NCBI RefSeq assembly: GCF_943192905.1
Contig: NZ_CALPCC010000004.1
Location: 1 to 64,000 of the forward strand
Length of the DNA: 64,000 bases
Direction: 5' to 3'
Source: Adlercreutzia murintestinalis
Lineage (GTDB): Bacteria > Actinomycetota > Coriobacteriia > Coriobacteriales > Eggerthellaceae
Of this stretch, positions 1-64,000 are shown in pieces. Below the pieces are notes generated by a model that saw only the letters and a list, made by a program, of their open reading frames with translations, searched no databases and had not been told where the DNA came from. A program made the position numbers and the translations under genes. The first letter of the stretch is position 1. Each line of letters starts with the position of its first letter.

Positions 1-2
1 GC

Positions 3-65
3 AAGAGTCGTAAGGGGCATACGAAGCGCAAGCGATGTATGCGGCATAAGGGCGCGTGGAGCTGA
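3..65 (+). CDS. Possible 3' end of an upstream basic protein (partial)
   Basis: An open frame enters from the window edge and ends at TGA 63-65. It encodes about 20 mostly Lys/Arg/His residues. The stop lies inside a 7-bp hairpin (59-83), the usual place for a gene end. In the standard S10 order the gene before rplB would be rplW (L23), but this tail does not resemble the normal acidic L23 C-terminus, so the identity is open and the frame may not be real. Confidence 0.25.
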   Translation, partial: KSRKGHTKRKRCMRHKGAWS

Positions 66-83
66 GCGTTGGGTGTTCAGCTC
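59..83 (+). terminator. Hairpin after upstream gene
   Basis: GAGCTGA (59-65) pairs with TCAGCTC (77-83) and is followed by a weakly T-rich stretch. It could terminate whatever lies upstream; the U-tract is poor. Confidence 0.35.
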
Positions 84-181
84 TACCGTTCTTTCAAGGT
101 TCACTCGTCGTTCGATCATGCGTCCGAATGAGGGCGGCAGCTACATATATATGGAGATATATGAATGAGGACGACAGCTGC

Positions 182-215
182 ATGGAGGTATACCTATATA
201 AAGGTATACCTCCAT
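182..215. repeat. 14-bp perfect inverted repeat
   Basis: ATGGAGGTATACCT (182-195) and its exact complement (202-215) flank the 6-nt loop ATATAA. The base composition is far more AT-rich than the surroundings. The right arm is followed by TTTT, so it could act as a terminator in front of rplB; a protein-binding palindrome is also possible. Confidence 0.7.
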
Positions 216-227
216 TTTCGTTTGCCA

Positions 228-329
228 GCTGCTTCCGCGTATGCACCATACTCATTCATCACTTGCTTTCGCGTACGCACCATCTTTGTCCATCGCTTGC
301 TTCTGCGCATGCACCGTCTTCATTCGCCA
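228..329. repeat. Three 34-bp imperfect tandem repeats
   Basis: Three consecutive units start at 228, 262 and 296. Each opens with a GCTTGCTTTCGCG-like motif followed by a TGCACCAT-like motif, with substitutions but no indels. The 1-549 gap has no convincing gene; it holds this array, the 182-215 palindrome and the promoter below. Confidence 0.75.
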
Positions 330-346
330 TTCGTTCGACATTTCTT

Positions 347-376
347 TTGTTCGGAAGGAACATTCTGTGCTACACT
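347..376 (+). promoter_or_regulatory. Probable promoter for the rplB-led operon
   Basis: TTGTTC (347-352) and TACACT (371-376) are separated by 18 bp, with a TG dinucleotide one base before the -10 (extended -10). Transcription would start near 383 and give a leader of about 165 nt before rplB. This implies that the ribosomal block from rplB onward can be expressed separately from upstream S10-operon genes. Confidence 0.5.
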
Positions 377-549
377 ACTCATTCGCGTCTGTCCGTGTAT
401 AGACACACCCGGGCGCGTGGTAAGGCCGCGTCGCAGTTCAGAGCCTCTTACTCTGACGAAGTGGCCATGGTCTTGCCGGAACGTAAGGAAGAAACGGCTG
501 GTGTGCGGAGAGGCGCGCGAGCAGTCGTTTCAAAGAAGAAGGGAACAAC

Positions 550-1380
<831 letters not shown>

Positions 1381-1398
1381 CCGAGCAAGGAGATCGAA

Positions 1399-1671
1399 TT
1401 GAGCAGAAGTCTGAAGAAAGGCCCATTCATTGAGCCGCGCCTTCTCGGTCGAATCCAGGCGATGAACGAGGCAGGCGAAAAGAACGTCATCAAAACATGG
1501 AGCCGCGCAAGCACCATCTTCCCGGAGATGGTCGGTCACACCATTGCGGTGTACGACGGCCGCAAGCACGTGCCCGTGTATGTAACTGAGAGCATGGTCG
1601 GCCACAAGCTGGGCGAATTCGCGCCCACCCGCACCTTCAAGGGTCATTCCGCCGACAAGGGAAAGCGATAG
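1399..1671 (+). CDS. rpsS: 30S ribosomal protein S19
   Basis: 90 residues, full length. It begins [10 protein letters not shown], the S19 signature, from a TTG start preceded by AAGGAG. S19 sits in the 30S head with S13 and contacts the A-site region. It lies 18 bp after rplB and 12 bp before rplV, so co-transcription is clear. Confidence 0.97.
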
Positions 1672-1683
1672 GAGGCGCCGCAC

Positions 1684-2025
1684 ATGGAGGTTAAAGCAGT
1701 TTCCAAGTACGTTCGCGTGTCTCCGCGCAAGGCCCGCGTCGTCGTGGATCTGATCCGCGGCAAGCAGATCGAGAACGCCCGCGAGATCCTGGCGTTTTCC
1801 GAGCGCGCGATCGCCGAGACGGTGTTGAAGACGCTGAACTCGGCCGTGGCCAACGCAGAGCACAACAACAACCTTCGCGCCGACAACCTGGTCGTGAAGA
1901 CGGCATTCGTGGACGAGGGCCCCACGCTCAAGCGCATTCGTCCGCGCGCCAAGGGCAGCGCTTCCCGCATCAACAAGCGCACCAGCCACATCACGATCAT
2001 CGTCGCACCGCGAGAGGAGGCTTAA
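1684..2025 (+). CDS. rplV: 50S ribosomal protein L22
   Basis: 113 residues, typical. The family motif [18 protein letters not shown] is at residues 10-27, and the C-terminal extended beta-hairpin segment ([13 protein letters not shown], about 85-97) would line the peptide exit tunnel. A good AGGAGG SD precedes the ATG. The rpsC start lies 3 bp after the stop. Confidence 0.97.
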
Positions 2026-2028
2026 AGC

Positions 2029-2745
2029 ATGGGTCAGAAAGTAAGCCCTACCGGTTTCCGCCTGGGCATCACCGAGGACTGGCGCAGTCGCTGGTATGCC
2101 GATAAGAACTACAAGGAGACCCTGGAGAACGATCTTGCTATCCGTAAGTTCCTGGATAAGCAGCTGGCCCGCGCCGCCGTCTCCAAGACCGAGATCGAGC
2201 GCGCTGGCGACAAGATCACCGTCACCATCACCACGGCTCGCCCGGGCATCGTGATCGGCAAGAAGGGCGCCGAGATCGACGCACTGCGCAAGAAGCTGGA
2301 GAAGGTCGCCAATGGCACCGTCGCCGTGAACGTGGTGGAGATTCGCCGCCCCGAGCTGGACGCTGAGCTGATCGCTCAGAGCGTGGCCGAGCAGTTGGAG
2401 GGCCGCGTGGCTTTCCGTCGCGCCATGCGCAAGGCAGTGCAGTCTGCCCGCAAGTCCGGTGCCAAGGGCATCCGCATTCAGTGCTCGGGCCGCCTGGGTG
2501 GCGCCGAGATGAGCCGTCGCGAGTGGTATCGCGAAGGCCGCGTGCCGCTGCAAACGCTGCGCGCTAAGATCGATTACGGGTTCGCCACCGCGAACACCCA
2601 GATGGGCGCTATCGGCGTGCAGGTGTGGGTGTACCACGGCGATGTGCTGCCCGGCCAGAAGGCACCCGAACCGGCGCTGGAAGGCTCCAGCCGTCCGGAG
2701 CGTCGCGGTGGCCGCGGCCGTCGCAACGAAGGAGGTCGCAGATAA
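2029..2745 (+). CDS. rpsC: 30S ribosomal protein S3
   Basis: 238 residues. It has the [13 protein letters not shown] start, a type II KH RNA-binding domain with [12 protein letters not shown] around residues 72-83, and the C-terminal S3 domain with [12 protein letters not shown]3 forms part of the mRNA entry channel and helicase site. The tail after about 215 is an Arg/Gly-rich extension, common in actinobacterial S3. The stop abuts the rplP ATG. Confidence 0.98.
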
Positions 2746-3171
2746 ATGCTAATGCCTAAACGTGTGAAGCACCGCAAGGTGCAGCGCGGCTCTATGAAGG
2801 GCAACGCCAAGGGCGGCACGAAGCTGAACTTCGGCAGCTATGGCATTCAGGCCCTGGAGCGCCATTGGATCACCAACCGCCAGATAGAGGCTGCCCGTAT
2901 CGCCATGACCCGTCACATGAAGCGTGGCGGCAAGGTGTGGATCAGCATCTTCCCAGATAAGCCCATCTCCAAGAAGCCCGCTGAGACCCGCATGGGCAAG
3001 GGCAAGGGCGCGCCCGAGGCGTGGGTGGCTGTGGTCAAGCCCGGCCGCATCATGTTCGAGATCGACGGCGTGGACGACGAGACCGCACGCGAGGCGCTTC
3101 GCCTGGCCATCATGAAGCTGCCCATCAAGTGCAAGATCGTCACTCGCGAGAGCCAGAAGCAGGAGGACTAA
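2746..3171 (+). CDS. rplP: 50S ribosomal protein L16
   Basis: 141 residues, starting [11 protein letters not shown] as in most bacteria. The [22 protein letters not shown] motif region and the [21 protein letters not shown] region are present. L16 helps shape the A-site and the tRNA elbow contact on the 50S. It follows rpsC with no gap and abuts rpmC, so translational coupling is likely. Confidence 0.98.
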
Positions 3172-3366
3172 ATGAAAGCATCAGAGATCCGTGAGCTTTC
3201 TGCAGAAGACTTGACCGAGAAGCTCAAAGACGCCCGCGCAGAGCTGTTCAACCTGCGCTTCCAGATGGCAACCAGCCAGCTGGACAACACCGCGCGGGTC
3301 AAGCAGGTCAAGAAGGACATCGCGCGCATCCTCACCGAGCAGCGTGCCCGCGAGTTGAGCGCGTAA
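3172..3366 (+). CDS. rpmC: 50S ribosomal protein L29
   Basis: 64 residues of mainly helical sequence with the L29 motifs [14 protein letters not shown] (about 24-37) and [12 protein letters not shown]29 sits near the polypeptide exit and the trigger factor/SRP docking site. Its ATG immediately follows the rplP stop, and an SD-like AGGAG lies within the rplP end. Confidence 0.97.
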
Positions 3367-3378
3367 AGGAGCAGATAG

Positions 3379-3639
3379 ATGTCAGAAACCAGGAATCTAC
3401 GCAAGGTGCGTCAGGGCGTTGTGGTCAGCAGCGCTAACGACAAGACCATCGTGGTTGCCGTGGAAGAGCGCAAGCCGCATCCCATCTATGGCAAGATGAT
3501 CACCACCACCAAAAAGTACCATGCCCACGACGAGGGCAACGAAGCCGGCAACGGCGACACCGTTCAGATCATGGAGACCCGCCCGCTTTCCAAGATGAAG
3601 CGCTGGCGTCTCGCCAAGATCGTCGAGAAGGCCAAATAG
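3379..3639 (+). CDS. rpsQ: 30S ribosomal protein S17
   Basis: 86 residues, OB-fold S17. It has [17 protein letters not shown] near residues 13-29 and the conserved HPIYGKMI and [13 protein letters not shown] segments. It is an early 16S rRNA assembly protein. The SD AAAGGAG lies 8 nt before the ATG. Confidence 0.97.
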
Positions 3640-3681
3640 CGGCTGCTTGCGAGCACTGCTTACCGTAGTAGGAGGAATAGC

Positions 3682-4050
3682 ATGATTCAGATGCAATCCA
3701 TGCTCAACGTGGCCGACAATTCCGGTGCCCGCCGCGTCCAGTGCATCAAAGTGCTGGGCGGCAGCAAGCGCCGTTACGCCGGCCTGGGCGACGTCATCGT
3801 GTGCTCCGTCAAGGAAGCGCAGCCCAATGGCGCCGTCAAGAAGGGCGAGGTTGTGCGCTGCGTCATCGTGCGCGTGAAGAAGGAAGTTCGTCGCGCCGAT
3901 GGCAGCTACATCAAGTTCGACCAGAACGCATGCGTGCTGATCAACAACGATGGCACGCCGCGCGGTACGCGTATCTTCGGGCCGGTTGCCCGCGAGCTGC
4001 GCGATAAGAAGTACATGAAGATCGTGTCGTTGGCACCGGAAACGCTGTAG
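3682..4050 (+). CDS. rplN: 50S ribosomal protein L14
   Basis: 122 residues, exactly the usual length. [19 protein letters not shown] at the start is diagnostic. L14 lies at the subunit interface and contacts 16S helix 14 and L19. Preceded by AGGAGG. The 42-bp gap from rpsQ has no obvious terminator. Confidence 0.98.
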
Positions 4051-4062
4051 GAGGTGCTGAAG

Positions 4063-4404
4063 ATGACGAAGAAGACGAACGAGCGCAACGTGCTGCCCAT
4101 CAAGAAGGGCGACACCGTCACCGTGCTCGCCGGTAAGGACAAGGGTAAAGAAGGTAAGGTTCTGCGCACCGTGCCCGAGACCGAGCGCGTGGTGGTGGAG
4201 AAGGTCAATATGATGAAGAAGGCCATGCGTCCCACGCAGGCCAATCCGCAAGGCGGTATCTCCACCATAGAGGCCCCGCTGGCGGTCAGCAACGTGATGC
4301 TGGTGTGCCCGCATTGCAAGAAACCCACGCGTGCTGCGCGCCGTCGTACCGACGAGGGCAAGAAGATTCGCGTGTGCAAGAAGTGCGGCAAGGATATCGA
4401 CTAG
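4063..4404 (+). CDS. rplX: 50S ribosomal protein L24 with zinc ribbon
   Basis: 113 residues from ATG 4063. That start is preferred over an in-frame GTG at 4054 because the GTG falls inside the TAGGAGGT SD. The KOW motif lies at about 17-30 ([15 protein letters not shown]). The C-terminus carries CPHC near 83 and CKKC near 106, a four-cysteine zinc ribbon found in many but not all L24 proteins. L24 is an assembly initiator on 23S rRNA. Confidence 0.96.
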
Positions 4405-4661
4405 TTCCGTCGGCCTCGACGGCCGCCGGAATTGCTTGACGCTGACGTACTGGCGAACAAGCAAGTCACTTATTGCGGAAGAGCGGTCGCGGATATCACC
4501 GCAGCGCGATTCTGCAGCGCAAGAAGAACGTGATACCTCGTCGCATTCTTCGATGCGCGAAGCCAAGCGCAAGGCGATACCCGCGACCGCTTGGGAAGAA
4601 TGCCTTTAAGGGCAGGAGGTCGGAAACCCCCTGCCGAGCGAAAACGAAGGAGAGCAAGACT
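4405..4661 (+). promoter_or_regulatory. Structured 257-bp spacer/leader before rplE
   Basis: The largest gap inside the ribosomal block. It contains a perfect 11-bp inverted repeat (AGCGGTCGCGG 4482-4492 with CCGCGACCGCT 4581-4591) enclosing a smaller GAAGAA/TTCTTC pairing, preceded by a 7-bp pair (4433-4439 with 4458-4464). The frame continuous with rplE is open here but lacks L5 similarity, so it is taken as non-coding. An autoregulatory ribosomal-protein leader is possible. Confidence 0.45.
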
Positions 4662-5213
4662 ATGGCAGAGATGCCCCGTTTGAAGAAGAAGTACCTGGAC
4701 GAGGTCCGTGGGAACCTTCAGAAGGAACTCAACATCGACAACGTGATGGACGTTCCGCGCCTGAAGAAGATCGTCGTGAACATGGGCGTGGGCGAAGCTG
4801 CTCAGGACAGCAAGCAGCTGGAAGGCGCCATCAACGACATTCGCGTCATCACCGGTCAGCAGCCCATGGTCTGCAAGGCCAAGAAATCCATCGCAGGCTT
4901 CAAGCTGCGCGAGGGCCAGCCGATCGGCTGCAAGGTGACCCTGCGCGGCGACCGCATGTGGGAGTTCTTCGACCGCCTGGTGGCAACCGCCATTCCGCGT
5001 ATCCGCGACTTCCGCGGCATGTCTCGCACCAGCTTCGATGGGCGCGGCAACTACTCTATGGGCGTGACCGAGCAGTTGATCTTCCCGGAGATCGACTACG
5101 ACAAGATCGATCACACGCGCGGCATGGATATCACATTCGTTACGAGCGCGGCAAACGACGAGGGCGCCCTTCAGCTGATGAGCGACCTCGGTTTCCCGTT
5201 CAAGAGCAAGTAA
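4662..5213 (+). CDS. rplE: 50S ribosomal protein L5
   Basis: 183 residues from ATG 4662, preceded by AAGGAG. The upstream in-frame extension is rejected because L5 proteins begin with the [11 protein letters not shown]-type helix. The conserved motifs [21 protein letters not shown] and IPRIRDFRG are present. L5 binds 5S rRNA and the P-site tRNA elbow. It follows an unusually long, foldable spacer. Confidence 0.97.
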
Positions 5214-5286
5214 AGCGGCTGGCCCTGAGGGGCCTTCCGTGTAACCTCGACCCGGGCCTGGCAGGCCCACAAGAAAGAAGGAATGC

Positions 5287-5472
5287 ATGGCTAAGAAATC
5301 GATGATTGCCAAGGCCAAGCGCGAGCCCAAGTACAGCACGCGTCAGCACAATCGCTGCATGCGCTGCGGTCGTCCTCGCGGCTACTATCGCAAGTTCGGC
5401 CTGTGCCGTATCTGCTTGCGCGAACTGGCCAACGAAGGCAAGCTGCCCGGCGTCACCAAGTCCAGCTGGTAA
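5287..5472 (+). CDS. rpsN: 30S ribosomal protein S14, zinc-binding (type Z)
   Basis: 61 residues, the length of the short zinc form. Cysteines at 24, 27, 40 and 43 make the CxxC-CxxC zinc site ([20 protein letters not shown]). S14 completes the 30S head. Because this form needs zinc, genomes often carry a second zinc-free paralogue; none is in this window. A GC hairpin lies in the gap before it. Confidence 0.98.
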
Positions 5473-5582
5473 ACGACACGGTCGACGCAATAAGGGTGTG
5501 CCCGCGCCGCAGGCGCAGCCGCTATGGGCGGCATGCGAACCGAGGCGCTGTGGCTCATCACTGAACAAAGGAGAAACCTGAA

Positions 5583-5981
5583 ATGACAATGACCGATCCT
5601 ATAGCAGACATGTTGACGCGCGTGCGCAACGCCCAGTCTGCGGCAAAGGACACCGTGTCCATGCCCACCAGCAAGAAGCTGGTCGAGATCGCGCGCATCA
5701 TGGACGAAGAGGGCTACATCAACGGCTACGAGGTGGAAAACGGCGAGCCGCGCGGCACGCTGACCATCACCTTGAAGTACGGCCCGAAGAAAGAGAAGAC
5801 CATCCGCGGCATCAAGCGCATCAGCAAGCCGGGTCTTCGCATCTACGCTGGCAAAGACGAGCTGCCCCGCGTGCTGGGCGGTTTGGGCACGGCCATCATA
5901 TCCACCTCTAACGGCGTCATGACCGATCGCGATGCTCGCAAAAAGGGCATCGGCGGCGAGGTCATCGCCTACATCTGGTAG
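5583..5981 (+). CDS. rpsH: 30S ribosomal protein S8
   Basis: 132 residues starting [18 protein letters not shown]. The C-terminal [20 protein letters not shown] motif is the S8 signature. S8 binds 16S helix 21, and in E. coli it also represses the spc operon by binding mRNA near rplE. The unusual spacer before rplE in this genome would be a candidate target. SD AAAGGAG. Confidence 0.98.
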
Positions 5982-5996
5982 GAAGGGGACACGCAT

Positions 5997-6536
5997 ATGT
6001 CACGTATCGGCAAGATGCCCATTCCCGTACCGTCCGGGGTGGAAGTGAAGATCGACGGCACCACGGTGACCGTCAAGGGCAAGAAGGGCGAGCTCACCCG
6101 TACCTTCCAGCCCACCATGATCATCAAGCAGGAGGGCGACGAGGTTCTGGTCAGCCCTGCCAACGATGAGCGCCAGACCAACGCCTATTGGGGCCTGACC
6201 CGCAGCTTGCTGCACAACATGGTGGTGGGCGTCTCTGAGGGTTACAGCAAGAAGCTGGAGCTGGTGGGCGTTGGCTACCGTGCCGCGCTCAAGGGCCGCG
6301 ACCTGGAGATGCAGCTGGGCTTTTCCCATCCGGTGCTGGTGAAGGCGCCGGAGGGCATCACCTTCGAGGTGCCCTCGCAGACCGAGATCACCGTATCGGG
6401 CGCCTCTAAGGAGCAGGTGGGCCAGGTGGCCGCCGACATCCGCAAATGGCGCAAGCCTGAGCCGTACAAGGGCAAGGGCATTCGCTACGAAGGCGAGTAC
6501 GTCCGTCGCAAGGCCGGCAAAGCCGGTAAGGAATAA
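5997..6536 (+). CDS. rplF: 50S ribosomal protein L6
   Basis: 179 residues with two L6 domains. [15 protein letters not shown] opens the protein, and the family signature [23 protein letters not shown] closes it. L6 lies near the factor-binding centre beside the sarcin-ricin loop. It is 15 bp after rpsH with SD GGAAGGGG. Confidence 0.98.
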
Positions 6537-6548
6537 GGGAGGCTGGAC

Positions 6549-6920
6549 ATGCAGAAGAACATCCTCAAGCGCCAATCCGGCCTGGCCCGCCGCCATCGCC
6601 GTGTTCGCGGCAAGATCAGCGGCACCGCTGCGCGCCCGCGCCTGTGCGTGACCCGCAGCAACAACAACATCTACGCTCAGGTGATCGACGACGTGGCCCG
6701 CGTTACTATTTGCGGCGCGTCCACCATGGGCGCCGACTTCAAGAAGACTGGTGCGAAGGCTTCTACGGTGGCAGGCGCCGCCGAGCTGGGCACCATCATC
6801 GGGAAGTTGGCGCAGGAGAAGGGCGTCAAGGAAGTCGTGTTCGATCGCGGTGGCAATCTGTACCACGGGCGTGTTAAGGCCCTGGCTGACGCAGCCCGCG
6901 AAGCCGGCCTTAAGTTCTAG
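6549..6920 (+). CDS. rplR: 50S ribosomal protein L18
   Basis: 123 residues. The Arg/Lys-rich N-terminus ([19 protein letters not shown]) binds 5S rRNA. The C-terminal core includes [26 protein letters not shown], typical L18. SD GGGAGG before the ATG; 10 bp separate it from rpsE. Confidence 0.98.
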
Positions 6921-6930
6921 GAGGAGACGA

Positions 6931-7452
6931 ATGGCCCGTAAACAACAGGAAAACGCTGTTCCCGAGCTGGAAGAGCGCGTCGTTAGCATCAACCGCGTCT
7001 CCAAGACCGTCAAGGGCGGCCGTCGCATGCAGCTGACGGCGCTCGTCGTGGTGGGCGACGGCAAGGGCAAGGTCGGCCTTGGCCTTGGCAAGTCGCAGGA
7101 AGTGCCCAACGCCATCAAGAAGGGCGTGGAGGACGCGAAGAAGAACATGTTCACCGTGCCCCTGACCGACGAGGGCAGCGTGCCGCATGAGATCATCGGC
7201 GAATACGGCGCTGGCCGCGTGTTGATCAAGCCAGCTGTGCCTGGTACTGGCGTTATGGCTGGTGGCCCGGTGCGCGCCATCATGGAACTCGCTGGCGTGA
7301 AGAACGTCATCACCAAGAGCCTGGGCACGTCCAACGCCATGAATATCGTGAAGGCTGCTGCCGAAGGCCTGAAGGCCATGGAAAGCCCCGAGACGGTGGC
7401 TGCTCGCCGCGGCACCACGGTGGACAAGATGTTCGGCAGGAAGGATAAGTAG
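6931..7452 (+). CDS. rpsE: 30S ribosomal protein S5
   Basis: 173 residues from ATG 6931 behind GGAGGAG. The open frame upstream overlaps rplR and is not used. It carries the double-stranded-RNA-binding-like N-domain ([22 protein letters not shown]) and the C-domain with [15 protein letters not shown]5 contributes to decoding fidelity and mRNA unwinding. Confidence 0.98.
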
Positions 7453-7454
7453 CC

Positions 7455-7646
7455 ATGGCTGAAGCGAAGAAGACCCTGCGCCTCACGCAGGTGAAAAGCC
7501 AGATCGGCCGCAAGTACGATCAGGACCGCACGCTGCGTGCCCTGGGCTTGGGCCGCATCGGCAAGACGCACGATATCGTGGATAACGAGTCCGTGCGCGG
7601 CATGATCTTCAAGGTCAAGCACCTCATCGAGGTAGAAGAGATTTAA
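7455..7646 (+). CDS. rpmD: 50S ribosomal protein L30
   Basis: 63 residues. The L30 motif IGRKYDQDRTLRALGLGRIGKTHDI spans about 15-40. The initiator ATG lies 2 bp after the rpsE stop, and an SD-like AGGAAGG sits inside the rpsE end. Confidence 0.97.
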   Translation: MAEAKKTLRLTQVKSQIGRKYDQDRTLRALGLGRIGKTHDIVDNESVRGMIFKVKHLIEVEEI

Positions 7647-7686
7647 GTGAAAGCGAGCGCCTGAGGGCGCGACAAAAAGGAGCAAC

Positions 7687-8136
7687 ATGGAGATCAAAGA
7701 TCTGAAGCCCGCAGAGGGTTCCACTCATCGCAAGAAGCGCGTTGGCCGCGGCCCCGCATCCGGCAAAGGCAAGACCGCCGGTCGTGGCATGAACGGCCAG
7801 AAGAGCCGCGCTGGTGGTGGCAAGGGCAACGGTTTCGAGGGCGGCCAGACGCCGCTGGCTCGTCGTCTGCCGAAGCTACCAGGCTTTCGTAATCCCAACA
7901 AGGTGTACTACATCGCGGTGAACGTGAGCCGCCTGGATGCGAAGTACGACGCGGGCGAGACCGTGGATGCCGACAGCCTGAAAGCCAAGGGCATCATCAA
8001 GCACACTACTGACCCGGTGAAGGTCCTCGGCGACGGCGAGATCACGAAGGCGCTCACCGTCAAGGTGGACAAGATCTCTGCTTCGGCGAAAGCCAAGATC
8101 GAAGCAGCTGGAGGAAAGGTCGAAGAGCCTTGCTAA
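7687..8136 (+). CDS. rplO: 50S ribosomal protein L15
   Basis: 149 residues. The glycine/arginine-rich loop region (KKRVGRGPASGKGKTAGRG) and GFEGGQTPLARRLPKLPGF are typical of L15. It is a late 50S assembly protein. Its last codons overlap the TTG start of secY by 7 nt, so the pair is translationally coupled. Confidence 0.98.
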   Translation: MEIKDLKPAEGSTHRKKRVGRGPASGKGKTAGRGMNGQKSRAGGGKGNGFEGGQTPLARRLPKLPGFRNPNKVYYIAVNVSRLDAKYDAGETVDADSLKAKGIIKHTTDPVKVLGDGEITKALTVKVDKISASAKAKIEAAGGKVEEPC

Positions 8137-9410
8137 GCTCGATTATCGACGCGTTCAAAGTACCGGAACTGCGCAAGAAGATCCTCTTCACGCTGGCTAT
8201 TCTTGCGCTGTACCGCTTTGGCGCTTACGTGCCGGTCCCCGGCATTCCGTTCAACGAGTTCGCCACCGCCTATCAGGATTCCGGCGTTGCCATGAGCATG
8301 CTCGACCTGTTCACCGGTGGCGCGCTTTCCAACTTCAGCGTCTTCTCGCTGGGCATCATGCCCTACATCACCGCATCCATCATCATGCAACTGATGCAGG
8401 GTGTCATTCCGGCCGTGGGCCGCTGGGCCAAGGAAGGCGACTCGGGCCGCAAGAAGATCACGCAGGTCACGCGTTACCTGACGCTGGGCCTGGGCCTGAT
8501 CAATGCGGTCGGTTATCTGTTGCTGTTCCAGTCGCCTGCATACGGCGTCACGTTCAGCGACCAGGTGCCCTATGCGCTGACGGCCACCATCATCGTGTTC
8601 ACGCTGGTGGCGGGCACGGCATTCATCATGTGGATGGGCGAGCTCATCACGCAGCGCGGCATCGGCAACGGCATGTCGCTGATCATCTTCATCAGCATCG
8701 TCAGCGGCGTTCCGCCTGCCATCTTCAGCTCCATCAACCTGACGGCTGATCTGGGTATGGGCATCGCCGTGACCGTGTTGATCCTCATCGTGGTGCTGGC
8801 GTGCATTCCGGTCATCATCTTCATCGAACGCGCACAGCGCCGTATTCCGGTCAACTACGCCAAGCGCGTGTCCGGGCGCAAGATGATGGGCGGCCAGAGC
8901 ACCTACATTCCATTGAAGGTGAACGCAGCGGGCGTTATCCCCATCATCTTCGCAAGTTGTATCCTGTATCTTCCGGCACAGCTGGCGGCCATCTTCAACG
9001 TGGGTTGGCTGACCACGTTCGCTGATTGGTGCTCCACTGGCTGGCTGAACTGGATCCTGACGCTGCTGCTGATCGTGTTCTTCTCGTACTTCTACACCTC
9101 CATGGTGTTCAATCCCGAGGAAACGGCTGACAACCTGCGCAAGCAGGGTGGCTTCATTCCGGGCGTGCGTCCGGGGTCGGCCACGGTCACCTACATCAAA
9201 AACACACTGCGGCGCATCACGCTGCCAGGTGGCATCTTCATCGCGTTGATCGCGGTGGTGCCCACCATCATCTTCTTCTTCACGAACAACCAGCTGATCC
9301 AGTCGTTCGGCGGTACGTCCATTCTGATCATGATCGGCGTGGCGCTCGACACGATGAGCAAGGTGGAGAGCCAGTTGAAGATGCACAACTACGAAGGATT
9401 CTTCAAGTAG
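8130..9410 (+). CDS. secY: Preprotein translocase subunit SecY
   Basis: 426 residues with ten predicted membrane helices. It forms the SecYEG channel in the cytoplasmic membrane. Family landmarks are PVPGIPFNEF near 33, the plug/TM2 region FSLGIMPYITASIIMQLM, GERITQRGIGNG-like sequence in TM4 and the cytoplasmic loop NPEETADNLRKQGGFIPGVRPG. The TTG start overlaps the end of rplO and is preceded by GGAGGA at longer than usual spacing. It works with secDF at 43751. Confidence 0.98.
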   Translation: MLSSIIDAFKVPELRKKILFTLAILALYRFGAYVPVPGIPFNEFATAYQDSGVAMSMLDLFTGGALSNFSVFSLGIMPYITASIIMQLMQGVIPAVGRWAKEGDSGRKKITQVTRYLTLGLGLINAVGYLLLFQSPAYGVTFSDQVPYALTATIIVFTLVAGTAFIMWMGELITQRGIGNGMSLIIFISIVSGVPPAIFSSINLTADLGMGIAVTVLILIVVLACIPVIIFIERAQRRIPVNYAKRVSGRKMMGGQSTYIPLKVNAAGVIPIIFASCILYLPAQLAAIFNVGWLTTFADWCSTGWLNWILTLLLIVFFSYFYTSMVFNPEETADNLRKQGGFIPGVRPGSATVTYIKNTLRRITLPGGIFIALIAVVPTIIFFFTNNQLIQSFGGTSILIMIGVALDTMSKVESQLKMHNYEGFFK

Positions 9411-9430
9411 GATTCAACCTGCATCTGGGA

Positions 9431-9540
9431 GGACCCTGCTGGCATGCTCGGTCGCTCGAACAGTCCTCGCTCGGCGGGAATGTCCACTGGACGTTCCCGT
9501 TTGCTGCGTGACTTGCTTGGTGAGCACGCCACCAGGGTCC
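9431..9540. ncRNA. Strongly structured secY-adk intergenic element
   Basis: Bases 9431-9449 pair with 9522-9540 over 19 positions with two mismatches. This closes a loop that contains a second hairpin (9475-9499). It could be a folded leader of adk, a processed RNA, or a small mobile palindromic element. No riboswitch class is recognised. Confidence 0.45.
9475..9504 (+). terminator. Probable secY terminator/inner hairpin
   Basis: CGGGAATGTCC (9475-9485) pairs with GGACGTTCCCG (9489-9499) around the loop ACT and is followed by TTT. It would end transcription of the ribosomal block or attenuate into adk. Confidence 0.55.
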
Positions 9541-9613
9541 AATCGGTTGGAGGACATCCCATGGCGATCGGTGTGGTTGTGCATCGTTCGCTTATAAATC
9601 GAAAGGATTAAGG

Positions 9614-10243
9614 ATGAATATCGTGCTTTTGGGCGCTCCCGGCGCTGGGAAGGGCACACAAGCTGCCAAGTTGGTGGAGCAGGAGGGCCTGTGCCACATC
9701 TCCACGGGCGACATCCTGCGTCAGGCGGTGAAGGATCAGACCGAACTGGGCATGAAGGCGAAGGCATTCATGGACGCGGGCGATCTGGTGCCTGACGAGC
9801 TGATCATCGACCTGATGCGCGAGCGCATCCAGCAGCCCGACACCGCGAAGGGCGTTATCCTGGACGGGTTCCCGCGCACGACGACGCAGGCGGTGGCGCT
9901 GGATACCATGCTGTCCGATCTGGGACGTCCGCTGGATGCGGCGTTGCTGATCGACGTGGACCCCGAGGTGATCGTGGGCCGTCTGACCAGTCGGCGCATG
10001 TGCCGCGATTGCGGTGCTATTGGTACGGCAGCTGATGGTGATGCGTGCCCGAAGTGCGGTGGCGAGATGTATCAACGCGACGACGACAATGAGACCACGG
10101 TACGCAACCGCTTGGATGTATACGAGAAGTCCACGAGTCCGCTGATCGACTATTATCGCGGATGCGATCTGCTGGTCACCATTGATGGCGACCGCGATCC
10201 GGAAGTCGTGTACGCCGATGTGAAGCAGGCGCTTGATCTGTAA
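9614..10243 (+). CDS. adk: Adenylate kinase
   Basis: 209 residues. It interconverts ATP + AMP and 2 ADP in the cytoplasm. The P-loop GAPGAGKGT is at 7-15, and the AMP-binding motif DGFPRT lies near 83-88. The LID carries CRDC (130-133) and a CPKC pair near 150, a structural zinc site of Gram-positive-type enzymes. SD AAAGGATTAAGG. It follows secY, as in many bacteria, but the usual map-infA genes do not follow it. The last codons are duplicated downstream (see repeat). Confidence 0.98.
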   Translation: MNIVLLGAPGAGKGTQAAKLVEQEGLCHISTGDILRQAVKDQTELGMKAKAFMDAGDLVPDELIIDLMRERIQQPDTAKGVILDGFPRTTTQAVALDTMLSDLGRPLDAALLIDVDPEVIVGRLTSRRMCRDCGAIGTAADGDACPKCGGEMYQRDDDNETTVRNRLDVYEKSTSPLIDYYRGCDLLVTIDGDRDPEVVYADVKQALDL

Positions 10244-10345
10244 AGCTGCTTTCGTTCGCGCAGATCGGCATGAACGCGGTGCTTGAGTTGTAAGATTGCT
10301 TGCGCGGACAAGCATGAAGACGCCGCTTGAGTCGCAGAGCGCTTT
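10218..10345. repeat. Degenerate tandem copies of the adk 3' end
   Basis: Three related units begin near 10218, 10268 and 10312. Each has GCATGAA-like, CGCTTGA-like and TGTAA/CTGCTT-like blocks. The first copy is the coding end of adk including its stop; the other two lie in the gap and have diverged (periods about 50 and 44 bp). Confidence 0.6.
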
Positions 10346-10370
10346 TTCTTGAGCATATTGTTTTGAATGG

Positions 10371-10400
10371 AGGGAAGTCGCAAGTGGCTTCCCTTTCTTG
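10371..10400 (+). terminator. Probable adk terminator
   Basis: AGGGAAG (10371-10377) pairs with CTTCCCT (10388-10394) and is followed by TTCTT. It is well placed to end the adk transcript before the next, separately promoted gene. Confidence 0.55.
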
Positions 10401-10468
10401 ATGTTGCGCACTTTCACTCTTTCGTACCTTCGCACCAACCGTGCGCTTCCCGCAGCGCCCGCAGCATA

Positions 10469-10474
10469 TATAAT
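10469..10474 (+). promoter_or_regulatory. -10 box of a probable leaderless transcript
   Basis: A perfect TATAAT ends 6 nt before the ATG at 10481, so transcription should start at or next to the A of the start codon. No Shine-Dalgarno sequence is present. The -35 region is weak. Confidence 0.6.
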
Positions 10475-10480
10475 CAACCC

Positions 10481-12718
10481 ATGCCAACTATCTGGGAAAA
10501 CCTGTGCTATTTCTGCCGACGCATGATCGTGCCCTACCGGCGCGTCATCGGGTACATGGCGAAATGGGTGGGCATCATGGTATGCGTGGCGTTGGCGCTC
10601 GAGGTGCTCGTCTTCAACTTCAACTACTTCGCCACCGCAGGCTACCAGCCGCTGAACATGCGGTCCCACATCAAGCTCTACGAAGGCCCCGACGAAACCT
10701 TCCGCATCACCGAGGCGCGCAACACCATCGAGTTCAAGAACCTCAATAAAGAGGTGCACAACATCTACCTCGATTTCGCCGCCGACCAACCAGCCCAGAA
10801 CGTGCCCATCAAGATCCAGTTCACCGACGAGGCGCACCTCACGTACTTCGACAGCACGGAATACTCCGAAGGCGTGCCGGTGGTCGATGTTGCCACCAAC
10901 TCGTGGCAAAGCCAGTTCATCAACCTCAACACCACCGGGCTCATGAACAACCTCAAGATCGAAGTGGTGGGTGACGACGTGCAGTACCCAGTGCGTCTGC
11001 GCACCATCATTTTGAACGCGCACCATCCGTTCATCTTCAGCGGGTTGCGGTTTGGCCTTACGCTCGGGGCGCTGCTGGTGGCGTTCATGTTCCGCCCGAA
11101 GAGCGTGCTGTATCGCCTGCGCATCGTGGAGCACCCCCGACGGTCGAAGGCGGGCATCATCGCCGCGAACGTGGTGGAAGTGGCCATCATCTGCGCGCTT
11201 CTGTTCTACGGCAGCAATCTGGTGGGCGTGGCCACGCCAGGCTACAACCAGGGTGACTGGGATGGCCAGTCCATCGTCAACACCTTCGAGGTGGGCGGCG
11301 ACAACGCCCAGCAATACGCCGAGCTGGCGAAGAGCTTCACCGAAGGTAAGCTCTATCTGGAAGAAGAGCCGCCGCAGTGGCTGCAAGACATGGCCGACCC
11401 CTACGACAAGGGCGCGCGCGACGAGGCGCAAAAGGAAACGGGCGAGCCCTATCTATTCGATGTGGCGTACTACGAGGGCCACTACTACGTGTACTTCGGC
11501 GTGGTCCCCGTGCTCCTGTTCTACCTGCCGTTCTATCTGCTGACCGGGGCGAACTTCCCCACGGCCATAGGGGTGCTGGTGGCGGCCATCATGTTCACGC
11601 TGGGGTGCTCGGCCATGCTCGACCGCTTCGCGCGCTATCACTTCAAGCGCGTGAGCCTGGGCGTCTACCTGCTGGTGCAGATACCCATCATCTTCTGCAG
11701 CGGCGTGCTGTACCTGGTGAAGTTCCCCACGTTCTATTCGCTGCCCATCGCGTGCGCCATGGCGTTTTCCGTGTGGGGCCTGTATTTCTGGATGCGCGGG
11801 CGCGAGAGCAGTCGACGCTGCCTGATGTTCGCGTTGGGGTCGCTGTGCATGGCGCTGGTGGCGGGGTGCCGTCCGCAGTTCTTGCTGCTGAGCTTGCTGG
11901 CCATACCGCTGTTCTGGCGCACCTATCTGACGAAGCGCCGCCTGTTCACGCGCGCGGGCGCCCGCGAGTTCGCCTGCCTCGTACTACCCTACGTGGTGGT
12001 AGCCGTGGGCATCATGGCGTACAACTACGCGCGCTTCGGTGGCTTCACCGATTTCGGCGCCAACTACAACTTGACCATGAACGACATGACGCAGCGCGGC
12101 TGGGTCTGGGGGCGGCTGCCCGGCGCGTTCTTCAGCTACTTCCTCCAACCGGCGAACATGGTGGGCGTCTTCCCGTTCTTGCAGCCAGCCTCGTTCGCAA
12201 CCACCTACATGGGCCAAACCATCAAAGAGGTCACCTTCGGCGGCATCTTCGCGTGCCTGCCGGTGCTGTGGGTGCTGTTCTTCGCCGCGCCCATCGTGCG
12301 TTTGCGCAACGCCCAGCGCGCAACGCGCACCATCAGCGGCGTCATCGTGTGCCTGCTGGTCAGCGGGGTGGCCATTGCCATGGTGGACGCGCAAATGGCG
12401 GGTATTTTGCAGCGGTACTATGCCGATTTCAGCTTCATGTTCCTGGCGGCGGTGGTGCTGCTCGTGTTCATCGTGAACGAGAACGTAGCCGACGATCCGC
12501 TGCCAAGCCGCCTCGTGCCCGCACCCGACACGGCGGCTCCCATGCCGCTGGGCGATCGGCGCACGCGCGCGCTGATGACCCGGGCGCTGCTGGCGCTCGC
12601 GGCGCTGAGCGTTGCGTACAGCCTGCTGCTGTGCTTCGTTCCCGAGACGGGGTGGTATTCTGATATCTATCCTTGGGCATACCAAGATGTGCTGGAGACG
12701 TTCCTGTTCTGGACCTGA
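10481..12718 (+). CDS. Large polytopic membrane protein, possibly GT-C glycosyltransferase-like
   Basis: 745 residues. One membrane helix near 25-50 is followed by an exported region of about 130 residues with beta-rich character (about 55-185). A second membrane region follows, then a soluble acidic segment (about 265-320, with NQGDWDGQSIVNTFEVGGDN) and some ten more hydrophobic helices. This layout resembles GT-C fold membrane glycosyltransferases, but I see no firm catalytic motif. The ATG was chosen because the TATAAT just upstream implies a leaderless mRNA; an open frame extends further 5' but lacks any start signal. Genuinely unassigned function. Confidence 0.75.
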   Translation: MPTIWENLCYFCRRMIVPYRRVIGYMAKWVGIMVCVALALEVLVFNFNYFATAGYQPLNMRSHIKLYEGPDETFRITEARNTIEFKNLNKEVHNIYLDFAADQPAQNVPIKIQFTDEAHLTYFDSTEYSEGVPVVDVATNSWQSQFINLNTTGLMNNLKIEVVGDDVQYPVRLRTIILNAHHPFIFSGLRFGLTLGALLVAFMFRPKSVLYRLRIVEHPRRSKAGIIAANVVEVAIICALLFYGSNLVGVATPGYNQGDWDGQSIVNTFEVGGDNAQQYAELAKSFTEGKLYLEEEPPQWLQDMADPYDKGARDEAQKETGEPYLFDVAYYEGHYYVYFGVVPVLLFYLPFYLLTGANFPTAIGVLVAAIMFTLGCSAMLDRFARYHFKRVSLGVYLLVQIPIIFCSGVLYLVKFPTFYSLPIACAMAFSVWGLYFWMRGRESSRRCLMFALGSLCMALVAGCRPQFLLLSLLAIPLFWRTYLTKRRLFTRAGAREFACLVLPYVVVAVGIMAYNYARFGGFTDFGANYNLTMNDMTQRGWVWGRLPGAFFSYFLQPANMVGVFPFLQPASFATTYMGQTIKEVTFGGIFACLPVLWVLFFAAPIVRLRNAQRATRTISGVIVCLLVSGVAIAMVDAQMAGILQRYYADFSFMFLAAVVLLVFIVNENVADDPLPSRLVPAPDTAAPMPLGDRRTRALMTRALLALAALSVAYSLLLCFVPETGWYSDIYPWAYQDVLETFLFWT

Positions 12719-12795
12719 TCGCGCAGGCCCGGGTACAACGCCGAAGGCGGGAAGCGCAGGCGAGAGAGAGCGGCCGCATGCCGCAGGAGGCGAAC

Positions 12796-13527
12796 ATGGA
12801 ATTCATCATCACCGAAACCTACGATCAGATGAGCCGTGCGGCAGCGGATGCCATAGCGGCGAAGGTGCGCTCGTGTCCCGATTGCACGCTGGGGCTCGCC
12901 ACGGGGTCCACCCCCATCGGCACCTATGCTTGCCTAGTGGCCGACCATAAGGACGGCACGCTTGATTTCAGCGACGTGACCACGTTCAACCTGGATGAGT
13001 ATGCCGGTCTTGCGCCGGAGCACCGCCAGAGCTACCGCTACTTCATGAATGACAACTTGTTCGACCATGTGAACATCGACAAGGCGCGCACGCATGTGCC
13101 CAACGGCGCCAATGCCGACGCCGATGCGGTCTGCAACGGCTACGAGCAGGCCATCTGGGACAACGGCGGCATCGACTTGCAGCTGTTGGGCCTGGGTCAC
13201 AACGGGCACATCGGCTTCAACGAGCCAGCTGACGCCTTTCCGGTGGGCACCCATGCGGTGCAGCTGACCGAGAGCACCATCAATGCGAACAGCCGCCTGT
13301 TCGACAGTATCGACGATGTGCCGCGCAGTGCCTACACCATGGGCATCGGCACCATCATGGGGGCGCGCGAGGTGCTCGTGGTGGTCAGCGGGGCGGATAA
13401 GGCCGATATCGTGGCGAAGGCGTTCTGCGGGCCGGTCGTGCCGCAGGTGCCCGCATCGGTGCTGCAACTGCACCCTGCGTGCACGGTCATCTGCGATGCG
13501 GAGGCGGCATCGAAGCTGCCGCGTTAG
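12796..13527 (+). CDS. nagB: Glucosamine-6-phosphate deaminase
   Basis: 243 residues from ATG 12796 behind AGGAGG. It converts glucosamine-6-phosphate to fructose-6-phosphate and ammonia. The sugar-phosphate loop LATGSTPIGTY (about 33-43), FNLDEYAGL (about 62-70) with the catalytic Asp, and LGLGHNGHIGFNEP (about 132-145) are the family landmarks. It lacks the C-terminal allosteric extension of the E. coli enzyme. It lies 77 bp after the membrane protein gene, with no close partner for amino-sugar uptake recognised. Confidence 0.93.
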   Translation: MEFIITETYDQMSRAAADAIAAKVRSCPDCTLGLATGSTPIGTYACLVADHKDGTLDFSDVTTFNLDEYAGLAPEHRQSYRYFMNDNLFDHVNIDKARTHVPNGANADADAVCNGYEQAIWDNGGIDLQLLGLGHNGHIGFNEPADAFPVGTHAVQLTESTINANSRLFDSIDDVPRSAYTMGIGTIMGAREVLVVVSGADKADIVAKAFCGPVVPQVPASVLQLHPACTVICDAEAASKLPR

Positions 13528-13576
13528 AGACTAAGGTGTCCGCATCGAAGCTGCCGCGCTAGAGACTGAGGCGCTG
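13507..13576. repeat. 35-bp tandem duplication of the nagB 3' end
   Basis: Units 13507-13541 and 13542-13576 agree at about 29 of 35 positions. The first unit contains the last nagB codons and stop; the second is an untranslated copy that retains a TAG. Confidence 0.8.
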
Positions 13577-13599
13577 GTGCAGTTCGTGCGGCCCTGCTC

Positions 13600-13659
13600 G
13601 GCTTTGCCCGATCTCATCAGCTCTCGCGTGGCTTCGCCCGATCCCGTCTGTTTTCGCTC
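13600..13659. repeat. Two 30-bp imperfect direct repeats
   Basis: Units starting at 13600 and 13630 both begin GGCTT-GCCCGATC with variable ends, and a fragment of a third follows. The 13528-13757 gap holds these repeats and a weak TACACT -10-like site at 13721; no gene is seen. Confidence 0.55.
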
Positions 13660-13757
13660 GATTCTGCACGCGTTCCCCGCTGCTCTTTGATTAGCGCTAT
13701 CACGGCACCCGTTTCTCGTGTACACTAAGGCGGTAACGTCAAGGTAAGGGGAATCGC

Positions 13758-14705
13758 GTGAATAACCTACTTCGTTTGATAGGTAATCGCATCCTGTGGT
13801 TACCTGTCATGATCTTGGGTGTCACCATCCTCGTGTTCTTCATCATGTCACTCTCGCCTATCGATCCGGCATATTCGGTTCTGGGCGAGAATGCCACGGT
13901 GGAACAGGCGCAGGCCTATCGCGAGCAGATGGGACTCAACGACCCGATCATCGTTCAGTACGGCAATTTCCTGTTAGGGCTTTTCCAGGGTGACCTCGGA
14001 ACGTATGGCGCGTCGCGCATGAGCGTGACCGACCGCGTGCTCGAGGCGCTGCCCGTTACGCTGCAGCTGACCTTCATGGGTCTTATCTTCGGCGTGATCG
14101 TGGCTGTCATCTTGGGCGTGGTCTCGGCGCTGTACCGCGACCGCTGGCCCGATCAGGTCATCCGCATCCTGTCCATCGCCTGCATCGCAACGCCGTCCTT
14201 CTGGTTGGCGGTGCTGCTGATCCTGGCGTTCCAGGGCGTTTTGCCCGCATCGGGCAAGCTGCCTGATCTCTTCGTCGACCCCAGCGGCTGGTTCATGCGC
14301 ATGTTGCTGCCCGCCATCTCGCTTGGCGTGCCGGTAGCAGGCCAGCTGACGCGCGTGGTGCGCACGTCCATGGTGGAGGAGCTGGACAAGGACTACGTTC
14401 GCACGGCGCTCGGCGCGGGCATCCCGAAAAGCGTGGTCGTGGCGCGCAACGTGCTGCGCAATGCGCTCATCACGCCCGTTACGGTGCTGGGCCTGCGCAT
14501 CGGTTACCTCATCGGTGGCGCGGTCATCATCGAGGTCATCTTCAACCTGCCTGGTATGGGCATGGCCATCGTGTCGGGCATCCAGTCGAACTACCTGTAC
14601 CTGGTGCAGGGCGTGGTGCTCACCGTGGCCATCGCATTCATCATCATCAACATCATCGTCGATATGCTCTACATCCTTATCGACCCGCGCATAAGGACGG
14701 TGTAG
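13758..14705 (+). CDS. Oligopeptide-type ABC transporter permease (DppB/OppB family)
   Basis: 315 residues, GTG start behind AAGGGG. Six membrane helices. The N-terminal LPVMILGVTILVFFIMSLSPIDPA and the EAA-loop region VRTSMVEELDKDYVRTALGAGIPK are characteristic. It would pair with the next gene to form the transmembrane pore of an oligopeptide, dipeptide or nickel importer. No substrate-binding protein gene lies beside it, so the substrate cannot be stated. Confidence 0.9.
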   Translation: MNNLLRLIGNRILWLPVMILGVTILVFFIMSLSPIDPAYSVLGENATVEQAQAYREQMGLNDPIIVQYGNFLLGLFQGDLGTYGASRMSVTDRVLEALPVTLQLTFMGLIFGVIVAVILGVVSALYRDRWPDQVIRILSIACIATPSFWLAVLLILAFQGVLPASGKLPDLFVDPSGWFMRMLLPAISLGVPVAGQLTRVVRTSMVEELDKDYVRTALGAGIPKSVVVARNVLRNALITPVTVLGLRIGYLIGGAVIIEVIFNLPGMGMAIVSGIQSNYLYLVQGVVLTVAIAFIIINIIVDMLYILIDPRIRTV

Positions 14706-14706
14706 C

Positions 14707-16833
14707 ATGGCCTCAGACGAGCTGTATACCCCTAAAGACGAAGCGAAGGCGCCCCTGTACGGCACCGACGCTGCGGCAGCGGCCACCGAGCCAGCTGCTG
14801 GTGGCCCTGAGTTGGGCCCGAAGCTGCGCGAGAAGACCACCGAGAAACTGGAAGGCAAGGTGCGCTTCCGCCGCTGGAAGAACATGCCCATCAGTTCGCG
14901 CGTGGCGCTGATCATCCTGATCGTCATCGTGCTGATCGCGGTGTTCGCGAACTTCCTGGCACCGTATAACCCCTACGAGATCACCGTGGCGCGCGAAGCG
15001 CCCGATGCTGCGCACCTGTTCGGCACCGACGACAAGGGCCGCGACGTGCTCTCGCGCATGATGTACGGCGGGCGCTACTCGCTGGTCATCGGCTTGGGCG
15101 CAACGGCGTTCGCGCTGGTGGTGGGCAGCATCATCGGCTCGCTGGCAGCCGTGGTGCGCAGCTGGATCTCTAACCTGATCATGCGCATCCTGGACATCAT
15201 CATGTCCTTCCCGGGCATCGCGCTGGCCGCCACGTTCGTCATCGTGTTCGGCAATTCGGTGCCCTCGCTCATCTTCGCCATCGGTTTCTTGTACATCCCG
15301 CAGATCGCGCGTATCGTGCGCGCGAACGTCATGAGCGAGTACAACCAAGATTACGTGCGCGCGGTCATCGTATCGGGGGCGCGCGCTAATTGGATCTTGG
15401 TGAAGCACGTCATTCGCAACTGCATCGCACCAGTGCTGGTGTTCACCATCGTGCTGGTGGCTGACGCCATCGTGTTCGAGGCGTCGCTGTCGTTCATCAG
15501 CGCGGGCATTCCCGAACCCACGCCCACCTGGGGCAACATCCTGGCTGACGCGCGCGACGGCGTGCTGGCAGGGCGCTGGTGGCAGGCGCTGTTCCCGGGC
15601 CTTGCCATCATGATCACGGTGCTGTGCCTCAACATCTTCTCCGAGGGCATCACCGACGCCATGGCCGCACCGGCGAAGGCGCCGGTGGACGCGGGCGACG
15701 ACAAGCTGGCCGGTGGCCGCGAGGCCGACCGCATGGTGGCCGATCCGAAGCTGGCTTATGCCGCGCAGGCTGAGATGCTGGAGAAGCGGCTGGATGCCCT
15801 GCGCGCCATCGAGGCGCAGCGCAACGACCGATTCACGGCCAAGACCGACGTACCGCCGGTGCTCGAGGTGAAGAACCTGTGCATCCGCTTCCCGCGGCAT
15901 GGTGACGTGAACGTGGTGGACAACGTCAGCTTCGTGGTGCGCCCGCGCCAGACTATGGGCTTGGTGGGCGAGTCGGGATGTGGCAAATCCATCACCAGCC
16001 TTGCCATCATGGGGCTGCTCGATCGCAGCGCCACCATCACCGGTGAGGTGCTCTATAACGGCGAGAACCTGCTGAAGCTCAACGATCGCGAGATGAATCG
16101 TCTGCGCGGCCGCGAGATCGCCATGATCTATCAGGACGCGCTGAGCTCCCTCAACCCGTCCATGCTGATCCGTGCGCAGATGAAGCAGCTGACCAAGCGC
16201 GGCGGCACGCGCAGTGCCGAAGAGCTGCTTGAGCTGGTAGGCCTCGATCCGAAGCGCACGCTCGATTCCTATCCGCACGAGCTCTCCGGTGGTCAGCGCC
16301 AGCGCGTGCTGATCGCTATGGCGCTCACGCGCGACCCGAAGGTCATCATCGCCGACGAGCCTACCACCGCGTTGGACGTGACCGTGCAAAAGCAGGTGGT
16401 CGATCTGTTGAACCGCCTGCAAAAGGAACTGGGCTTCGCCATGGTGTTCGTCAGTCACGACCTGGCGCTGGTGGCCGAGGTGGCCAATTCCATCACGGTC
16501 ATGTACGCCGGTCAGGTGGTGGAGCAAGGTCCGGTGATCGACATTCTGACCAACCCCATCCACGAGTACACGCGCGGCCTGCTGGGCAGCGTGCTCTCCA
16601 TCGAGGCGGGCGGCGATCGTCTCCATCAGGTGCCGGGCAGCGTGCCCAGCCCGAAGGATTTCCCCGAGGGCGACCGCTTCACCCCGCGCAGCAGTCATCC
16701 CGACAAGGTGTCGCCCATTCGCCCGAAGCTCAAGCGCTACCAGGATACCGATCATTACTTCGCCGAGCTGCCTGACAGCGAGTTGGCGCGCCTTGGCATA
16801 GAGCCCTATGTACCAGGAGGTCCGATCGAATGA
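14707..16833 (+). CDS. Fused ABC permease and ATPase (DppC-DppD)
   Basis: 708 residues joining two normally separate proteins. An N-terminal cytoplasmic tail precedes the DppC-type permease (about 60-315, with FGTDDKGRDVLSRMMYG). A linker follows, then a DppD-type ATPase with Walker A GESGCGKSI near 420, signature LSGGQRQR near 525 and Walker B VIIADEPTTALD. The C-terminal oligopeptide-transporter extension is present. Such permease-ATPase fusions occur in other actinobacteria. The start lies 1 bp after the previous stop. Its partner ATPase is the next gene. Confidence 0.92.
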   Translation: MASDELYTPKDEAKAPLYGTDAAAAATEPAAGGPELGPKLREKTTEKLEGKVRFRRWKNMPISSRVALIILIVIVLIAVFANFLAPYNPYEITVAREAPDAAHLFGTDDKGRDVLSRMMYGGRYSLVIGLGATAFALVVGSIIGSLAAVVRSWISNLIMRILDIIMSFPGIALAATFVIVFGNSVPSLIFAIGFLYIPQIARIVRANVMSEYNQDYVRAVIVSGARANWILVKHVIRNCIAPVLVFTIVLVADAIVFEASLSFISAGIPEPTPTWGNILADARDGVLAGRWWQALFPGLAIMITVLCLNIFSEGITDAMAAPAKAPVDAGDDKLAGGREADRMVADPKLAYAAQAEMLEKRLDALRAIEAQRNDRFTAKTDVPPVLEVKNLCIRFPRHGDVNVVDNVSFVVRPRQTMGLVGESGCGKSITSLAIMGLLDRSATITGEVLYNGENLLKLNDREMNRLRGREIAMIYQDALSSLNPSMLIRAQMKQLTKRGGTRSAEELLELVGLDPKRTLDSYPHELSGGQRQRVLIAMALTRDPKVIIADEPTTALDVTVQKQVVDLLNRLQKELGFAMVFVSHDLALVAEVANSITVMYAGQVVEQGPVIDILTNPIHEYTRGLLGSVLSIEAGGDRLHQVPGSVPSPKDFPEGDRFTPRSSHPDKVSPIRPKLKRYQDTDHYFAELPDSELARLGIEPYVPGGPIE

Positions 16834-17867
16834 GCGACCGTAAAACCCTCAGCGAAGAGATGGTAGCCGCCGCGGGCGGGGCTCTTGCATCCGACAAGGC
16901 GAAGGTGCGCAGCGACGCCGAGCTGTATGAACGCGCAACGATCGAAGCGGGCGGTGCGGCTACTGATGCGTGCGGCACGGACACCGATGGCGCGGTCGCG
17001 TGCGAGACGCCAGCAAGCCACGAGGCGATCGAGGCGGAAGAAGAGGCATTCGAGCGCGAAGGCGTTGAGCCCATCATCTTCTTGGATAACATCGAAGTGA
17101 CGTTCAAGACGCGCACGGGCAGTCTGCTGCATCCGAATCTGGTGCATGCGGTGCGCGGTCTTACCTTGAAGCTATGGCCTGGCGAGACCATCGGCATCGT
17201 GGGCGAGTCCGGATGCGGCAAGTCCACCACGGCCAACGTCATGTGCGGCTTGCAGTCGCCGACCTCGGGCCGCGTGTTCTTCAAAGGCAAGGACGTCACC
17301 CATCGCACCGCAGCCGACCGTCGCGTCATCGGGCGCGTGATCTCGGTGGTCTTCCAAGACCCCGCCACGGCGCTGAACGCGCGCATGAGCGTACGCGAGC
17401 AGTTGCTCGATCCCATGATCGTGCACAAGGTGGGCACCAAGGAAGAGCGCGAGCGCCGCGTGCATGACCTGATCGGCATGGTCGGCCTGCCGCAGAGCGC
17501 CCTTGAAGCGTTGCCGGGCCAGCTGTCCGGCGGCCAGCGTCAGCGCGTTGCTATCGCGCGTGCGCTCGCCCTGAAGCCCGACGCCATCATCGCCGACGAG
17601 CCCACCAGCGCGCTCGACGTGTCGGTGCGTGCGCAGATCCTCAATCTGCTGATGGATCTGAAGAAGGAACTGGGCCTTGCCATGGTGTTCATCAGTCACG
17701 ACATCCAGACCGTTCGCTACATTTCCGATCGCATCATCGTCATGAATGCGGGGCGCGCGGTGGAACGCGGTACCGCCGAGCAGGTGTTCAACGATCCGCA
17801 GGACAGCTACACGCGCCTGCTGTTGGGCGCCGCGCCGTCGCTGCTCCACCCGGAACTGGGCAAATGA
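16830..17867 (+). CDS. Oligopeptide-type ABC transporter ATP-binding protein (DppF family)
   Basis: 345 residues, overlapping the previous stop by 4 nt (ATGA) with SD AGGAGG. About 85 low-complexity Ala/Glu-rich residues precede the ABC domain. Walker A is GESGCGKST near 125, the signature LSGGQRQR near 232, and Walker B AIIADEPTSALD follows. The extended N-terminus is unusual for the family and of unknown use. It forms a heterodimer with the ATPase half of the preceding fusion. Confidence 0.92.
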   Translation: MSDRKTLSEEMVAAAGGALASDKAKVRSDAELYERATIEAGGAATDACGTDTDGAVACETPASHEAIEAEEEAFEREGVEPIIFLDNIEVTFKTRTGSLLHPNLVHAVRGLTLKLWPGETIGIVGESGCGKSTTANVMCGLQSPTSGRVFFKGKDVTHRTAADRRVIGRVISVVFQDPATALNARMSVREQLLDPMIVHKVGTKEERERRVHDLIGMVGLPQSALEALPGQLSGGQRQRVAIARALALKPDAIIADEPTSALDVSVRAQILNLLMDLKKELGLAMVFISHDIQTVRYISDRIIVMNAGRAVERGTAEQVFNDPQDSYTRLLLGAAPSLLHPELGK

Positions 17868-17874
17868 TGTTGCT

Positions 17875-17910
17875 GAGAAGCTCCCGATGCGGGGGCTTCT
17901 CATTTGTTGT
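17875..17910 (+). terminator. Terminator of the ABC transporter operon
   Basis: GAGAAGCTCCC (17875-17885) pairs with GGGGGCTTCTC (17891-17901) around GATGC, followed by ATTTGTTGT. Confidence 0.75.
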
Positions 17911-17953
17911 ACCATAACCTGCTCTACCATCGAAACGAAAGCGAAAGGCCGAC

Positions 17954-18913
17954 ATGGAAGATCTGAAGAAGTTCAGCGGTGTCATCCCTCCGGTTATCAT
18001 TCCTCTGAAAGGCGATCGCACGCTCGACCCGGTATCGTTCGAGCGCAGCATTGACCGCATGATCGATGCGGGCGTGCACGGGTTGTTCTTCTTGGGGTCA
18101 AGCGGGGAAGTGGCTTTCCTGACCAACGATGAGCGCGAGCGCGTGCTGCGCGCCGCTCTGGAGATCGTGGATGGTCGGGTGCCGGTTCTGGTAGGCATCA
18201 TCGATATGGAGACGATGCGCGTGATCGACCAGGCCAAGCGCGTGTCGCGCTGCGAGGGCGTGGATGCGCTCGTGGCAACAGCGCCATTCTATGCGCTCGG
18301 CGGTCCAACCGAGACAGAGCGGCATTTCCGTGCCATTCGCGAGAGCACCGAGCTGCCGTTGTTCGCCTACGACTTGCCGGTGAGCGTGCATACGAAACTC
18401 AACCCCGAGATGCTGATCCGCTTGGGCACCGATGGCGTGCTGCAAGGCGTGAAGGATTCATCCGGCGACGATGTGCAATTCCGCTGGCTCATGATCGAGA
18501 ACGAGGAAGCGGGCCATCCCATGCAGCTGCTGACCGGGCACGAGGTGTGCGTGGACGGCGTGCTTCTGGGTGGTGCCGATGGCAGCGTTCCCGGCCTGGC
18601 GAACATCGATCCGCACAGCTACGTGGAGATGTGGCACTGCGCGAAGAAGGGCGAGTGGGATCGCGTGACCGAACTGCAGGATCATCTCGCACGTCTGATG
18701 ATGATGACGCGCCGCGTGAAGGCCACCGTCGGCTTCGGCGCGGGCGTGGGCGCTTTCAAGACGGCGCTGTGGCAGATGGGCATCTTCGAGACGAACCAGA
18801 TGCGCGAGCCGGTGGCTGCGCTGCAGGGCGAAGACGTCATGTCCATCGTCCGCGTGCTGCGCGAAAACGGCGTGGTTCCCAAGGATTCCCTCATGCGTCA
18901 AGCATGGGATTGA
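17954..18913 (+). CDS. DapA/N-acetylneuraminate lyase family aldolase
   Basis: 319 residues, one TIM barrel. FLGSSGEVAFL near 45-55 replaces the GTTGE phosphate/carboxylate loop, AYDLPV near 138 carries the catalytic tyrosine, and GVKDSSGDD near 166 carries the Schiff-base lysine. These mark a pyruvate-dependent class I aldolase. The YDLP form and overall sequence do not let me choose between dihydrodipicolinate synthase, sialic acid lyase or a keto-sugar acid aldolase. nagB 4.4 kb upstream hints at amino-sugar use, weakly. It has its own gap after a terminator. Confidence 0.85.
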   Translation: MEDLKKFSGVIPPVIIPLKGDRTLDPVSFERSIDRMIDAGVHGLFFLGSSGEVAFLTNDERERVLRAALEIVDGRVPVLVGIIDMETMRVIDQAKRVSRCEGVDALVATAPFYALGGPTETERHFRAIRESTELPLFAYDLPVSVHTKLNPEMLIRLGTDGVLQGVKDSSGDDVQFRWLMIENEEAGHPMQLLTGHEVCVDGVLLGGADGSVPGLANIDPHSYVEMWHCAKKGEWDRVTELQDHLARLMMMTRRVKATVGFGAGVGAFKTALWQMGIFETNQMREPVAALQGEDVMSIVRVLRENGVVPKDSLMRQAWD

Positions 18914-19021
18914 AGCCGTTCTGCATTATTTTGACGCTTCCGGATGCGCGGGTTCCCCAGCGGGCTCGCGCATGCTAAGCTATAGACGCTCTTTATCGCA
19001 TCACTGCAGCTGAAACACACC

Positions 19022-20083
19022 ATGCCAAGGAGCAGTTTGGCCACAAGGAACAACATCGTCACGTTTGAAGAGGCGCGCCGATCAGCGAAGCGGCGCCGAC
19101 CTGCCGTTTCTGGGTCAGTCTCTGTTTCCGAATATGCGGTCACCACCAAACTTGAAGAGAAGAAGTCGACGCGTGGCATGCGCACGCGCAAACGTGTTCA
19201 TGCTGAGAAAGCGCCGGTCGAGAAGGCATCTGCGCGCACGACGGCTGTCAGCGCCTCGACGAGTGCGCGCCTCGCAGCAACCAGCGCCCCGACGAACATG
19301 CTCACGCGCATCGTTTCGGCAGGGCGCAAGCACGTCGCATCCGGTGCTGCGCGCGCTGAGGCACCCGCGCCTGAGCGCAGCGCCACTCGCACGTCGCAAA
19401 CGGCGCGAACAGAGATGCGCAGCACTGCGCACGAATCGGCAAAGCGCTCCAACAAAGAGGCAGCCAAGCGCCGCCGCGGCAAAGCCCGTGCCGAGAAGAA
19501 GTTCACGAAGCTCTACGGCAAAGGCGAGGCGAGCGCGTCCGCTTCGAACTCGGAGGGCGGCCCGCGCGCGGCGGTGTATCAGGCCAAGATGGGCGCAAAG
19601 CATCGCAAAGCGGCGCAGGCGTTGCAGCAAAAGGCCGCTCAAGGCATCTCGGCCGCATCCGGCTTCATCGGCGGCATCACGCTGCCCGATCTCAAGGCGC
19701 TGCCCAAGCGCACGGTGCGCATCTTGACGGTCATCGGATGCGCTGCGTTTCTGACGTTCATGCTGTACGCGCCAGCGCAGCAATGCTACCAGCAGGTGCG
19801 CGAGCGCGACCGGGTGGCTGCCGAGTACGCAGCGGTCATGGACCGCAACCAGGCGCTGGCTGATTCGGTGGATATGTTGCAAACCGAAGAGGGCATCGAG
19901 GACAAGGCGCATGCTGAATACGGCATGGTGAAGGATGGCGAAGAGGCCGGCAGTGTCAGTGGCATCGACGTACAGAGCAGCACCGATTTCGTGGCGAACG
20001 TGGTGCCGGGAGGCGTAGCGGCGCCTGATACCTGGTATTCCGGCGTGCTCGATCTGCTCTTTGGGTATTCCAATCCGCAATGA
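19022..20083 (+). CDS. DivIC/FtsB-like septum formation initiator with long basic N-terminus
   Basis: 353 residues. About 230 N-terminal residues are Ala/Arg/Lys/Ser-rich and look disordered. One membrane helix (ILTVIGCAAFLTFMLYAPA, about 240-258) follows, then a coiled coil (about 260-290) and a short extracytoplasmic tail. That topology matches the FtsB/DivIC family of divisome proteins, which normally are only about 100-150 residues. The start is uncertain: ATG 19022 lacks an SD, while TTG 19037 has AAGGAG four nt away. It overlaps the next gene by 4 nt. Confidence 0.75.
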   Translation: MPRSSLATRNNIVTFEEARRSAKRRRPAVSGSVSVSEYAVTTKLEEKKSTRGMRTRKRVHAEKAPVEKASARTTAVSASTSARLAATSAPTNMLTRIVSAGRKHVASGAARAEAPAPERSATRTSQTARTEMRSTAHESAKRSNKEAAKRRRGKARAEKKFTKLYGKGEASASASNSEGGPRAAVYQAKMGAKHRKAAQALQQKAAQGISAASGFIGGITLPDLKALPKRTVRILTVIGCAAFLTFMLYAPAQQCYQQVRERDRVAAEYAAVMDRNQALADSVDMLQTEEGIEDKAHAEYGMVKDGEEAGSVSGIDVQSSTDFVANVVPGGVAAPDTWYSGVLDLLFGYSNPQ

Positions 20084-21057
20084 TGGATGACACGCATACC
20101 ACCGGCCTGCGTGATGGGCGCTATGCCGCCATCGACATCGGCACGGTGACCTGCCGCATGATGGTGGCAGATGTTCGCGCGGGTCGTCTTGAAGTGCGCA
20201 CGAAGGAGTACTGCATCACCAATCTGGGCGAAGGTGTTGATGCGACGCATCGGTTGCGGCCTGAGGCCATGCAACGGGTCGAAGAGGCGCTGCGAACGTT
20301 TCTGGCGGTTCGCGCACGCTACGAGGTGCCGCGGTGCAACGCCATGGTCGTGGCCACTTCGGCTGTCCGTGATGCTGAGAATGCGGATGCGTTTCAGGAG
20401 ATGCTCGCCCGCTTGGGCTTGCCGTTGCGCGTGATCAGCGGTGCCGAAGAGGCGGCGCTCACCTTCGCGGGCGCGACGGCCGCGTTCGCAGGTCAGCGCG
20501 TGATGGTGGTGGATGTGGGCGGCGGCTCCACGGAGCTTTCCATCGGGCGTGCGGGCGCATCTGCCGAGGTTGCGCATTCGTTCGACATTGGCTGCCGCCG
20601 AGCTACCGAGCGTTTCCTTCACGCTGACCCGCCCTCGCGCGCACAGCTGGAAGCGACACGCGCCTGGATGCAGACTGCGTTCGACGCGTGGCTTGCGGGG
20701 GTGCGCGGGCAGGGCATCGCGCCAGCGGATCGTATGATCGCGGTGGCGGGCACTGCCACAACGGCGGTGAGCATTCGCGAGCAGATGGCGGTCTATGACA
20801 GCGAACGGGTGGATGGCGCGCGCGTGTCGGCGATTGAGCTGCGCGACATCGCCGAGCGTTTGGCGGCGCTGCCCCTGGCGCAACGTCGGCAGGTGGTGGG
20901 TTTGGACCCAGGCCGCGCGCCCGTCATCGTAGCGGGCATGTTGATTCTCGAATCTGTGATGCATGCGGCCCAGATGGACGCGTTTACCGTCAGCGAATCG
21001 GATATACTGGATGGCATGATCCTGCGGCTTGCAGCTGAGGCAGCCGAGCAGCCCTGA
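20080..21057 (+). CDS. Ppx/GppA-family phosphatase
   Basis: 325 residues of the ASKHA fold. AAIDIGTVTCRMMVADV near 11-27 and VVDVGGGSTELSIG near 145 are the two phosphate-binding motifs. The length fits the short actinobacterial two-domain form. It would hydrolyse inorganic polyphosphate or the 5'-phosphate of pppGpp; the two cannot be separated by sequence. The ftsB-like/ppx pairing is common in actinobacteria. The start overlaps the previous stop (ATGA). Confidence 0.92.
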   Translation: MMDDTHTTGLRDGRYAAIDIGTVTCRMMVADVRAGRLEVRTKEYCITNLGEGVDATHRLRPEAMQRVEEALRTFLAVRARYEVPRCNAMVVATSAVRDAENADAFQEMLARLGLPLRVISGAEEAALTFAGATAAFAGQRVMVVDVGGGSTELSIGRAGASAEVAHSFDIGCRRATERFLHADPPSRAQLEATRAWMQTAFDAWLAGVRGQGIAPADRMIAVAGTATTAVSIREQMAVYDSERVDGARVSAIELRDIAERLAALPLAQRRQVVGLDPGRAPVIVAGMLILESVMHAAQMDAFTVSESDILDGMILRLAAEAAEQP

Positions 21058-21133
21058 ACACGGGGCGGCATGTTCAGATGTGCACCGCAGCGGCAATCGT
21101 TTACGCATACAATGCACAAGCCAGATGAGGACT

Positions 21134-22189
21134 ATGAGAACAGCAAGCGAGCTTCTGAATACCGCGACAGAACCCTTCGACAGCTTCGAGGCCTATCTCG
21201 ATTGCTACGCCGAAGATGTGGGAGAATTGGTGAATCAGTACATCCAGCGGGGCAGCCATCCCGATATGGACCGCTATCTCTACGATCCGCTGATGACGTA
21301 CAGCAAGAATGGCGGCAAGCGCCATCGACCGCTGATCACGTTCGCGGCATGCCTGGCGGTGGGGGGAGATGTTGATCGCGCCACCTCGGCGGCAGCGTCC
21401 GTCGAGCATTTCCACACCGCCGCGCTCATTCATGATGATATCGCCGACGAGGCCGAGATGCGTCGCGGTGAGCCATGCCTGCACCTGACGGAGGGTGAGG
21501 GCCTTGCCATCAACATGGGCGATTTAGCATTGGCGCTGGCGGTGGGCCCGGTGATCGACGACCCGCTGCTGGATGATACGCAGAAGATACGCGTTACCAG
21601 CGAGCTCATCACCATGACGCGCCGCACGGTGGAAGGCCAGGCCATGGACATCGGTTGGGCGCGCGATGGTCGCTACGATATCACGCCTGAGGATTATCTG
21701 GTGATGGCCACGCATAAGACCGCGCACTATTCCGGCGCGGTGCCATTGGCGATCGGCGCCATCGTGGGAGATGGCACCGAAGAGCAGATACAGGCGTTGC
21801 GCGACTATGGCCTGCGCACGGGCTTGGCGTTCCAGATACAGGACGATCTGCTGAACCTGGTGGGGGCCGAAGAGGCCACGAAGAAGGATTTTCGCAGCGA
21901 TATCACCGAGGGCAAGCGCACGCTGATGGTGGTGCATGCGCTCCAGCATCTGGACGGCGCACCGCGCGCTCGGCTCATCGAGATACTCTCATCGAAGGAG
22001 CGGCAGCCCGAGGGGCTGGCCGAAGCGGTCGAGCTGATGGAGCATGCCGGGTCCATTTCGTATGCGCGCGAATACGCCGAGGGGCTTACCGACAGCACCA
22101 AGGGACACCTGATCGAAGTGGTGGCGCCGAGCCCTGCGCGCGATCTGCTCATCGGCATGGCTGACTGGTTCGTGAAGAGATTGAAATAG
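21134..22189 (+). CDS. Polyprenyl diphosphate synthase
   Basis: 351 residues from ATG 21134, with GAGG just upstream; an in-frame ATG at 21125 is possible. It builds trans-polyprenyl diphosphates for quinones or carrier lipids. Motifs: GGKRHRP near 60, first aspartate-rich motif DDIADEAEMRRG near 105, and second motif as DDLLN near 236. The second motif normally reads DDxxD, so its last aspartate is Asn here; that may alter metal binding or product length. Product chain length cannot be told from sequence. Confidence 0.9.
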   Translation: MRTASELLNTATEPFDSFEAYLDCYAEDVGELVNQYIQRGSHPDMDRYLYDPLMTYSKNGGKRHRPLITFAACLAVGGDVDRATSAAASVEHFHTAALIHDDIADEAEMRRGEPCLHLTEGEGLAINMGDLALALAVGPVIDDPLLDDTQKIRVTSELITMTRRTVEGQAMDIGWARDGRYDITPEDYLVMATHKTAHYSGAVPLAIGAIVGDGTEEQIQALRDYGLRTGLAFQIQDDLLNLVGAEEATKKDFRSDITEGKRTLMVVHALQHLDGAPRARLIEILSSKERQPEGLAEAVELMEHAGSISYAREYAEGLTDSTKGHLIEVVAPSPARDLLIGMADWFVKRLK

Positions 22190-22208
22190 ACAACAGGTAG
22201 GCGACGAT

Positions 22209-23102
22209 ATGGCGGCGATGGATTCTATCAAGCGCGGCGACACGGGAGCGGCGGTTGAAGATGTGCAGGAGCGCTTGGCGTTGCTGGGACTGCTCGCACC
22301 CGAGGCGGTCAGCGGCGTGTTCGACGAGGCCACCGCGAAGGCGTTGAGCGCGTTTTGCCGCGCGCAGGACATGCCCCCTTGTGACGAGGTGACCAGCAAG
22401 GTATGGGCGGCGCTGGTGGATGCCACCTATCATATGGGTGACCGTACGCTGTACCTGCGCATGCCTTACTTACATGGCAACGACGTGCTGGAATTGCAGC
22501 GGGCGCTGGGCGCGCTCGGGTTCGCCTGCGGGGCAGATGATGGCATCTTCGGTGCCATCACCGAGATGGCGCTGCGCAAGTTCCAGGTGAACATGGGCCT
22601 GCCCTCCGATGGCATCGCGGGCGCCTACACGTTCGCGGCGCTGCGCCATCTGGAGCATTCCTGGGCCGGCAAGGAGCCGCCTCACGCCACGCGCAGCTTG
22701 GGTTTCGCGCGCGCCGCTGATGTGCTCGAGGCTCATGCGCTTTGCCTGTTCGGCACCGACAGCTTCACGCGCGAAGTGGCGCAGCGCATGTCGAATCTGG
22801 CGCTTGCCACCAATCCGGCATCGCGCATCGTCAGCGCTGACGCGCTTTCAGTGGCGCCTGACGAGGACATGCTGCTGGTGCAGATCGCCTTGGAGCCGGG
22901 AGAAGATGCGGTGCCTGAGGTGATCTACGACGAAGAGACGCTGCCACGTCGGTTGTCAGCGGCCATTCAGACCGCGCGTGCCGCGAAACCGCTGCGCGTG
23001 AAGGTGGTGCTGCCGGGGCCAAGCTGGATGGATGCGGGCGAGCAGCGCTCGGCCCAGCACTATGCCATCACGCTTCTGGATGGGCTGTGCGCCGTGCTGT
23101 AG
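22209..23102 (+). CDS. Peptidoglycan-binding domain protein
   Basis: 297 residues. Two PG_binding_1 repeats, about 5-70 (IKRGDTGAAVEDVQERLALLG) and 78-145 (LHGNDVLELQRALGALGFACGADDGIFG). The C-terminal half is not clearly an amidase: residues 160-297 keep only scattered similarity to N-acetylmuramoyl-L-alanine amidase layouts and lack an obvious zinc triad. No signal peptide is seen, so it may act in the cytoplasm like CwlM of mycobacteria. Two possible ATGs (22209, 22218). Confidence 0.75.
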   Translation: MAAMDSIKRGDTGAAVEDVQERLALLGLLAPEAVSGVFDEATAKALSAFCRAQDMPPCDEVTSKVWAALVDATYHMGDRTLYLRMPYLHGNDVLELQRALGALGFACGADDGIFGAITEMALRKFQVNMGLPSDGIAGAYTFAALRHLEHSWAGKEPPHATRSLGFARAADVLEAHALCLFGTDSFTREVAQRMSNLALATNPASRIVSADALSVAPDEDMLLVQIALEPGEDAVPEVIYDEETLPRRLSAAIQTARAAKPLRVKVVLPGPSWMDAGEQRSAQHYAITLLDGLCAVL

Positions 23103-23113
23103 AATGAACGTGT

Positions 23114-23197
23114 GGGGGCGTGGTGGAATGGCAGACACCGAGGTCTTAAAAACCTCTGCCGCAAGGCGTGCGGGTTCGAGTCCCGCCGCCCCTACCA
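23114..23197 (+). tRNA. tRNA-Leu (anticodon UAA)
   Basis: 84 nt with encoded CCA (23195-23197). The acceptor stem GGGGGCG pairs with CGCCCCT with one G-U. The anticodon stem GAGGT/ACCTC encloses the loop CTTAAAA, giving anticodon UAA. The long variable arm (GCC-GCAA-GGC) marks a class II tRNA, and the T arm is GCGGG-TTCGAGT-CCCGC. It reads UUA, a rare codon in this GC-rich genome. Confidence 0.95.
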
Positions 23198-23234
23198 ATC
23201 TTTGATCGTATCTGCTGCGTAAGGAAGGATGCTC

Positions 23235-23723
23235 ATGCGCGAGATGCCGCACGAAATGTTGGACCCCAAGATCAAGAACGTGTGGCGCATCAACGATGCC
23301 ATCTGGATCGTGGTGTGCTTTCTGGCTTGCTTCGTCCCGTTCGTCATCGTGGCCAGCAGCGAAGATGGATCGTGGGCCATGGTGGTCATGGCGGTCATCG
23401 CTGCGCTGTTCGCGGTGTTCGCCATCATCTTCTTGGTCGTGCTGCCGCCGATTCGCTATGCGCGTTGGCGCTACGAGATGTCAAGCGATTTCCTTGATAT
23501 CGCGCGGGGCATCATCTGGCGCAAGCGCTTCGTGATCCCGTTCATTCGTGTGCAGAATACCGACACGCGCCAGGGGCCCATCATGCGCGCGTTCGGGCTA
23601 TCAAGCGTTACCGTGGCAACGGCAGCGGGCGAGCATGAGATACCCGGCATCAGCACAGCGCAGGCCGAACAGCTGCGCGATCGTGCGGCCGAGTTGGCTC
23701 GCATTGCGCGTGAGGATATCTAG
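23235..23723 (+). CDS. Bacterial PH-domain membrane protein (YdbS-like)
   Basis: 162 residues from ATG 23235, six nt after AAGGAAGG; an ATG at 23229 is too close to it. Two adjacent membrane helices (about 20-75) precede one bPH2 (DUF304) domain with RYEMSSDFLDIARGIIWRKRFVIPFIRVQNTDTRQGPIMRAFGL-type sequence. B. subtilis YdbS/YdbT pairs are linked to resistance to antibacterial compounds, but the biochemical role is unknown. It abuts its YdbT-like partner. Confidence 0.88.
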   Translation: MREMPHEMLDPKIKNVWRINDAIWIVVCFLACFVPFVIVASSEDGSWAMVVMAVIAALFAVFAIIFLVVLPPIRYARWRYEMSSDFLDIARGIIWRKRFVIPFIRVQNTDTRQGPIMRAFGLSSVTVATAAGEHEIPGISTAQAEQLRDRAAELARIAREDI

Positions 23724-25724
23724 ATGACGAGCGCATACAACGAGAAATACGGTACGGCCGCTATGCCTGCGTCCACACCGCAGCCGGAGCAGGCGCCGGT
23801 GATGCCAGCGGTAGGCGAGCAACCGGTCGTTCAGCCGCCGGTGCCCGCACAGCTGGGACAGGCGACGCGCTCGGCGCAATCGGCGCAACCCATTCAGCCG
23901 TTCGGGCAGGAAGGCGGCCTTCCCGCCTATCATGTGCATCACAGCTACATTTGGCTCGGCACCATCCGCGCGCTGCTGGCTGTCTTCTTTGTGTTGATGA
24001 TCTCGTCGTTCTCATCGGTGGCGGCGGTGGTGGACGAGATCGGCTACTCCGGCATCGGCATGGTGGGCGTGGTGCTCGGCGGCACGGGCGTGTTGTTCCT
24101 CATCTTCGTGGGGCTGGTGGTGCTGGTGCACGTGCTGGCGTACAAGCGCCTGTACTTCACGCTGGGGCCGAACGAGTTCAGCTTGTATAGCGGCATCATC
24201 ACGAAGAAGCGCGTGCATGTGCCCTACGATCGCGTGCAGTCAGTCGATGCGCGCGCCAGCTTGATCCAGCGCGCATTCGGCGTGCGCAACGTGTTCATCG
24301 ACACGGCTGGTGGCGCGTCGAACAAGGCGGTGCTGATACCGTACGTGACGAAAGCGCAAGCCGAGTGGCTGACCGCCGAGCTATACGCTCGCAAGCGCCA
24401 AGCGCTACAACCGCACGCCGCTCCGGTACCAGCTGCGGCGGTGGCTACCATGCAGGCGCACGGCGCACAGTCAGAGGCGAGCGCTGGGGCGCAACCCGGT
24501 GCGGTGCCGCGACCTGCCAACGTGCTCGACTATGGCAAGCAGGCATGGGATGAAGTGGGCGGCGTGTTCGCGGGTGCGCCCCAGCAGGAAATGACCCCAC
24601 GCTACGAATACGGTCTGACGAATGCGCAGTTGTTCTTGGCGGGCATGTCCAGCAACACCTCGTTCGTGCTGCTGGTGGTGGGATTCATGGCGGGCGTGGG
24701 CCAGCTCTTTCAGTTCGCGAGCGATCTCTTCCCCGAGCAGACCGGTCAGGTAGAGCAGACGGTGGGGACGCTCGTTGCGCAGGGGGCCGATCCGCTGATG
24801 AGCACCGGCATCGCGTTGTCCGTCGTGGGCATTTTGGTCGTGCTCGCCCTCTTCTGGCTTCTGTCGGCAGTGGGTCAGTGCATCAACTATGGCGGGTTCC
24901 GCGCGCGCCGCGTGGGGGATCGCGTTGAGGTGGAGCATGGTCTGTTGCAGCACACGCGCCAGAGCATCAGCATCCAGCGCGTGCAGGCGGTCGTGGTGAA
25001 GCAGTCGGTCATTCGCCGACTGATCGGCTATTGCGAGGTGTCGCTCGACAAGATCGACGCGGCTGCCTCGGATGATGCGGGCCAGCAGAAGAACAGCCTC
25101 AACGCGACCGGGGTGGTCGTGCATCCGTTCTGCAAGCTGGCCGATGTGCCAGGCATCTTGCAGGGCCTGGTGCCCGAGTATGCGGGTATTCCGCAAGGGC
25201 GCACGCCCGTGGCACCGGTGGCGCTGCGGCGCGGCATCATTCGTCGCTGCATCGTCCAGGGCGGCGGCTTCTGGCTGGCCGTGATCGTGGCGGTGTTGCA
25301 AGCGGTGGTGAACATGGTGTTCGCACCCGAGGCCGGGCTCACCACGAATACGGCGGAGGCGGACGCGGTGTTCGTGGGGTGGTGCAACATCATTTGCACG
25401 GGCCTGTACGTGGTGGCCGCTATCGTGTTCGTTCTTGAGCTGATAAGTGCATTGCGCTGGGCGCGCGAGTCGGGCTTCGCGGTGAATCGCCAGTTCATGA
25501 AGGTGGTCAATGGCGGCTTGTCGCGCGAAGAGCGCAGCTTCCCGCGCGCCAAGATCCAATACGGCTACACGCGTACCAATCCATTCCAGCGCCTGTCCCA
25601 GGTGGCTACGCTGAACGCGCGCACGGCCGCGGGCGTGGGCGGCACGACCATCACGTTGTGGGACGTGTCGGCAGAGGATGCGGCTGCGTGGCTCGCGTGG
25701 CTCGAGCCGCGTCGGCAGGCATAG
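23724..25724 (+). CDS. Multi-PH-domain membrane protein (YdbT-like)
   Basis: 666 residues. A Pro/Gln/Ala-rich N-terminus of about 60 residues comes first, then pairs of membrane helices, each followed by a bPH2 domain. The PH domains lie at about 145-225, 390-480 and 580-660, each carrying a 'YDRVQSVDARASLIQRAFGV'-type core. The three-domain layout matches YdbT and implies a membrane complex with the preceding gene. The stop codon is part of a 15-bp tandem repeat. Confidence 0.88.
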   Translation: MTSAYNEKYGTAAMPASTPQPEQAPVMPAVGEQPVVQPPVPAQLGQATRSAQSAQPIQPFGQEGGLPAYHVHHSYIWLGTIRALLAVFFVLMISSFSSVAAVVDEIGYSGIGMVGVVLGGTGVLFLIFVGLVVLVHVLAYKRLYFTLGPNEFSLYSGIITKKRVHVPYDRVQSVDARASLIQRAFGVRNVFIDTAGGASNKAVLIPYVTKAQAEWLTAELYARKRQALQPHAAPVPAAAVATMQAHGAQSEASAGAQPGAVPRPANVLDYGKQAWDEVGGVFAGAPQQEMTPRYEYGLTNAQLFLAGMSSNTSFVLLVVGFMAGVGQLFQFASDLFPEQTGQVEQTVGTLVAQGADPLMSTGIALSVVGILVVLALFWLLSAVGQCINYGGFRARRVGDRVEVEHGLLQHTRQSISIQRVQAVVVKQSVIRRLIGYCEVSLDKIDAAASDDAGQQKNSLNATGVVVHPFCKLADVPGILQGLVPEYAGIPQGRTPVAPVALRRGIIRRCIVQGGGFWLAVIVAVLQAVVNMVFAPEAGLTTNTAEADAVFVGWCNIICTGLYVVAAIVFVLELISALRWARESGFAVNRQFMKVVNGGLSREERSFPRAKIQYGYTRTNPFQRLSQVATLNARTAAGVGGTTITLWDVSAEDAAAWLAWLEPRRQA

Positions 25725-25754
25725 CGTCAGCAGGCAGAGCGTCCGCAGGCAGAA
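25710..25754. repeat. Three 15-bp tandem repeats spanning a stop codon
   Basis: CGTCGGCAGGCATAG, CGTCAGCAGGCAGAG and CGTCCGCAGGCAGAA run head to tail. The first encodes the last residues and TAG of the PH-domain protein. The rest of the gap to 25966 holds the leuC promoter region and no gene. Confidence 0.85.
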
Positions 25755-25899
25755 GGAACGCGGGCGCATTCCGCATATCCAAAGCAGAGAGGCATGTCTC
25801 GTTGAGCGACGGGCAGGAGGTCGTGTGGCGAGCGCCAGAAGGCGCACTCGTCGAAGCGGGACCTTGCGGTGGCGGCTGTTCGGAGTTTCTGCTACAGCG

Positions 25900-25930
25900 C
25901 ACTGCTTCCTGCGGTGTGCAGTGGTAGAAT
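25900..25930 (+). promoter_or_regulatory. Putative leuC promoter with palindromic operator
   Basis: TAGAAT (25925-25930) is a good -10. Just upstream, CACTGC (25900-25905) and GCAGTG (25918-25923) form an inverted repeat that would overlap RNA polymerase binding. The regulator is unknown. Confidence 0.4.
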
Positions 25931-25966
25931 CTCCACCACACAACAGAGTTTGAATGGAGGTTGCTT

Positions 25967-27232
25967 ATGGCGCGTGCCATGACCATGGCAGAGAAGATCC
26001 TCGCGGCCCATGCCGGGCTTGATGAAGTGGAACCAGGACAGTTGATCGAATGCGACCTTGACCTGGTGCTGGCAAACGACGTAACGGCACCCATCGCCAT
26101 TCGCACGGCCACCGAGATAGCGGATGCGGTGTTCGATCCGCAGCGCGTTATCCTCGTGCCCGACCACTACGTTCCCAACAAAGATATCAAGAGCGCCGAA
26201 CAGGCCAAGATCGTGCGCGATTTCGCACATGCGCAGGGCATCACGCACTTTTACGAAGTGGGCTGCATGGGCGTTGAGCATGCGCTGCTGCCCGAGCAGG
26301 GCGTGGTCGGCGCGGGCGATCTGATCATCGGTGCCGACAGCCATACCTGCACCTATGGCGCGCTGGGCGCGTTCAGCACCGGCGTGGGTTCCACCGATGC
26401 GGGCGTGGGCATGGCGACGGGCAAGGCGTGGTTCAAGGTGCCCGAGACCATCAAGTTCGTGGTGGACGGCCAGTTGGCACCGGGCGTGACCGGCAAGGAC
26501 GTCATCTTGCACATCATCGGCATGATCGGCGTGGATGGCGCGCTGTATAAGGCCATGGAGTTCACCGGCAGCGCTATCGAGGCGCTTCCCATGGATGAGC
26601 GCATGTCCATCTCCAACATGGCCATCGAGGCGGGTGGCAAGGCGGGCTTGATCCCGGTGGACGACGTCACGCGCGCGTATATGGATGGTCGCGTGGAGCG
26701 GCCCTCTACCGAATACCATAGCGACGCGGATGCGGAATATGCCGATGTCATCCACATCGATGCGGCCGACATCGTGCCCACCGTGGCCTTCCCGCATTTG
26801 CCCAGCAATACGCGCCCGGTCGCTGAGGCGCGTGAGGTGCGCATCGATCAGGCGGTCATCGGCAGCTGTACGAATGGGCGCTTGGACGATATGCGTCAGG
26901 CGGCCGAGGTGCTGCGCGGACGCACGGTGCATCCCGATGTGCGTTGCATCATCATCCCCGCCACGCAGCAGGTGTATCGGCAGTGCATCGAAGAGGGGCT
27001 GATGGACGTGTTCCTTGATGCCAACTGCGCTGTGAGCACGCCCACCTGCGGTCCGTGCTTGGGCGGGTACATGGGTATTCTGGCCGCAGGCGAGAGAGCC
27101 ATCGCCACGACGAATCGCAACTTCGTCGGCCGCATGGGCGACCCCACCAGCGAGGTGTATCTGTCCAGCCCTGCGGTGGCCGCTGCGAGCGCGGTGTTGG
27201 GGCACATCGGCCTGCCCACTGACTTGGACTAG
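25967..27232 (+). CDS. leuC: 3-isopropylmalate dehydratase large subunit
   Basis: 421 residues from ATG 25967, six nt after GGAGG; the length is that of the shorter LeuC2-type subunit. It isomerises 2- and 3-isopropylmalate in leucine synthesis, with a [4Fe-4S] cluster. The substrate motif [23 protein letters not shown] is near residue 125, and cluster cysteines include CTNG near 303 and CGPC near 362. It needs LeuD, encoded next. A homoaconitase or citraconate hydratase role is possible from family overlap, but leuB linkage argues for leucine. Confidence 0.95.
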
Positions 27233-27258
27233 GCGAAGACGGATCGGAGGGAGAGAGA

Positions 27259-27753
27259 GTGGAATTCAAAGGCAACGCATTCCGGTATGGGCGCGATATT
27301 GACACCGATGTCATCATCCCGGCGCGCTACCTCAATACATCGGATCCGGCCGAGCTGGCCAAGCACTGCATGGAGGATCTGGACACCACCTTCGTCGAGC
27401 GCGTGCAGCCTGGCGATATCATCGTGGCCGACGAGAACTTCGGGTGCGGTAGCAGCCGCGAGCATGCACCGATCGCCATCAAGGCGGCCGGCGTGGATGC
27501 GGTCATCGCGAAGAGCTTCGCCCGCATCTTCTATCGCAATGCCATCAATACGGGGCTGGCTATTCTGGAATGCCCCGAGGCGGCGGACGCTATCAGCGAA
27601 GGCGACGTGGTGCGCGTGGACACCGAGACGGGCACCATCACCGATGAGACCACGGGGGCAACGTTTCAGGCGCAGCCATTCCCGCCGTTCATCGCCGAGA
27701 TCATCGAGAAGGGCGGACTGGTGAACCGCTGGAAGGAGAAGCTGGCCAATTGA
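27259..27753 (+). CDS. leuD: 3-isopropylmalate dehydratase small subunit
   Basis: 164 residues, GTG start behind GGAGGGAG. The small swivelling domain has [16 protein letters not shown] near 9-24 and [10 protein letters not shown] near 59-68, which hold the catalytic loop. It fits the short LeuD of the LeuC2 class. It lies 26 bp after leuC. Confidence 0.95.
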
Positions 27754-27839
27754 TCTTTGGCGAGCACGTGATGTGCCTCAGGGCCATGCTCTCGCTGCTC
27801 GCTTCGCTCGTGCGCTTCGTTGGCTTCATGCATTCATGC

Positions 27840-27855
27840 AGCGCTTTGCGCTTTT
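27840..27855 (+). terminator. Small terminator after leuD
   Basis: AGCGC (27840-27844) and GCGCT (27848-27852) around TTT, followed by TTT. The short stem suggests only partial termination before leuB. Confidence 0.4.
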
Positions 27856-27868
27856 AAAGTTTGTGTTC

Positions 27869-27900
27869 AGGCGACCTTTCAGCACATTATGTGCTCGCCT
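27869..27900 (+). promoter_or_regulatory. Hairpin in the leuB 5' region
   Basis: AGGCG (27869-27873) pairs with CGCCT (27896-27900) outside an inner AGCACA/TGTGCT stem (27881-27886 with 27890-27895). It ends 17 nt before the leuB ATG and includes no classic U-tract. It may stabilise the processed leuB mRNA or control its translation. Confidence 0.4.
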
Positions 27901-27917
27901 ACGATTGGAGAAACTAG

Positions 27918-29024
27918 ATGACGACTTACAAGATATGCCTCTTGCCGGGTGATGGTATCGGCCCGGAGATCATCGCCGAAGGGTGCAAGGTGCTCGATGC
28001 GGTGGGTGCGAAGTACGGTGCGAGCTTCGAGTACACCGAAGCCGCCATCGGCGGATGTGCCATCGACGAGTTCGGTACCGCGCTGCCCGATGAAACGCTG
28101 GCGGTGGCGAAGGCAAGCGACGCGGTGCTGCTGGCCGCGGTGGGCGGTCCGAAGTGGGACACCACCGACCCTGAGCGTCCGCGTCCCGAGCAGGGTTTGC
28201 TCGGCATTCGCAAGGGCTTGGAGCTCTACACCAACCTGCGCCCGGTGCAGATATTCTCAGCGCTGTCCGAGGCGTCCACCTTGAAGCCTGAGGTGATCGA
28301 TGGTGTTGATCTGATGATGGTGCGCGAGCTGACCGGCGGCGTGTACTTCGGCATGCGTGAGCGCTTCTACGATGAAGAAGGCGCGGGTCCGAACGGCAGC
28401 AACGGCCAGCGCGCCTACGACACCATGGAGTATCGCGAGTACGAGATCGACCGCATCGCGCGCCAGGCGTTCGAGGCTGCGCGCAAGCGTCGCAACAAGG
28501 TGACCAGCGTGGACAAGGCGAACGTGCTGGAATCCAGCCGCCTGTGGCGCGAGATCGTGCATGCGATCCACGATAAGGAATACCCGGATGTGGAGCTTGA
28601 GGATATCCTGGTGGACAACTGCGCCATGCAACTGATCACGCGTCCGGCCGATTTCGACGTCATGGTCACCGAGAACATGTTCGGCGACATCCTCTCCGAT
28701 GAGGCGGCGCAGCTGACCGGGTCGCTGGGCATGCTGGCAAGCGCCAGCCTGGGCGATAGTACGGCGCTCTACGAGCCGAGCCACGGCAGCGCGCCCGATA
28801 TCGCGGGTAAGGGCATCGCCAACCCGCTGGCGCAGATTCTCTCGTGCGAGATGATGCTGCGCTACAGCTTCGATATGCAGGATGCGGCCGATGACATCCG
28901 CCGCGCGGTGACGGCTGTGTTGGATGCGGGTTGGCGCACGGGCGATATCGCCGATGCGGCCACGCCAGCTGACAAGGTGGTGGGCACGGTGCGCATGGGA
29001 GATCTGGTGGTGGAGAACCTCTAG
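27918..29024 (+). CDS. leuB: 3-isopropylmalate dehydrogenase
   Basis: 368 residues. It oxidatively decarboxylates 3-isopropylmalate with NAD+. [15 protein letters not shown] is near the start, [11 protein letters not shown] lies near 134, and the NAD-binding [14 protein letters not shown] lies near 291-304. [14 protein letters not shown] carries metal-binding aspartates. leuA and ilv genes are not in the window. The gene ends 23 bp before a strong terminator. Confidence 0.97.
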
Positions 29025-29047
29025 GCGTATCCGACAGAGTCCAAGCG

Positions 29048-29079
29048 ACGCCCGCAGCTCAGTTGCGGGCGTTTTCTTT
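29048..29079 (+). terminator. Strong rho-independent terminator after leuB
   Basis: ACGCCCGCA (29048-29056) pairs perfectly with TGCGGGCGT (29064-29072), followed by TTTCTTT. Confidence 0.9.
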
Positions 29080-29083
29080 GCGC

Positions 29084-29089
29084 TACAAT
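29084..29089 (+). promoter_or_regulatory. hisS -10 box
   Basis: TACAAT lies just after the leuB terminator and 31 nt before the hisS start. The -35 (TTGCGG, inside the terminator stem) is weak. Confidence 0.5.
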
Positions 29090-29120
29090 GGGCTGATCGA
29101 GCAAAAGGATAGGAGCGAAC

Positions 29121-30440
29121 ATGGTGATGCACGCACCGGAGGGCACGCGCGATCTGCTGCCTGATGAGGCGCTGTTCTGGGAAGAGTTCAAGCGCACGGC
29201 GGCCGAGGTCTTCGGGCGGTGCGGGTATGTACCCCTTGACACGCCCATCATCGAGCAGACCGAGCTGTTCGTGCGCGGCATCGGCGAGGCGACCGATGTG
29301 GTGGGCAAGGAGATGTTCACGGCCATCAGCGGCGCGAACCTAGCGACGCTGCTCGAGGGCGGCTCCATCAAGAATAAGAGCCGCTTGAGCTTGCGACCCG
29401 AGGGCACGGCGGGCGTGGTGCGCGCGGTGGTGCAGCATGACCTGGTGCCGCAGGGCGCACCTCCGGCGAAGCTGATGTACGCCGGTCCGATGTTTCGCGC
29501 GGAGCGCCCCCAGCGCGGGCGGCAGCGTCAGTTCAATCAGGTCGGCATCGAATGCCTGGGCACCGACGACCCTACGGTCGATGCCGAGGCTATCATCATG
29601 CTCATGCGCTTCTATGCGACCATGGGCATGCCCGCCGATGCGATGCGGCTGCTGGTCAACTCCATGGGCTGCGAGGCGTGTCGTCCGGCGTATCGCGATG
29701 CGGTGCGCGCGTATATGGAACAGCATGCCGAGGGACTGTGCGAAGATTGCCACCGTCGCATGGAGACCAATCCGCTGCGCGCGTTCGATTGCAAGAATGA
29801 GGGGTGCGCTGCGGTGATGGCGGGCGCGCCGAAGATCACCGATCATCTGTGCGAGGATTGCCAAGCGCACTATGGGCAGGTGAAAGCGCTGCTCGATGGT
29901 GCGGGCGTGTCGTATCACGAGGATGCGGCGCTCGTGCGCGGGCTGGATTACTACACGCGCACGGTGTTCGAGGTGCAGGTGGACAACGGCAAGCGCAGCC
30001 AGAGCGCTATCGGCGGCGGCGGCCGCTACGACAAGCTGGCCGAAGAGGTGGGCGGGCGTCCCACGCCAGGCTTCGGGTTCGCGCTGGGCTACGAGCGCAC
30101 CATGCTGGCCTTGCAAGAGGCAGGGGTGGAGTTTCCCGCAGCGCGCCGCTGCGATGCGTTCGTGGCATGCGTGGATGATGCAGCACGGCCGCAGGCGTTC
30201 GCGGTGGTGGAGCAGCTGCGCGAAGCGGGCATCAAAGCCGACATGGACCACCAACATCGCAGCTTGAAGAGCCAGTTCAAGCTGGCCGATAAGCTGGGTG
30301 CGCGCTCTGTGGCGGTGCTCGGGCCCGACGAGCTGGCGGCAGGCGTTGCCAATCTGCGCAATATGGCAACCCATGAAGAGCGCCGCGTGGCGCTCTCTGC
30401 GCTCGCGGGAGAGCTGGCGGTTGAGCGCAGCGAGAACTGA
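29121..30440 (+). CDS. hisS: Histidyl-tRNA synthetase
   Basis: 439 residues, class II. Motif 2 appears as MFRAERPQRGRQRQFNQ near 122-138, and the histidine A-box GLDYYTRTVFEV is near 274. A cysteine-rich insertion (CEAC near 182, CEDC near 207, and CEDC near 250) resembles the metal-ribbon insert seen in several Gram-positive HisRS. The C-terminal anticodon-binding domain covers about 335-430. ATG behind AGGAG. Confidence 0.97.
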   Translation: MVMHAPEGTRDLLPDEALFWEEFKRTAAEVFGRCGYVPLDTPIIEQTELFVRGIGEATDVVGKEMFTAISGANLATLLEGGSIKNKSRLSLRPEGTAGVVRAVVQHDLVPQGAPPAKLMYAGPMFRAERPQRGRQRQFNQVGIECLGTDDPTVDAEAIIMLMRFYATMGMPADAMRLLVNSMGCEACRPAYRDAVRAYMEQHAEGLCEDCHRRMETNPLRAFDCKNEGCAAVMAGAPKITDHLCEDCQAHYGQVKALLDGAGVSYHEDAALVRGLDYYTRTVFEVQVDNGKRSQSAIGGGGRYDKLAEEVGGRPTPGFGFALGYERTMLALQEAGVEFPAARRCDAFVACVDDAARPQAFAVVEQLREAGIKADMDHQHRSLKSQFKLADKLGARSVAVLGPDELAAGVANLRNMATHEERRVALSALAGELAVERSEN

Positions 30441-30583
30441 CCGTGCTCGCGCCCAGCGCTTTGGCTGACAGCTTCGATATGAGCCGCGGTCTGTAGGAGC
30501 CGCGTTCGAGTTGCTTGGCGGTCATTGGGGGCCAAAGCGGGTTTAGCGGCGCTGGTGGCATATGCGCCTGGCAGCAACTGTCG

Positions 30584-30589
30584 TACAAT
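30584..30589 (+). promoter_or_regulatory. aspS -10 box
   Basis: TACAAT 37 nt before the aspS start. The 30441-30626 gap also holds a distant 9-bp inverted repeat (CGCTTTGGC 30457-30465 with GCCAAAGCG 30531-30539). Confidence 0.45.
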
Positions 30590-30626
30590 AGTGCGGTTGC
30601 GAACGAAACGATACAGGAGACATCGC

Positions 30627-32414
<1,788 letters not shown>

Positions 32415-32488
32415 GGTGCGTCGGCACGTGGATGACAGGCCATTGCTCGCTGTGTCCGACGGGCTCCGCGGCTGCGCGAAACGCATTC

Positions 32489-32517
32489 TTGAATTCAGCA
32501 AACATTTGTTCTATAAT
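32489..32517 (+). promoter_or_regulatory. ruvCAB promoter with LexA-box-like operator
   Basis: TTGAAT (32489-32494) and TATAAT (32512-32517) are 17 bp apart, near consensus. CAAACATTTGTTCT (32499-32512) lies between them and matches the Gram-positive SOS box CGAAC-N4-GTTCG at 8 of 10 fixed positions. LexA bound there would block the promoter, as expected for a ruv operon. Confidence 0.75.
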
Positions 32518-32550
32518 GCCGAAAGCTGATCGGAGAGGGAACGGAGCAGC

Positions 32551-33087
32551 GTGGCATTGGACAGGCTCATACTCGGCATAGACCCGGGCCTGGCGAATAC
32601 CGGTTGGGGTGTGGTGCATCAATCGGGCAGTCGCTTGGCATGCGTGGCCTATGGATGCGTGTCCACCTCAGCGCAGCACGATCTCGCAGCGCGTCTGCTC
32701 AAGATCCACGATCAGATCGGGGCGGTCGTGCGTCGCTTCCGTCCCACGTGCGTTGGCATTGAAACGGTCTGGTTCGGGCAGAACATCACGGCGGCGTTCG
32801 CCACCGGTCAGGCGCGCGGCGCGGCGCTGGTCGCGTGCGCGCAAGGTGGCCTTGAAGTGGGCGAGTTCTCCCCCAAGCAGATCAAGCTGGCTGTGGTGGG
32901 CACGGGCGGCGCTGAGAAGGAGCAAGTGCAGTACATGGTGCAGAAGCTGCTCTCGCTCGAAGAGGTGCCTCGGCCCGATCACGCCTCCGACGCGCTGGCG
33001 GCCGCCATCACGTTCACCACTCATTCCGGTGTCGCCGAGCATCGCCTGGCGGAATTGGTGGCGCAGGCGGAAAGGAAGTCCGCATGA
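32551..33087 (+). CDS. ruvC: Holliday junction resolvase RuvC
   Basis: 178 residues, GTG start. LGIDPGLANTGWGVV at 7-21 holds the first catalytic aspartate. GIETVWFGQN near 70 holds the glutamate, and RPDHASDALAAAI near 141 holds the last acidic pair. It cuts Holliday junctions symmetrically after RuvAB migration. First gene of an SOS-type operon. Confidence 0.97.
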   Translation: MALDRLILGIDPGLANTGWGVVHQSGSRLACVAYGCVSTSAQHDLAARLLKIHDQIGAVVRRFRPTCVGIETVWFGQNITAAFATGQARGAALVACAQGGLEVGEFSPKQIKLAVVGTGGAEKEQVQYMVQKLLSLEEVPRPDHASDALAAAITFTTHSGVAEHRLAELVAQAERKSA

Positions 33088-33674
33088 TCGCGTTTCTCAA
33101 AGGGCAGCTCGCAGCTAAGACGCTCTCATGCGCCGTTGTAGAAGTGAGCGGCGTTGGGTATCAGGTGCTCATGTCGCAAGATGCCCTCTCAAAGCTGGGG
33201 CAGACCGGTTCTGAGGTGCAGGTGCTCACGTATTTGCACGTCAGCGATAGCGGCATCGCGCTCTATGGCTTTTTGACCGAAGACGAAAAAGCATTGTTCG
33301 AAAAGCTGATCGGCGTGTCGGGCGTGGGGCCGAAAATGGCATTGGCGGCGCTCTCAACGTTCAGTCCGCGTGCGTTGGCCGATGCGGTCGCTGCACAAGA
33401 TGCAACGCAGGTGTCGAAGATCCCTGGGGTGGGCAAGAAAACAGCGCAGCGCATCATCTTGGAATTGAAGGGCACGTTAGAGGTGGGCGATGGCGGCCTT
33501 TTCGCAGCTGACGACGCGCCCTCGGTGGTGGATGCGCGCCTGACGGGCGCGTCTGAGGCGCTGCTCGCCATGGGGTTCACTGCTGCTGAGGCAGAGTTGG
33601 CATTGAAGGGTGCCCCGGAAGGCGCTACGGAAAGCGCACTGGTAAGATATGCGTTGAAGCGGCTTGGCGGATAG
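33084..33674 (+). CDS. ruvA: Holliday junction branch migration protein RuvA
   Basis: 196 residues; ATG overlaps the ruvC stop by 4 nt. Domain I is an OB fold (1-65), domain II holds two helix-hairpin-helix motifs (IGVSGVGPKMALAALS and IPGVGKKTAQRIILEL), and domain III near 150-196 contacts RuvB. Length is normal. Confidence 0.97.
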   Translation: MIAFLKGQLAAKTLSCAVVEVSGVGYQVLMSQDALSKLGQTGSEVQVLTYLHVSDSGIALYGFLTEDEKALFEKLIGVSGVGPKMALAALSTFSPRALADAVAAQDATQVSKIPGVGKKTAQRIILELKGTLEVGDGGLFAADDAPSVVDARLTGASEALLAMGFTAAEAELALKGAPEGATESALVRYALKRLGG

Positions 33675-33757
33675 CGCTTCTGGTGCGCGCAGGCGGGTAG
33701 AGCGTTGCAGCGCTGCGCCGAAGCAGCAAGAAGGTAGAAAGCGGTCTGGTAGGCACG

Positions 33758-34822
33758 ATGGACGAGATAGAGGGCATGATCTTTCAGGCAGAGGCTGACG
33801 GTGCGCCATCTGATGCTGCGCACACGCGTGCGCTCGCGCCCGAGCTGATGGAGGAAGATATCGCCTTCGATCGTTCGTTGCGTCCGAAGCGCTTTGATGA
33901 TTATCTGGGGCAGTCCAAGGTGAAGGAATCGCTCGAAGTCATGATCCAGGCAGCCCGCTCGCGGGGAGACGTGGTAGATCATATCCTGTTCAGCGGCCCT
34001 CCGGGGCTTGGCAAGACCACCCTGGCGGCGGTTGTGGCAAGCGAGCTGGATGCCAACATTCGCACCACCAGCGGGCCAGCTATTGAACGCACGGGTGACT
34101 TAGCAGCCATCTTGACCAATCTTGAAGAGGGCGATGTGCTCTTCATCGACGAGATACACCGCCTCAATCGCATGGTGGAAGAGATCCTGTATCCAGCCCT
34201 TGAGGATTTCAGCTTGGATATCATGGTGGGGAAGGGCCCGGCTGCGCGTTCCATCAGGCTGGATATCCCTCGCTTTACCATGATCGGCGCCACCACGCGC
34301 ACCGGGCTTCTGACCGGTCCGCTGCGCGACCGCTTCGGCATCGTGTATCGCTTGGAATACTACACGCCCGACGAGTTGGCCGATATCGTGGAGCGTTCAG
34401 CTACCATCTTGGATATCGGCATCGATCGGGAAGGAGCGCTTGAGATCGCACGACGCTCGCGCGGCACGCCGCGTTTGGCCAACCGAATGCTCAAGCGCGT
34501 GCGCGACTGGGCTCAAGTGCGCAGCGATGGACGTATCACGGAAGATGTCGCAGCTCAGGCGCTGAGTTTCTTCGAGGTGGATAATCTGGGCCTTGACGCC
34601 ATGGATAACCGCATTCTCCAAACGCTGTGCGTGCAGTTCTCGGGAGCGCCGGTGGGGCTGACCACGTTGGCGTCCGCGCTCTCGGAGGAAACCGACACGC
34701 TCGAAGACGTGTATGAGCCATACCTGATGCAGCAAGGGCTGCTCATTCGCACGCCGAAGGGGCGCGTTGCCACTGCGCGCGCATTCGAGCATTTGGGCAT
34801 GATGCCGCCAGCGTCTTCGTAG
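33758..34822 (+). CDS. ruvB: Holliday junction branch migration helicase RuvB
   Basis: 354 residues, AAA+ motor. Walker [10 protein letters not shown] near 83, Walker B LFIDEIHR near 129, sensor 1 IGATTRTG near 176 and arginine finger region GPLRDRFG near 187. The C-terminal winged helix binds DNA. The 83-bp gap from ruvA is longer than usual and has no strong SD; other starts are possible. Followed by 28-bp tandem repeats. Confidence 0.97.
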
Positions 34823-34828
34823 CGGCGT

Positions 34829-34912
34829 GCTCGGTGCGCCCGCATGCGGCTGCCTTGGTCGGTGTGTCCGCGTGCTGCAGGCTTGCTCGGCGCGTCTGCG
34901 CATTGCTGGCTT
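34829..34912. repeat. Three 28-bp imperfect tandem repeats after ruvB
   Basis: Units at 34829, 34857 and 34885 with no indels share a G-TCGG-GCG opening and end CTT. They lie 7 bp after the ruvB stop, in the convergent gap with the cold-shock gene. Confidence 0.75.
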
Positions 34913-34982
34913 GGACGGGTAAACAATGCGAAGCGTTGGAGGCTGCGGTGCGCACCTGCGGATGCTCTCGCAGAGCACGCGC

Positions 34983-35010
34983 AAAAAAATGACCCGCCGG
35001 AGCGGGTCAT
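34983..35010 (-). terminator. Terminator of the cold-shock gene
   Basis: On the minus strand ATGACCCGC pairs with GCGGGTCAT around TCCG and is followed by seven T. The stem alone could also slow transcription from ruvB. Confidence 0.9.
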
Positions 35011-35039
35011 GCAGGTTCTGAATATATGCTCAGTTCCAG

Positions 35040-35243
35040 CTATTTCTTCATGACGTTGCTGGCTTGCAGCTTGCCATTCTGGCCAGTCGTGATGTCGAAT
35101 GTGACCGCTGCGCCTTCGTCGAGGGTCTTGAAGCCGTCCATCTGGATCTCAGAGAAGTGAACGAACAGGTCTTCGCCGTCGTCCTGAGAGATGAAGCCGT
35201 AGCCCTTGTCGGGATTGAACCACTTAACAGTACCTTCAGCCAT
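35040..35243 (-). CDS. Cold-shock domain protein
   Basis: 67 residues from the ATG at 35243; an in-frame GTG at 35255 would add four. Single OB-fold cold-shock domain with both RNP motifs: KGYGFISQ near 13-20 and DLFVHFS near 25-31. It would bind single-stranded RNA and prevent secondary structure. A leader of about 90 nt and a GC hairpin just upstream suggest post-transcriptional control. Monocistronic. Confidence 0.96.
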
Positions 35244-35260
35244 GCTAATTCCCACTTTCT

Positions 35261-35279
35261 TCCCCCGCCTACCGGGGGA
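35261..35279 (-). promoter_or_regulatory. Hairpin in the cold-shock mRNA leader
   Basis: On the minus strand TCCCCCG pairs with CGGGGGA around GTAGG, ending 17 nt before the ATG and sequestering the most SD-like purine run (GGGGGAAG). Temperature-dependent opening is conceivable. Confidence 0.4.
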
Positions 35280-35333
35280 TCACACAGCGATGCGCACCCC
35301 GCGCACCGTCGCTTCGCTTTGAAGCACCGCATA

Positions 35334-35339
35334 ACTATA
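35334..35339 (-). promoter_or_regulatory. Cold-shock gene -10 box
   Basis: TATAGT on the minus strand, about 90 nt upstream of the start codon. The -35 is not convincing. Confidence 0.4.
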
Positions 35340-35392
35340 CGCTACTTGCTCAGCATTGACGGCGCGATTCTCGCAGAAAGTGAAAGATTTAG

Positions 35393-35827
35393 CTAATCGT
35401 TACTTTGATTAAGGAACGCCTTCATGGCTTGGTCCGCATCATCGGAAGACGTACCGGCGCCATCAACATCCATGTCTGAGATATCGTGCCCGTAGGCAGT
35501 GGCAAGAGCGCGTGCTTGGTTGGCGCGCAGCTCTGCGAGCTCAGCTTGTCCGGCCTCGCTGCGGTAGGAGGCTGCCAACATGAGCGAGCGAGCCATGTAT
35601 TCGGTCAGCGCCGGTTCGGTACCTGATACCTGAAGCACGGTAGCCATGGACTCTGGCGCTAAGGCCAGCAGGGCATCGCCGTCGATGTCAACCGCCTGGC
35701 CAACCGCCGCTTCCAGCAATTCAGCCCCGCCGCGTGGGTCGCGCTCTTCGGTCTGTCGCTGCATGGCGCGCATGATGCCTGCCGCAAAATCAACCAGCAT
35801 ACGCACCAGATAGTCCTGTGTCAGCAT
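35393..35827 (-). CDS. DUF6483-like protein
   Basis: 144 residues from the ATG at 35827, behind GAGGA; upstream open sequence overlaps queA and is excluded. It begins MLTQDYLVRMLVDFAAGIMRAM, which resembles the DUF6483 family opening from memory. The protein is helical and acidic, ends in an Asp/Ser-rich tail and has no membrane segment. Function unknown. It lies 71 bp after queA on the same strand, so it may be the last gene of the queuosine operon. Confidence 0.7.
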   Translation of the reverse strand: MLTQDYLVRMLVDFAAGIMRAMQRQTEERDPRGGAELLEAAVGQAVDIDGDALLALAPESMATVLQVSGTEPALTEYMARSLMLAASYRSEAGQAELAELRANQARALATAYGHDISDMDVDGAGTSSDDADQAMKAFLNQSND

Positions 35828-35897
35828 GGGTCCTCGTTTCGTCGCGTGTGTCCGTCCATTGTAACGGTCGGCTCTGTGCGAAGTGTGATGATGCGCT

Positions 35898-36983
35898 CTA
35901 CACGATGAGCATGGCGTCGCCGAACGAGAGCATACGATAGCGCTCGGCGATGGCGTGTTGGTAGGCTGCCATGATCTGCTCACGGCTCGCGAACGCTGAC
36001 ACCAGCATCATGAGCGTCGAGCGCGGCACGTGGAAGTTGGTGATCAGCGCATCCACCACCTGAAAGGTGCTGCCTGGCAGCAAGAAGAGCGAGGTGGCAG
36101 CGCGCTCTTTCGCCTCGATGCGCTCGGTCTGCGCGTTCCAGGCGCTCTCGAGCGATCGCACGCTGGTCGTGCCGACTGCCACCACGCGCCCGCCCGCCTC
36201 TTTCGTGCGCTCGATGGCGCGCACCGTGCGCTCGGGCACCGTGTAGAACTCGGTGTGCATAGCGTGGTCTTCGGCGTTCTCTTCATCGACCACACGGAAG
36301 GTATCCAGCCCCACCTCAAGCTCGACCGTTTCCCACCCAATGCCGGAAGCTTCGCACCGCTCGATCAGCTGCGGCGTGAAATGAAGCCCGGCGGTAGGCG
36401 CAGCAGCCGAACTCTCGCGCTTGGCATAGACGGTCTGATACATCTCGGCATCGCCTGCGTAGTCTTTGATGTAGGGCGGCAGCGGCGTGGTGCCTACCGC
36501 ATGAAGCGCCTCATCCAGCGAGGGCAGCTCTGTGGTCAGGCGCGCCAGACGCTCGCCCTTCTGCGCACCGGGCGCCCAGTCGATGATCTCGGCCGAAAGC
36601 GCCACCTGCCCGGTCGCATCGGCGAAGTCGACCACTGCGCCCGTGCCTGGCTTCAAGCGTTTGCCCGGTCGCACGAGCACCTCCCAGAACGCACGCTGAT
36701 TCGTGCGCGGTTCAGGCCCGGCGGCCTCGCGCAGCAAGAACACCTCAGCGGCCCCACCCGTGCCCCGCTTGGCACCGAGCAGCCGCGCTGGCAACACGCG
36801 CGTTTCATTCGCCACCAAAAGATCGCCCGGTCGCAGGTAGTCGATCACGTCGTGAAAGATGCGGTCCTCCAAGCGCCCGTCGGTCCGATGCAGCACCAGC
36901 ATGCGGCACTCATCGCGCACGGGCGCCGGTGCTTGCGCGATTAACTCCGGGGGAAGGTCGTAATCGAAATCAGCAGTTCTCAT
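35898..36983 (-). CDS. queA: S-adenosylmethionine:tRNA ribosyltransferase-isomerase
   Basis: 361 residues. It transfers and rearranges ribose from AdoMet onto preQ1-tRNA to give epoxyqueuosine. Typical motifs: FDYDLPPELIAQAPAPVRDECRML at the N-terminus, LLVANETRVLPARL near 54, PTAGLHFTP near 196 and the C-terminal NFHVPRSTLMMLVSAF. Its start overlaps the small gene upstream by 4 nt. Confidence 0.97.
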   Translation of the reverse strand: MRTADFDYDLPPELIAQAPAPVRDECRMLVLHRTDGRLEDRIFHDVIDYLRPGDLLVANETRVLPARLLGAKRGTGGAAEVFLLREAAGPEPRTNQRAFWEVLVRPGKRLKPGTGAVVDFADATGQVALSAEIIDWAPGAQKGERLARLTTELPSLDEALHAVGTTPLPPYIKDYAGDAEMYQTVYAKRESSAAAPTAGLHFTPQLIERCEASGIGWETVELEVGLDTFRVVDEENAEDHAMHTEFYTVPERTVRAIERTKEAGGRVVAVGTTSVRSLESAWNAQTERIEAKERAATSLFLLPGSTFQVVDALITNFHVPRSTLMMLVSAFASREQIMAAYQHAIAERYRMLSFGDAMLIV

Positions 36984-37174
36984 AGCAGGTCATACCTCTT
37001 GTATCGCTCGAGCATTGATGCAAGCGTCATCTTCTGGGCAAGCAACTGGCGAAACGTCGCCGTTCTCTCCTTGCCCTCTGCGCGCAGCTTGTTCATGAGC
37101 GCGATGGTCTCGTCGTGCTCCGTCACGATATCGTCACGCATGAGCTGGAACGCTTCCAGCGCGCCGTCACGCAT
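36980..37174 (-). CDS. Small conserved-looking protein between queH and queA
   Basis: 64 residues, helical, MRDGALEAFQLMRDD at the start and KRYDLL at the end, with no cysteines or membrane segment. AAGGAG sits 8 nt before the ATG, which overlaps the queH stop by 8 nt; the stop overlaps the queA ATG by 4 nt. This tight coupling supports a real gene with a role tied to queuosine enzymes. I do not recognise the family. Confidence 0.75.
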   Translation of the reverse strand: MRDGALEAFQLMRDDIVTEHDETIALMNKLRAEGKERTATFRQLLAQKMTLASMLERYKRYDLL

Positions 37175-37925
37175 CGGGATGCTCCTTTCGGTGGGCCCGG
37201 AGCGCTTTGAGCACCGCGCGCTTGTGCGCCTGCTTGGCATCATAGGCGGCTCGCTGCGCGCGACGCGCGGCCAAGCGACGCTCTTCGGGCTCGCGTGCTG
37301 CGGCGCGCCGCGCCTTCTCGGCCTCGCGCGCGGCCGCACGTTCCTCCCGCTCGGCTGCCGCCTCCGCCTCAGAGAAGCGGCATCCGCAGTAGACCTGACG
37401 GTACATGCCCGCCTCTCGACTGCGCCGGGTAGCCTCCGCGTAATGGGGGGAATAATCCTCGAAGAAACTCCGAATGCCCGCCTGCTCGCAGGCGCGCTCC
37501 AATTCTTCGCGAATGATCCATCCGTACTGGTAGGGGCTGACCGAGAGCGTGGTGCCCAGCGCGCCGAAACCATGCGCGGCCGCATAAGCAGCCGATTCCT
37601 CGAAGCGCACCCGATAGCAGGCCCGGCAGCGGGCCTGACGCTGCGCCTCTGAGCCATCCGAGGCCTCGCCGATGCGTCCCGCCGTTGCTTCCCACGCATC
37701 AGGTGCATAGGTCCCCTCAGCAAAGGACAGCCCTATCTCGGTCGCCCAGGCGCGGATGGTGTCGCGGCGGCGTGCGTATTCGTCCGCAGGGGCGATGTTG
37801 GAATTGGCATAATGGATGTGGGGCTCTATCCCACGCTGGCGCAGCAGGCGCACCGGCTCTAAGCTGCACGGCCCGCAGCAGGCATGCAGCAGCAGATGAA
37901 CGGGTTTTTCCTCAGTTGATTCCAC
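37167..37925 (-). CDS. queH: Epoxyqueuosine reductase QueH
   Basis: 252 residues. It reduces epoxyqueuosine in tRNA to queuosine, the non-orthologous substitute for QueG. LLLHACCGPCSLEPV at 11-25 has the paired cysteines, CRACYRVRFEESA lies near 101-113 and YCGCRFSE near 179-186; these bind an iron-sulfur cluster and a second metal. Residues about 190-252 form an Arg/Ala/Glu-rich helix beyond the core. GTG start without an SD. Confidence 0.93.
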   Translation of the reverse strand: MESTEEKPVHLLLHACCGPCSLEPVRLLRQRGIEPHIHYANSNIAPADEYARRRDTIRAWATEIGLSFAEGTYAPDAWEATAGRIGEASDGSEAQRQARCRACYRVRFEESAAYAAAHGFGALGTTLSVSPYQYGWIIREELERACEQAGIRSFFEDYSPHYAEATRRSREAGMYRQVYCGCRFSEAEAAAEREERAAAREAEKARRAAAREPEERRLAARRAQRAAYDAKQAHKRAVLKALRAHRKEHPDA

Positions 37926-37991
37926 GGCGCTATACTACCATGTTACCCATACAGAACACGCGCTGCGACGGCGGCGCTCGACGGAGGCGTT

Positions 37992-38915
37992 ATGCGAAAC
38001 GAGAAGAGAGAATACCGCGCGATCTGCTTCGATCTGGACGGTACGCTGCTGCCGATGGATATCGACGAGTTCATGCAAGCGTACTTCGGCCGCATCGCAG
38101 CGTTCATGGCAGCGCACGGCTGCGATGCCGAGCGCTTCATGGCGGCGCTGAAGGCGGGCACCAAGCAGATGGCCCTGCATGATGGCTCGCGCACGAATAA
38201 GGAAGCATTCTGGGATGAGTTCTTCGTGGTGTATGGCGAAGACGATCCAGCAGAGCAGGAGCGCCTGCAGCAGCTTTCGGTCGAGTTCTACGATCGGGAG
38301 TTCCCGCACATCGGCGATGGATTCCAAGGCGATCCGGCGGCCGCGCGTGCGGTGGCGAAGCTGGCGGCCAAGGGCTACCCGCTCGTATTGACCACCATGC
38401 CCATGTTCCCGCGCCGCGCGGTCGAGCATCGGCTGGCATGGGCGGGGATCGACCCGGCGGCGTTCGAGCGCATCACCTCGTACGAGAACTCGCGCGCGGT
38501 GAAGCCGAAGCAGACCTATTATGCCGAGAACGTGGCGGCCATGGGCGTGCGCGGGGACGAGGTGCTCATGGTGGGCAACAACACCATGGAGGATATGTCG
38601 TTTCTCGATCTGGGCGCCCACGGGTATCTGGTGACCGATTGGCTGCTCGATCCGATCGGATTCGATCTGGACACCATCGAACACGGGAGCATGGCCGACT
38701 TCGAGGTGTGGGTGGACGAATTGCCCGCCTGCGCTGATCCTGCGCAAGGCATCGTGCCGGGGGCGATCGAGCCTGCGGCCATGCAGGCGGCGTTGCAGGC
38801 GAACGCGCTGCCCGAGATGGATCTGGCCGATGCTCAGCGCAAGGCCGCGCTGGTGGCGGATGCGGTGGCGGGCGACCACGAACCGGGTGCCGCCAGCGCT
38901 GTGAGAGTGGGGTAG
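37992..38915 (+). CDS. HAD-superfamily hydrolase
   Basis: 307 residues. FDLDGTLLP at 13-21 is HAD motif I with the nucleophile Asp; motif II is LTTMPMFPRRAVEH near 137, K in VKPKQTYY near 172 and motif IV MVGNNTMEDMSFLDLGAHGYLV near 195. A phosphatase of unknown substrate. The last 70 residues are Ala-rich. GGAGG before the ATG; transcribed away from queH and toward tgt. Confidence 0.85.
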   Translation: MRNEKREYRAICFDLDGTLLPMDIDEFMQAYFGRIAAFMAAHGCDAERFMAALKAGTKQMALHDGSRTNKEAFWDEFFVVYGEDDPAEQERLQQLSVEFYDREFPHIGDGFQGDPAAARAVAKLAAKGYPLVLTTMPMFPRRAVEHRLAWAGIDPAAFERITSYENSRAVKPKQTYYAENVAAMGVRGDEVLMVGNNTMEDMSFLDLGAHGYLVTDWLLDPIGFDLDTIEHGSMADFEVWVDELPACADPAQGIVPGAIEPAAMQAALQANALPEMDLADAQRKAALVADAVAGDHEPGAASAVRVG

Positions 38916-40067
<1,152 letters not shown>

Positions 40068-40079
40068 GCAGGGCGGTGC

Positions 40080-41414
40080 ATGAGCAGCTTCAACCCCAAG
40101 GTCTATGCTGATCTGCTGCGCGTGCGGCAAGCCTACGCCTTCGAGGCGGGTTGCTTCCTCATGCGCTTTTACGCCTACATGATGAACATCGGCACCGTGA
40201 CCATGTTGACGCTGGCGGGGTATTCGTTCTTCGTGGCCGGGCTGACCTCGTCGATCATCGCGCTGTCCACGTTCTTCATCGCGCCGCGCGTGTCGAAGCT
40301 GGTGGACGAGCGCGGGCAGCATCGTGTGGTGCCGGTGGCGGCGGCCATCACCATGGCAGGGCTGGCGGCTATGCTGGTCAACATTGCTGCGCACGGTCCG
40401 GAATGGGCCCTGTTCGTGGCGGCGTTGCCCATGGGCTTCGTGCCGAATCCGCAGGCGCTCGCCCGTGCGCGCTGGACGTTTTTGATCCGTTCGGGGCGGC
40501 TCGGGGATGCTGCGCCCGATTTGCGCACCATGTTCAGTTACGAAGGCGTGCTCGATGATATCGGGTTCATGTTCAGCCCCTCCATCAGCATCGCGCTCGC
40601 CTCGGCCATAACGCCGGTGGCAGGCCTGCTCGCAGGTGGTATTTCGTTCGCGGTGGGCACAACGCTGCTCACGCTTTCGCGTAGCACCGAGCCAGTGCCG
40701 GGATGGAGCGATGCGGCGCGCTCGGCGGGCGCATCGCGGGCAGTCGATGCTGCGGGAGCTTCGGGCGCAGATGCAGATGCGGCAAGCGCGGCGAAGGCCG
40801 CTCGCCCCAAAAGCGTGTTGCGCACCTCAGGTGTGGTGCGGATGCTGTTCGCCGTCATGTTCTTCGTGGGAGCGTTCTTCAGCGTCTTCGACGCCACCAC
40901 CGTGGCGCTCTCCGAGGAATTGGGCAACCCGAACATCGCCAGCGTGGTGCTCATCGTGGCGTCGTGCGTATCCATGGTGACCGGATTCCTCTTCGGCATG
41001 GTGCGCCTGCGCATTCCGCAGTACGCGCAACTCTTGGTCACCGCTGTCATCATCGGCTGCGCGTACGGCAGCATGTTCTTGGTCGATTCAGCGCTCTCGC
41101 TGTTCATCATGTCCACCATAGCGGCGCTGTTCTACGCCCCACTGCTCATCACGGTGAACGCCACGTGCGAGCGCGCGGTACCTGGCAGCCGCATTACCGA
41201 GGCCATCACGTGGATGAACGCCGGTATGTCGTGCGGTATGGCGTTCGGGCCGTCGGTCAGTGGCATCATCGTGGATACGTGGGGCGCTGCGGCCAGCTTC
41301 GATTTCGGCGCCGTGCTCGCATTTGCGGTGCCGGTGACGGCGCTTCTGGGCGCGCGCATTCTGAAGCAAGGGCTCCAGAAGAGCTACGAGGTGGTCGGTC
41401 AAGAGCACCTTTGA
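40080..41414 (+). CDS. MFS transporter
   Basis: 444 residues with about twelve membrane helices in two halves. A central Ala/Ser-rich loop spans about 205-245. No sharp substrate motif is present; the overall look is that of drug or metabolite exporters. It lies 12 bp after tgt, so could be in that operon, and could conceivably move a queuosine precursor, which is only a neighbourhood guess. Confidence 0.85.
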   Translation: MSSFNPKVYADLLRVRQAYAFEAGCFLMRFYAYMMNIGTVTMLTLAGYSFFVAGLTSSIIALSTFFIAPRVSKLVDERGQHRVVPVAAAITMAGLAAMLVNIAAHGPEWALFVAALPMGFVPNPQALARARWTFLIRSGRLGDAAPDLRTMFSYEGVLDDIGFMFSPSISIALASAITPVAGLLAGGISFAVGTTLLTLSRSTEPVPGWSDAARSAGASRAVDAAGASGADADAASAAKAARPKSVLRTSGVVRMLFAVMFFVGAFFSVFDATTVALSEELGNPNIASVVLIVASCVSMVTGFLFGMVRLRIPQYAQLLVTAVIIGCAYGSMFLVDSALSLFIMSTIAALFYAPLLITVNATCERAVPGSRITEAITWMNAGMSCGMAFGPSVSGIIVDTWGAAASFDFGAVLAFAVPVTALLGARILKQGLQKSYEVVGQEHL

Positions 41415-41513
41415 TGGGGCGAAGGGACGCTGTTCGCGCCGCATTGGTCGATATGGTCTACTATAGGCATCAGGCGAACAAAAACGCGAAGGCGAACCCA
41501 TAAGCGAAGGCGG

Positions 41514-42632
41514 ATGGCAATGGCGACGAATGCGTACGAACGTGAGCAGGAGCGCGCAGAAGCGCAGGCGCAGGCGTACCTCAACGGTGCAGCGAGCGCG
41601 GGATTGCGCGCGGCGCTGAGTATTCCGACTGATGCACCGCTCGTGCCGCATCTGCTGGGCATGGGCGAGCACAACATCAACGTCTGGTTCGCCGCGCCGG
41701 ATGACCATCGCTTCGTGCTGCGCATCAACGTGGCTACCCAACCCTTCCACACCAACCAGATCCGTTATGAATACGGCGCCCTTGAAGCGGCGTGTCCTAG
41801 CGGGTGCACGCCAGCGCCGCTGTTCTTGGACGATTCGGCACAGGCGCCGGGCAAAGGCGTGCTGGTGGAGACGTTCTGCGCTGGCCAGCAACTCGATTTC
41901 GATGACCTGCGCCCCGGCGATGTGCGCTGCGCTCTCCAGATGATGGCCGACGTGCATGCGGTTGAGATGCCTGCTGCTACCACGCTGTTCCGCCCGGCCG
42001 ATCCGCTGCGCGAGATGTTCGACGAATGCGCGCAGCGCTTCGCCAGTTACCGCGCATCAGGATTCGAGGATGCGCGCATCACGCGCTGGACCGAGCGGTT
42101 CATGGCGGCAACGCGCGCCATGCTCGATGCGGTGGCGCCTCCGCAAGACATCGGGCACCTCATCAACACCGAGACGCTGCCTTCGCACTTCCTGATCCCC
42201 GCGGACGCGGCGGCGCGTGCGGCTGCGGCACCTGCGGCGGGTACGGGACGCTTCTGCGAAGCGCCGGGATGCTTCGTCGACTGGGAGCGCCCGGTGATCG
42301 GGGAAGTGGCCCAGGATGTCGCCTACTTCGTTTCTCCGACCACCACGTTTTGGGACAGCAGCTTCCTGTTTCCCGTCTGCGATGTGGCGGGCATGATCGA
42401 CGAGTACTGGCGCGCGGTGGACGGGCGCTTCCCGCGCACGGATTTCGAGAGCCGCTTCCGCGCATGGCGCATGATGACGGCGCTGAAATCGACCACCTGG
42501 TGCGTGCAGGCCATTCCGCGCTACTCGTCCAACACGGGCGCGCACACTACCGAGAAGACCGCGGGCAAGCTGCCGGTGTATCTGTCAGATGAGTTCATGG
42601 AGCTCATCGCGAAGGAATGCTTTTATCTGTGA
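41514..42632 (+). CDS. Aminoglycoside phosphotransferase-like (kinase-fold) protein
   Basis: 372 residues. NINVWFAAPDDHRFVLRINV near 52-71 is the nucleotide-binding sheet with a conserved-looking charge, and CFVDWERPVIGEVAQDVAYF near 258-277 provides the metal-binding DWE. The catalytic loop, normally HxDxxxxN, reads HLINTETLPSHFL, with Thr/Glu in place of the usual Asp. Activity on small metabolites, or loss of it, both fit. Start ATG 41514 or 41520. A stop-spanning repeat follows. Confidence 0.72.
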   Translation: MAMATNAYEREQERAEAQAQAYLNGAASAGLRAALSIPTDAPLVPHLLGMGEHNINVWFAAPDDHRFVLRINVATQPFHTNQIRYEYGALEAACPSGCTPAPLFLDDSAQAPGKGVLVETFCAGQQLDFDDLRPGDVRCALQMMADVHAVEMPAATTLFRPADPLREMFDECAQRFASYRASGFEDARITRWTERFMAATRAMLDAVAPPQDIGHLINTETLPSHFLIPADAAARAAAAPAAGTGRFCEAPGCFVDWERPVIGEVAQDVAYFVSPTTTFWDSSFLFPVCDVAGMIDEYWRAVDGRFPRTDFESRFRAWRMMTALKSTTWCVQAIPRYSSNTGAHTTEKTAGKLPVYLSDEFMELIAKECFYL

Positions 42633-42660
42633 GGTTGGCTGGATCTGTGAGGCTGGTCAG
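42625..42660. repeat. 18-bp tandem repeat across a stop codon
   Basis: Units 42625-42642 and 42643-42660 both begin ATCTGTGAGG. The TGA in the first unit is the stop of the kinase-like gene. Confidence 0.8.
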
Positions 42661-42704
42661 GCAGGTGAAGGCGAGGCGTCGAGCCGGAATCTGCCTGACC
42701 AGCC
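42651..42704. terminator. Bidirectional terminator hairpin between convergent genes
   Basis: GGCTGGTCAGGCAG (42651-42664) is perfectly complementary to 42691-42704 (14 bp, 26-nt loop). It lies exactly between the ends of the kinase-like gene and the phosphatase gene. Confidence 0.65.
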
Positions 42705-43490
42705 TTATAAAGCCGCTGTGCATGTTTCGCGGATGCGCGCTCGCATATCGGCGTTGATGCCGAGCTGCTGGCGGATGAACCGCTCCATGCTGCCGCAGCG
42801 CTCGTCGACGGCCGCATAGAAGGCCGCGAGCGTCTCCGGGCGGGCGCGGTGCGAGGTGACCAGTTCATGCGCAAGCGCCTCATCGCCGTCGGCCAATCGT
42901 AGGAACCGCGCGAACAGCTGGTCGTAGCGTTTATCGCGCGATTCGTTGGTCAGCAGATAATCCTCCAAGACGTCTTCGTCGGATGCGCCGAGCACCTTCA
43001 ACACCAGCGCGCTCAGCACGCCAGCACGGTCCTTCCCGCCGCTGCAATGCCAAAGCACCGGCTGTCGCTCACAAGCGTGTGAGAAGATGCATCGCACCGC
43101 TTCGCGCATCTGCTTCACGGTCAGCGGGTTCACCAGCGAGGGGTAGAAGCGCAAGGGGTTGCAGGCCACATCGCGGCCAACCACCTTGGTGCCAGCTCCG
43201 GGTTCGGTGTATTCGATGCCCACTTTGGCAAGATCGTAGAAGGGGATGTGCTGGTGATTCACGCCCTGCACGCTGATGGGCGGTTTGGCTTCGCGCTCCC
43301 AGCCGCAGCGCAAGTCGATCACGCAGCAAATGCCGCGCGCGCCGAAGAGCGCCTGGTGGTCCGACTCGGTGATGTTGCCTAGGTGGGCGCCGCGGAAGAA
43401 GAGGCCGTGGGCTACCATGCGTCCATCCCCTACGGCGATGCCGCCCAGATCGCGCACGTTCTCAACCCCCTGAAGCGCTACGACCCCCAT
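42705..43490 (-). CDS. Tyrosine/serine phosphatase (Y_phosphatase3 type)
   Basis: 261 residues from the ATG at 43490; a GTG six nt upstream is possible. VENVRDLGGIAVGDGRMVAHGLFFRGAHL near the start is typical of the Siw14/LipA-like family. The P-loop HCSGGKDRAGVLSALVL near 147-163 provides the HCx5R nucleophile and arginine. Substrates in this family include phosphotyrosine and phosphoinositides. A TATAAT lies on the minus strand near 43528-43523. Confidence 0.9.
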   Translation of the reverse strand: MGVVALQGVENVRDLGGIAVGDGRMVAHGLFFRGAHLGNITESDHQALFGARGICCVIDLRCGWEREAKPPISVQGVNHQHIPFYDLAKVGIEYTEPGAGTKVVGRDVACNPLRFYPSLVNPLTVKQMREAVRCIFSHACERQPVLWHCSGGKDRAGVLSALVLKVLGASDEDVLEDYLLTNESRDKRYDQLFARFLRLADGDEALAHELVTSHRARPETLAAFYAAVDERCGSMERFIRQQLGINADMRARIRETCTAAL

Positions 43491-43522
43491 AGCCACCTTT
43501 CTTCGCGTTCGTGCTTCCCTCG

Positions 43523-43528
43523 ATTATA
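43523..43528 (-). promoter_or_regulatory. Phosphatase gene -10 box
   Basis: TATAAT on the minus strand, 33 nt before the start codon; -35 not clear. The 43491-43750 gap also has two short hairpins (CGCATCTG/CAGATGCG at 43574-43591 and the one listed before secD). Confidence 0.5.
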
Positions 43529-43702
43529 AGCCCAGGGAGCGATTGCATGGTTTCCGACGCCGTAGCGCGCAGGCGCATCTGTTCAGATGCGTGAGGGGCG
43601 CGGCAGTCCTGCTTTCGTGACAGTGCCGCTTCTCGTGGATGATCTGCGCAGATATGCGATGTGCGCGCGCAGGTTCCTTGATTGTGGCAAAATATGAAAG
43701 TT

Positions 43703-43722
43703 AGCGCCGATGGGCGCTTTTG
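43703..43722 (+). promoter_or_regulatory. Hairpin plus U-run before secDF
   Basis: AGCGCC (43703-43708) pairs with GGCGCT (43713-43718), followed by TTTT, ending about 15 nt before the SD. It could work as an attenuator or simply stabilise the 5' end. Confidence 0.4.
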
Positions 43723-43750
43723 ATACGTGAAGATAACAGGAGAACCGGGC

Positions 43751-46624
43751 ATGGCCTTAGAGCGCAACGTCAAGAAGAAGAAAACGAACAACGCGAACAG
43801 ACGCAACGTCTGGCTGATGATACTCACCACGCTGTTAGTGGTCGTTTCGGTGGTGCTGTTCACACCGCCAGGAGAAAAGATCAATCAGGGTCTCGATATC
43901 CGCGGTGGCTTGTCGGTGGTGCTTACGGCGAAAACCGACGACGGCAGTGCCATTACCGCCGAGGACATGGAGACCAGCCGCGCCATCATCGAGAACCGCG
44001 TGAATGCGCTCGGCGCGAGCGAGGCTACCGTGCAGGTGCAGGGCACCGACCAGGTGCTGGTGCAAATCCCTGGTCTGGAGGACACGCAGACGGCGCTGTC
44101 CACCATCGGCCGTACCGGTCAGCTGGTGTTCACGCGCCTCGATAGTATCACCGACGAGGCGGTGGCCGAGGACATCCAAAGCGGCAATTATGGTCAATAC
44201 GCCACGGTGGAAGACGATTACGGCAACAGCTTCCGCGCTGAGAACCCGGTGCCGCTCGAGATCAGCCCCGATAGCTACACGCCGCTGATCACCGGCGACC
44301 AGATCACCAACGTGAGCGTTGACCGCGCCAGCGAGACGAGCGCGTACTACGCGGTGAATATCACGCTGAACGGCGAGGGCACCACTGCATTCGCTGAGGC
44401 TACCGCCGAGCTTGCCTCCACCAACGGTCAGATCGTCATCATCTTGGACGACGAGGTGCAAAGCGCGCCTGCGGTGCAGTCCGAGATCCCCAATGGCAAT
44501 GTGTCCATCACGGGCAATTATGACCTTGACGAGGCCCACAGCCTCCAGACAGTGCTGGAGAGCGGTAGTCTGCCCGTCAGCTTCGAGTATGCGCAAAGCC
44601 AGGTGGTCGGCCCCACGCTCGGCCAAGATGCGCTGGCTGCCGGTCTTATCGTGGTGCTGATCGGTTTGGCGCTGGTCATGCTGTACCTGCTGTTCTTCTA
44701 CAAGGGCCTCGGTCTGGTGAACGCTGGTGCCATGCTGGTGTTCGCCGTGCTGTATCTGGGCATTCTGGCCGGTCTTTCAGCATTCGGGCTGTTCAGCCTC
44801 TCGCTTGCCGGTCTGGCGGGCATGGTGCTGACTATTGGCATGGCGGCCGACAGCTCCATCCTCACGGTGGAGCGCTTCCGCGAAGAGATCCGCATGGGCC
44901 GCAGCGTGCGCGCGGCGTCCATCACCGGCGTGAAGCACGCCATCATGACCTCCATCGACGCCGACCTGGTGTCCATGGTCTCGGCGCTCTCGCTGTTCTT
45001 CCTGGCAAGCGCGTCGGTGAAGGGCTTCGGCTTGACGCTGGCGCTGGGCATCATCTGCGACATCGTCATGATGCTGGTGTTCAAGGCGCCGCTCATTCGC
45101 CTGTTGGCGCCGAAGGCCATCGCGAAGCATCCCGGCTTCTGGGGCATCCGCGACAGCCTTGAGGCGGCGAAGGACTACGAGGCTATCGCCGCAGCGGAAG
45201 GCGTTGATGTGGCCGAAGCTGAAACGGCCGAGCAGATGGATGCGGCCGAGGCCGACCGCCTGGCGCTTGCGCGCGGTGGTGCGGAAGCTGAATCCAAGGT
45301 GGTCAATGCGGCGAAGAAGATCAAGGGTCGCTTCATAAAGCACGACATCAATTTCTTGGGCCATCGCAAGATCTTCTTGAGCATCGCGGCGGTGGCCGTG
45401 GTGGTCTGCTTGGGCATCATGGGCATCCGCGGATTCAACTTCGGCATCGAGTTCGTCGGTGGCTCATCTATTACCTACACCAACACCGGCGACCTGCAGA
45501 CCGAAGAGCTGCGCCAAGCGTTCAACGAGGCTGGCGAGCCCGATGCGGTCATCCAGACCACGTCCACCAACGGGGTGGATGGCTTCCTGGTGCGCATCAC
45601 CACCACCGATGCCGAGGCCGCAGCGTCCACCGGTGCGCAGGTGGCTGAGAAGGTGGGCGTTGCCGCAAGCGACGTGAGCGTGGACACTATCGGCCCAGAC
45701 TGGGGTGCTAGCGTGATCCAGTCGTCGCTCATCGCGGTCATCGTGTCCATGTTGCTGATCATCGCCTACATCGCGGTTCGCTTCGAGTACAAGATGGGCA
45801 TCATCGCGGTGGTGGCCCTGCTCCACGACCTCATCTTGGTGCTCGGCATCTACGCGCTGGTGGGTCGCGAGCTGAACCCGAACGCCATCGCGGCACTGTT
45901 GACCATCTTGGGGTACTCGCTCTACGATACGGTGGTCGTGTTCCATCGCGTCAGCGACAACATGAAGGGCGAGGCCATCCGCTGCACCTTCATGACCATG
46001 GCCAACCATTCCATCAATCAGGTGCTCGTGCGCACCATCAACACCACGCTGACTAGCTTCGTGCCGGTGTTCGCCATGCTGCTGTTCGGTGGCGAGACGC
46101 TGAAGGACTTCGCGTTCGCCATGTCCATCGGCCTGCTGGCGGGCTCGTATTCGTCGTTCGCGGTGGCAATGCCGCTATACAGCATGTGGAAGTCGCGCGA
46201 GGCGAAATTCGCCAAGCTGGAGAAGAAGTACGGATCGAAGGTCGGCCTGTTCCAGTTCGACAGCGCACATTCGCCCGAGATCGAGCAGGTGCCGCTGGCT
46301 CGGCTCGAGGCCGAGGCGAAGGCACAGACGAAGGCGCAGCGCCAGGCCGATAAGGGTACCGATCTAGTGGCAGAGGCGGCTGGTCCTGCTGAGGAAGCGG
46401 TCAGTGACGCCATCGCCGCGGCGAAGAAGGGAAGCGCCAAGCCGCAGATCAAGAAGCAAGGAAGGCGCCCGAACAAGCCGAAGGCGAAAGGCGCGCAGAA
46501 GAAGATGCCGCAGTCGTCCGCAGAGGAAACGTCTCAGGCGCGCGGCGGCACGGGCATCGACGGCATCCGCTTCGTGCGCGATGACGAGACGGACGCCCCG
46601 GGTACGCAGGACAACGATTCATGA
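43751..46624 (+). CDS. secDF: Fused SecD-SecF protein export protein
   Basis: 957 residues from ATG 43751, eight nt after AGGAGA; an earlier GTG is rejected. SecD half: membrane helix at 22-40, periplasmic P1 domain with LDIRGGLSVVL, then five helices with the conserved Asp in GMAADSSILTVERF near 375. A charged linker spans about 480-525. SecF half: FNFGIEFVGGSS near 570 and YSLYDTVVVFHRVSDN near 725. The last 90 residues are Lys/Ala-rich. It uses the proton gradient to finish translocation through SecYEG. Confidence 0.95.
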   Translation: MALERNVKKKKTNNANRRNVWLMILTTLLVVVSVVLFTPPGEKINQGLDIRGGLSVVLTAKTDDGSAITAEDMETSRAIIENRVNALGASEATVQVQGTDQVLVQIPGLEDTQTALSTIGRTGQLVFTRLDSITDEAVAEDIQSGNYGQYATVEDDYGNSFRAENPVPLEISPDSYTPLITGDQITNVSVDRASETSAYYAVNITLNGEGTTAFAEATAELASTNGQIVIILDDEVQSAPAVQSEIPNGNVSITGNYDLDEAHSLQTVLESGSLPVSFEYAQSQVVGPTLGQDALAAGLIVVLIGLALVMLYLLFFYKGLGLVNAGAMLVFAVLYLGILAGLSAFGLFSLSLAGLAGMVLTIGMAADSSILTVERFREEIRMGRSVRAASITGVKHAIMTSIDADLVSMVSALSLFFLASASVKGFGLTLALGIICDIVMMLVFKAPLIRLLAPKAIAKHPGFWGIRDSLEAAKDYEAIAAAEGVDVAEAETAEQMDAAEADRLALARGGAEAESKVVNAAKKIKGRFIKHDINFLGHRKIFLSIAAVAVVVCLGIMGIRGFNFGIEFVGGSSITYTNTGDLQTEELRQAFNEAGEPDAVIQTTSTNGVDGFLVRITTTDAEAAASTGAQVAEKVGVAASDVSVDTIGPDWGASVIQSSLIAVIVSMLLIIAYIAVRFEYKMGIIAVVALLHDLILVLGIYALVGRELNPNAIAALLTILGYSLYDTVVVFHRVSDNMKGEAIRCTFMTMANHSINQVLVRTINTTLTSFVPVFAMLLFGGETLKDFAFAMSIGLLAGSYSSFAVAMPLYSMWKSREAKFAKLEKKYGSKVGLFQFDSAHSPEIEQVPLARLEAEAKAQTKAQRQADKGTDLVAEAAGPAEEAVSDAIAAAKKGSAKPQIKKQGRRPNKPKAKGAQKKMPQSSAEETSQARGGTGIDGIRFVRDDETDAPGTQDNDS

Positions 46625-46953
46625 GCACACAGGTACGCGAAGGGAGCGCCCCCAACTTTTGCCCGCCGGTAGAAGAGGGGCTCTCCTTCACCTTCCAGGA
46701 TCAAAACGGCGATACGGTGCAGCTTGAGTTCTTGGGGCTGCTGATGCACGAGGATGCGCGCTACGGCTTCTTCTTCCAGATAGACGAAGAGGCTCCCGCG
46801 CTGTCCTCGGGCGAGGTCGTGGTGCTTGAGGTGACCGAGCTTGACGCCGATGGGCAACCGGACGCCTTCGAGTTCGTTGAGGACGAGGCCGTGGTGCGCG
46901 ATGTCTACGAGGCGTTCAAGCAGGCAACGCGCGACCTGTATCGATTTGAATAG
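46621..46953 (+). CDS. DUF1292-like protein
   Basis: 110 residues, acidic, no membrane segment. LSFTFQDQNGDTVQLEFLGLLMHEDARYGFF resembles the beta-rich core of DUF1292 (YrzB) proteins; role unknown. It overlaps secDF by 4 nt (ATGA), and its 3' end overlaps the end of the convergent ABC gene by 38 bp. Confidence 0.72.
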   Translation: MSTQVREGSAPNFCPPVEEGLSFTFQDQNGDTVQLEFLGLLMHEDARYGFFFQIDEEAPALSSGEVVVLEVTELDADGQPDAFEFVEDEAVVRDVYEAFKQATRDLYRFE

Positions 46954-48439
46954 TGCGCGTGGCCAGGTCGGCCACATCTTCCAGATCGTGCGACACCATG
47001 ATGATGGTCTGGCCGCCTTCATGGAGCTGGCGCAGTAGGTCGCGCATGGCCGCATGTGCCGCAGGGTCGAGTCCCGCGCACGGCTCGTCGAGCACGAGCA
47101 CCTCAGGGTGCATCGCCAGCACGCCCGCGATGGCAGCGCGACGTTGCTGGCCGCCGGAAAGCTGGAACGGGTTGCGCGCTGCCAGTTCGTCGTAGTCGAG
47201 CCCGACCTGGGCCATGGCCTCTTTCACGCGTGCCTCCACTTCGTCTACGCCAAGCTCCTGATTACGGGGTCCGAAGGCGATATCGTCGTAGACGGTTTGC
47301 GCGAAGAGCTGTTGCTCGGGGTACTGGAAAACGACCCCGATGCGAAACCGCGCCTCATTGGCAGCGAAGCGGTCGGCCAGGTCATTCCAATTGGAGAGCA
47401 CCCGGCCGTACGTGGGGTGCAGCAGCCCGTTCATATGCTGGATGAGCGTTGATTTGCCGCTGCCGGTGCTGCCGATGATGCCGATGAACTCGCCCAGCTG
47501 GATGGTCAGCGAGACGTTCTCGAGCGCGCGAATGGCCGCATCGGTGCCGTTGTCGTAGATGTAGGTCACATCGTCGAAGCGCAGAATGGGCATGAGGGCA
47601 TGCCCTTGGATAGGGTCGATGGCCTGCGCGTTGAGGATCTCTTCGGGGGTGAGCTGTGGTGCTGGACGTGCGTGGCGCCCACGTGGTGGGGTCGGGTCGT
47701 CTTCGGGCTCGCGCGTAGGGTCTTTGGCGGCGATGCGCGTGAGGTCCTCCGAGAGACCCAGTTCTGCCTCGATCGGGTTGCCAGCGAAGGCGATCGTGCC
47801 GCCGTCCAGGCGCACCACGCGATCGGCCAGCGCTGCTTCGCGTGGGGAGTGGGTCGCCATCATGATGGTCATGCCACCATCGGCTAGTTGGCGGATCAAG
47901 CGCATGAAGTCGTAGCGGCTCTCGGGGTCGAGCATGCTCGTGGGTTCGTCAAGAAGGAGCACGCGCGGGCGCATGGCGAGGGCCCCCGCCAGCGCGAGGC
48001 GCTGTTTCTGGCCGCCGGAAAGCGAATGGGTTTGACGGTCCTCGAAGCCACCGAGACCCACTACGGAAAGCGCCCAGGTAACGCGCTGTGCGATCTCGTC
48101 GGGCGGCAACCCGAGGTTTTCCGGCCCGAAGGCCACCTCGTTGCGCACCACCGAGGCGACCAGCTGATCGTCGGGGTTTTGGAAGACGAACCCGCAGTGG
48201 CGGCGTGCCTCGAAACCGCCGTCGTCGGTAGTGGCGGCGTCGAAGATGCGCACGGTGCCCGCATCGGGATGCAAGAGTCCGCATGCGAGCAGCAACAACG
48301 TGCTCTTGCCGCTGCCATTTCCACCGGTGAGGGCAACCATCTGACCGGCACGCACGCGCAGGGTGATGTTGTCGAGCACCAGTCGGGCACCGTAATGAAA
48401 TGATGCTCCCTCGATGTCTATGGCTAGCGGTTCTGGCAC
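46916..48439 (-). CDS. Fused double ATPase of an ECF-type transporter (EcfA1-EcfA2 like)
   Basis: 507 residues from a GTG at 48439 behind GGGGGA; an ATG at 48472 would start inside the promoter-proximal TATAAG. Domain 1: Walker A GGNGSGKST near 40, LSGGQKQR near 140, LLLDEPTSMLDPE. A Pro/Arg-rich linker lies near 255-270. Domain 2: GSTGSGKST near 325, QYPEQQLFAQTVYDDIAFGP near 375, LSGGQQRR near 430, LVLDEPCAGLD. The two energise vitamin or metal uptake with an EcfT and an S protein, neither of which is beside it. Confidence 0.9.
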   Translation of the reverse strand: MPEPLAIDIEGASFHYGARLVLDNITLRVRAGQMVALTGGNGSGKSTLLLLACGLLHPDAGTVRIFDAATTDDGGFEARRHCGFVFQNPDDQLVASVVRNEVAFGPENLGLPPDEIAQRVTWALSVVGLGGFEDRQTHSLSGGQKQRLALAGALAMRPRVLLLDEPTSMLDPESRYDFMRLIRQLADGGMTIMMATHSPREAALADRVVRLDGGTIAFAGNPIEAELGLSEDLTRIAAKDPTREPEDDPTPPRGRHARPAPQLTPEEILNAQAIDPIQGHALMPILRFDDVTYIYDNGTDAAIRALENVSLTIQLGEFIGIIGSTGSGKSTLIQHMNGLLHPTYGRVLSNWNDLADRFAANEARFRIGVVFQYPEQQLFAQTVYDDIAFGPRNQELGVDEVEARVKEAMAQVGLDYDELAARNPFQLSGGQQRRAAIAGVLAMHPEVLVLDEPCAGLDPAAHAAMRDLLRQLHEGGQTIIMVSHDLEDVADLATRTIQIDTGRALPA

Positions 48440-48558
48440 ACGTTCCCCCGTCGTCTTCGATCTTGCGTGCATCTTATACCAATCTGGTGCGATCCTGATC
48501 GTCGATCGTGCGATTTCCCATTCGGTTGCGGTGTGGCGTATGGGGCGCCTGTGCGTTT

Positions 48559-48564
48559 TATAAT
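48559..48564 (+). promoter_or_regulatory. -10 box of a probable leaderless transcript
   Basis: A perfect TATAAT ends 7 nt before the ATG at 48572. There is no SD between them, so the mRNA probably starts at the initiation codon. -35 weak. Confidence 0.55.
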
Positions 48565-48571
48565 GGGTGTC

Positions 48572-50035
48572 ATGGAATGGGATGTGGCGATAATCGGCGG
48601 AGGGGCAGCTGGCTTGGCGGCGGCGGTAGCGGCGGCCGAGGCTGGCGCGCGCGTGTGCGTGCTGGAAGCGTCCGACCGCATCGGGCGCCCTATTCTGGCA
48701 AGCGGTAACGGACGCTGCAATTTCAGCAATGCGCGCATCGAGGCCGCACAATACCATAATGCTGCTTTCGTCGCTGATGTGCTGGCCGTCTTCGAGCAGA
48801 CGGTTCGCACGGACACGAAGCTAAATGCGCGCGCAACGCAGGCAAGGAGCAGCCAACGCATGCCCCACTCGCGCCGCGCGGACCATGATGACCAGGTAGG
48901 CGCGCTCGGTATGCCAGAGTGCCCCAACGGGGTCGTGGCATTTTTCCAGCAGCACGGATTGGCGTGGCGCGAAGAGGCTGAGGGGCGCCTGTATCCGCTT
49001 GCCAACAAGGCGAGCGCGGTGCTCGATGTGCTGCGGGCCGCTTTGGATGCGCGTGCGGTTGAGGTGCGCTGCAATGCGCGGGTAGAGCGTCTCGAACCAT
49101 GCTTCGGGAAGCGAGGTTCGTTCACGCTTCGCCTGGAAGGGAGCACCACGGTGCGGGCGCGGGCAGTGGTGGTCGCCTCGGGCGGTGCCACCGCACGAAC
49201 GCTGCTGCCCGATGCGTTTTCCTATACGACGACACGGCCGGTGCTCGGTCCCATTGCCACCGATGCGCGGTTCGTGCGACGCTTGGACAACATTCGCGCG
49301 AAGGGCACGGTCGCCCTGGAGCGTCAGGGGCGCATGCTCGCGTGCGAGCGGGGCGAGATCATGTTTCGCTCGTATGGCATCTCCGGCATTGCGGCATTCA
49401 ACTTGTCGCGGCATATGCAGCCAGGCGATGTTTTGCAGATCAACTTGCTCGGCCAACTACCAGGGGTGCAGGGATGTGTTGCTGCGGCGCACGGTGAACC
49501 GAGCACCGCGGGCACGGGTGGTTCAGAGTATGCGCATCGCGCTGATGCCTCCGCGAAGGCGAGCGCCTCTGCTGCTTTCGCGGGTGCGAACGCCTTCATG
49601 CGACGCCGCGCAGATGATCTGCGTGCGGTCTACGGGGAATCCCTGACCTGCGCAGAGGCATTGCGTGGGTTGGTGTTGCCCTCGGTGGCGAACGTGGTTG
49701 CCGAGTATGCGGGCGTACGCATGGATGCCGTGCTTGATGACGCCGCGCTTGATGCGCTCGCGGGGGCGCTCACGAACTTCCGCATATCGGCGTGCGGCAT
49801 TGGTGACGCGCGTGTTTGTCAGGTGCATCGGGGCGGTTTCGCGGTCGAGTCGTTCGCCCCTCAGACGCTTGAAGCGCTGCGCCAGCCGGGGCTGCATGTG
49901 GTGGGTGAAGCACTGGACGTTGACGCGCCCTGCGGGGGCTACAACCTGCATTGGGCGTTTGCGACGGGCATTCTTGCGGGGCGTGCGGCAGCTCTTGGTG
50001 GCGCCGCTCGGCGCAAAGCGAAGGACGCGCGATGA
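48572..50035 (+). CDS. HI0933/BaiN-family flavoprotein
   Basis: 487 residues from ATG 48572. VAIIGGGAAGLAAAVAAAEAG at 5-25 is the FAD Rossmann motif. GRPILASGNGRCNFSNA near 37-53 and the C-terminal CGGYNLHWAFATGILAG are hallmarks of the family, which includes the bile-acid enzyme BaiN. Low-complexity inserts occur near 75-105 and 310-335. Reaction unknown. It overlaps the next flavoprotein gene by 4 nt. Confidence 0.88.
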   Translation: MEWDVAIIGGGAAGLAAAVAAAEAGARVCVLEASDRIGRPILASGNGRCNFSNARIEAAQYHNAAFVADVLAVFEQTVRTDTKLNARATQARSSQRMPHSRRADHDDQVGALGMPECPNGVVAFFQQHGLAWREEAEGRLYPLANKASAVLDVLRAALDARAVEVRCNARVERLEPCFGKRGSFTLRLEGSTTVRARAVVVASGGATARTLLPDAFSYTTTRPVLGPIATDARFVRRLDNIRAKGTVALERQGRMLACERGEIMFRSYGISGIAAFNLSRHMQPGDVLQINLLGQLPGVQGCVAAAHGEPSTAGTGGSEYAHRADASAKASASAAFAGANAFMRRRADDLRAVYGESLTCAEALRGLVLPSVANVVAEYAGVRMDAVLDDAALDALAGALTNFRISACGIGDARVCQVHRGGFAVESFAPQTLEALRQPGLHVVGEALDVDAPCGGYNLHWAFATGILAGRAAALGGAARRKAKDAR

Positions 50036-52695
50036 TCTACGAGGCGTCGAACATAGCGGTGTCGCTTGCGGCCCTCACGCCCGGCAAGCGCAAGGTGCTG
50101 CGACGCGAGGTGGCGCGCGCGCTGGGGGCGGACATGGCGCAGTTGGGCGATGTGCGCATCGTGCGGCGCAGCGTGGATGCGCGCAAGAAGAACAACGTGC
50201 ATTTCGTGATATCGGTCACGTTCAAGCTGATGGGCCTTGATGTGTGTCAGTTGCGGCCTGTGAAGGGCGTCAGCGTGCAGCCGTGGGAGGCGCCTTCAGG
50301 CCCTTCGATCCCTAACCTCGCAGCGGCACTCGCGCGCAGCGAAAAACCGCGCCCGGTCGTGGTAGGCGCGGGCCCGGCGGGGCTTTTCTGTGCGCTGTGG
50401 CTTGCGCGTGCGGGGTTGCGGCCGCTCGTGATGGAACGCGGCCAGGCCGTGGAGGATCGTACGCGCACAGTGCGCAGCTTCGATGAGGGTGGCGCACTGG
50501 ATCCGCAGAGCAACATCCAATTCGGCGAGGGCGGCGCGGGCGCTTTCAGCGATGGCAAGCTGACGTGCGGCAAGAACGACCCGCACATTCGCCAGGTGTT
50601 GCGGGCGTTTGTGGATGCGGGTGCGCCTGAGGATATTCTGGTTGACGCTAAACCGCACATAGGCACCGACTACCTGCCCGCCACGGTGCGCGGGTTGCGC
50701 GAGGCCATCCAGGCGGCGGGCGGCGAGTTCCGCTTCGACACGCAGCTCGTTGGCATCGTGTGCTGTGCTGACACGCGCATCGACGAAGATGGTGATGGCG
50801 GCACGAGCCAGGGCGATCGAGCGGGCGTGAGCCAGGACGCGCATGGTACGAGTTCTTTTGTACGCTCTGCTGTGGCCGGAACTGTTTCACGTGAAGCATT
50901 CGTTCGCGCTCAGGTTGCCGTGCAGAGCGAAAACCCTTCCCGTTCAGACGATATGTTTCCAGCGTATGAGCATCGTGTGTGCACGGGCATCTTTCGCGAT
51001 CTGGCCACAGAAGAAGAATACGAGCTGCCGGTGGATACCTTGGTGCTCGCCATCGGCCACTCTGCGCGCGATACGGTCGCAATGCTGCATGATGCGGGCA
51101 TGGTTATGCAGCGCAAGCCGTTTGCGGTGGGCGTGCGCATCGAGCATCCCCAAGCGCTGATCGACCGTGCACAGTATGGGCGTGCGGCGGGTCATCCGGC
51201 GCTGCCGCCTGCGGAGTACAAGCTGAACGTGCGCACGGCGGCCGATCGGGGCGTGTACACGTTTTGCATGTGCCCCGGTGGAACGGTGGTGGCAGCTGCG
51301 AGCGAGCCGGGCGGCGTGTGCACGAACGGCATGAGCACGCACGCGCGCGACGGGCGCAATGCCAACAGCGCGTTGCTGGTCGAGGTGCGCCCTGACGATC
51401 TTCCCGGCGAAGACGTATTGGCAGGCATTCGGTTCCAACAGCAGCTTGAGCGTGCCGCCTACCGTCTGGCTCAGGCTGCGGCTCAGCAGGCTGGCACGGA
51501 GGCGCTCGCCTATGCGGCTCCTGCCCAGACCGTTGGCAGCTTCCTGTACGCTGCTGTATCCGATCGTATTTCACGTGAAACATCGCGGAAGGCCGAAGCG
51601 GCGCCGTGCACGGAAGCGACACAGAAGACCGAGCCGCCAGCGGCGACCGCCCCGGTTCAGCCCACCTATCCGCGCGGCACGGTATCGGCCGATCTGCGTT
51701 CGTGCTTGCCCTCCTTTGTCGTGGACGCGCTCGTCGAGGCATTGCCGAAGCTCGATCGCAAGCTGCACGGGTTCGCCGATCCCGGTGCGGTGCTGACGGC
51801 GGTGGAGGCGCGCAGTTCAAGCCCGGTACGCATGATGCGCGACCGTCGAACCCTCCAATCGCTTGCCATGGGTGGCGTGTTCCCCGCAGGCGAGGGCGCT
51901 GGCTATGCGGGCGGCATCATGAGCGCGGCAACCGACGGCATTCGCGTCGCCGAGGCCATCATGGGCGCCTTCGCGATGGAGCAGACCGTTGCTGGCCCTG
52001 ATGCTGCTCTTCACCATGCACGCACCGGCGCGCCGCTCATCTTCGATACGGATACGGTGGTTGGCCTAGGGGTGGCGGTGCGCTACGCGCAGACGCTCGC
52101 GCCCCTCTACGAGCTCAAAGGCCGCAGCACGGGCAAGCCCATCGCGTGGCTCGTTGACAGCCCGCGTGCGCTCGACGATTTCGGTGCGAATGTGCCGCCG
52201 TATGCGCATCGGTTGGCCGAGCGCTTCTGGCCGGGGCCTTTGACGCTCATCGTGCAGGCGCGCGAAGGGCTCTTCTCCGAAGAGCTTCCTTCCGAAGAAC
52301 CCCCTGCCGAAGGCCCTTCCCCAGAAGACCCCTTCCCGCAAGGCTCCCGCTCCGCGTTCGTTGTCAACGAGGGCACGTTGGGCCTGCGCATGCCCGATCA
52401 TCCGCAGATACAGAACTTGATCGCCCAGGTGGGACCGCTTGCCACTACGTCGGCCAACCGCTCGGGTGCGCCCGCTCCGCGCGCGCTCGACCAGGTCGAT
52501 CCGGCGCTGCTGTTGGAGGTGGGATGCGTGCTGGCGTCATCTTCTGCCACCGCCGATGCGCGAGATGAGGCACACGCCTCGGGCGTTGCGTCCACGGTGG
52601 TGGACTGCACCGGACCTGCGCCGCGCATCCTCCGTGAAGGCGACCTTGCAGCTGAGGTGCTGCGCGTCTGCGCCGAAGAGGCACAGGCACGCTGA
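50032..52695 (+). CDS. FAD-dependent dehydrogenase fused to a Sua5/TsaC domain
   Basis: 887 residues from ATG 50032. Residues 1-100 are the N-terminal domain of COG2509-type dehydrogenases. VVVGAGPAGLFCALWLARAG near 108-127 binds FAD, and SAATDGIRVAEAIMGAF near 630-645 closes the flavoprotein. From about 650 a full threonylcarbamoyl-AMP synthase domain follows: LIFDTDTVVGLG, ELKGRSTGKP, WPGPLTLI, GTLGLRMPDHP and LATTSANRSG. TsaC makes the precursor of t6A in ANN-decoding tRNAs. No stop or frameshift separates the parts. A neighbouring rpiB, as beside B. subtilis ywlC, supports the TsaC call. Two parS-like sites lie inside. Confidence 0.9.
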   Translation: MIYEASNIAVSLAALTPGKRKVLRREVARALGADMAQLGDVRIVRRSVDARKKNNVHFVISVTFKLMGLDVCQLRPVKGVSVQPWEAPSGPSIPNLAAALARSEKPRPVVVGAGPAGLFCALWLARAGLRPLVMERGQAVEDRTRTVRSFDEGGALDPQSNIQFGEGGAGAFSDGKLTCGKNDPHIRQVLRAFVDAGAPEDILVDAKPHIGTDYLPATVRGLREAIQAAGGEFRFDTQLVGIVCCADTRIDEDGDGGTSQGDRAGVSQDAHGTSSFVRSAVAGTVSREAFVRAQVAVQSENPSRSDDMFPAYEHRVCTGIFRDLATEEEYELPVDTLVLAIGHSARDTVAMLHDAGMVMQRKPFAVGVRIEHPQALIDRAQYGRAAGHPALPPAEYKLNVRTAADRGVYTFCMCPGGTVVAAASEPGGVCTNGMSTHARDGRNANSALLVEVRPDDLPGEDVLAGIRFQQQLERAAYRLAQAAAQQAGTEALAYAAPAQTVGSFLYAAVSDRISRETSRKAEAAPCTEATQKTEPPAATAPVQPTYPRGTVSADLRSCLPSFVVDALVEALPKLDRKLHGFADPGAVLTAVEARSSSPVRMMRDRRTLQSLAMGGVFPAGEGAGYAGGIMSAATDGIRVAEAIMGAFAMEQTVAGPDAALHHARTGAPLIFDTDTVVGLGVAVRYAQTLAPLYELKGRSTGKPIAWLVDSPRALDDFGANVPPYAHRLAERFWPGPLTLIVQAREGLFSEELPSEEPPAEGPSPEDPFPQGSRSAFVVNEGTLGLRMPDHPQIQNLIAQVGPLATTSANRSGAPAPRALDQVDPALLLEVGCVLASSSATADARDEAHASGVASTVVDCTGPAPRILREGDLAAEVLRVCAEEAQAR
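50883..50898. other. parS-like ParB-binding site 1
   Basis: TGTTTCACGTGAAGCA matches the chromosomal parS consensus TGTTNCACGTGAAACA at every fixed position except one. It lies in a poorly conserved part of the flavoprotein coding sequence. Confidence 0.65.
51567..51582. other. parS-like ParB-binding site 2
   Basis: TATTTCACGTGAAACA also matches parS with one mismatch, 684 bp from the first site in the same gene, and again in a low-conservation insert. Confidence 0.65.
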
Positions 52696-52730
52696 ACGCA
52701 GCTAGGGAGTCCCGCATGTCTGTGCGGCGT

Positions 52731-52760
52731 TCCGACGTGCGTGCGGGCCGCTGGTATACT
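52731..52760 (+). promoter_or_regulatory. rpiB promoter
   Basis: TCCGAC (52731-52736) and TATACT (52755-52760) are 18 bp apart. Confidence 0.45.
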
Positions 52761-52771
52761 GGTGGCATGAG

Positions 52772-52788
52772 GGTCACCAAAGGTGACC
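52772..52788 (+). promoter_or_regulatory. Perfect palindrome at the rpiB transcription start
   Basis: GGTCACC and GGTGACC flank AAA, 11 nt after the -10 box. It is either a repressor operator or a 5'-terminal mRNA hairpin. Confidence 0.5.
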
Positions 52789-52806
52789 GAGACAGAAGGA
52801 GACCTT

Positions 52807-53244
52807 ATGCGCGTCAGCATCGCGAGCGATCACGCTGGTTTCGATCAAAAGCAACACTTAGCGCACTACTTGCGCGATGAAGGCTTCGAGGTGGCGGATC
52901 TGGGGCCTGCCACCGACGATCGTGTCGACTACCCCGATTTCGCTCGTGCGGTAGCCGAGGACGTGGCCGCGGGCAACTCCCGATTCGGCGTGCTCGTGTG
53001 CGGCACCGGCATCGGCATGGCCATTGCTGCCAACAAAGTGCCTGGTATTCGCGCCGCTAACGTGATCGACCCTCGTTTCGCCGAACTGACGCGCCAGCAC
53101 AATGATGCCAACGTCGTGACGCTGAGCGGTCGGTTTGTCTCGCTTGAGGATAACCAACGCATCGTGAACGTCTTTCTGAACACGGCATTCGAGGGCGGTC
53201 GTCACGCCGACCGCATCCAGAAGATCTCCGATTTGGAGCAGTAG
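52807..53244 (+). CDS. rpiB: Ribose-5-phosphate isomerase B
   Basis: 145 residues from ATG 52807 behind AAGGAGA. IASDHAGFDQK at 5-15 binds the phosphate, VLVCGTGIGMAIAANK near 61-76 holds the catalytic cysteine, and NDANVVTLSGR near 99 completes the site. It interconverts ribose-5- and ribulose-5-phosphate. Allose-6-phosphate isomerase is a related possibility. Confidence 0.95.
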   Translation: MRVSIASDHAGFDQKQHLAHYLRDEGFEVADLGPATDDRVDYPDFARAVAEDVAAGNSRFGVLVCGTGIGMAIAANKVPGIRAANVIDPRFAELTRQHNDANVVTLSGRFVSLEDNQRIVNVFLNTAFEGGRHADRIQKISDLEQ

Positions 53245-53257
53245 CGTCGAGGATGCC

Positions 53258-53281
53258 CGGCGATGTTCGCCGAGCGCTTTT
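53258..53281 (+). terminator. Probable rpiB terminator
   Basis: CGGCGA (53258-53263) pairs with TCGCCG (53267-53272) around TGT, followed by AGCGCTTTT. Confidence 0.5.
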
Positions 53282-53388
53282 CGCAGGTTGGAAGAGAGGC
53301 CTGAGCAGCCTTCGCAAAGCGAGTCCTGCGATGCGACCGAGCGCCCTTTGAACCTTTCTTCCCGATGAACAACAAGAGGAGCAACGCT

Positions 53389-53862
53389 ATGACGACCGAC
53401 CATACCGATAATCGCCCCAGCTGGGACGAGTACTTCATGGACCTGGCCAATCAGGTGGCTAGCCGCACCACGTGCCTGCGCCGCGGCGTGGGCGCCGTCA
53501 TCGTGAAGGACCGGCGCATCTTGGCCACCGGCTACAACGGCGTGCCCTCGGGCCTGCGCCATTGCGCCGAAACCGGCTGCCTGCGCCAGCAGCTGGGCAT
53601 TCCGTCCGGCCAACGCCACGAGATCTGTCGCGGCCTGCATGCCGAGCAGAACGCCATCATCCAGGCCGCCCGCTTCGGCACCGACATTGACGGCGCCAGC
53701 ATCTACGTGAACACGCAACCTTGCGTGGTATGCGCCAAGATGATCATCAACGCTGGCATTCGCGAGATCATCTACCAGAACCCCTATCCCGACGAGTTGG
53801 CTCAAGAGCTTCTGGCCGAGTCGGGCATTCTCCTGCGCGAGTTCACTCCCGAAAAGCGCTAG
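53389..53862 (+). CDS. dCMP deaminase (ComEB family)
   Basis: 157 residues from ATG 53389 behind GAGGAG; an in-frame ATG 24 nt upstream lacks an SD. The zinc ligands and proton shuttle are in GLHAEQNAI near 84-92 and PCVVCAK near 112-118. [18 protein letters not shown] is the substrate-binding strand. It supplies dUMP for thymidylate. As in several Gram-positives, it lies just ahead of the atp genes. Confidence 0.93.
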
Positions 53863-53971
53863 GTCCGCCGCTAGCTGCTACGAGGTCCGCCGCCAACCGC
53901 CACTCGATGCACTGCCGACCGCTCCTGGGTCCGCTGCTCGATGCGCCGTCGACCGCCGCTCGTCGCGGCAC
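53862..53971. repeat. Five degenerate 22-bp repeats after the deaminase gene
   Basis: Units at 53862, 53884, 53906, 53928 and 53950; three begin GGTCCGC(C/T)GC. The array starts on the last base of the stop codon. The remaining gap to 54096 holds a possible TATCAT -10 near 54030 and no gene. Confidence 0.6.
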
Positions 53972-54096
53972 ACCCTCACCGTTCACCGTTGATTGTTTCA
54001 AAACGGTAACGTGCACGGGTGAATCCGTTTATCATGCAGTCAGGTTTGGAGGCAAGCCGTGCTCGCGCACGGCGGCGCACAGACGAGGTACGATAG

Positions 54097-54378
54097 ATGA
54101 TTCTCGCGGTTCTGCTTGGTATTGCAGCTGGCCTGATCGGATTCGTTCCGCTGGTCATCGGCCTGAAGCTGACCAAGCGCACGACTCATGGCGGCACCGC
54201 CGCATCCATGATCGTGCTTCTGCTCGGGCTCGTCGTCTCGTTCGCGCTGCTGTTCGCATTCGCGGCCCTGTTCTTCGGATTCGACCATGAAAACGGCATC
54301 GCATTCCTGTTCGCCGAGGTCGTAGCTCTCAGCGCTGCTGCTATCGGCTACGCCTTGTGGCAGATGCTGAGAAGGTAG
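54097..54378 (+). CDS. Small membrane protein at the AtpI position
   Basis: 93 residues with three hydrophobic helices (about 2-22, 36-60 and 68-88) and few charges. Its location directly before atpB and its size suggest an AtpI/AtpZ-type assembly or ion-handling protein, but sequence similarity alone is weak. ATG preceded by GAGG. Confidence 0.65.
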   Translation: MILAVLLGIAAGLIGFVPLVIGLKLTKRTTHGGTAASMIVLLLGLVVSFALLFAFAALFFGFDHENGIAFLFAEVVALSAAAIGYALWQMLRR

Positions 54379-54395
54379 AAAAGAAGGGGACAAGC

Positions 54396-55181
54396 GTGAA
54401 CGCACTTGAAGTATTGTCGGAGCACGTACCTGAGCTTCAGGAGTCATTCAATTCGGCCATCGTCATCGGCAACAGCACGTTCGGCCTGACGCAGTACACG
54501 CTGTGGATGATCATCTGCTGGATCTTGACGCTGGTCGTTGTGCTGGTGGCAGGGCGCAAGCTCACCCTCATCCCGACCAACAAGTTCATCAACACCGTGG
54601 AGTACGGCTATCAGTTCGTGCGCAACGACATGGGCGAAGGCGTCATCGGCCACGGGTTCAAGAAGCACGTGCCGTTCTTGGCTACGCTGTTCTTCTTCAT
54701 CCTGATCAGCAACTTCGTCGGACTGATCCCCGGCTGCAAGACGCCCACCGGCACCATCTCGGTCACCTGGGCGCTCTCGCTCATTTCGTTTCTCTACTTC
54801 GTGTTCTGGGGCGTGAAGGCGCACGGTGGCCTGGGCTACCTCAAGTCGCTCGCTCCAAGCGGGCTGCCCATCGTCATGGTGCCCATCATCTGGTTCCTAG
54901 AGCTCATCTCCACGGTCATCCGTCTGCTGACGCTGGCCGTCCGACTGTATGGCAACATGTTCGCAGGCCACATGGTGCTCGGCATCTTCGCGCTGGCAGC
55001 CAGCGTGTTCCTGACCGTGGGCATCCAGTCGTTCGACCTGGTCAGCGGCGTGCTCTCGGTGCCGTGGTTCCTGCTGCTCATCTTCATGTATGCCCTGGAG
55101 ACGCTGGTCGCCTTCCTGCAGGCATACGTGTTCACCACGCTCAGCTCGGTGTACATCTCGCTGGCAACCTCGGCCCACTAA
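54396..55181 (+). CDS. atpB: ATP synthase subunit a
   Basis: 261 residues from a GTG behind AAGGGGA; an upstream start overlapping the previous gene is less likely. Five or six membrane helices. LAVRLYGNMFAGHMVLG near 184-200 carries the essential arginine of the proton half-channel, and the C-terminal ALETLVAFLQAYVFTTL is typical. First structural gene of the Fo sector. Confidence 0.96.
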   Translation: MNALEVLSEHVPELQESFNSAIVIGNSTFGLTQYTLWMIICWILTLVVVLVAGRKLTLIPTNKFINTVEYGYQFVRNDMGEGVIGHGFKKHVPFLATLFFFILISNFVGLIPGCKTPTGTISVTWALSLISFLYFVFWGVKAHGGLGYLKSLAPSGLPIVMVPIIWFLELISTVIRLLTLAVRLYGNMFAGHMVLGIFALAASVFLTVGIQSFDLVSGVLSVPWFLLLIFMYALETLVAFLQAYVFTTLSSVYISLATSAH

Positions 55182-55316
55182 GGGTCCACTGCGGCTGTCT
55201 CGCGCAGCCCTGCGCTACGGCGCATCCCGTTTGGGTTCATCCGGCTCTCCGGCCGGTGACCATAAGAAGAAATGTTTTTGGGAAAACAGGCTCAAAAACG
55301 GTAAAAGGAGGAAACT

Positions 55317-55535
55317 GTGGAAATCGCACTCGTACTCTCTGCCCTGAAGGTGGTCGGCTACGGCCTCGGCGCCATCGGCCCAGGCATCGGCATCGGCATC
55401 GCCTGCTATGGCTGCTGCGTTGGCACCGCCCGCCAGCCCGAGCTGCAGGGCCGTCTGTTCACCAACTTCATCCTTGGTGCTGCTCTGGCAGAGGCGCTGG
55501 CCCTGATCGGCTTCGTGCTCGCGTTCATCATGTAA
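55317..55535 (+). CDS. atpE: ATP synthase subunit c
   Basis: 72 residues, a two-helix hairpin; GTG start behind AAAGGAGG. Helix 1 has [12 protein letters not shown], helix 2 has the ion-binding glutamate in [13 protein letters not shown] near 55-67, and the loop RQPEL contacts the F1 stalk. The sodium-type Gln and Glu-Ser/Thr pattern is not present, so proton coupling is the better guess. Three cysteines in helix 1 are uncommon. Confidence 0.97.
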
Positions 55536-55588
55536 CTCATCTGGCTTATTCGGTACATCTTGCCGCTAGGCTAGAAGGAGGTAATCAC

Positions 55589-56200
55589 GTGAGAACAAGA
55601 GCGAAGAAAGCAGGTCTGATCGGCGCGGCTGCATGCGCGCTGACGGCTGCTCTCCCCGTGCTCGCGTTCGCTGCGGAAGGCGAGGAGGAAGCGGGCGGCC
55701 TGTCCGTCATTCTTCCTGACATGCTGGAATTCATTCCCATGTTGCTCGCGTTCATCATCCTCTGGATCATCCTCGCGAAATTCGGCTGGCCCATGTTCAA
55801 TGGCATGCTGGAGAAGCGCGAGAACACCATCCGCGAGGCTCTGAAGAAATCAGAGGAAGCGAAGATCGAAAGCGAGCGCGTGCTCGCCGAGTACAAGGAG
55901 CAGCTGGCAAGCGCCAAAGCTGAGGCGACCCAGGTGGTGGCCGATGCGCGTGCCACCGGCGAAGCCGTGAAGGCCGACATCGAAGCGAAGGCGCATGCCG
56001 AGGCAGCCGATATGATCGCCAAGGCCAAGACCACCATCGAGGCCGAGAAGAAGGCTGCACTGGCAGAGCTGCAGGCGTCCATTGCGGACACTTCGATCGA
56101 TGTGGCGCAAAAAATCATCGGTCAGGATCTCTCCGACGCCGAGCACCGCGCCATCATCGAGCGCTACGTCAAAGAGGCAGGTAGCTTCAATGGCAACTAA
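55589..56200 (+). CDS. atpF: ATP synthase subunit b with an apparent signal sequence
   Basis: 203 residues, GTG start behind AAGGAGG. Residues 1-30 form a positively charged, hydrophobic segment ending AFAAEGE that looks like a cleavable signal peptide. The usual b-subunit membrane anchor (about 48-68) and a long charged coiled coil follow. The coil forms the peripheral stalk. b subunits usually start directly with the anchor, so the extra segment is notable. It overlaps atpH by 11 nt. Confidence 0.94.
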   Translation: MRTRAKKAGLIGAAACALTAALPVLAFAAEGEEEAGGLSVILPDMLEFIPMLLAFIILWIILAKFGWPMFNGMLEKRENTIREALKKSEEAKIESERVLAEYKEQLASAKAEATQVVADARATGEAVKADIEAKAHAEAADMIAKAKTTIEAEKKAALAELQASIADTSIDVAQKIIGQDLSDAEHRAIIERYVKEAGSFNGN

Positions 56201-56764
56201 TCGTCAGGTCGAAAAACAGAAGGTCGCGATCTACGCGGACGCGATGTTCGACACGGCTGACGAGGTTGGCGGCAAGGACGCGGTCCTTGAGGTGCGCAAC
56301 CAACTGCGCAGCGTTCGCCACCTGATGTATTCGGACATGGATCTTTCCATGGCCTTGGGCAGCTCCGAGTACACGGCCGAAGAGCGCCGCAAGCTCGCCG
56401 AGGCCGCATTCGCCGATTGCCACATCGCGTTCCGCGAAGTGGTGGCCATGATGGCGGAACGGGGCGACATTGAGGATCTGACGAAGGTGTACTTCGCCTA
56501 CGCCAGCCTGATGGAGCAGAAGCTGCGGCTGTGCGTATGCGACGTCATCACGGCGGTACCGCTGGATGACGACCTGCGTACGCTGATCAAGAACAAAGTC
56601 CAGGCCGATCTGGGGCTTGAGGCTGCGCTCAACGAGAGCGTGGACAAGGGCATCTTAGGCGGCATAATCATGAGTGTGAACGGGATGCGCATCGACGCCA
56701 GCATGATCAGCCAGCTGAATCGCGCCCGCTACACGTTGAAGGAAACAGATGGAGGTGAAAGCTA

Positions 56765-56765
<1 letters not shown>
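56190..56765 (+). CDS. atpH: ATP synthase subunit delta
   Basis: 191 residues. N-terminal helical bundle, then the C-terminal domain with [27 protein letters not shown] near 150-175, the delta/OSCP signature. It joins the b stalk to the top of F1. The start overlaps atpF and the final G of its stop is the first base of the atpA GTG. Confidence 0.94.
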
Positions 56766-58330
<1,565 letters not shown>

Positions 58331-58346
58331 AAGGAAGGGTGGTTGC

Positions 58347-59282
58347 ATGCCTAACCTTCACGACATAGAAAGACGAATCAACTCCGTCTCGTCGACGAAG
58401 CAGATCACGCGCACCATGGAAATGGTGGCAGCGGCGAAGATTCGCAAGTCGACGGAGCGAATGGAAGGTGCGCTGCCCTGGGCTCGTGCGGTGTCGGATA
58501 TGCTCATATCCACCGCGCCTCATGCGCCCATCGATTCCGAGCCGCTGCTGCGCGTCCATGACGACGTGAAGCGCGTGCTGGTGGTGGCAGTGACGTCGGA
58601 CCGCGGTCTGGCAGGTGGCTTTAACAGCACGGTGCTCCGTGCCGCCGAGAGCTTGATCCGCGAGAAGGAAGCGGCCGGTGCAAAGGTTGAAGTGGCAGCC
58701 TGCGGCAAGAAGGCCATCGGCTATTTCAGCTATCGTGGCGTGAAGCCGGTGTTCGAATTCGCTGGCATGTCCGCTGATCCCTCTTATGAGGAATCGGTGG
58801 AGCTGTCGAAGTACATCGCCCCGGAATACGCTGCTGCTGAAGATGCGCTCGACGAGGTGTACGTGGTGTTCAACCACGCGAAGAACGCCGCCGAGCAAAC
58901 GCTGGTCATGCAACAGGTGCTTCCGATCAGCCGCGAGAGTTACGCTGAGATACTGGGCCTGGTGAAGGCGGAGGAAGACGTCTTCCTGCAATTCCGCGAG
59001 CCCACCGGCGAGTTCCCGGCAGGGGATATCGACTACGAGCCTGACGCCACCAGCGTCATGCATTGGCTGATGATGCGCTATCTGCACAATTCGGTTAACT
59101 TCGCTCTGCTCGATTCGGCGGCAGGGGAGCAGGGCGCGCGTCGTAACGCCATGAAGTCGGCGACCGACAACGCCAATGAGATGATCTCAACCCTGACCCG
59201 TGTATACAATCGTGTACGTCAAGGCGCCATTACCACCGAGATCACGGAGATCGTCGGCGGCGCCGCAGCTTTGGAGGAATAA
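58347..59282 (+). CDS. atpG: ATP synthase subunit gamma
   Basis: 311 residues. N-terminal helix INSVSSTKQITRTMEMVAAAKIRK (10-33) and C-terminal MKSATDNANEMISTLTRVYNRVRQGAITTEITEIVGGA form the rotor shaft. TSDRGLAGGFN is conserved. The stop abuts the atpD ATG. Confidence 0.98.
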   Translation: MPNLHDIERRINSVSSTKQITRTMEMVAAAKIRKSTERMEGALPWARAVSDMLISTAPHAPIDSEPLLRVHDDVKRVLVVAVTSDRGLAGGFNSTVLRAAESLIREKEAAGAKVEVAACGKKAIGYFSYRGVKPVFEFAGMSADPSYEESVELSKYIAPEYAAAEDALDEVYVVFNHAKNAAEQTLVMQQVLPISRESYAEILGLVKAEEDVFLQFREPTGEFPAGDIDYEPDATSVMHWLMMRYLHNSVNFALLDSAAGEQGARRNAMKSATDNANEMISTLTRVYNRVRQGAITTEITEIVGGAAALEE

Positions 59283-60728
<1,446 letters not shown>

Positions 60729-61169
60729 ATGGCTTCCACGTTCCATTGCGTAGTGGCTACTCCCACCCGCAAGCTGTTCGACGGCGATATCTATTTCGCG
60801 TCGGTGCCGGGCGGCGAGGGATCGTTCGGTGTGATGGCGGGGCACGAACTGCTGGTGGCGTTGAACGCTAAGTCGGGCATTGTGTCGCTGAACCTGGACG
60901 AGGCTGGCTCGCAGAAGGAAGAATTCCTGATCAGCGAGGGTGCCACGCAGATGTACAACGGCATCCTGACGGTGCTTGGGCGCTTCGGCAAGAACGTGAA
61001 GAACATCGACCGCGAGTCCATGGCGGCACGTGCTGATGAGATGCGCAACCACATCCAGGAGCTTGAGGGGCAGGCTGAGTCCGCGCAGGATAAGGCCGAG
61101 TTGGAGTCGAGCCGCGACCGCTTGGAGTGGTACGAGCGCCAGATCGCCTACGCCGAAGAGGGAAAATAG
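60729..61169 (+). CDS. atpC: ATP synthase subunit epsilon
   Basis: 146 residues. The N-terminal beta-sandwich (FHCVVATPTRKLFDGDIYFASVPGGEGSFGVMAGHELLVAL) and the C-terminal two-helix inhibitory region are both present. Its ATG follows atpD directly. Last gene of the operon, ahead of a repeat and a terminator. Confidence 0.97.
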   Translation: MASTFHCVVATPTRKLFDGDIYFASVPGGEGSFGVMAGHELLVALNAKSGIVSLNLDEAGSQKEEFLISEGATQMYNGILTVLGRFGKNVKNIDRESMAARADEMRNHIQELEGQAESAQDKAELESSRDRLEWYERQIAYAEEGK

Positions 61170-61175
61170 CTTTAG

Positions 61176-61280
61176 GTGATGCGTCTGCGGTCGTTCAGGC
61201 GCATCATTGACGCCCATGGCTGCGACGGTAGCTACGTTCCAAGTGATGTATTTGGGGCAGCTCAGGTGCATCATTGACGC
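61176..61280. repeat. Two 38-bp direct repeats after atpC
   Basis: GTGATG...TCAGG(C/T)GCATCATTGACGC occurs at 61176-61213 and 61243-61280, period 67, with about 30 of 38 matches. Confidence 0.75.
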
Positions 61281-61337
61281 GGTGCAGGGCGTGCTTGAGG
61301 GCGCGCTGCACATCGCGAAGAGTTTTGAGCCTGTTTT

Positions 61338-61376
61338 AAAGGGGCGCTTGCGGAATGCGGGCGTCCCTTTCATTTC
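61338..61376 (+). terminator. atp operon terminator
   Basis: AAAGGGGCGC (61338-61347) pairs with GCGTCCCTTT (61361-61370) with one mismatch, followed by CATTTC. Confidence 0.65.
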
Positions 61377-61404
61377 GGCTGATGGATTCTCGAAAAGTCA
61401 GACC

Positions 61405-61612
61405 ATCCTTTCTTTCTGCTCCCTTCTTTCTGTCCTTTTTCCTTCTTCCCCTCCCTATCCATCCATCTACCGACCTATCTATCTGTCTCCCCCGCATCCT
61501 CTCTCTTCCCTTCTTTTCCCCTCCGTTTCTTTTTTCTCATTCCCTCTCTTTCCCCTTTTTCTCGTTCCCGTACCTCTTTTTTTCTTTCTCGTCCCCTGAT
61601 CCCCCTGTTTTT
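61405..61612. other. Polypyrimidine tract of about 200 bp
   Basis: The + strand is almost all C and T, with isolated purines, mostly runs of TTTCC, CCCTT and TATC. It holds no plausible gene and is unlike anything else in the window. Such strands can form triplex or slipped structures. Confidence 0.85.
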
Positions 61613-61625
61613 AGCAAATTTCGCT

Positions 61626-61787
61626 TCTTTTTGGGAATTTCAGCCGCTAATGCGAGTCGCAACTCAACTTTTTTGCGACACGCGATTTGCTGCTGTAGTA
61701 TTTTCCCTGTTCAGGAGCTTGAACGTTTTTGAGTCATGACAAAAACAGAGCGCTCGACTCGCATTAGCGGCTGAAATTCCCAAAAAG
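61626..61787. repeat. 33-bp perfect inverted repeat element
   Basis: Left arm 61626-61658 and right arm 61755-61787 are exact complements, separated by 96 bp. The inner part has further short complements (ACTCAA/TTGAGT, GTTTTTG/CAAAAAC). As RNA it would fold to a very stable hairpin; as DNA it resembles a miniature inverted-repeat element. No clear target duplication was seen. Confidence 0.9.
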
Positions 61788-62131
61788 AGGGGTGAAAAAG
61801 CCAAAAAAGTGCTGAAAATGCTACTAGAACCAGAAGCGTTGAAAACTAGGAGTGCTAAAGGCTGGGCTATCAGCTGATCTCTGATAACGCGAACTAGAAG
61901 CGCTGAGAGGCAGGAGGGGCAAAGAAGCGGGAGTACCAAAGACTCGGAAGTCCAAAGAGTTGGAAGTGCTAAAGTGAGTGACTTTGCCATCCCAAAGAGC
62001 CAAAGTATCATGAAGAATGAGCTTGGCATCCCAGAGATCTAGAAATACCGGAGTGTGCGACGTTAACATGGGCGGCTCTGACAGAACTGGAAGCTTCGAA
62101 GAGTCAGAGGCCCTCAAAAAGCCAGGGAACT
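61788..62131. other. Purine-rich non-coding stretch
   Basis: The + strand is rich in A and G (AAAG, GAAG and GGAGG runs), the mirror of the tract left of the inverted repeat. Open frames crossing it have odd composition and no recognisable protein, so it is left as non-coding. Confidence 0.6.
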
Positions 62132-62203
62132 AAGGAGCCAAGAAGCCAAGGAGCCAAGAAGCCAAGGAGCCAAGAAGCCAAGGAGCTAAGGAGCTAAGGA
62201 GCC
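62132..62203. repeat. Nine tandem octamers AAG(G/A)AGC(C/T)
   Basis: Exactly 72 bp: three 16-bp double units AAGGAGCCAAGAAGCC, then AAGGAGCT twice and AAGGAGCC once. Each AAGGAG resembles an SD, but no start follows at the right distance. Confidence 0.92.
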
Positions 62204-62311
62204 CAGCGTAATGACTGAGGGCAATCGATAGGATCAACGGCAGTGCGAAAGGTCGCAAGAAAGAGCCAATGCGACCAAAAGGTGAATCGTGAATTGTCAG
62301 GGGAGAAGATC

Positions 62312-62713
62312 ATGGAAAAGCACTATCTGCTTTCAGGTGAGGCAATAGAACAACTCATCGATTGGGAATACAACGCCGGGTGCATCGCGAGCGATCGGAT
62401 TACGGTTGATGGCTGCAAGGTCGGCTACTTTTCGCGCGAAGAACCGCTTGCGAATATGCCCGATAGCGGATGGCGCTTCTGGTCGGGTGATGAATCCGAC
62501 GAGTATGCAAGCGATGTGGGTAATTTCACCGTGTTCAATACGAATACGATTTGCAATTATGATCGCGAGATCATTCCTTTTCTGGAGGCGCCGTGTGGGT
62601 GTGAATTCGTGCGTGACGAGACGATCGTTGCACATTTTGCGCCTGACAATGAGCTTGCATTCGCGTGGTTAGTGGAGACCAACCCCGATCTTCTCGCGCG
62701 CGTGGGCGAGTAA
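62312..62713 (+). CDS. DUF2185-like protein
   Basis: 133 residues from ATG 62312 behind AGGGGAG; the longer in-frame start lacks an SD. VGYFSREEPLANMPDSGWRFWSGDESDEY near 37-65, followed by NTNTICNYDREIIPFLEAP, resembles DUF2185 (Imm33-type) proteins, some of which are immunity proteins of polymorphic toxins; others are stand-alone. No toxin gene is adjacent. The GC content is visibly lower than upstream, consistent with acquisition. Confidence 0.7.
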   Translation: MEKHYLLSGEAIEQLIDWEYNAGCIASDRITVDGCKVGYFSREEPLANMPDSGWRFWSGDESDEYASDVGNFTVFNTNTICNYDREIIPFLEAPCGCEFVRDETIVAHFAPDNELAFAWLVETNPDLLARVGE

Positions 62714-62835
62714 GAAACGCTGCATACATACCCCATTAAACCTTGCAAAGGCCCAGTTCAGAGCCTTGAAAACGTACGCATGTACCCGTATTGAACCCGT
62801 TTGTTGAAAATGTGGAGTCGGTCTGTAGGGGGTTG

Positions 62836-62900
62836 CTAAAATCGAATTCGACTTTTAGTTTTAGTCGTGGCTTCGGCCAATAGTATCGGGAAAATACTAT
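62836..62900 (+). promoter_or_regulatory. Palindromic AT-rich region before the surface protein gene
   Basis: An imperfect palindrome CTAAAATCGAATTCGA (near 62836) and a hairpin ATAGTAT/ATACTAT (62880-62886 with 62894-62900) lie 70-130 nt upstream of the next gene. Probably regulatory; no gene is seen in 62714-62969. Confidence 0.4.
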
Positions 62901-62969
62901 GGCACATAGAGCTTCGTAACGGGACTAGCGCGTAAGCGCACGAAGCGTGCCGAAAAGGGACGGAATATC

Positions 62970-64000
62970 ATGCGTACTTTACGTGCACCCAAACGGGTCT
63001 TCTTGGGCGTGCTCGCGTTGTCATTGGCGTGCACTCTCACTCCTATCGCACCCTCATACGCAGCAGAAACGAACGAAACGCCTCTTGCGAGTGGCGTCAA
63101 GAATGCCGTTATCGCTGAGGCGTCGCAAGCCGACCAAAGCGCAGCGCAAACGGACGGCAACGCATCGGCAGCTGATGCGTCCGCAGGCGATAGCGCGTCC
63201 AGAGCGGTCTCTGCGGCTGACCAAGCTACCGCTAGCACACAGCCCAGCGCTGGCGAATCTGCTGGCGCAGGCACCGGTGAAGCCGAGGGCGCTCCCGCGT
63301 CGGCGGCAACGGCCAGCAACACATCGGCTAGCGCGGCTCCGATTGAGATCATCTCGGGCCAGGTATCGCTTGAGGATGCCGCTGCCGCCCGCACGTTGAT
63401 CCAGCAAAACGGCCTCACGTTCATCGACAACACCGACGGCACCGCCACCATGGTGGGCTGGAGCGGCAGCGCCCCACAGGGCGAGCTGAGCATCCCTGCC
63501 CAGGTCAACGGCCTTGCCGTAACCAACATTGACTTTCTGGCTCAGGTACCGCTTGTCACGGACGACCTGGACCTCAGCGATGCTGCCCGCGCCGTTGCCG
63601 AGAGCAACGCCGTGGCAGCCGCCATGCAGGCACCGGCTGTTACGCGCCTGAGCATTCCGGCCAGCGTTGCCACCATCAACACTGCCAGCTTCGCGGCATT
63701 CCCGGGGCTCGTTGCCATTGAGGTAGCGGCCGACAATCAAATCTATTCAAGCTACAACGGCATGCTCTTCGACGAGCAGCTCTCTCACCTCCACCTCGTT
63801 CCGGAGGCTATGGAGGGCGTTGCCGTGCTCCCTGCGTCTTTGGCCACTGTCCCTGCTTGCGTAATCTCCCGTTGCACAAAGCTTTTTGGCCTGGACATCC
63901 CAACAGGGGGCGCGGCTGACGCAGCCTTCGCAGTCCGGAACGGTATTCTGTATGCCAAGAATCTGACACCCTCTGGGACGCCCGATGGCACCCTGACGTT
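62970..64000 (+). CDS. Secreted repeat (BspA-like, LRR_5) surface protein, 5' part
   Basis: Open from ATG 62970 to the window edge (343 codons visible). Residues 1-31 form a signal peptide (basic start, then a hydrophobic core, ending SYAAE). About 35-130 is an Ala/Ser/Gly/Asp-rich linker. From about 145 come BspA-type units such as GELSIPAQVNGLAVTNI and VTRLSIPASVATINTASFAAFPGLVAIEV. Such proteins mediate adhesion or host binding in gut bacteria. The anchor lies beyond the window. Confidence 0.85.
   Translation, partial: MRTLRAPKRVFLGVLALSLACTLTPIAPSYAAETNETPLASGVKNAVIAEASQADQSAAQTDGNASAADASAGDSASRAVSAADQATASTQPSAGESAGAGTGEAEGAPASAATASNTSASAAPIEIISGQVSLEDAAAARTLIQQNGLTFIDNTDGTATMVGWSGSAPQGELSIPAQVNGLAVTNIDFLAQVPLVTDDLDLSDAARAVAESNAVAAAMQAPAVTRLSIPASVATINTASFAAFPGLVAIEVAADNQIYSSYNGMLFDEQLSHLHLVPEAMEGVAVLPASLATVPACVISRCTKLFGLDIPTGGAADAAFAVRNGILYAKNLTPSGTPDGTLT

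What the first reader, a model, noticed from the sequence alone, without database searches (positions are those of the whole stretch)
61400..62205. Mirror-image pyrimidine/purine region centred on a 33-bp inverted repeat
About 200 bp of polypyrimidine, then a perfect 33-bp inverted repeat with a 96-bp spacer, then about 400 bp of purine-rich DNA ending in nine octamers. The whole 800 bp is symmetric in composition about the repeat. It could be a structured non-coding RNA, a miniature mobile element that landed in a strand-asymmetric site, or a replication/recombination feature.
Basis: seen in the sequence. Interest (0 to 1): 0.75.

Follow-up and report, generated by a model that had tools for sequence, protein, structure and literature searches.

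The report
Dispersed palindromic DNA element, Eggerthellaceae
The feature is one of eight copies of a short palindromic DNA element, made of two mirror-image arms at fixed distances from a conserved central word, that has spread through the non-coding DNA of this bacterium and has diverged relatives across its family; it looks like an undescribed kind of small mobile or protein-bound repeat rather than a one-off oddity.

Summary
The perfect inverted repeat (34 bp arms, 95 bp spacer; 61626-61659 / 61755-61788) sits between a unique polypyrimidine tract (88% Y) and purine-rich DNA (66%) that includes nine octamers. It is not single-copy. The same genome has eight copies, all intergenic, each built of three conserved blocks: two inverted arms (95% identical between copies) and a central TTTTCCCWGTTCAG (90%). 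The DNA between the blocks is only 52% identical, yet the left-arm-to-centre distance is exactly 48 nt in all eight. Congeners lack the element at four loci; at the three with both flanking genes kept they have short spacers (134-170 bp versus 0.4-1.2 kb). Other Eggerthellaceae, including Enteroscipio rubneri, carry diverged relatives: same centre, inverted arms of different sequence, similar spacing. Flanks of the copies are rich in tandem repeats whose purine-rich strand points outward, so the mirror composition is an extreme case of a property of these loci. Best reading: a non-autonomous, MITE-like palindromic element acting at DNA level through a length-constrained three-site complex. No target-site duplication, partner transposase or consistent RNA structure was found, so mobility and function are inferred. 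No description was found in the few literature searches made.

The parts
61320..61376 (+). atpC-downstream terminator-like segment, shared with congener G001; left limit of the gained region
   Evidence: GTTTTGAGCCTGTTTTAA.GGGGCG...CCTTTCAT is present downstream of atpC in G001
61401..61610 (+). polypyrimidine left flank (purine-rich strand runs outward)
   Evidence: 88.1% pyrimidine, unique in the window; 82% outward purine over 61376-61625
61626..61659 (+). left arm; 25-nt core TGGGAATTTCAGCCGCTAATGCGAG (61632-61656)
   Evidence: 100% complementary to the right arm; conserved in 8 genomic copies
61657..61704 (+). left spacer, exactly 48 nt in all 8 copies while its sequence diverges (counted from the end of the arm core to the central CCC)
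61701..61715 (+). central asymmetric block TTTTCCCTGTTCAGG, conserved in copies of this genome and across Eggerthellaceae genera
61715..61757 (+). right spacer, 43-44 or 54 nt in the 8 copies
61755..61788 (+). right arm (reverse complement of the left arm)
61769..61818 (+). period-21 degenerate repetition of the arm sequence running outward into the right flank
   Evidence: Tandem Repeats Finder, score 58
61789..62293 (+). purine-rich right flank with degenerate tandem repeats (periods 16-17, 21, 8)
   Evidence: 66% purine; tandem score z = 19.6 against shuffles
62132..62203 (+). nine octamers, AAGRAGCY

Best explanation
The 163-bp core is a copy of a dispersed, non-coding palindromic element that works at DNA level and behaves like a non-autonomous mobile element (MITE-like). 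Shown: three blocks are conserved between copies, two inverted arms and one asymmetric central site, held at fixed distances by spacers that are otherwise free to change; copies sit at positions where the element is absent in congeners. Inferred: a protein complex (a transposase or recombinase supplied in trans on the two arms, a host factor or regulator at the centre) assembles across the three sites, which explains the fixed lengths; outward duplication of arm-like units with later decay builds the tandem-repeat, purine-outward flanks that give the mirror-image composition.
For: Eight copies in the genome: seven of 162-174 bp and one diverged. In the seven, arms 94-96%, centre 90%, spacers 52% identical. 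Left spacer exactly 48 nt in all eight, right spacer 43-44 or 54. Three loci with both neighbours syntenic in a congener lack the element there: gaps of 142, 134 and 170 bp against about 1181, 412 and 1040 bp here; the atpC locus lacks it in two congeners. The same centre inside inverted arms occurs in other genera, in excess of control centres in the same loci (score >= 15 in 8/90 sites versus 16/2790, p = 3e-7). Some arms look related between genera. IS1249-family insertion sequences of relatives carry CCCTGTTCA in their 5' leader. Flanks: 13 of 16 more than 50% purine outward, mean 0.576, p = 0.004; p = 0.006 without the window copy; tandem-repeat scores 8-53 (median 21) against 6-16 (median 8) in seven other ORF-free spans.
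Against: No target-site duplication at any own copy or at the other-genus inverted-repeat elements, whereas IS1249 copies in relatives show 8-bp duplications. No transposon with these arms and no solitary arm in the genome, which is 91% complete. No hit to plasmids, phages or viral contigs. Ends are not sharp: similarity fades outward over about 25 bp. In one other genome (G005) different copies have different arm sequences, which one sequence-specific arm-binding protein would not explain. Relatives could have lost the element instead of this lineage gaining it.
Confidence: 0.5

Rival explanations
1. A site-specific DNA-inversion or DNA-looping site: arms are recombinase or architectural-protein sites and the central block is an asymmetric switch or enhancer site, as in recombinase-controlled invertible segments.
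For: Fixed arm-centre distances, with right-spacer classes 10-11 bp apart. The flank arrays of copies C7 (right side) and C16 (left side) are homologous (71% over 179 bp, E = 6e-24) although they lie on opposite sides of the centre, as if the centre had flipped in one of them.
Against: The 10-11 bp difference could be one old indel. The C7/C16 arrangement could be two independent placements. No shared gene context at the eight loci. No recombinase linked or tested.
Confidence: 0.22
2. A structured non-coding RNA: long stem closed by the arms with the central motif exposed in the loop.
For: Very stable predicted stem. Arm pairing exceeds column shuffles (92.4% paired, 8 pairs with changes on both sides). 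Arms stay inverted in other genera although their sequence changes.
Against: The stretch between the arms folds like shuffled sequence in four copies (z -1.8 to 0). Copies C1a and C25 have uncompensated arm mismatches. Spacers keep length but not sequence. No terminator-like site, and promoter matches at chance level. No Rfam family at gathering score; weak hits are mostly miRNA-precursor models that reward long hairpins. Two transposon ends under one transposase would give the same covariation.
Confidence: 0.15
3. A decayed palindrome kept perfect only by arm-to-arm template switching or gene conversion, inside a repeat-rich intergenic region without function.
For: Tandem-repeat-rich, enlarged intergenic DNA at these loci. 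Arm sequences differ between copies in another genome while staying inverted.
Against: Does not explain the conserved centre, the exact 48-nt spacer in eight copies, or the same arm sequence at eight loci.
Confidence: 0.1

Closest known systems
Correia repeat enclosed elements / NEMIS of Neisseria (from general knowledge, not compared here)
   Same: About 100-160 bp, intergenic, multi-copy, long terminal inverted repeats, conserved internal host-factor site
   Different: Different terminal sequence, no TA or other duplication found here, far fewer copies, and here flanked by outward tandem repeats
MITEs derived from insertion sequences
   Same: Short, non-coding, terminal inverted repeats, dispersed, species-specific copies
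   Different: No target-site duplication, no full-length partner with the same ends found, central block more conserved between genera than the arms
IS1249 family (IS256 group) insertion sequences of Eggerthellaceae
   Same: CCCTGTTCA in the 5' leader of several copies in relatives; A-rich sequences near the ends
   Different: IS1249 ends differ (GGCATATAGGCAGAAAAGTGTGTAAG, GGGTTAATTCTCAAAAGGTGTGTC), give 8-bp duplications and flank a transposase gene
REP/BIME palindromic repeats (from general knowledge)
   Same: Paired inverted intergenic repeats
   Different: Arms are 33-34 bp, not short imperfect hairpins with a GTAG-type foot; asymmetric conserved centre
Invertible DNA segments controlled by site-specific recombinases
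   Same: Two inverted sites at a fixed distance with an internal control site
   Different: No recombinase or switched gene identified; inversion not observed

Membership tests
MITE | short, non-coding, multi-copy, dispersed | tested here: met
   8 copies, 158-174 bp, intergenic
MITE | terminal inverted repeats | tested here: met
   25-34 bp arms, about 95% conserved between seven copies
MITE | target-site duplication | tested here: not met
   none at own copies or at copies in other genera
MITE | related autonomous element with the same ends | tested here: inconclusive
   no other arm in the genome, but the assembly is 91% complete in 55 contigs
MITE | empty sites in relatives | tested here: met
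   three syntenic spacers without the element; exact breakpoints not resolvable
IS1249 derivative | IS1249-type ends and 8-bp duplication | tested here: not met
   arms unlike IS1249 ends, no duplication; only the central word is shared
structured ncRNA | conserved structure beyond the closing arms | tested here: not met
   interior folds like shuffles in four copies
structured ncRNA | transcription | not testable with these tools
   no expression data
structured ncRNA | match to a known RNA family | tested here: not met
   no Rfam match at gathering score
invertible segment | both orientations present in a population | not testable with these tools
   needs reads or strains; only an indirect hint from C7/C16 flanks
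REP/BIME | GTAG/GGAG-type foot and a RAYT transposase | not tested
   arms show no such foot by eye; RAYT gene not searched

The most novel reading that the evidence does not exclude
A family-wide class of DNA control sites in Eggerthellaceae: two inverted arms and one asymmetric centre held at fixed, possibly helically phased distances, used by a dedicated protein complex to invert, loop or move DNA, with arms that duplicate outward and seed the strand-asymmetric repeat islands around it.
Probability: 0.25. Interest if true: 0.72.

Novelty: new variant of a known kind. Interest (0 to 1): 0.5.

Why it matters
If right, it defines a palindromic element family in Eggerthellaceae, for which the searches made here found no published description. 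A spacer that keeps its exact length but not its sequence points to a DNA-protein complex and can be tested directly. It would also explain why some intergenic regions in this genome grow into long strand-asymmetric repeat islands.

Tried and rejected
Known RNA family: no match at gathering score. Copies outside the species by DNA similarity: none in 60 relatives, phages or plasmids, viral contigs, or by exact arm pattern in the genome collection. Motif enrichment by itself was set aside as proof because many TTYCCCTGTTC hits are coding (Phe-Ser/Pro-Leu-Phe); only sites with symmetric inverted arms were kept, tested against other centres in the same loci. The arm-plus-centre pattern in the genome collection gave 23 hits, nearly all scattered over unrelated phyla, as chance would give; one was Enteroscipio rubneri, the same locus as G028. 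The idea that the element is simply an IS1249 end was dropped because ends and duplications differ. Helical phasing in other genera is inconclusive because the inner arm limits are fuzzy. Arm relatedness between genera is only moderately supported (p 0.003-0.03 per pair, not corrected for many pairs). In alignment A3 copy C14 was placed in the reverse orientation; this lowers the eight-copy identities and slightly affects the pair counts. Literature: two searches for the central word gave only unrelated papers; the Eggerthella lenta inversion preprint PMC13174815 reports different inverted repeats.

Full report
OBSERVATION. The inverted repeat is exact: 34-nt arms at 61626-61659 and 61755-61788, 95 nt apart. 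To its left lies a polypyrimidine tract (61401-61610, 88.1% Y; the most pyrimidine-rich 200 bp of the window, with 66.5% the highest value outside the locus). To its right is DNA with 65.9% purine that ends in nine octamers. The region lies between the atpC terminator and a gene with an Imm33 domain.

COPIES IN THE GENOME. A search of the window's own genome (2.04 Mb, 55 contigs, 91% complete) found seven full copies. A pattern search and a covariance model found an eighth, diverged one (C14). No arm occurs outside these copies (one arm of C14 was that search's only three-mismatch hit). All are intergenic, next to unrelated genes.

ANATOMY. Among the seven closer copies the arm cores are 94-96% identical, a central 15-mer TTTTCCCWGTTCAGG 90%, and the spacers 52%. 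The distance from left arm core to central CCC is exactly 48 nt in all eight, including C14 once it is read in the matching orientation; the right spacer is 43-44 or 54 nt. With this much sequence divergence, indels would be expected, so the length is probably constrained. The two right-spacer classes differ by about one DNA turn, but this may be a single old event.

ABSENCE IN RELATIVES. BLAST found no copy in 60 relatives. Where both neighbouring genes are syntenic, congeners have spacers of 142 bp (G001, asnB locus), 134 bp (G001, serA locus) and 170 bp (G002, C1b locus), against about 1181, 412 and 1040 bp here. Downstream of atpC, G001 keeps the terminator but has no element, and the next gene differs in both congeners. 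Gain in this lineage is the simple reading; loss elsewhere is not excluded.

RELATIVES IN OTHER GENERA. The covariance model gave one clear hit in G005 with different arms but the same centre. Following the centre led to further elements in several genera of the family, with inverted arms about 50 nt on either side: L137, L196, L176, L136, L177, L126, L132, L108, L043, L109. Against control centres in the same loci the excess of strong inverted repeats is 8/90 versus 16/2790 (p = 3e-7). G061 has two tandem arms on each side; G018 and G075 also have additional arms. L137 is the locus found in Enteroscipio rubneri (Eggerthellaceae). Some arms appear related between genera, and G005 carries several arm types.

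FLANKS. The strand that points away from the element is purine-rich in 13 of 16 flanks (mean 0.576, p = 0.004; without the window copy 0.554, p = 0.006). The direction was chosen after seeing the window copy, so the second figure is the fair one. Flanks score high for tandem repetition (8-53, median 21) against 6-16 (median 8) for seven other ORF-free spans (a small control with mostly shorter spans). In the window copy a period-21 repetition continues the arm sequence outward (61769-61818). C7 right and C16 left share a homologous array. The mirror-image composition is therefore an extreme example of what these loci tend to look like; that the arrays are decayed arm duplicates is inference.

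RNA OR DNA. The arms pair well and show paired changes, but so would the two ends of a transposon. The interior does not fold better than shuffles, C1a and C25 carry uncompensated mismatches, and there are no terminator-like sites. A DNA-level role is favoured.

LINK TO INSERTION SEQUENCES. In congener G002 the motif lies near the left end of a degenerate IS1249-type element with an 8-bp duplication; in G007 a full IS1249 (NF033544, 424 bits) carries CCCTGTTCA in its leader and also shows 8-bp duplications. The palindromic elements have other ends and no duplication, so the shared word is a lead, not a proof of descent.

VERDICT. A dispersed palindromic element of a MITE-like kind with an unusual, length-constrained three-block design. 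Dispersal, block conservation and spacing are shown; transposition, protein binding and the origin of the flanks are inferred.

Noticed in passing
window 62243-62713: The gene right of the element encodes an Imm33-domain protein (PF09951, E 3e-30); a protein with a signal-peptide-like start begins at 62970 and has no family match.
   Followed up: partly
L065 1464-2156; L094-L102 (congener G002): Multi-copy degenerate IS1249-like elements with a long hairpin directly before a truncated zinc-ribbon transposase; L065 shows an 8-bp duplication TTAACTTT.
   Followed up: partly
G000 C1:149299-149463 (L216): A single IS1249-type transposase fragment lies at the end of a contig in the window's own genome.
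   Followed up: no
L010 (C7 right flank) and L011 (C16 left flank): A degenerate array of about 28-30 bp units (like AAGAAAGATCAACATGCGCGCAGATAGCCC) is shared by two loci on opposite sides of the element.
   Followed up: partly
L132 (G061), motif region: Two tandem arm copies on each side of the centre, spaced 29 bp, close to a tRNA-like sequence.
   Followed up: partly
G000 C18:45757-45803, C7:93145-93191, C30:16918-16985: Small dispersed repeats shared with the right flank of copy C1b, unrelated to the arms.
   Followed up: no
window 61176-61213 and 61243-61280: Two 38-nt direct repeats (79% identical) just after atpC.
   Followed up: no
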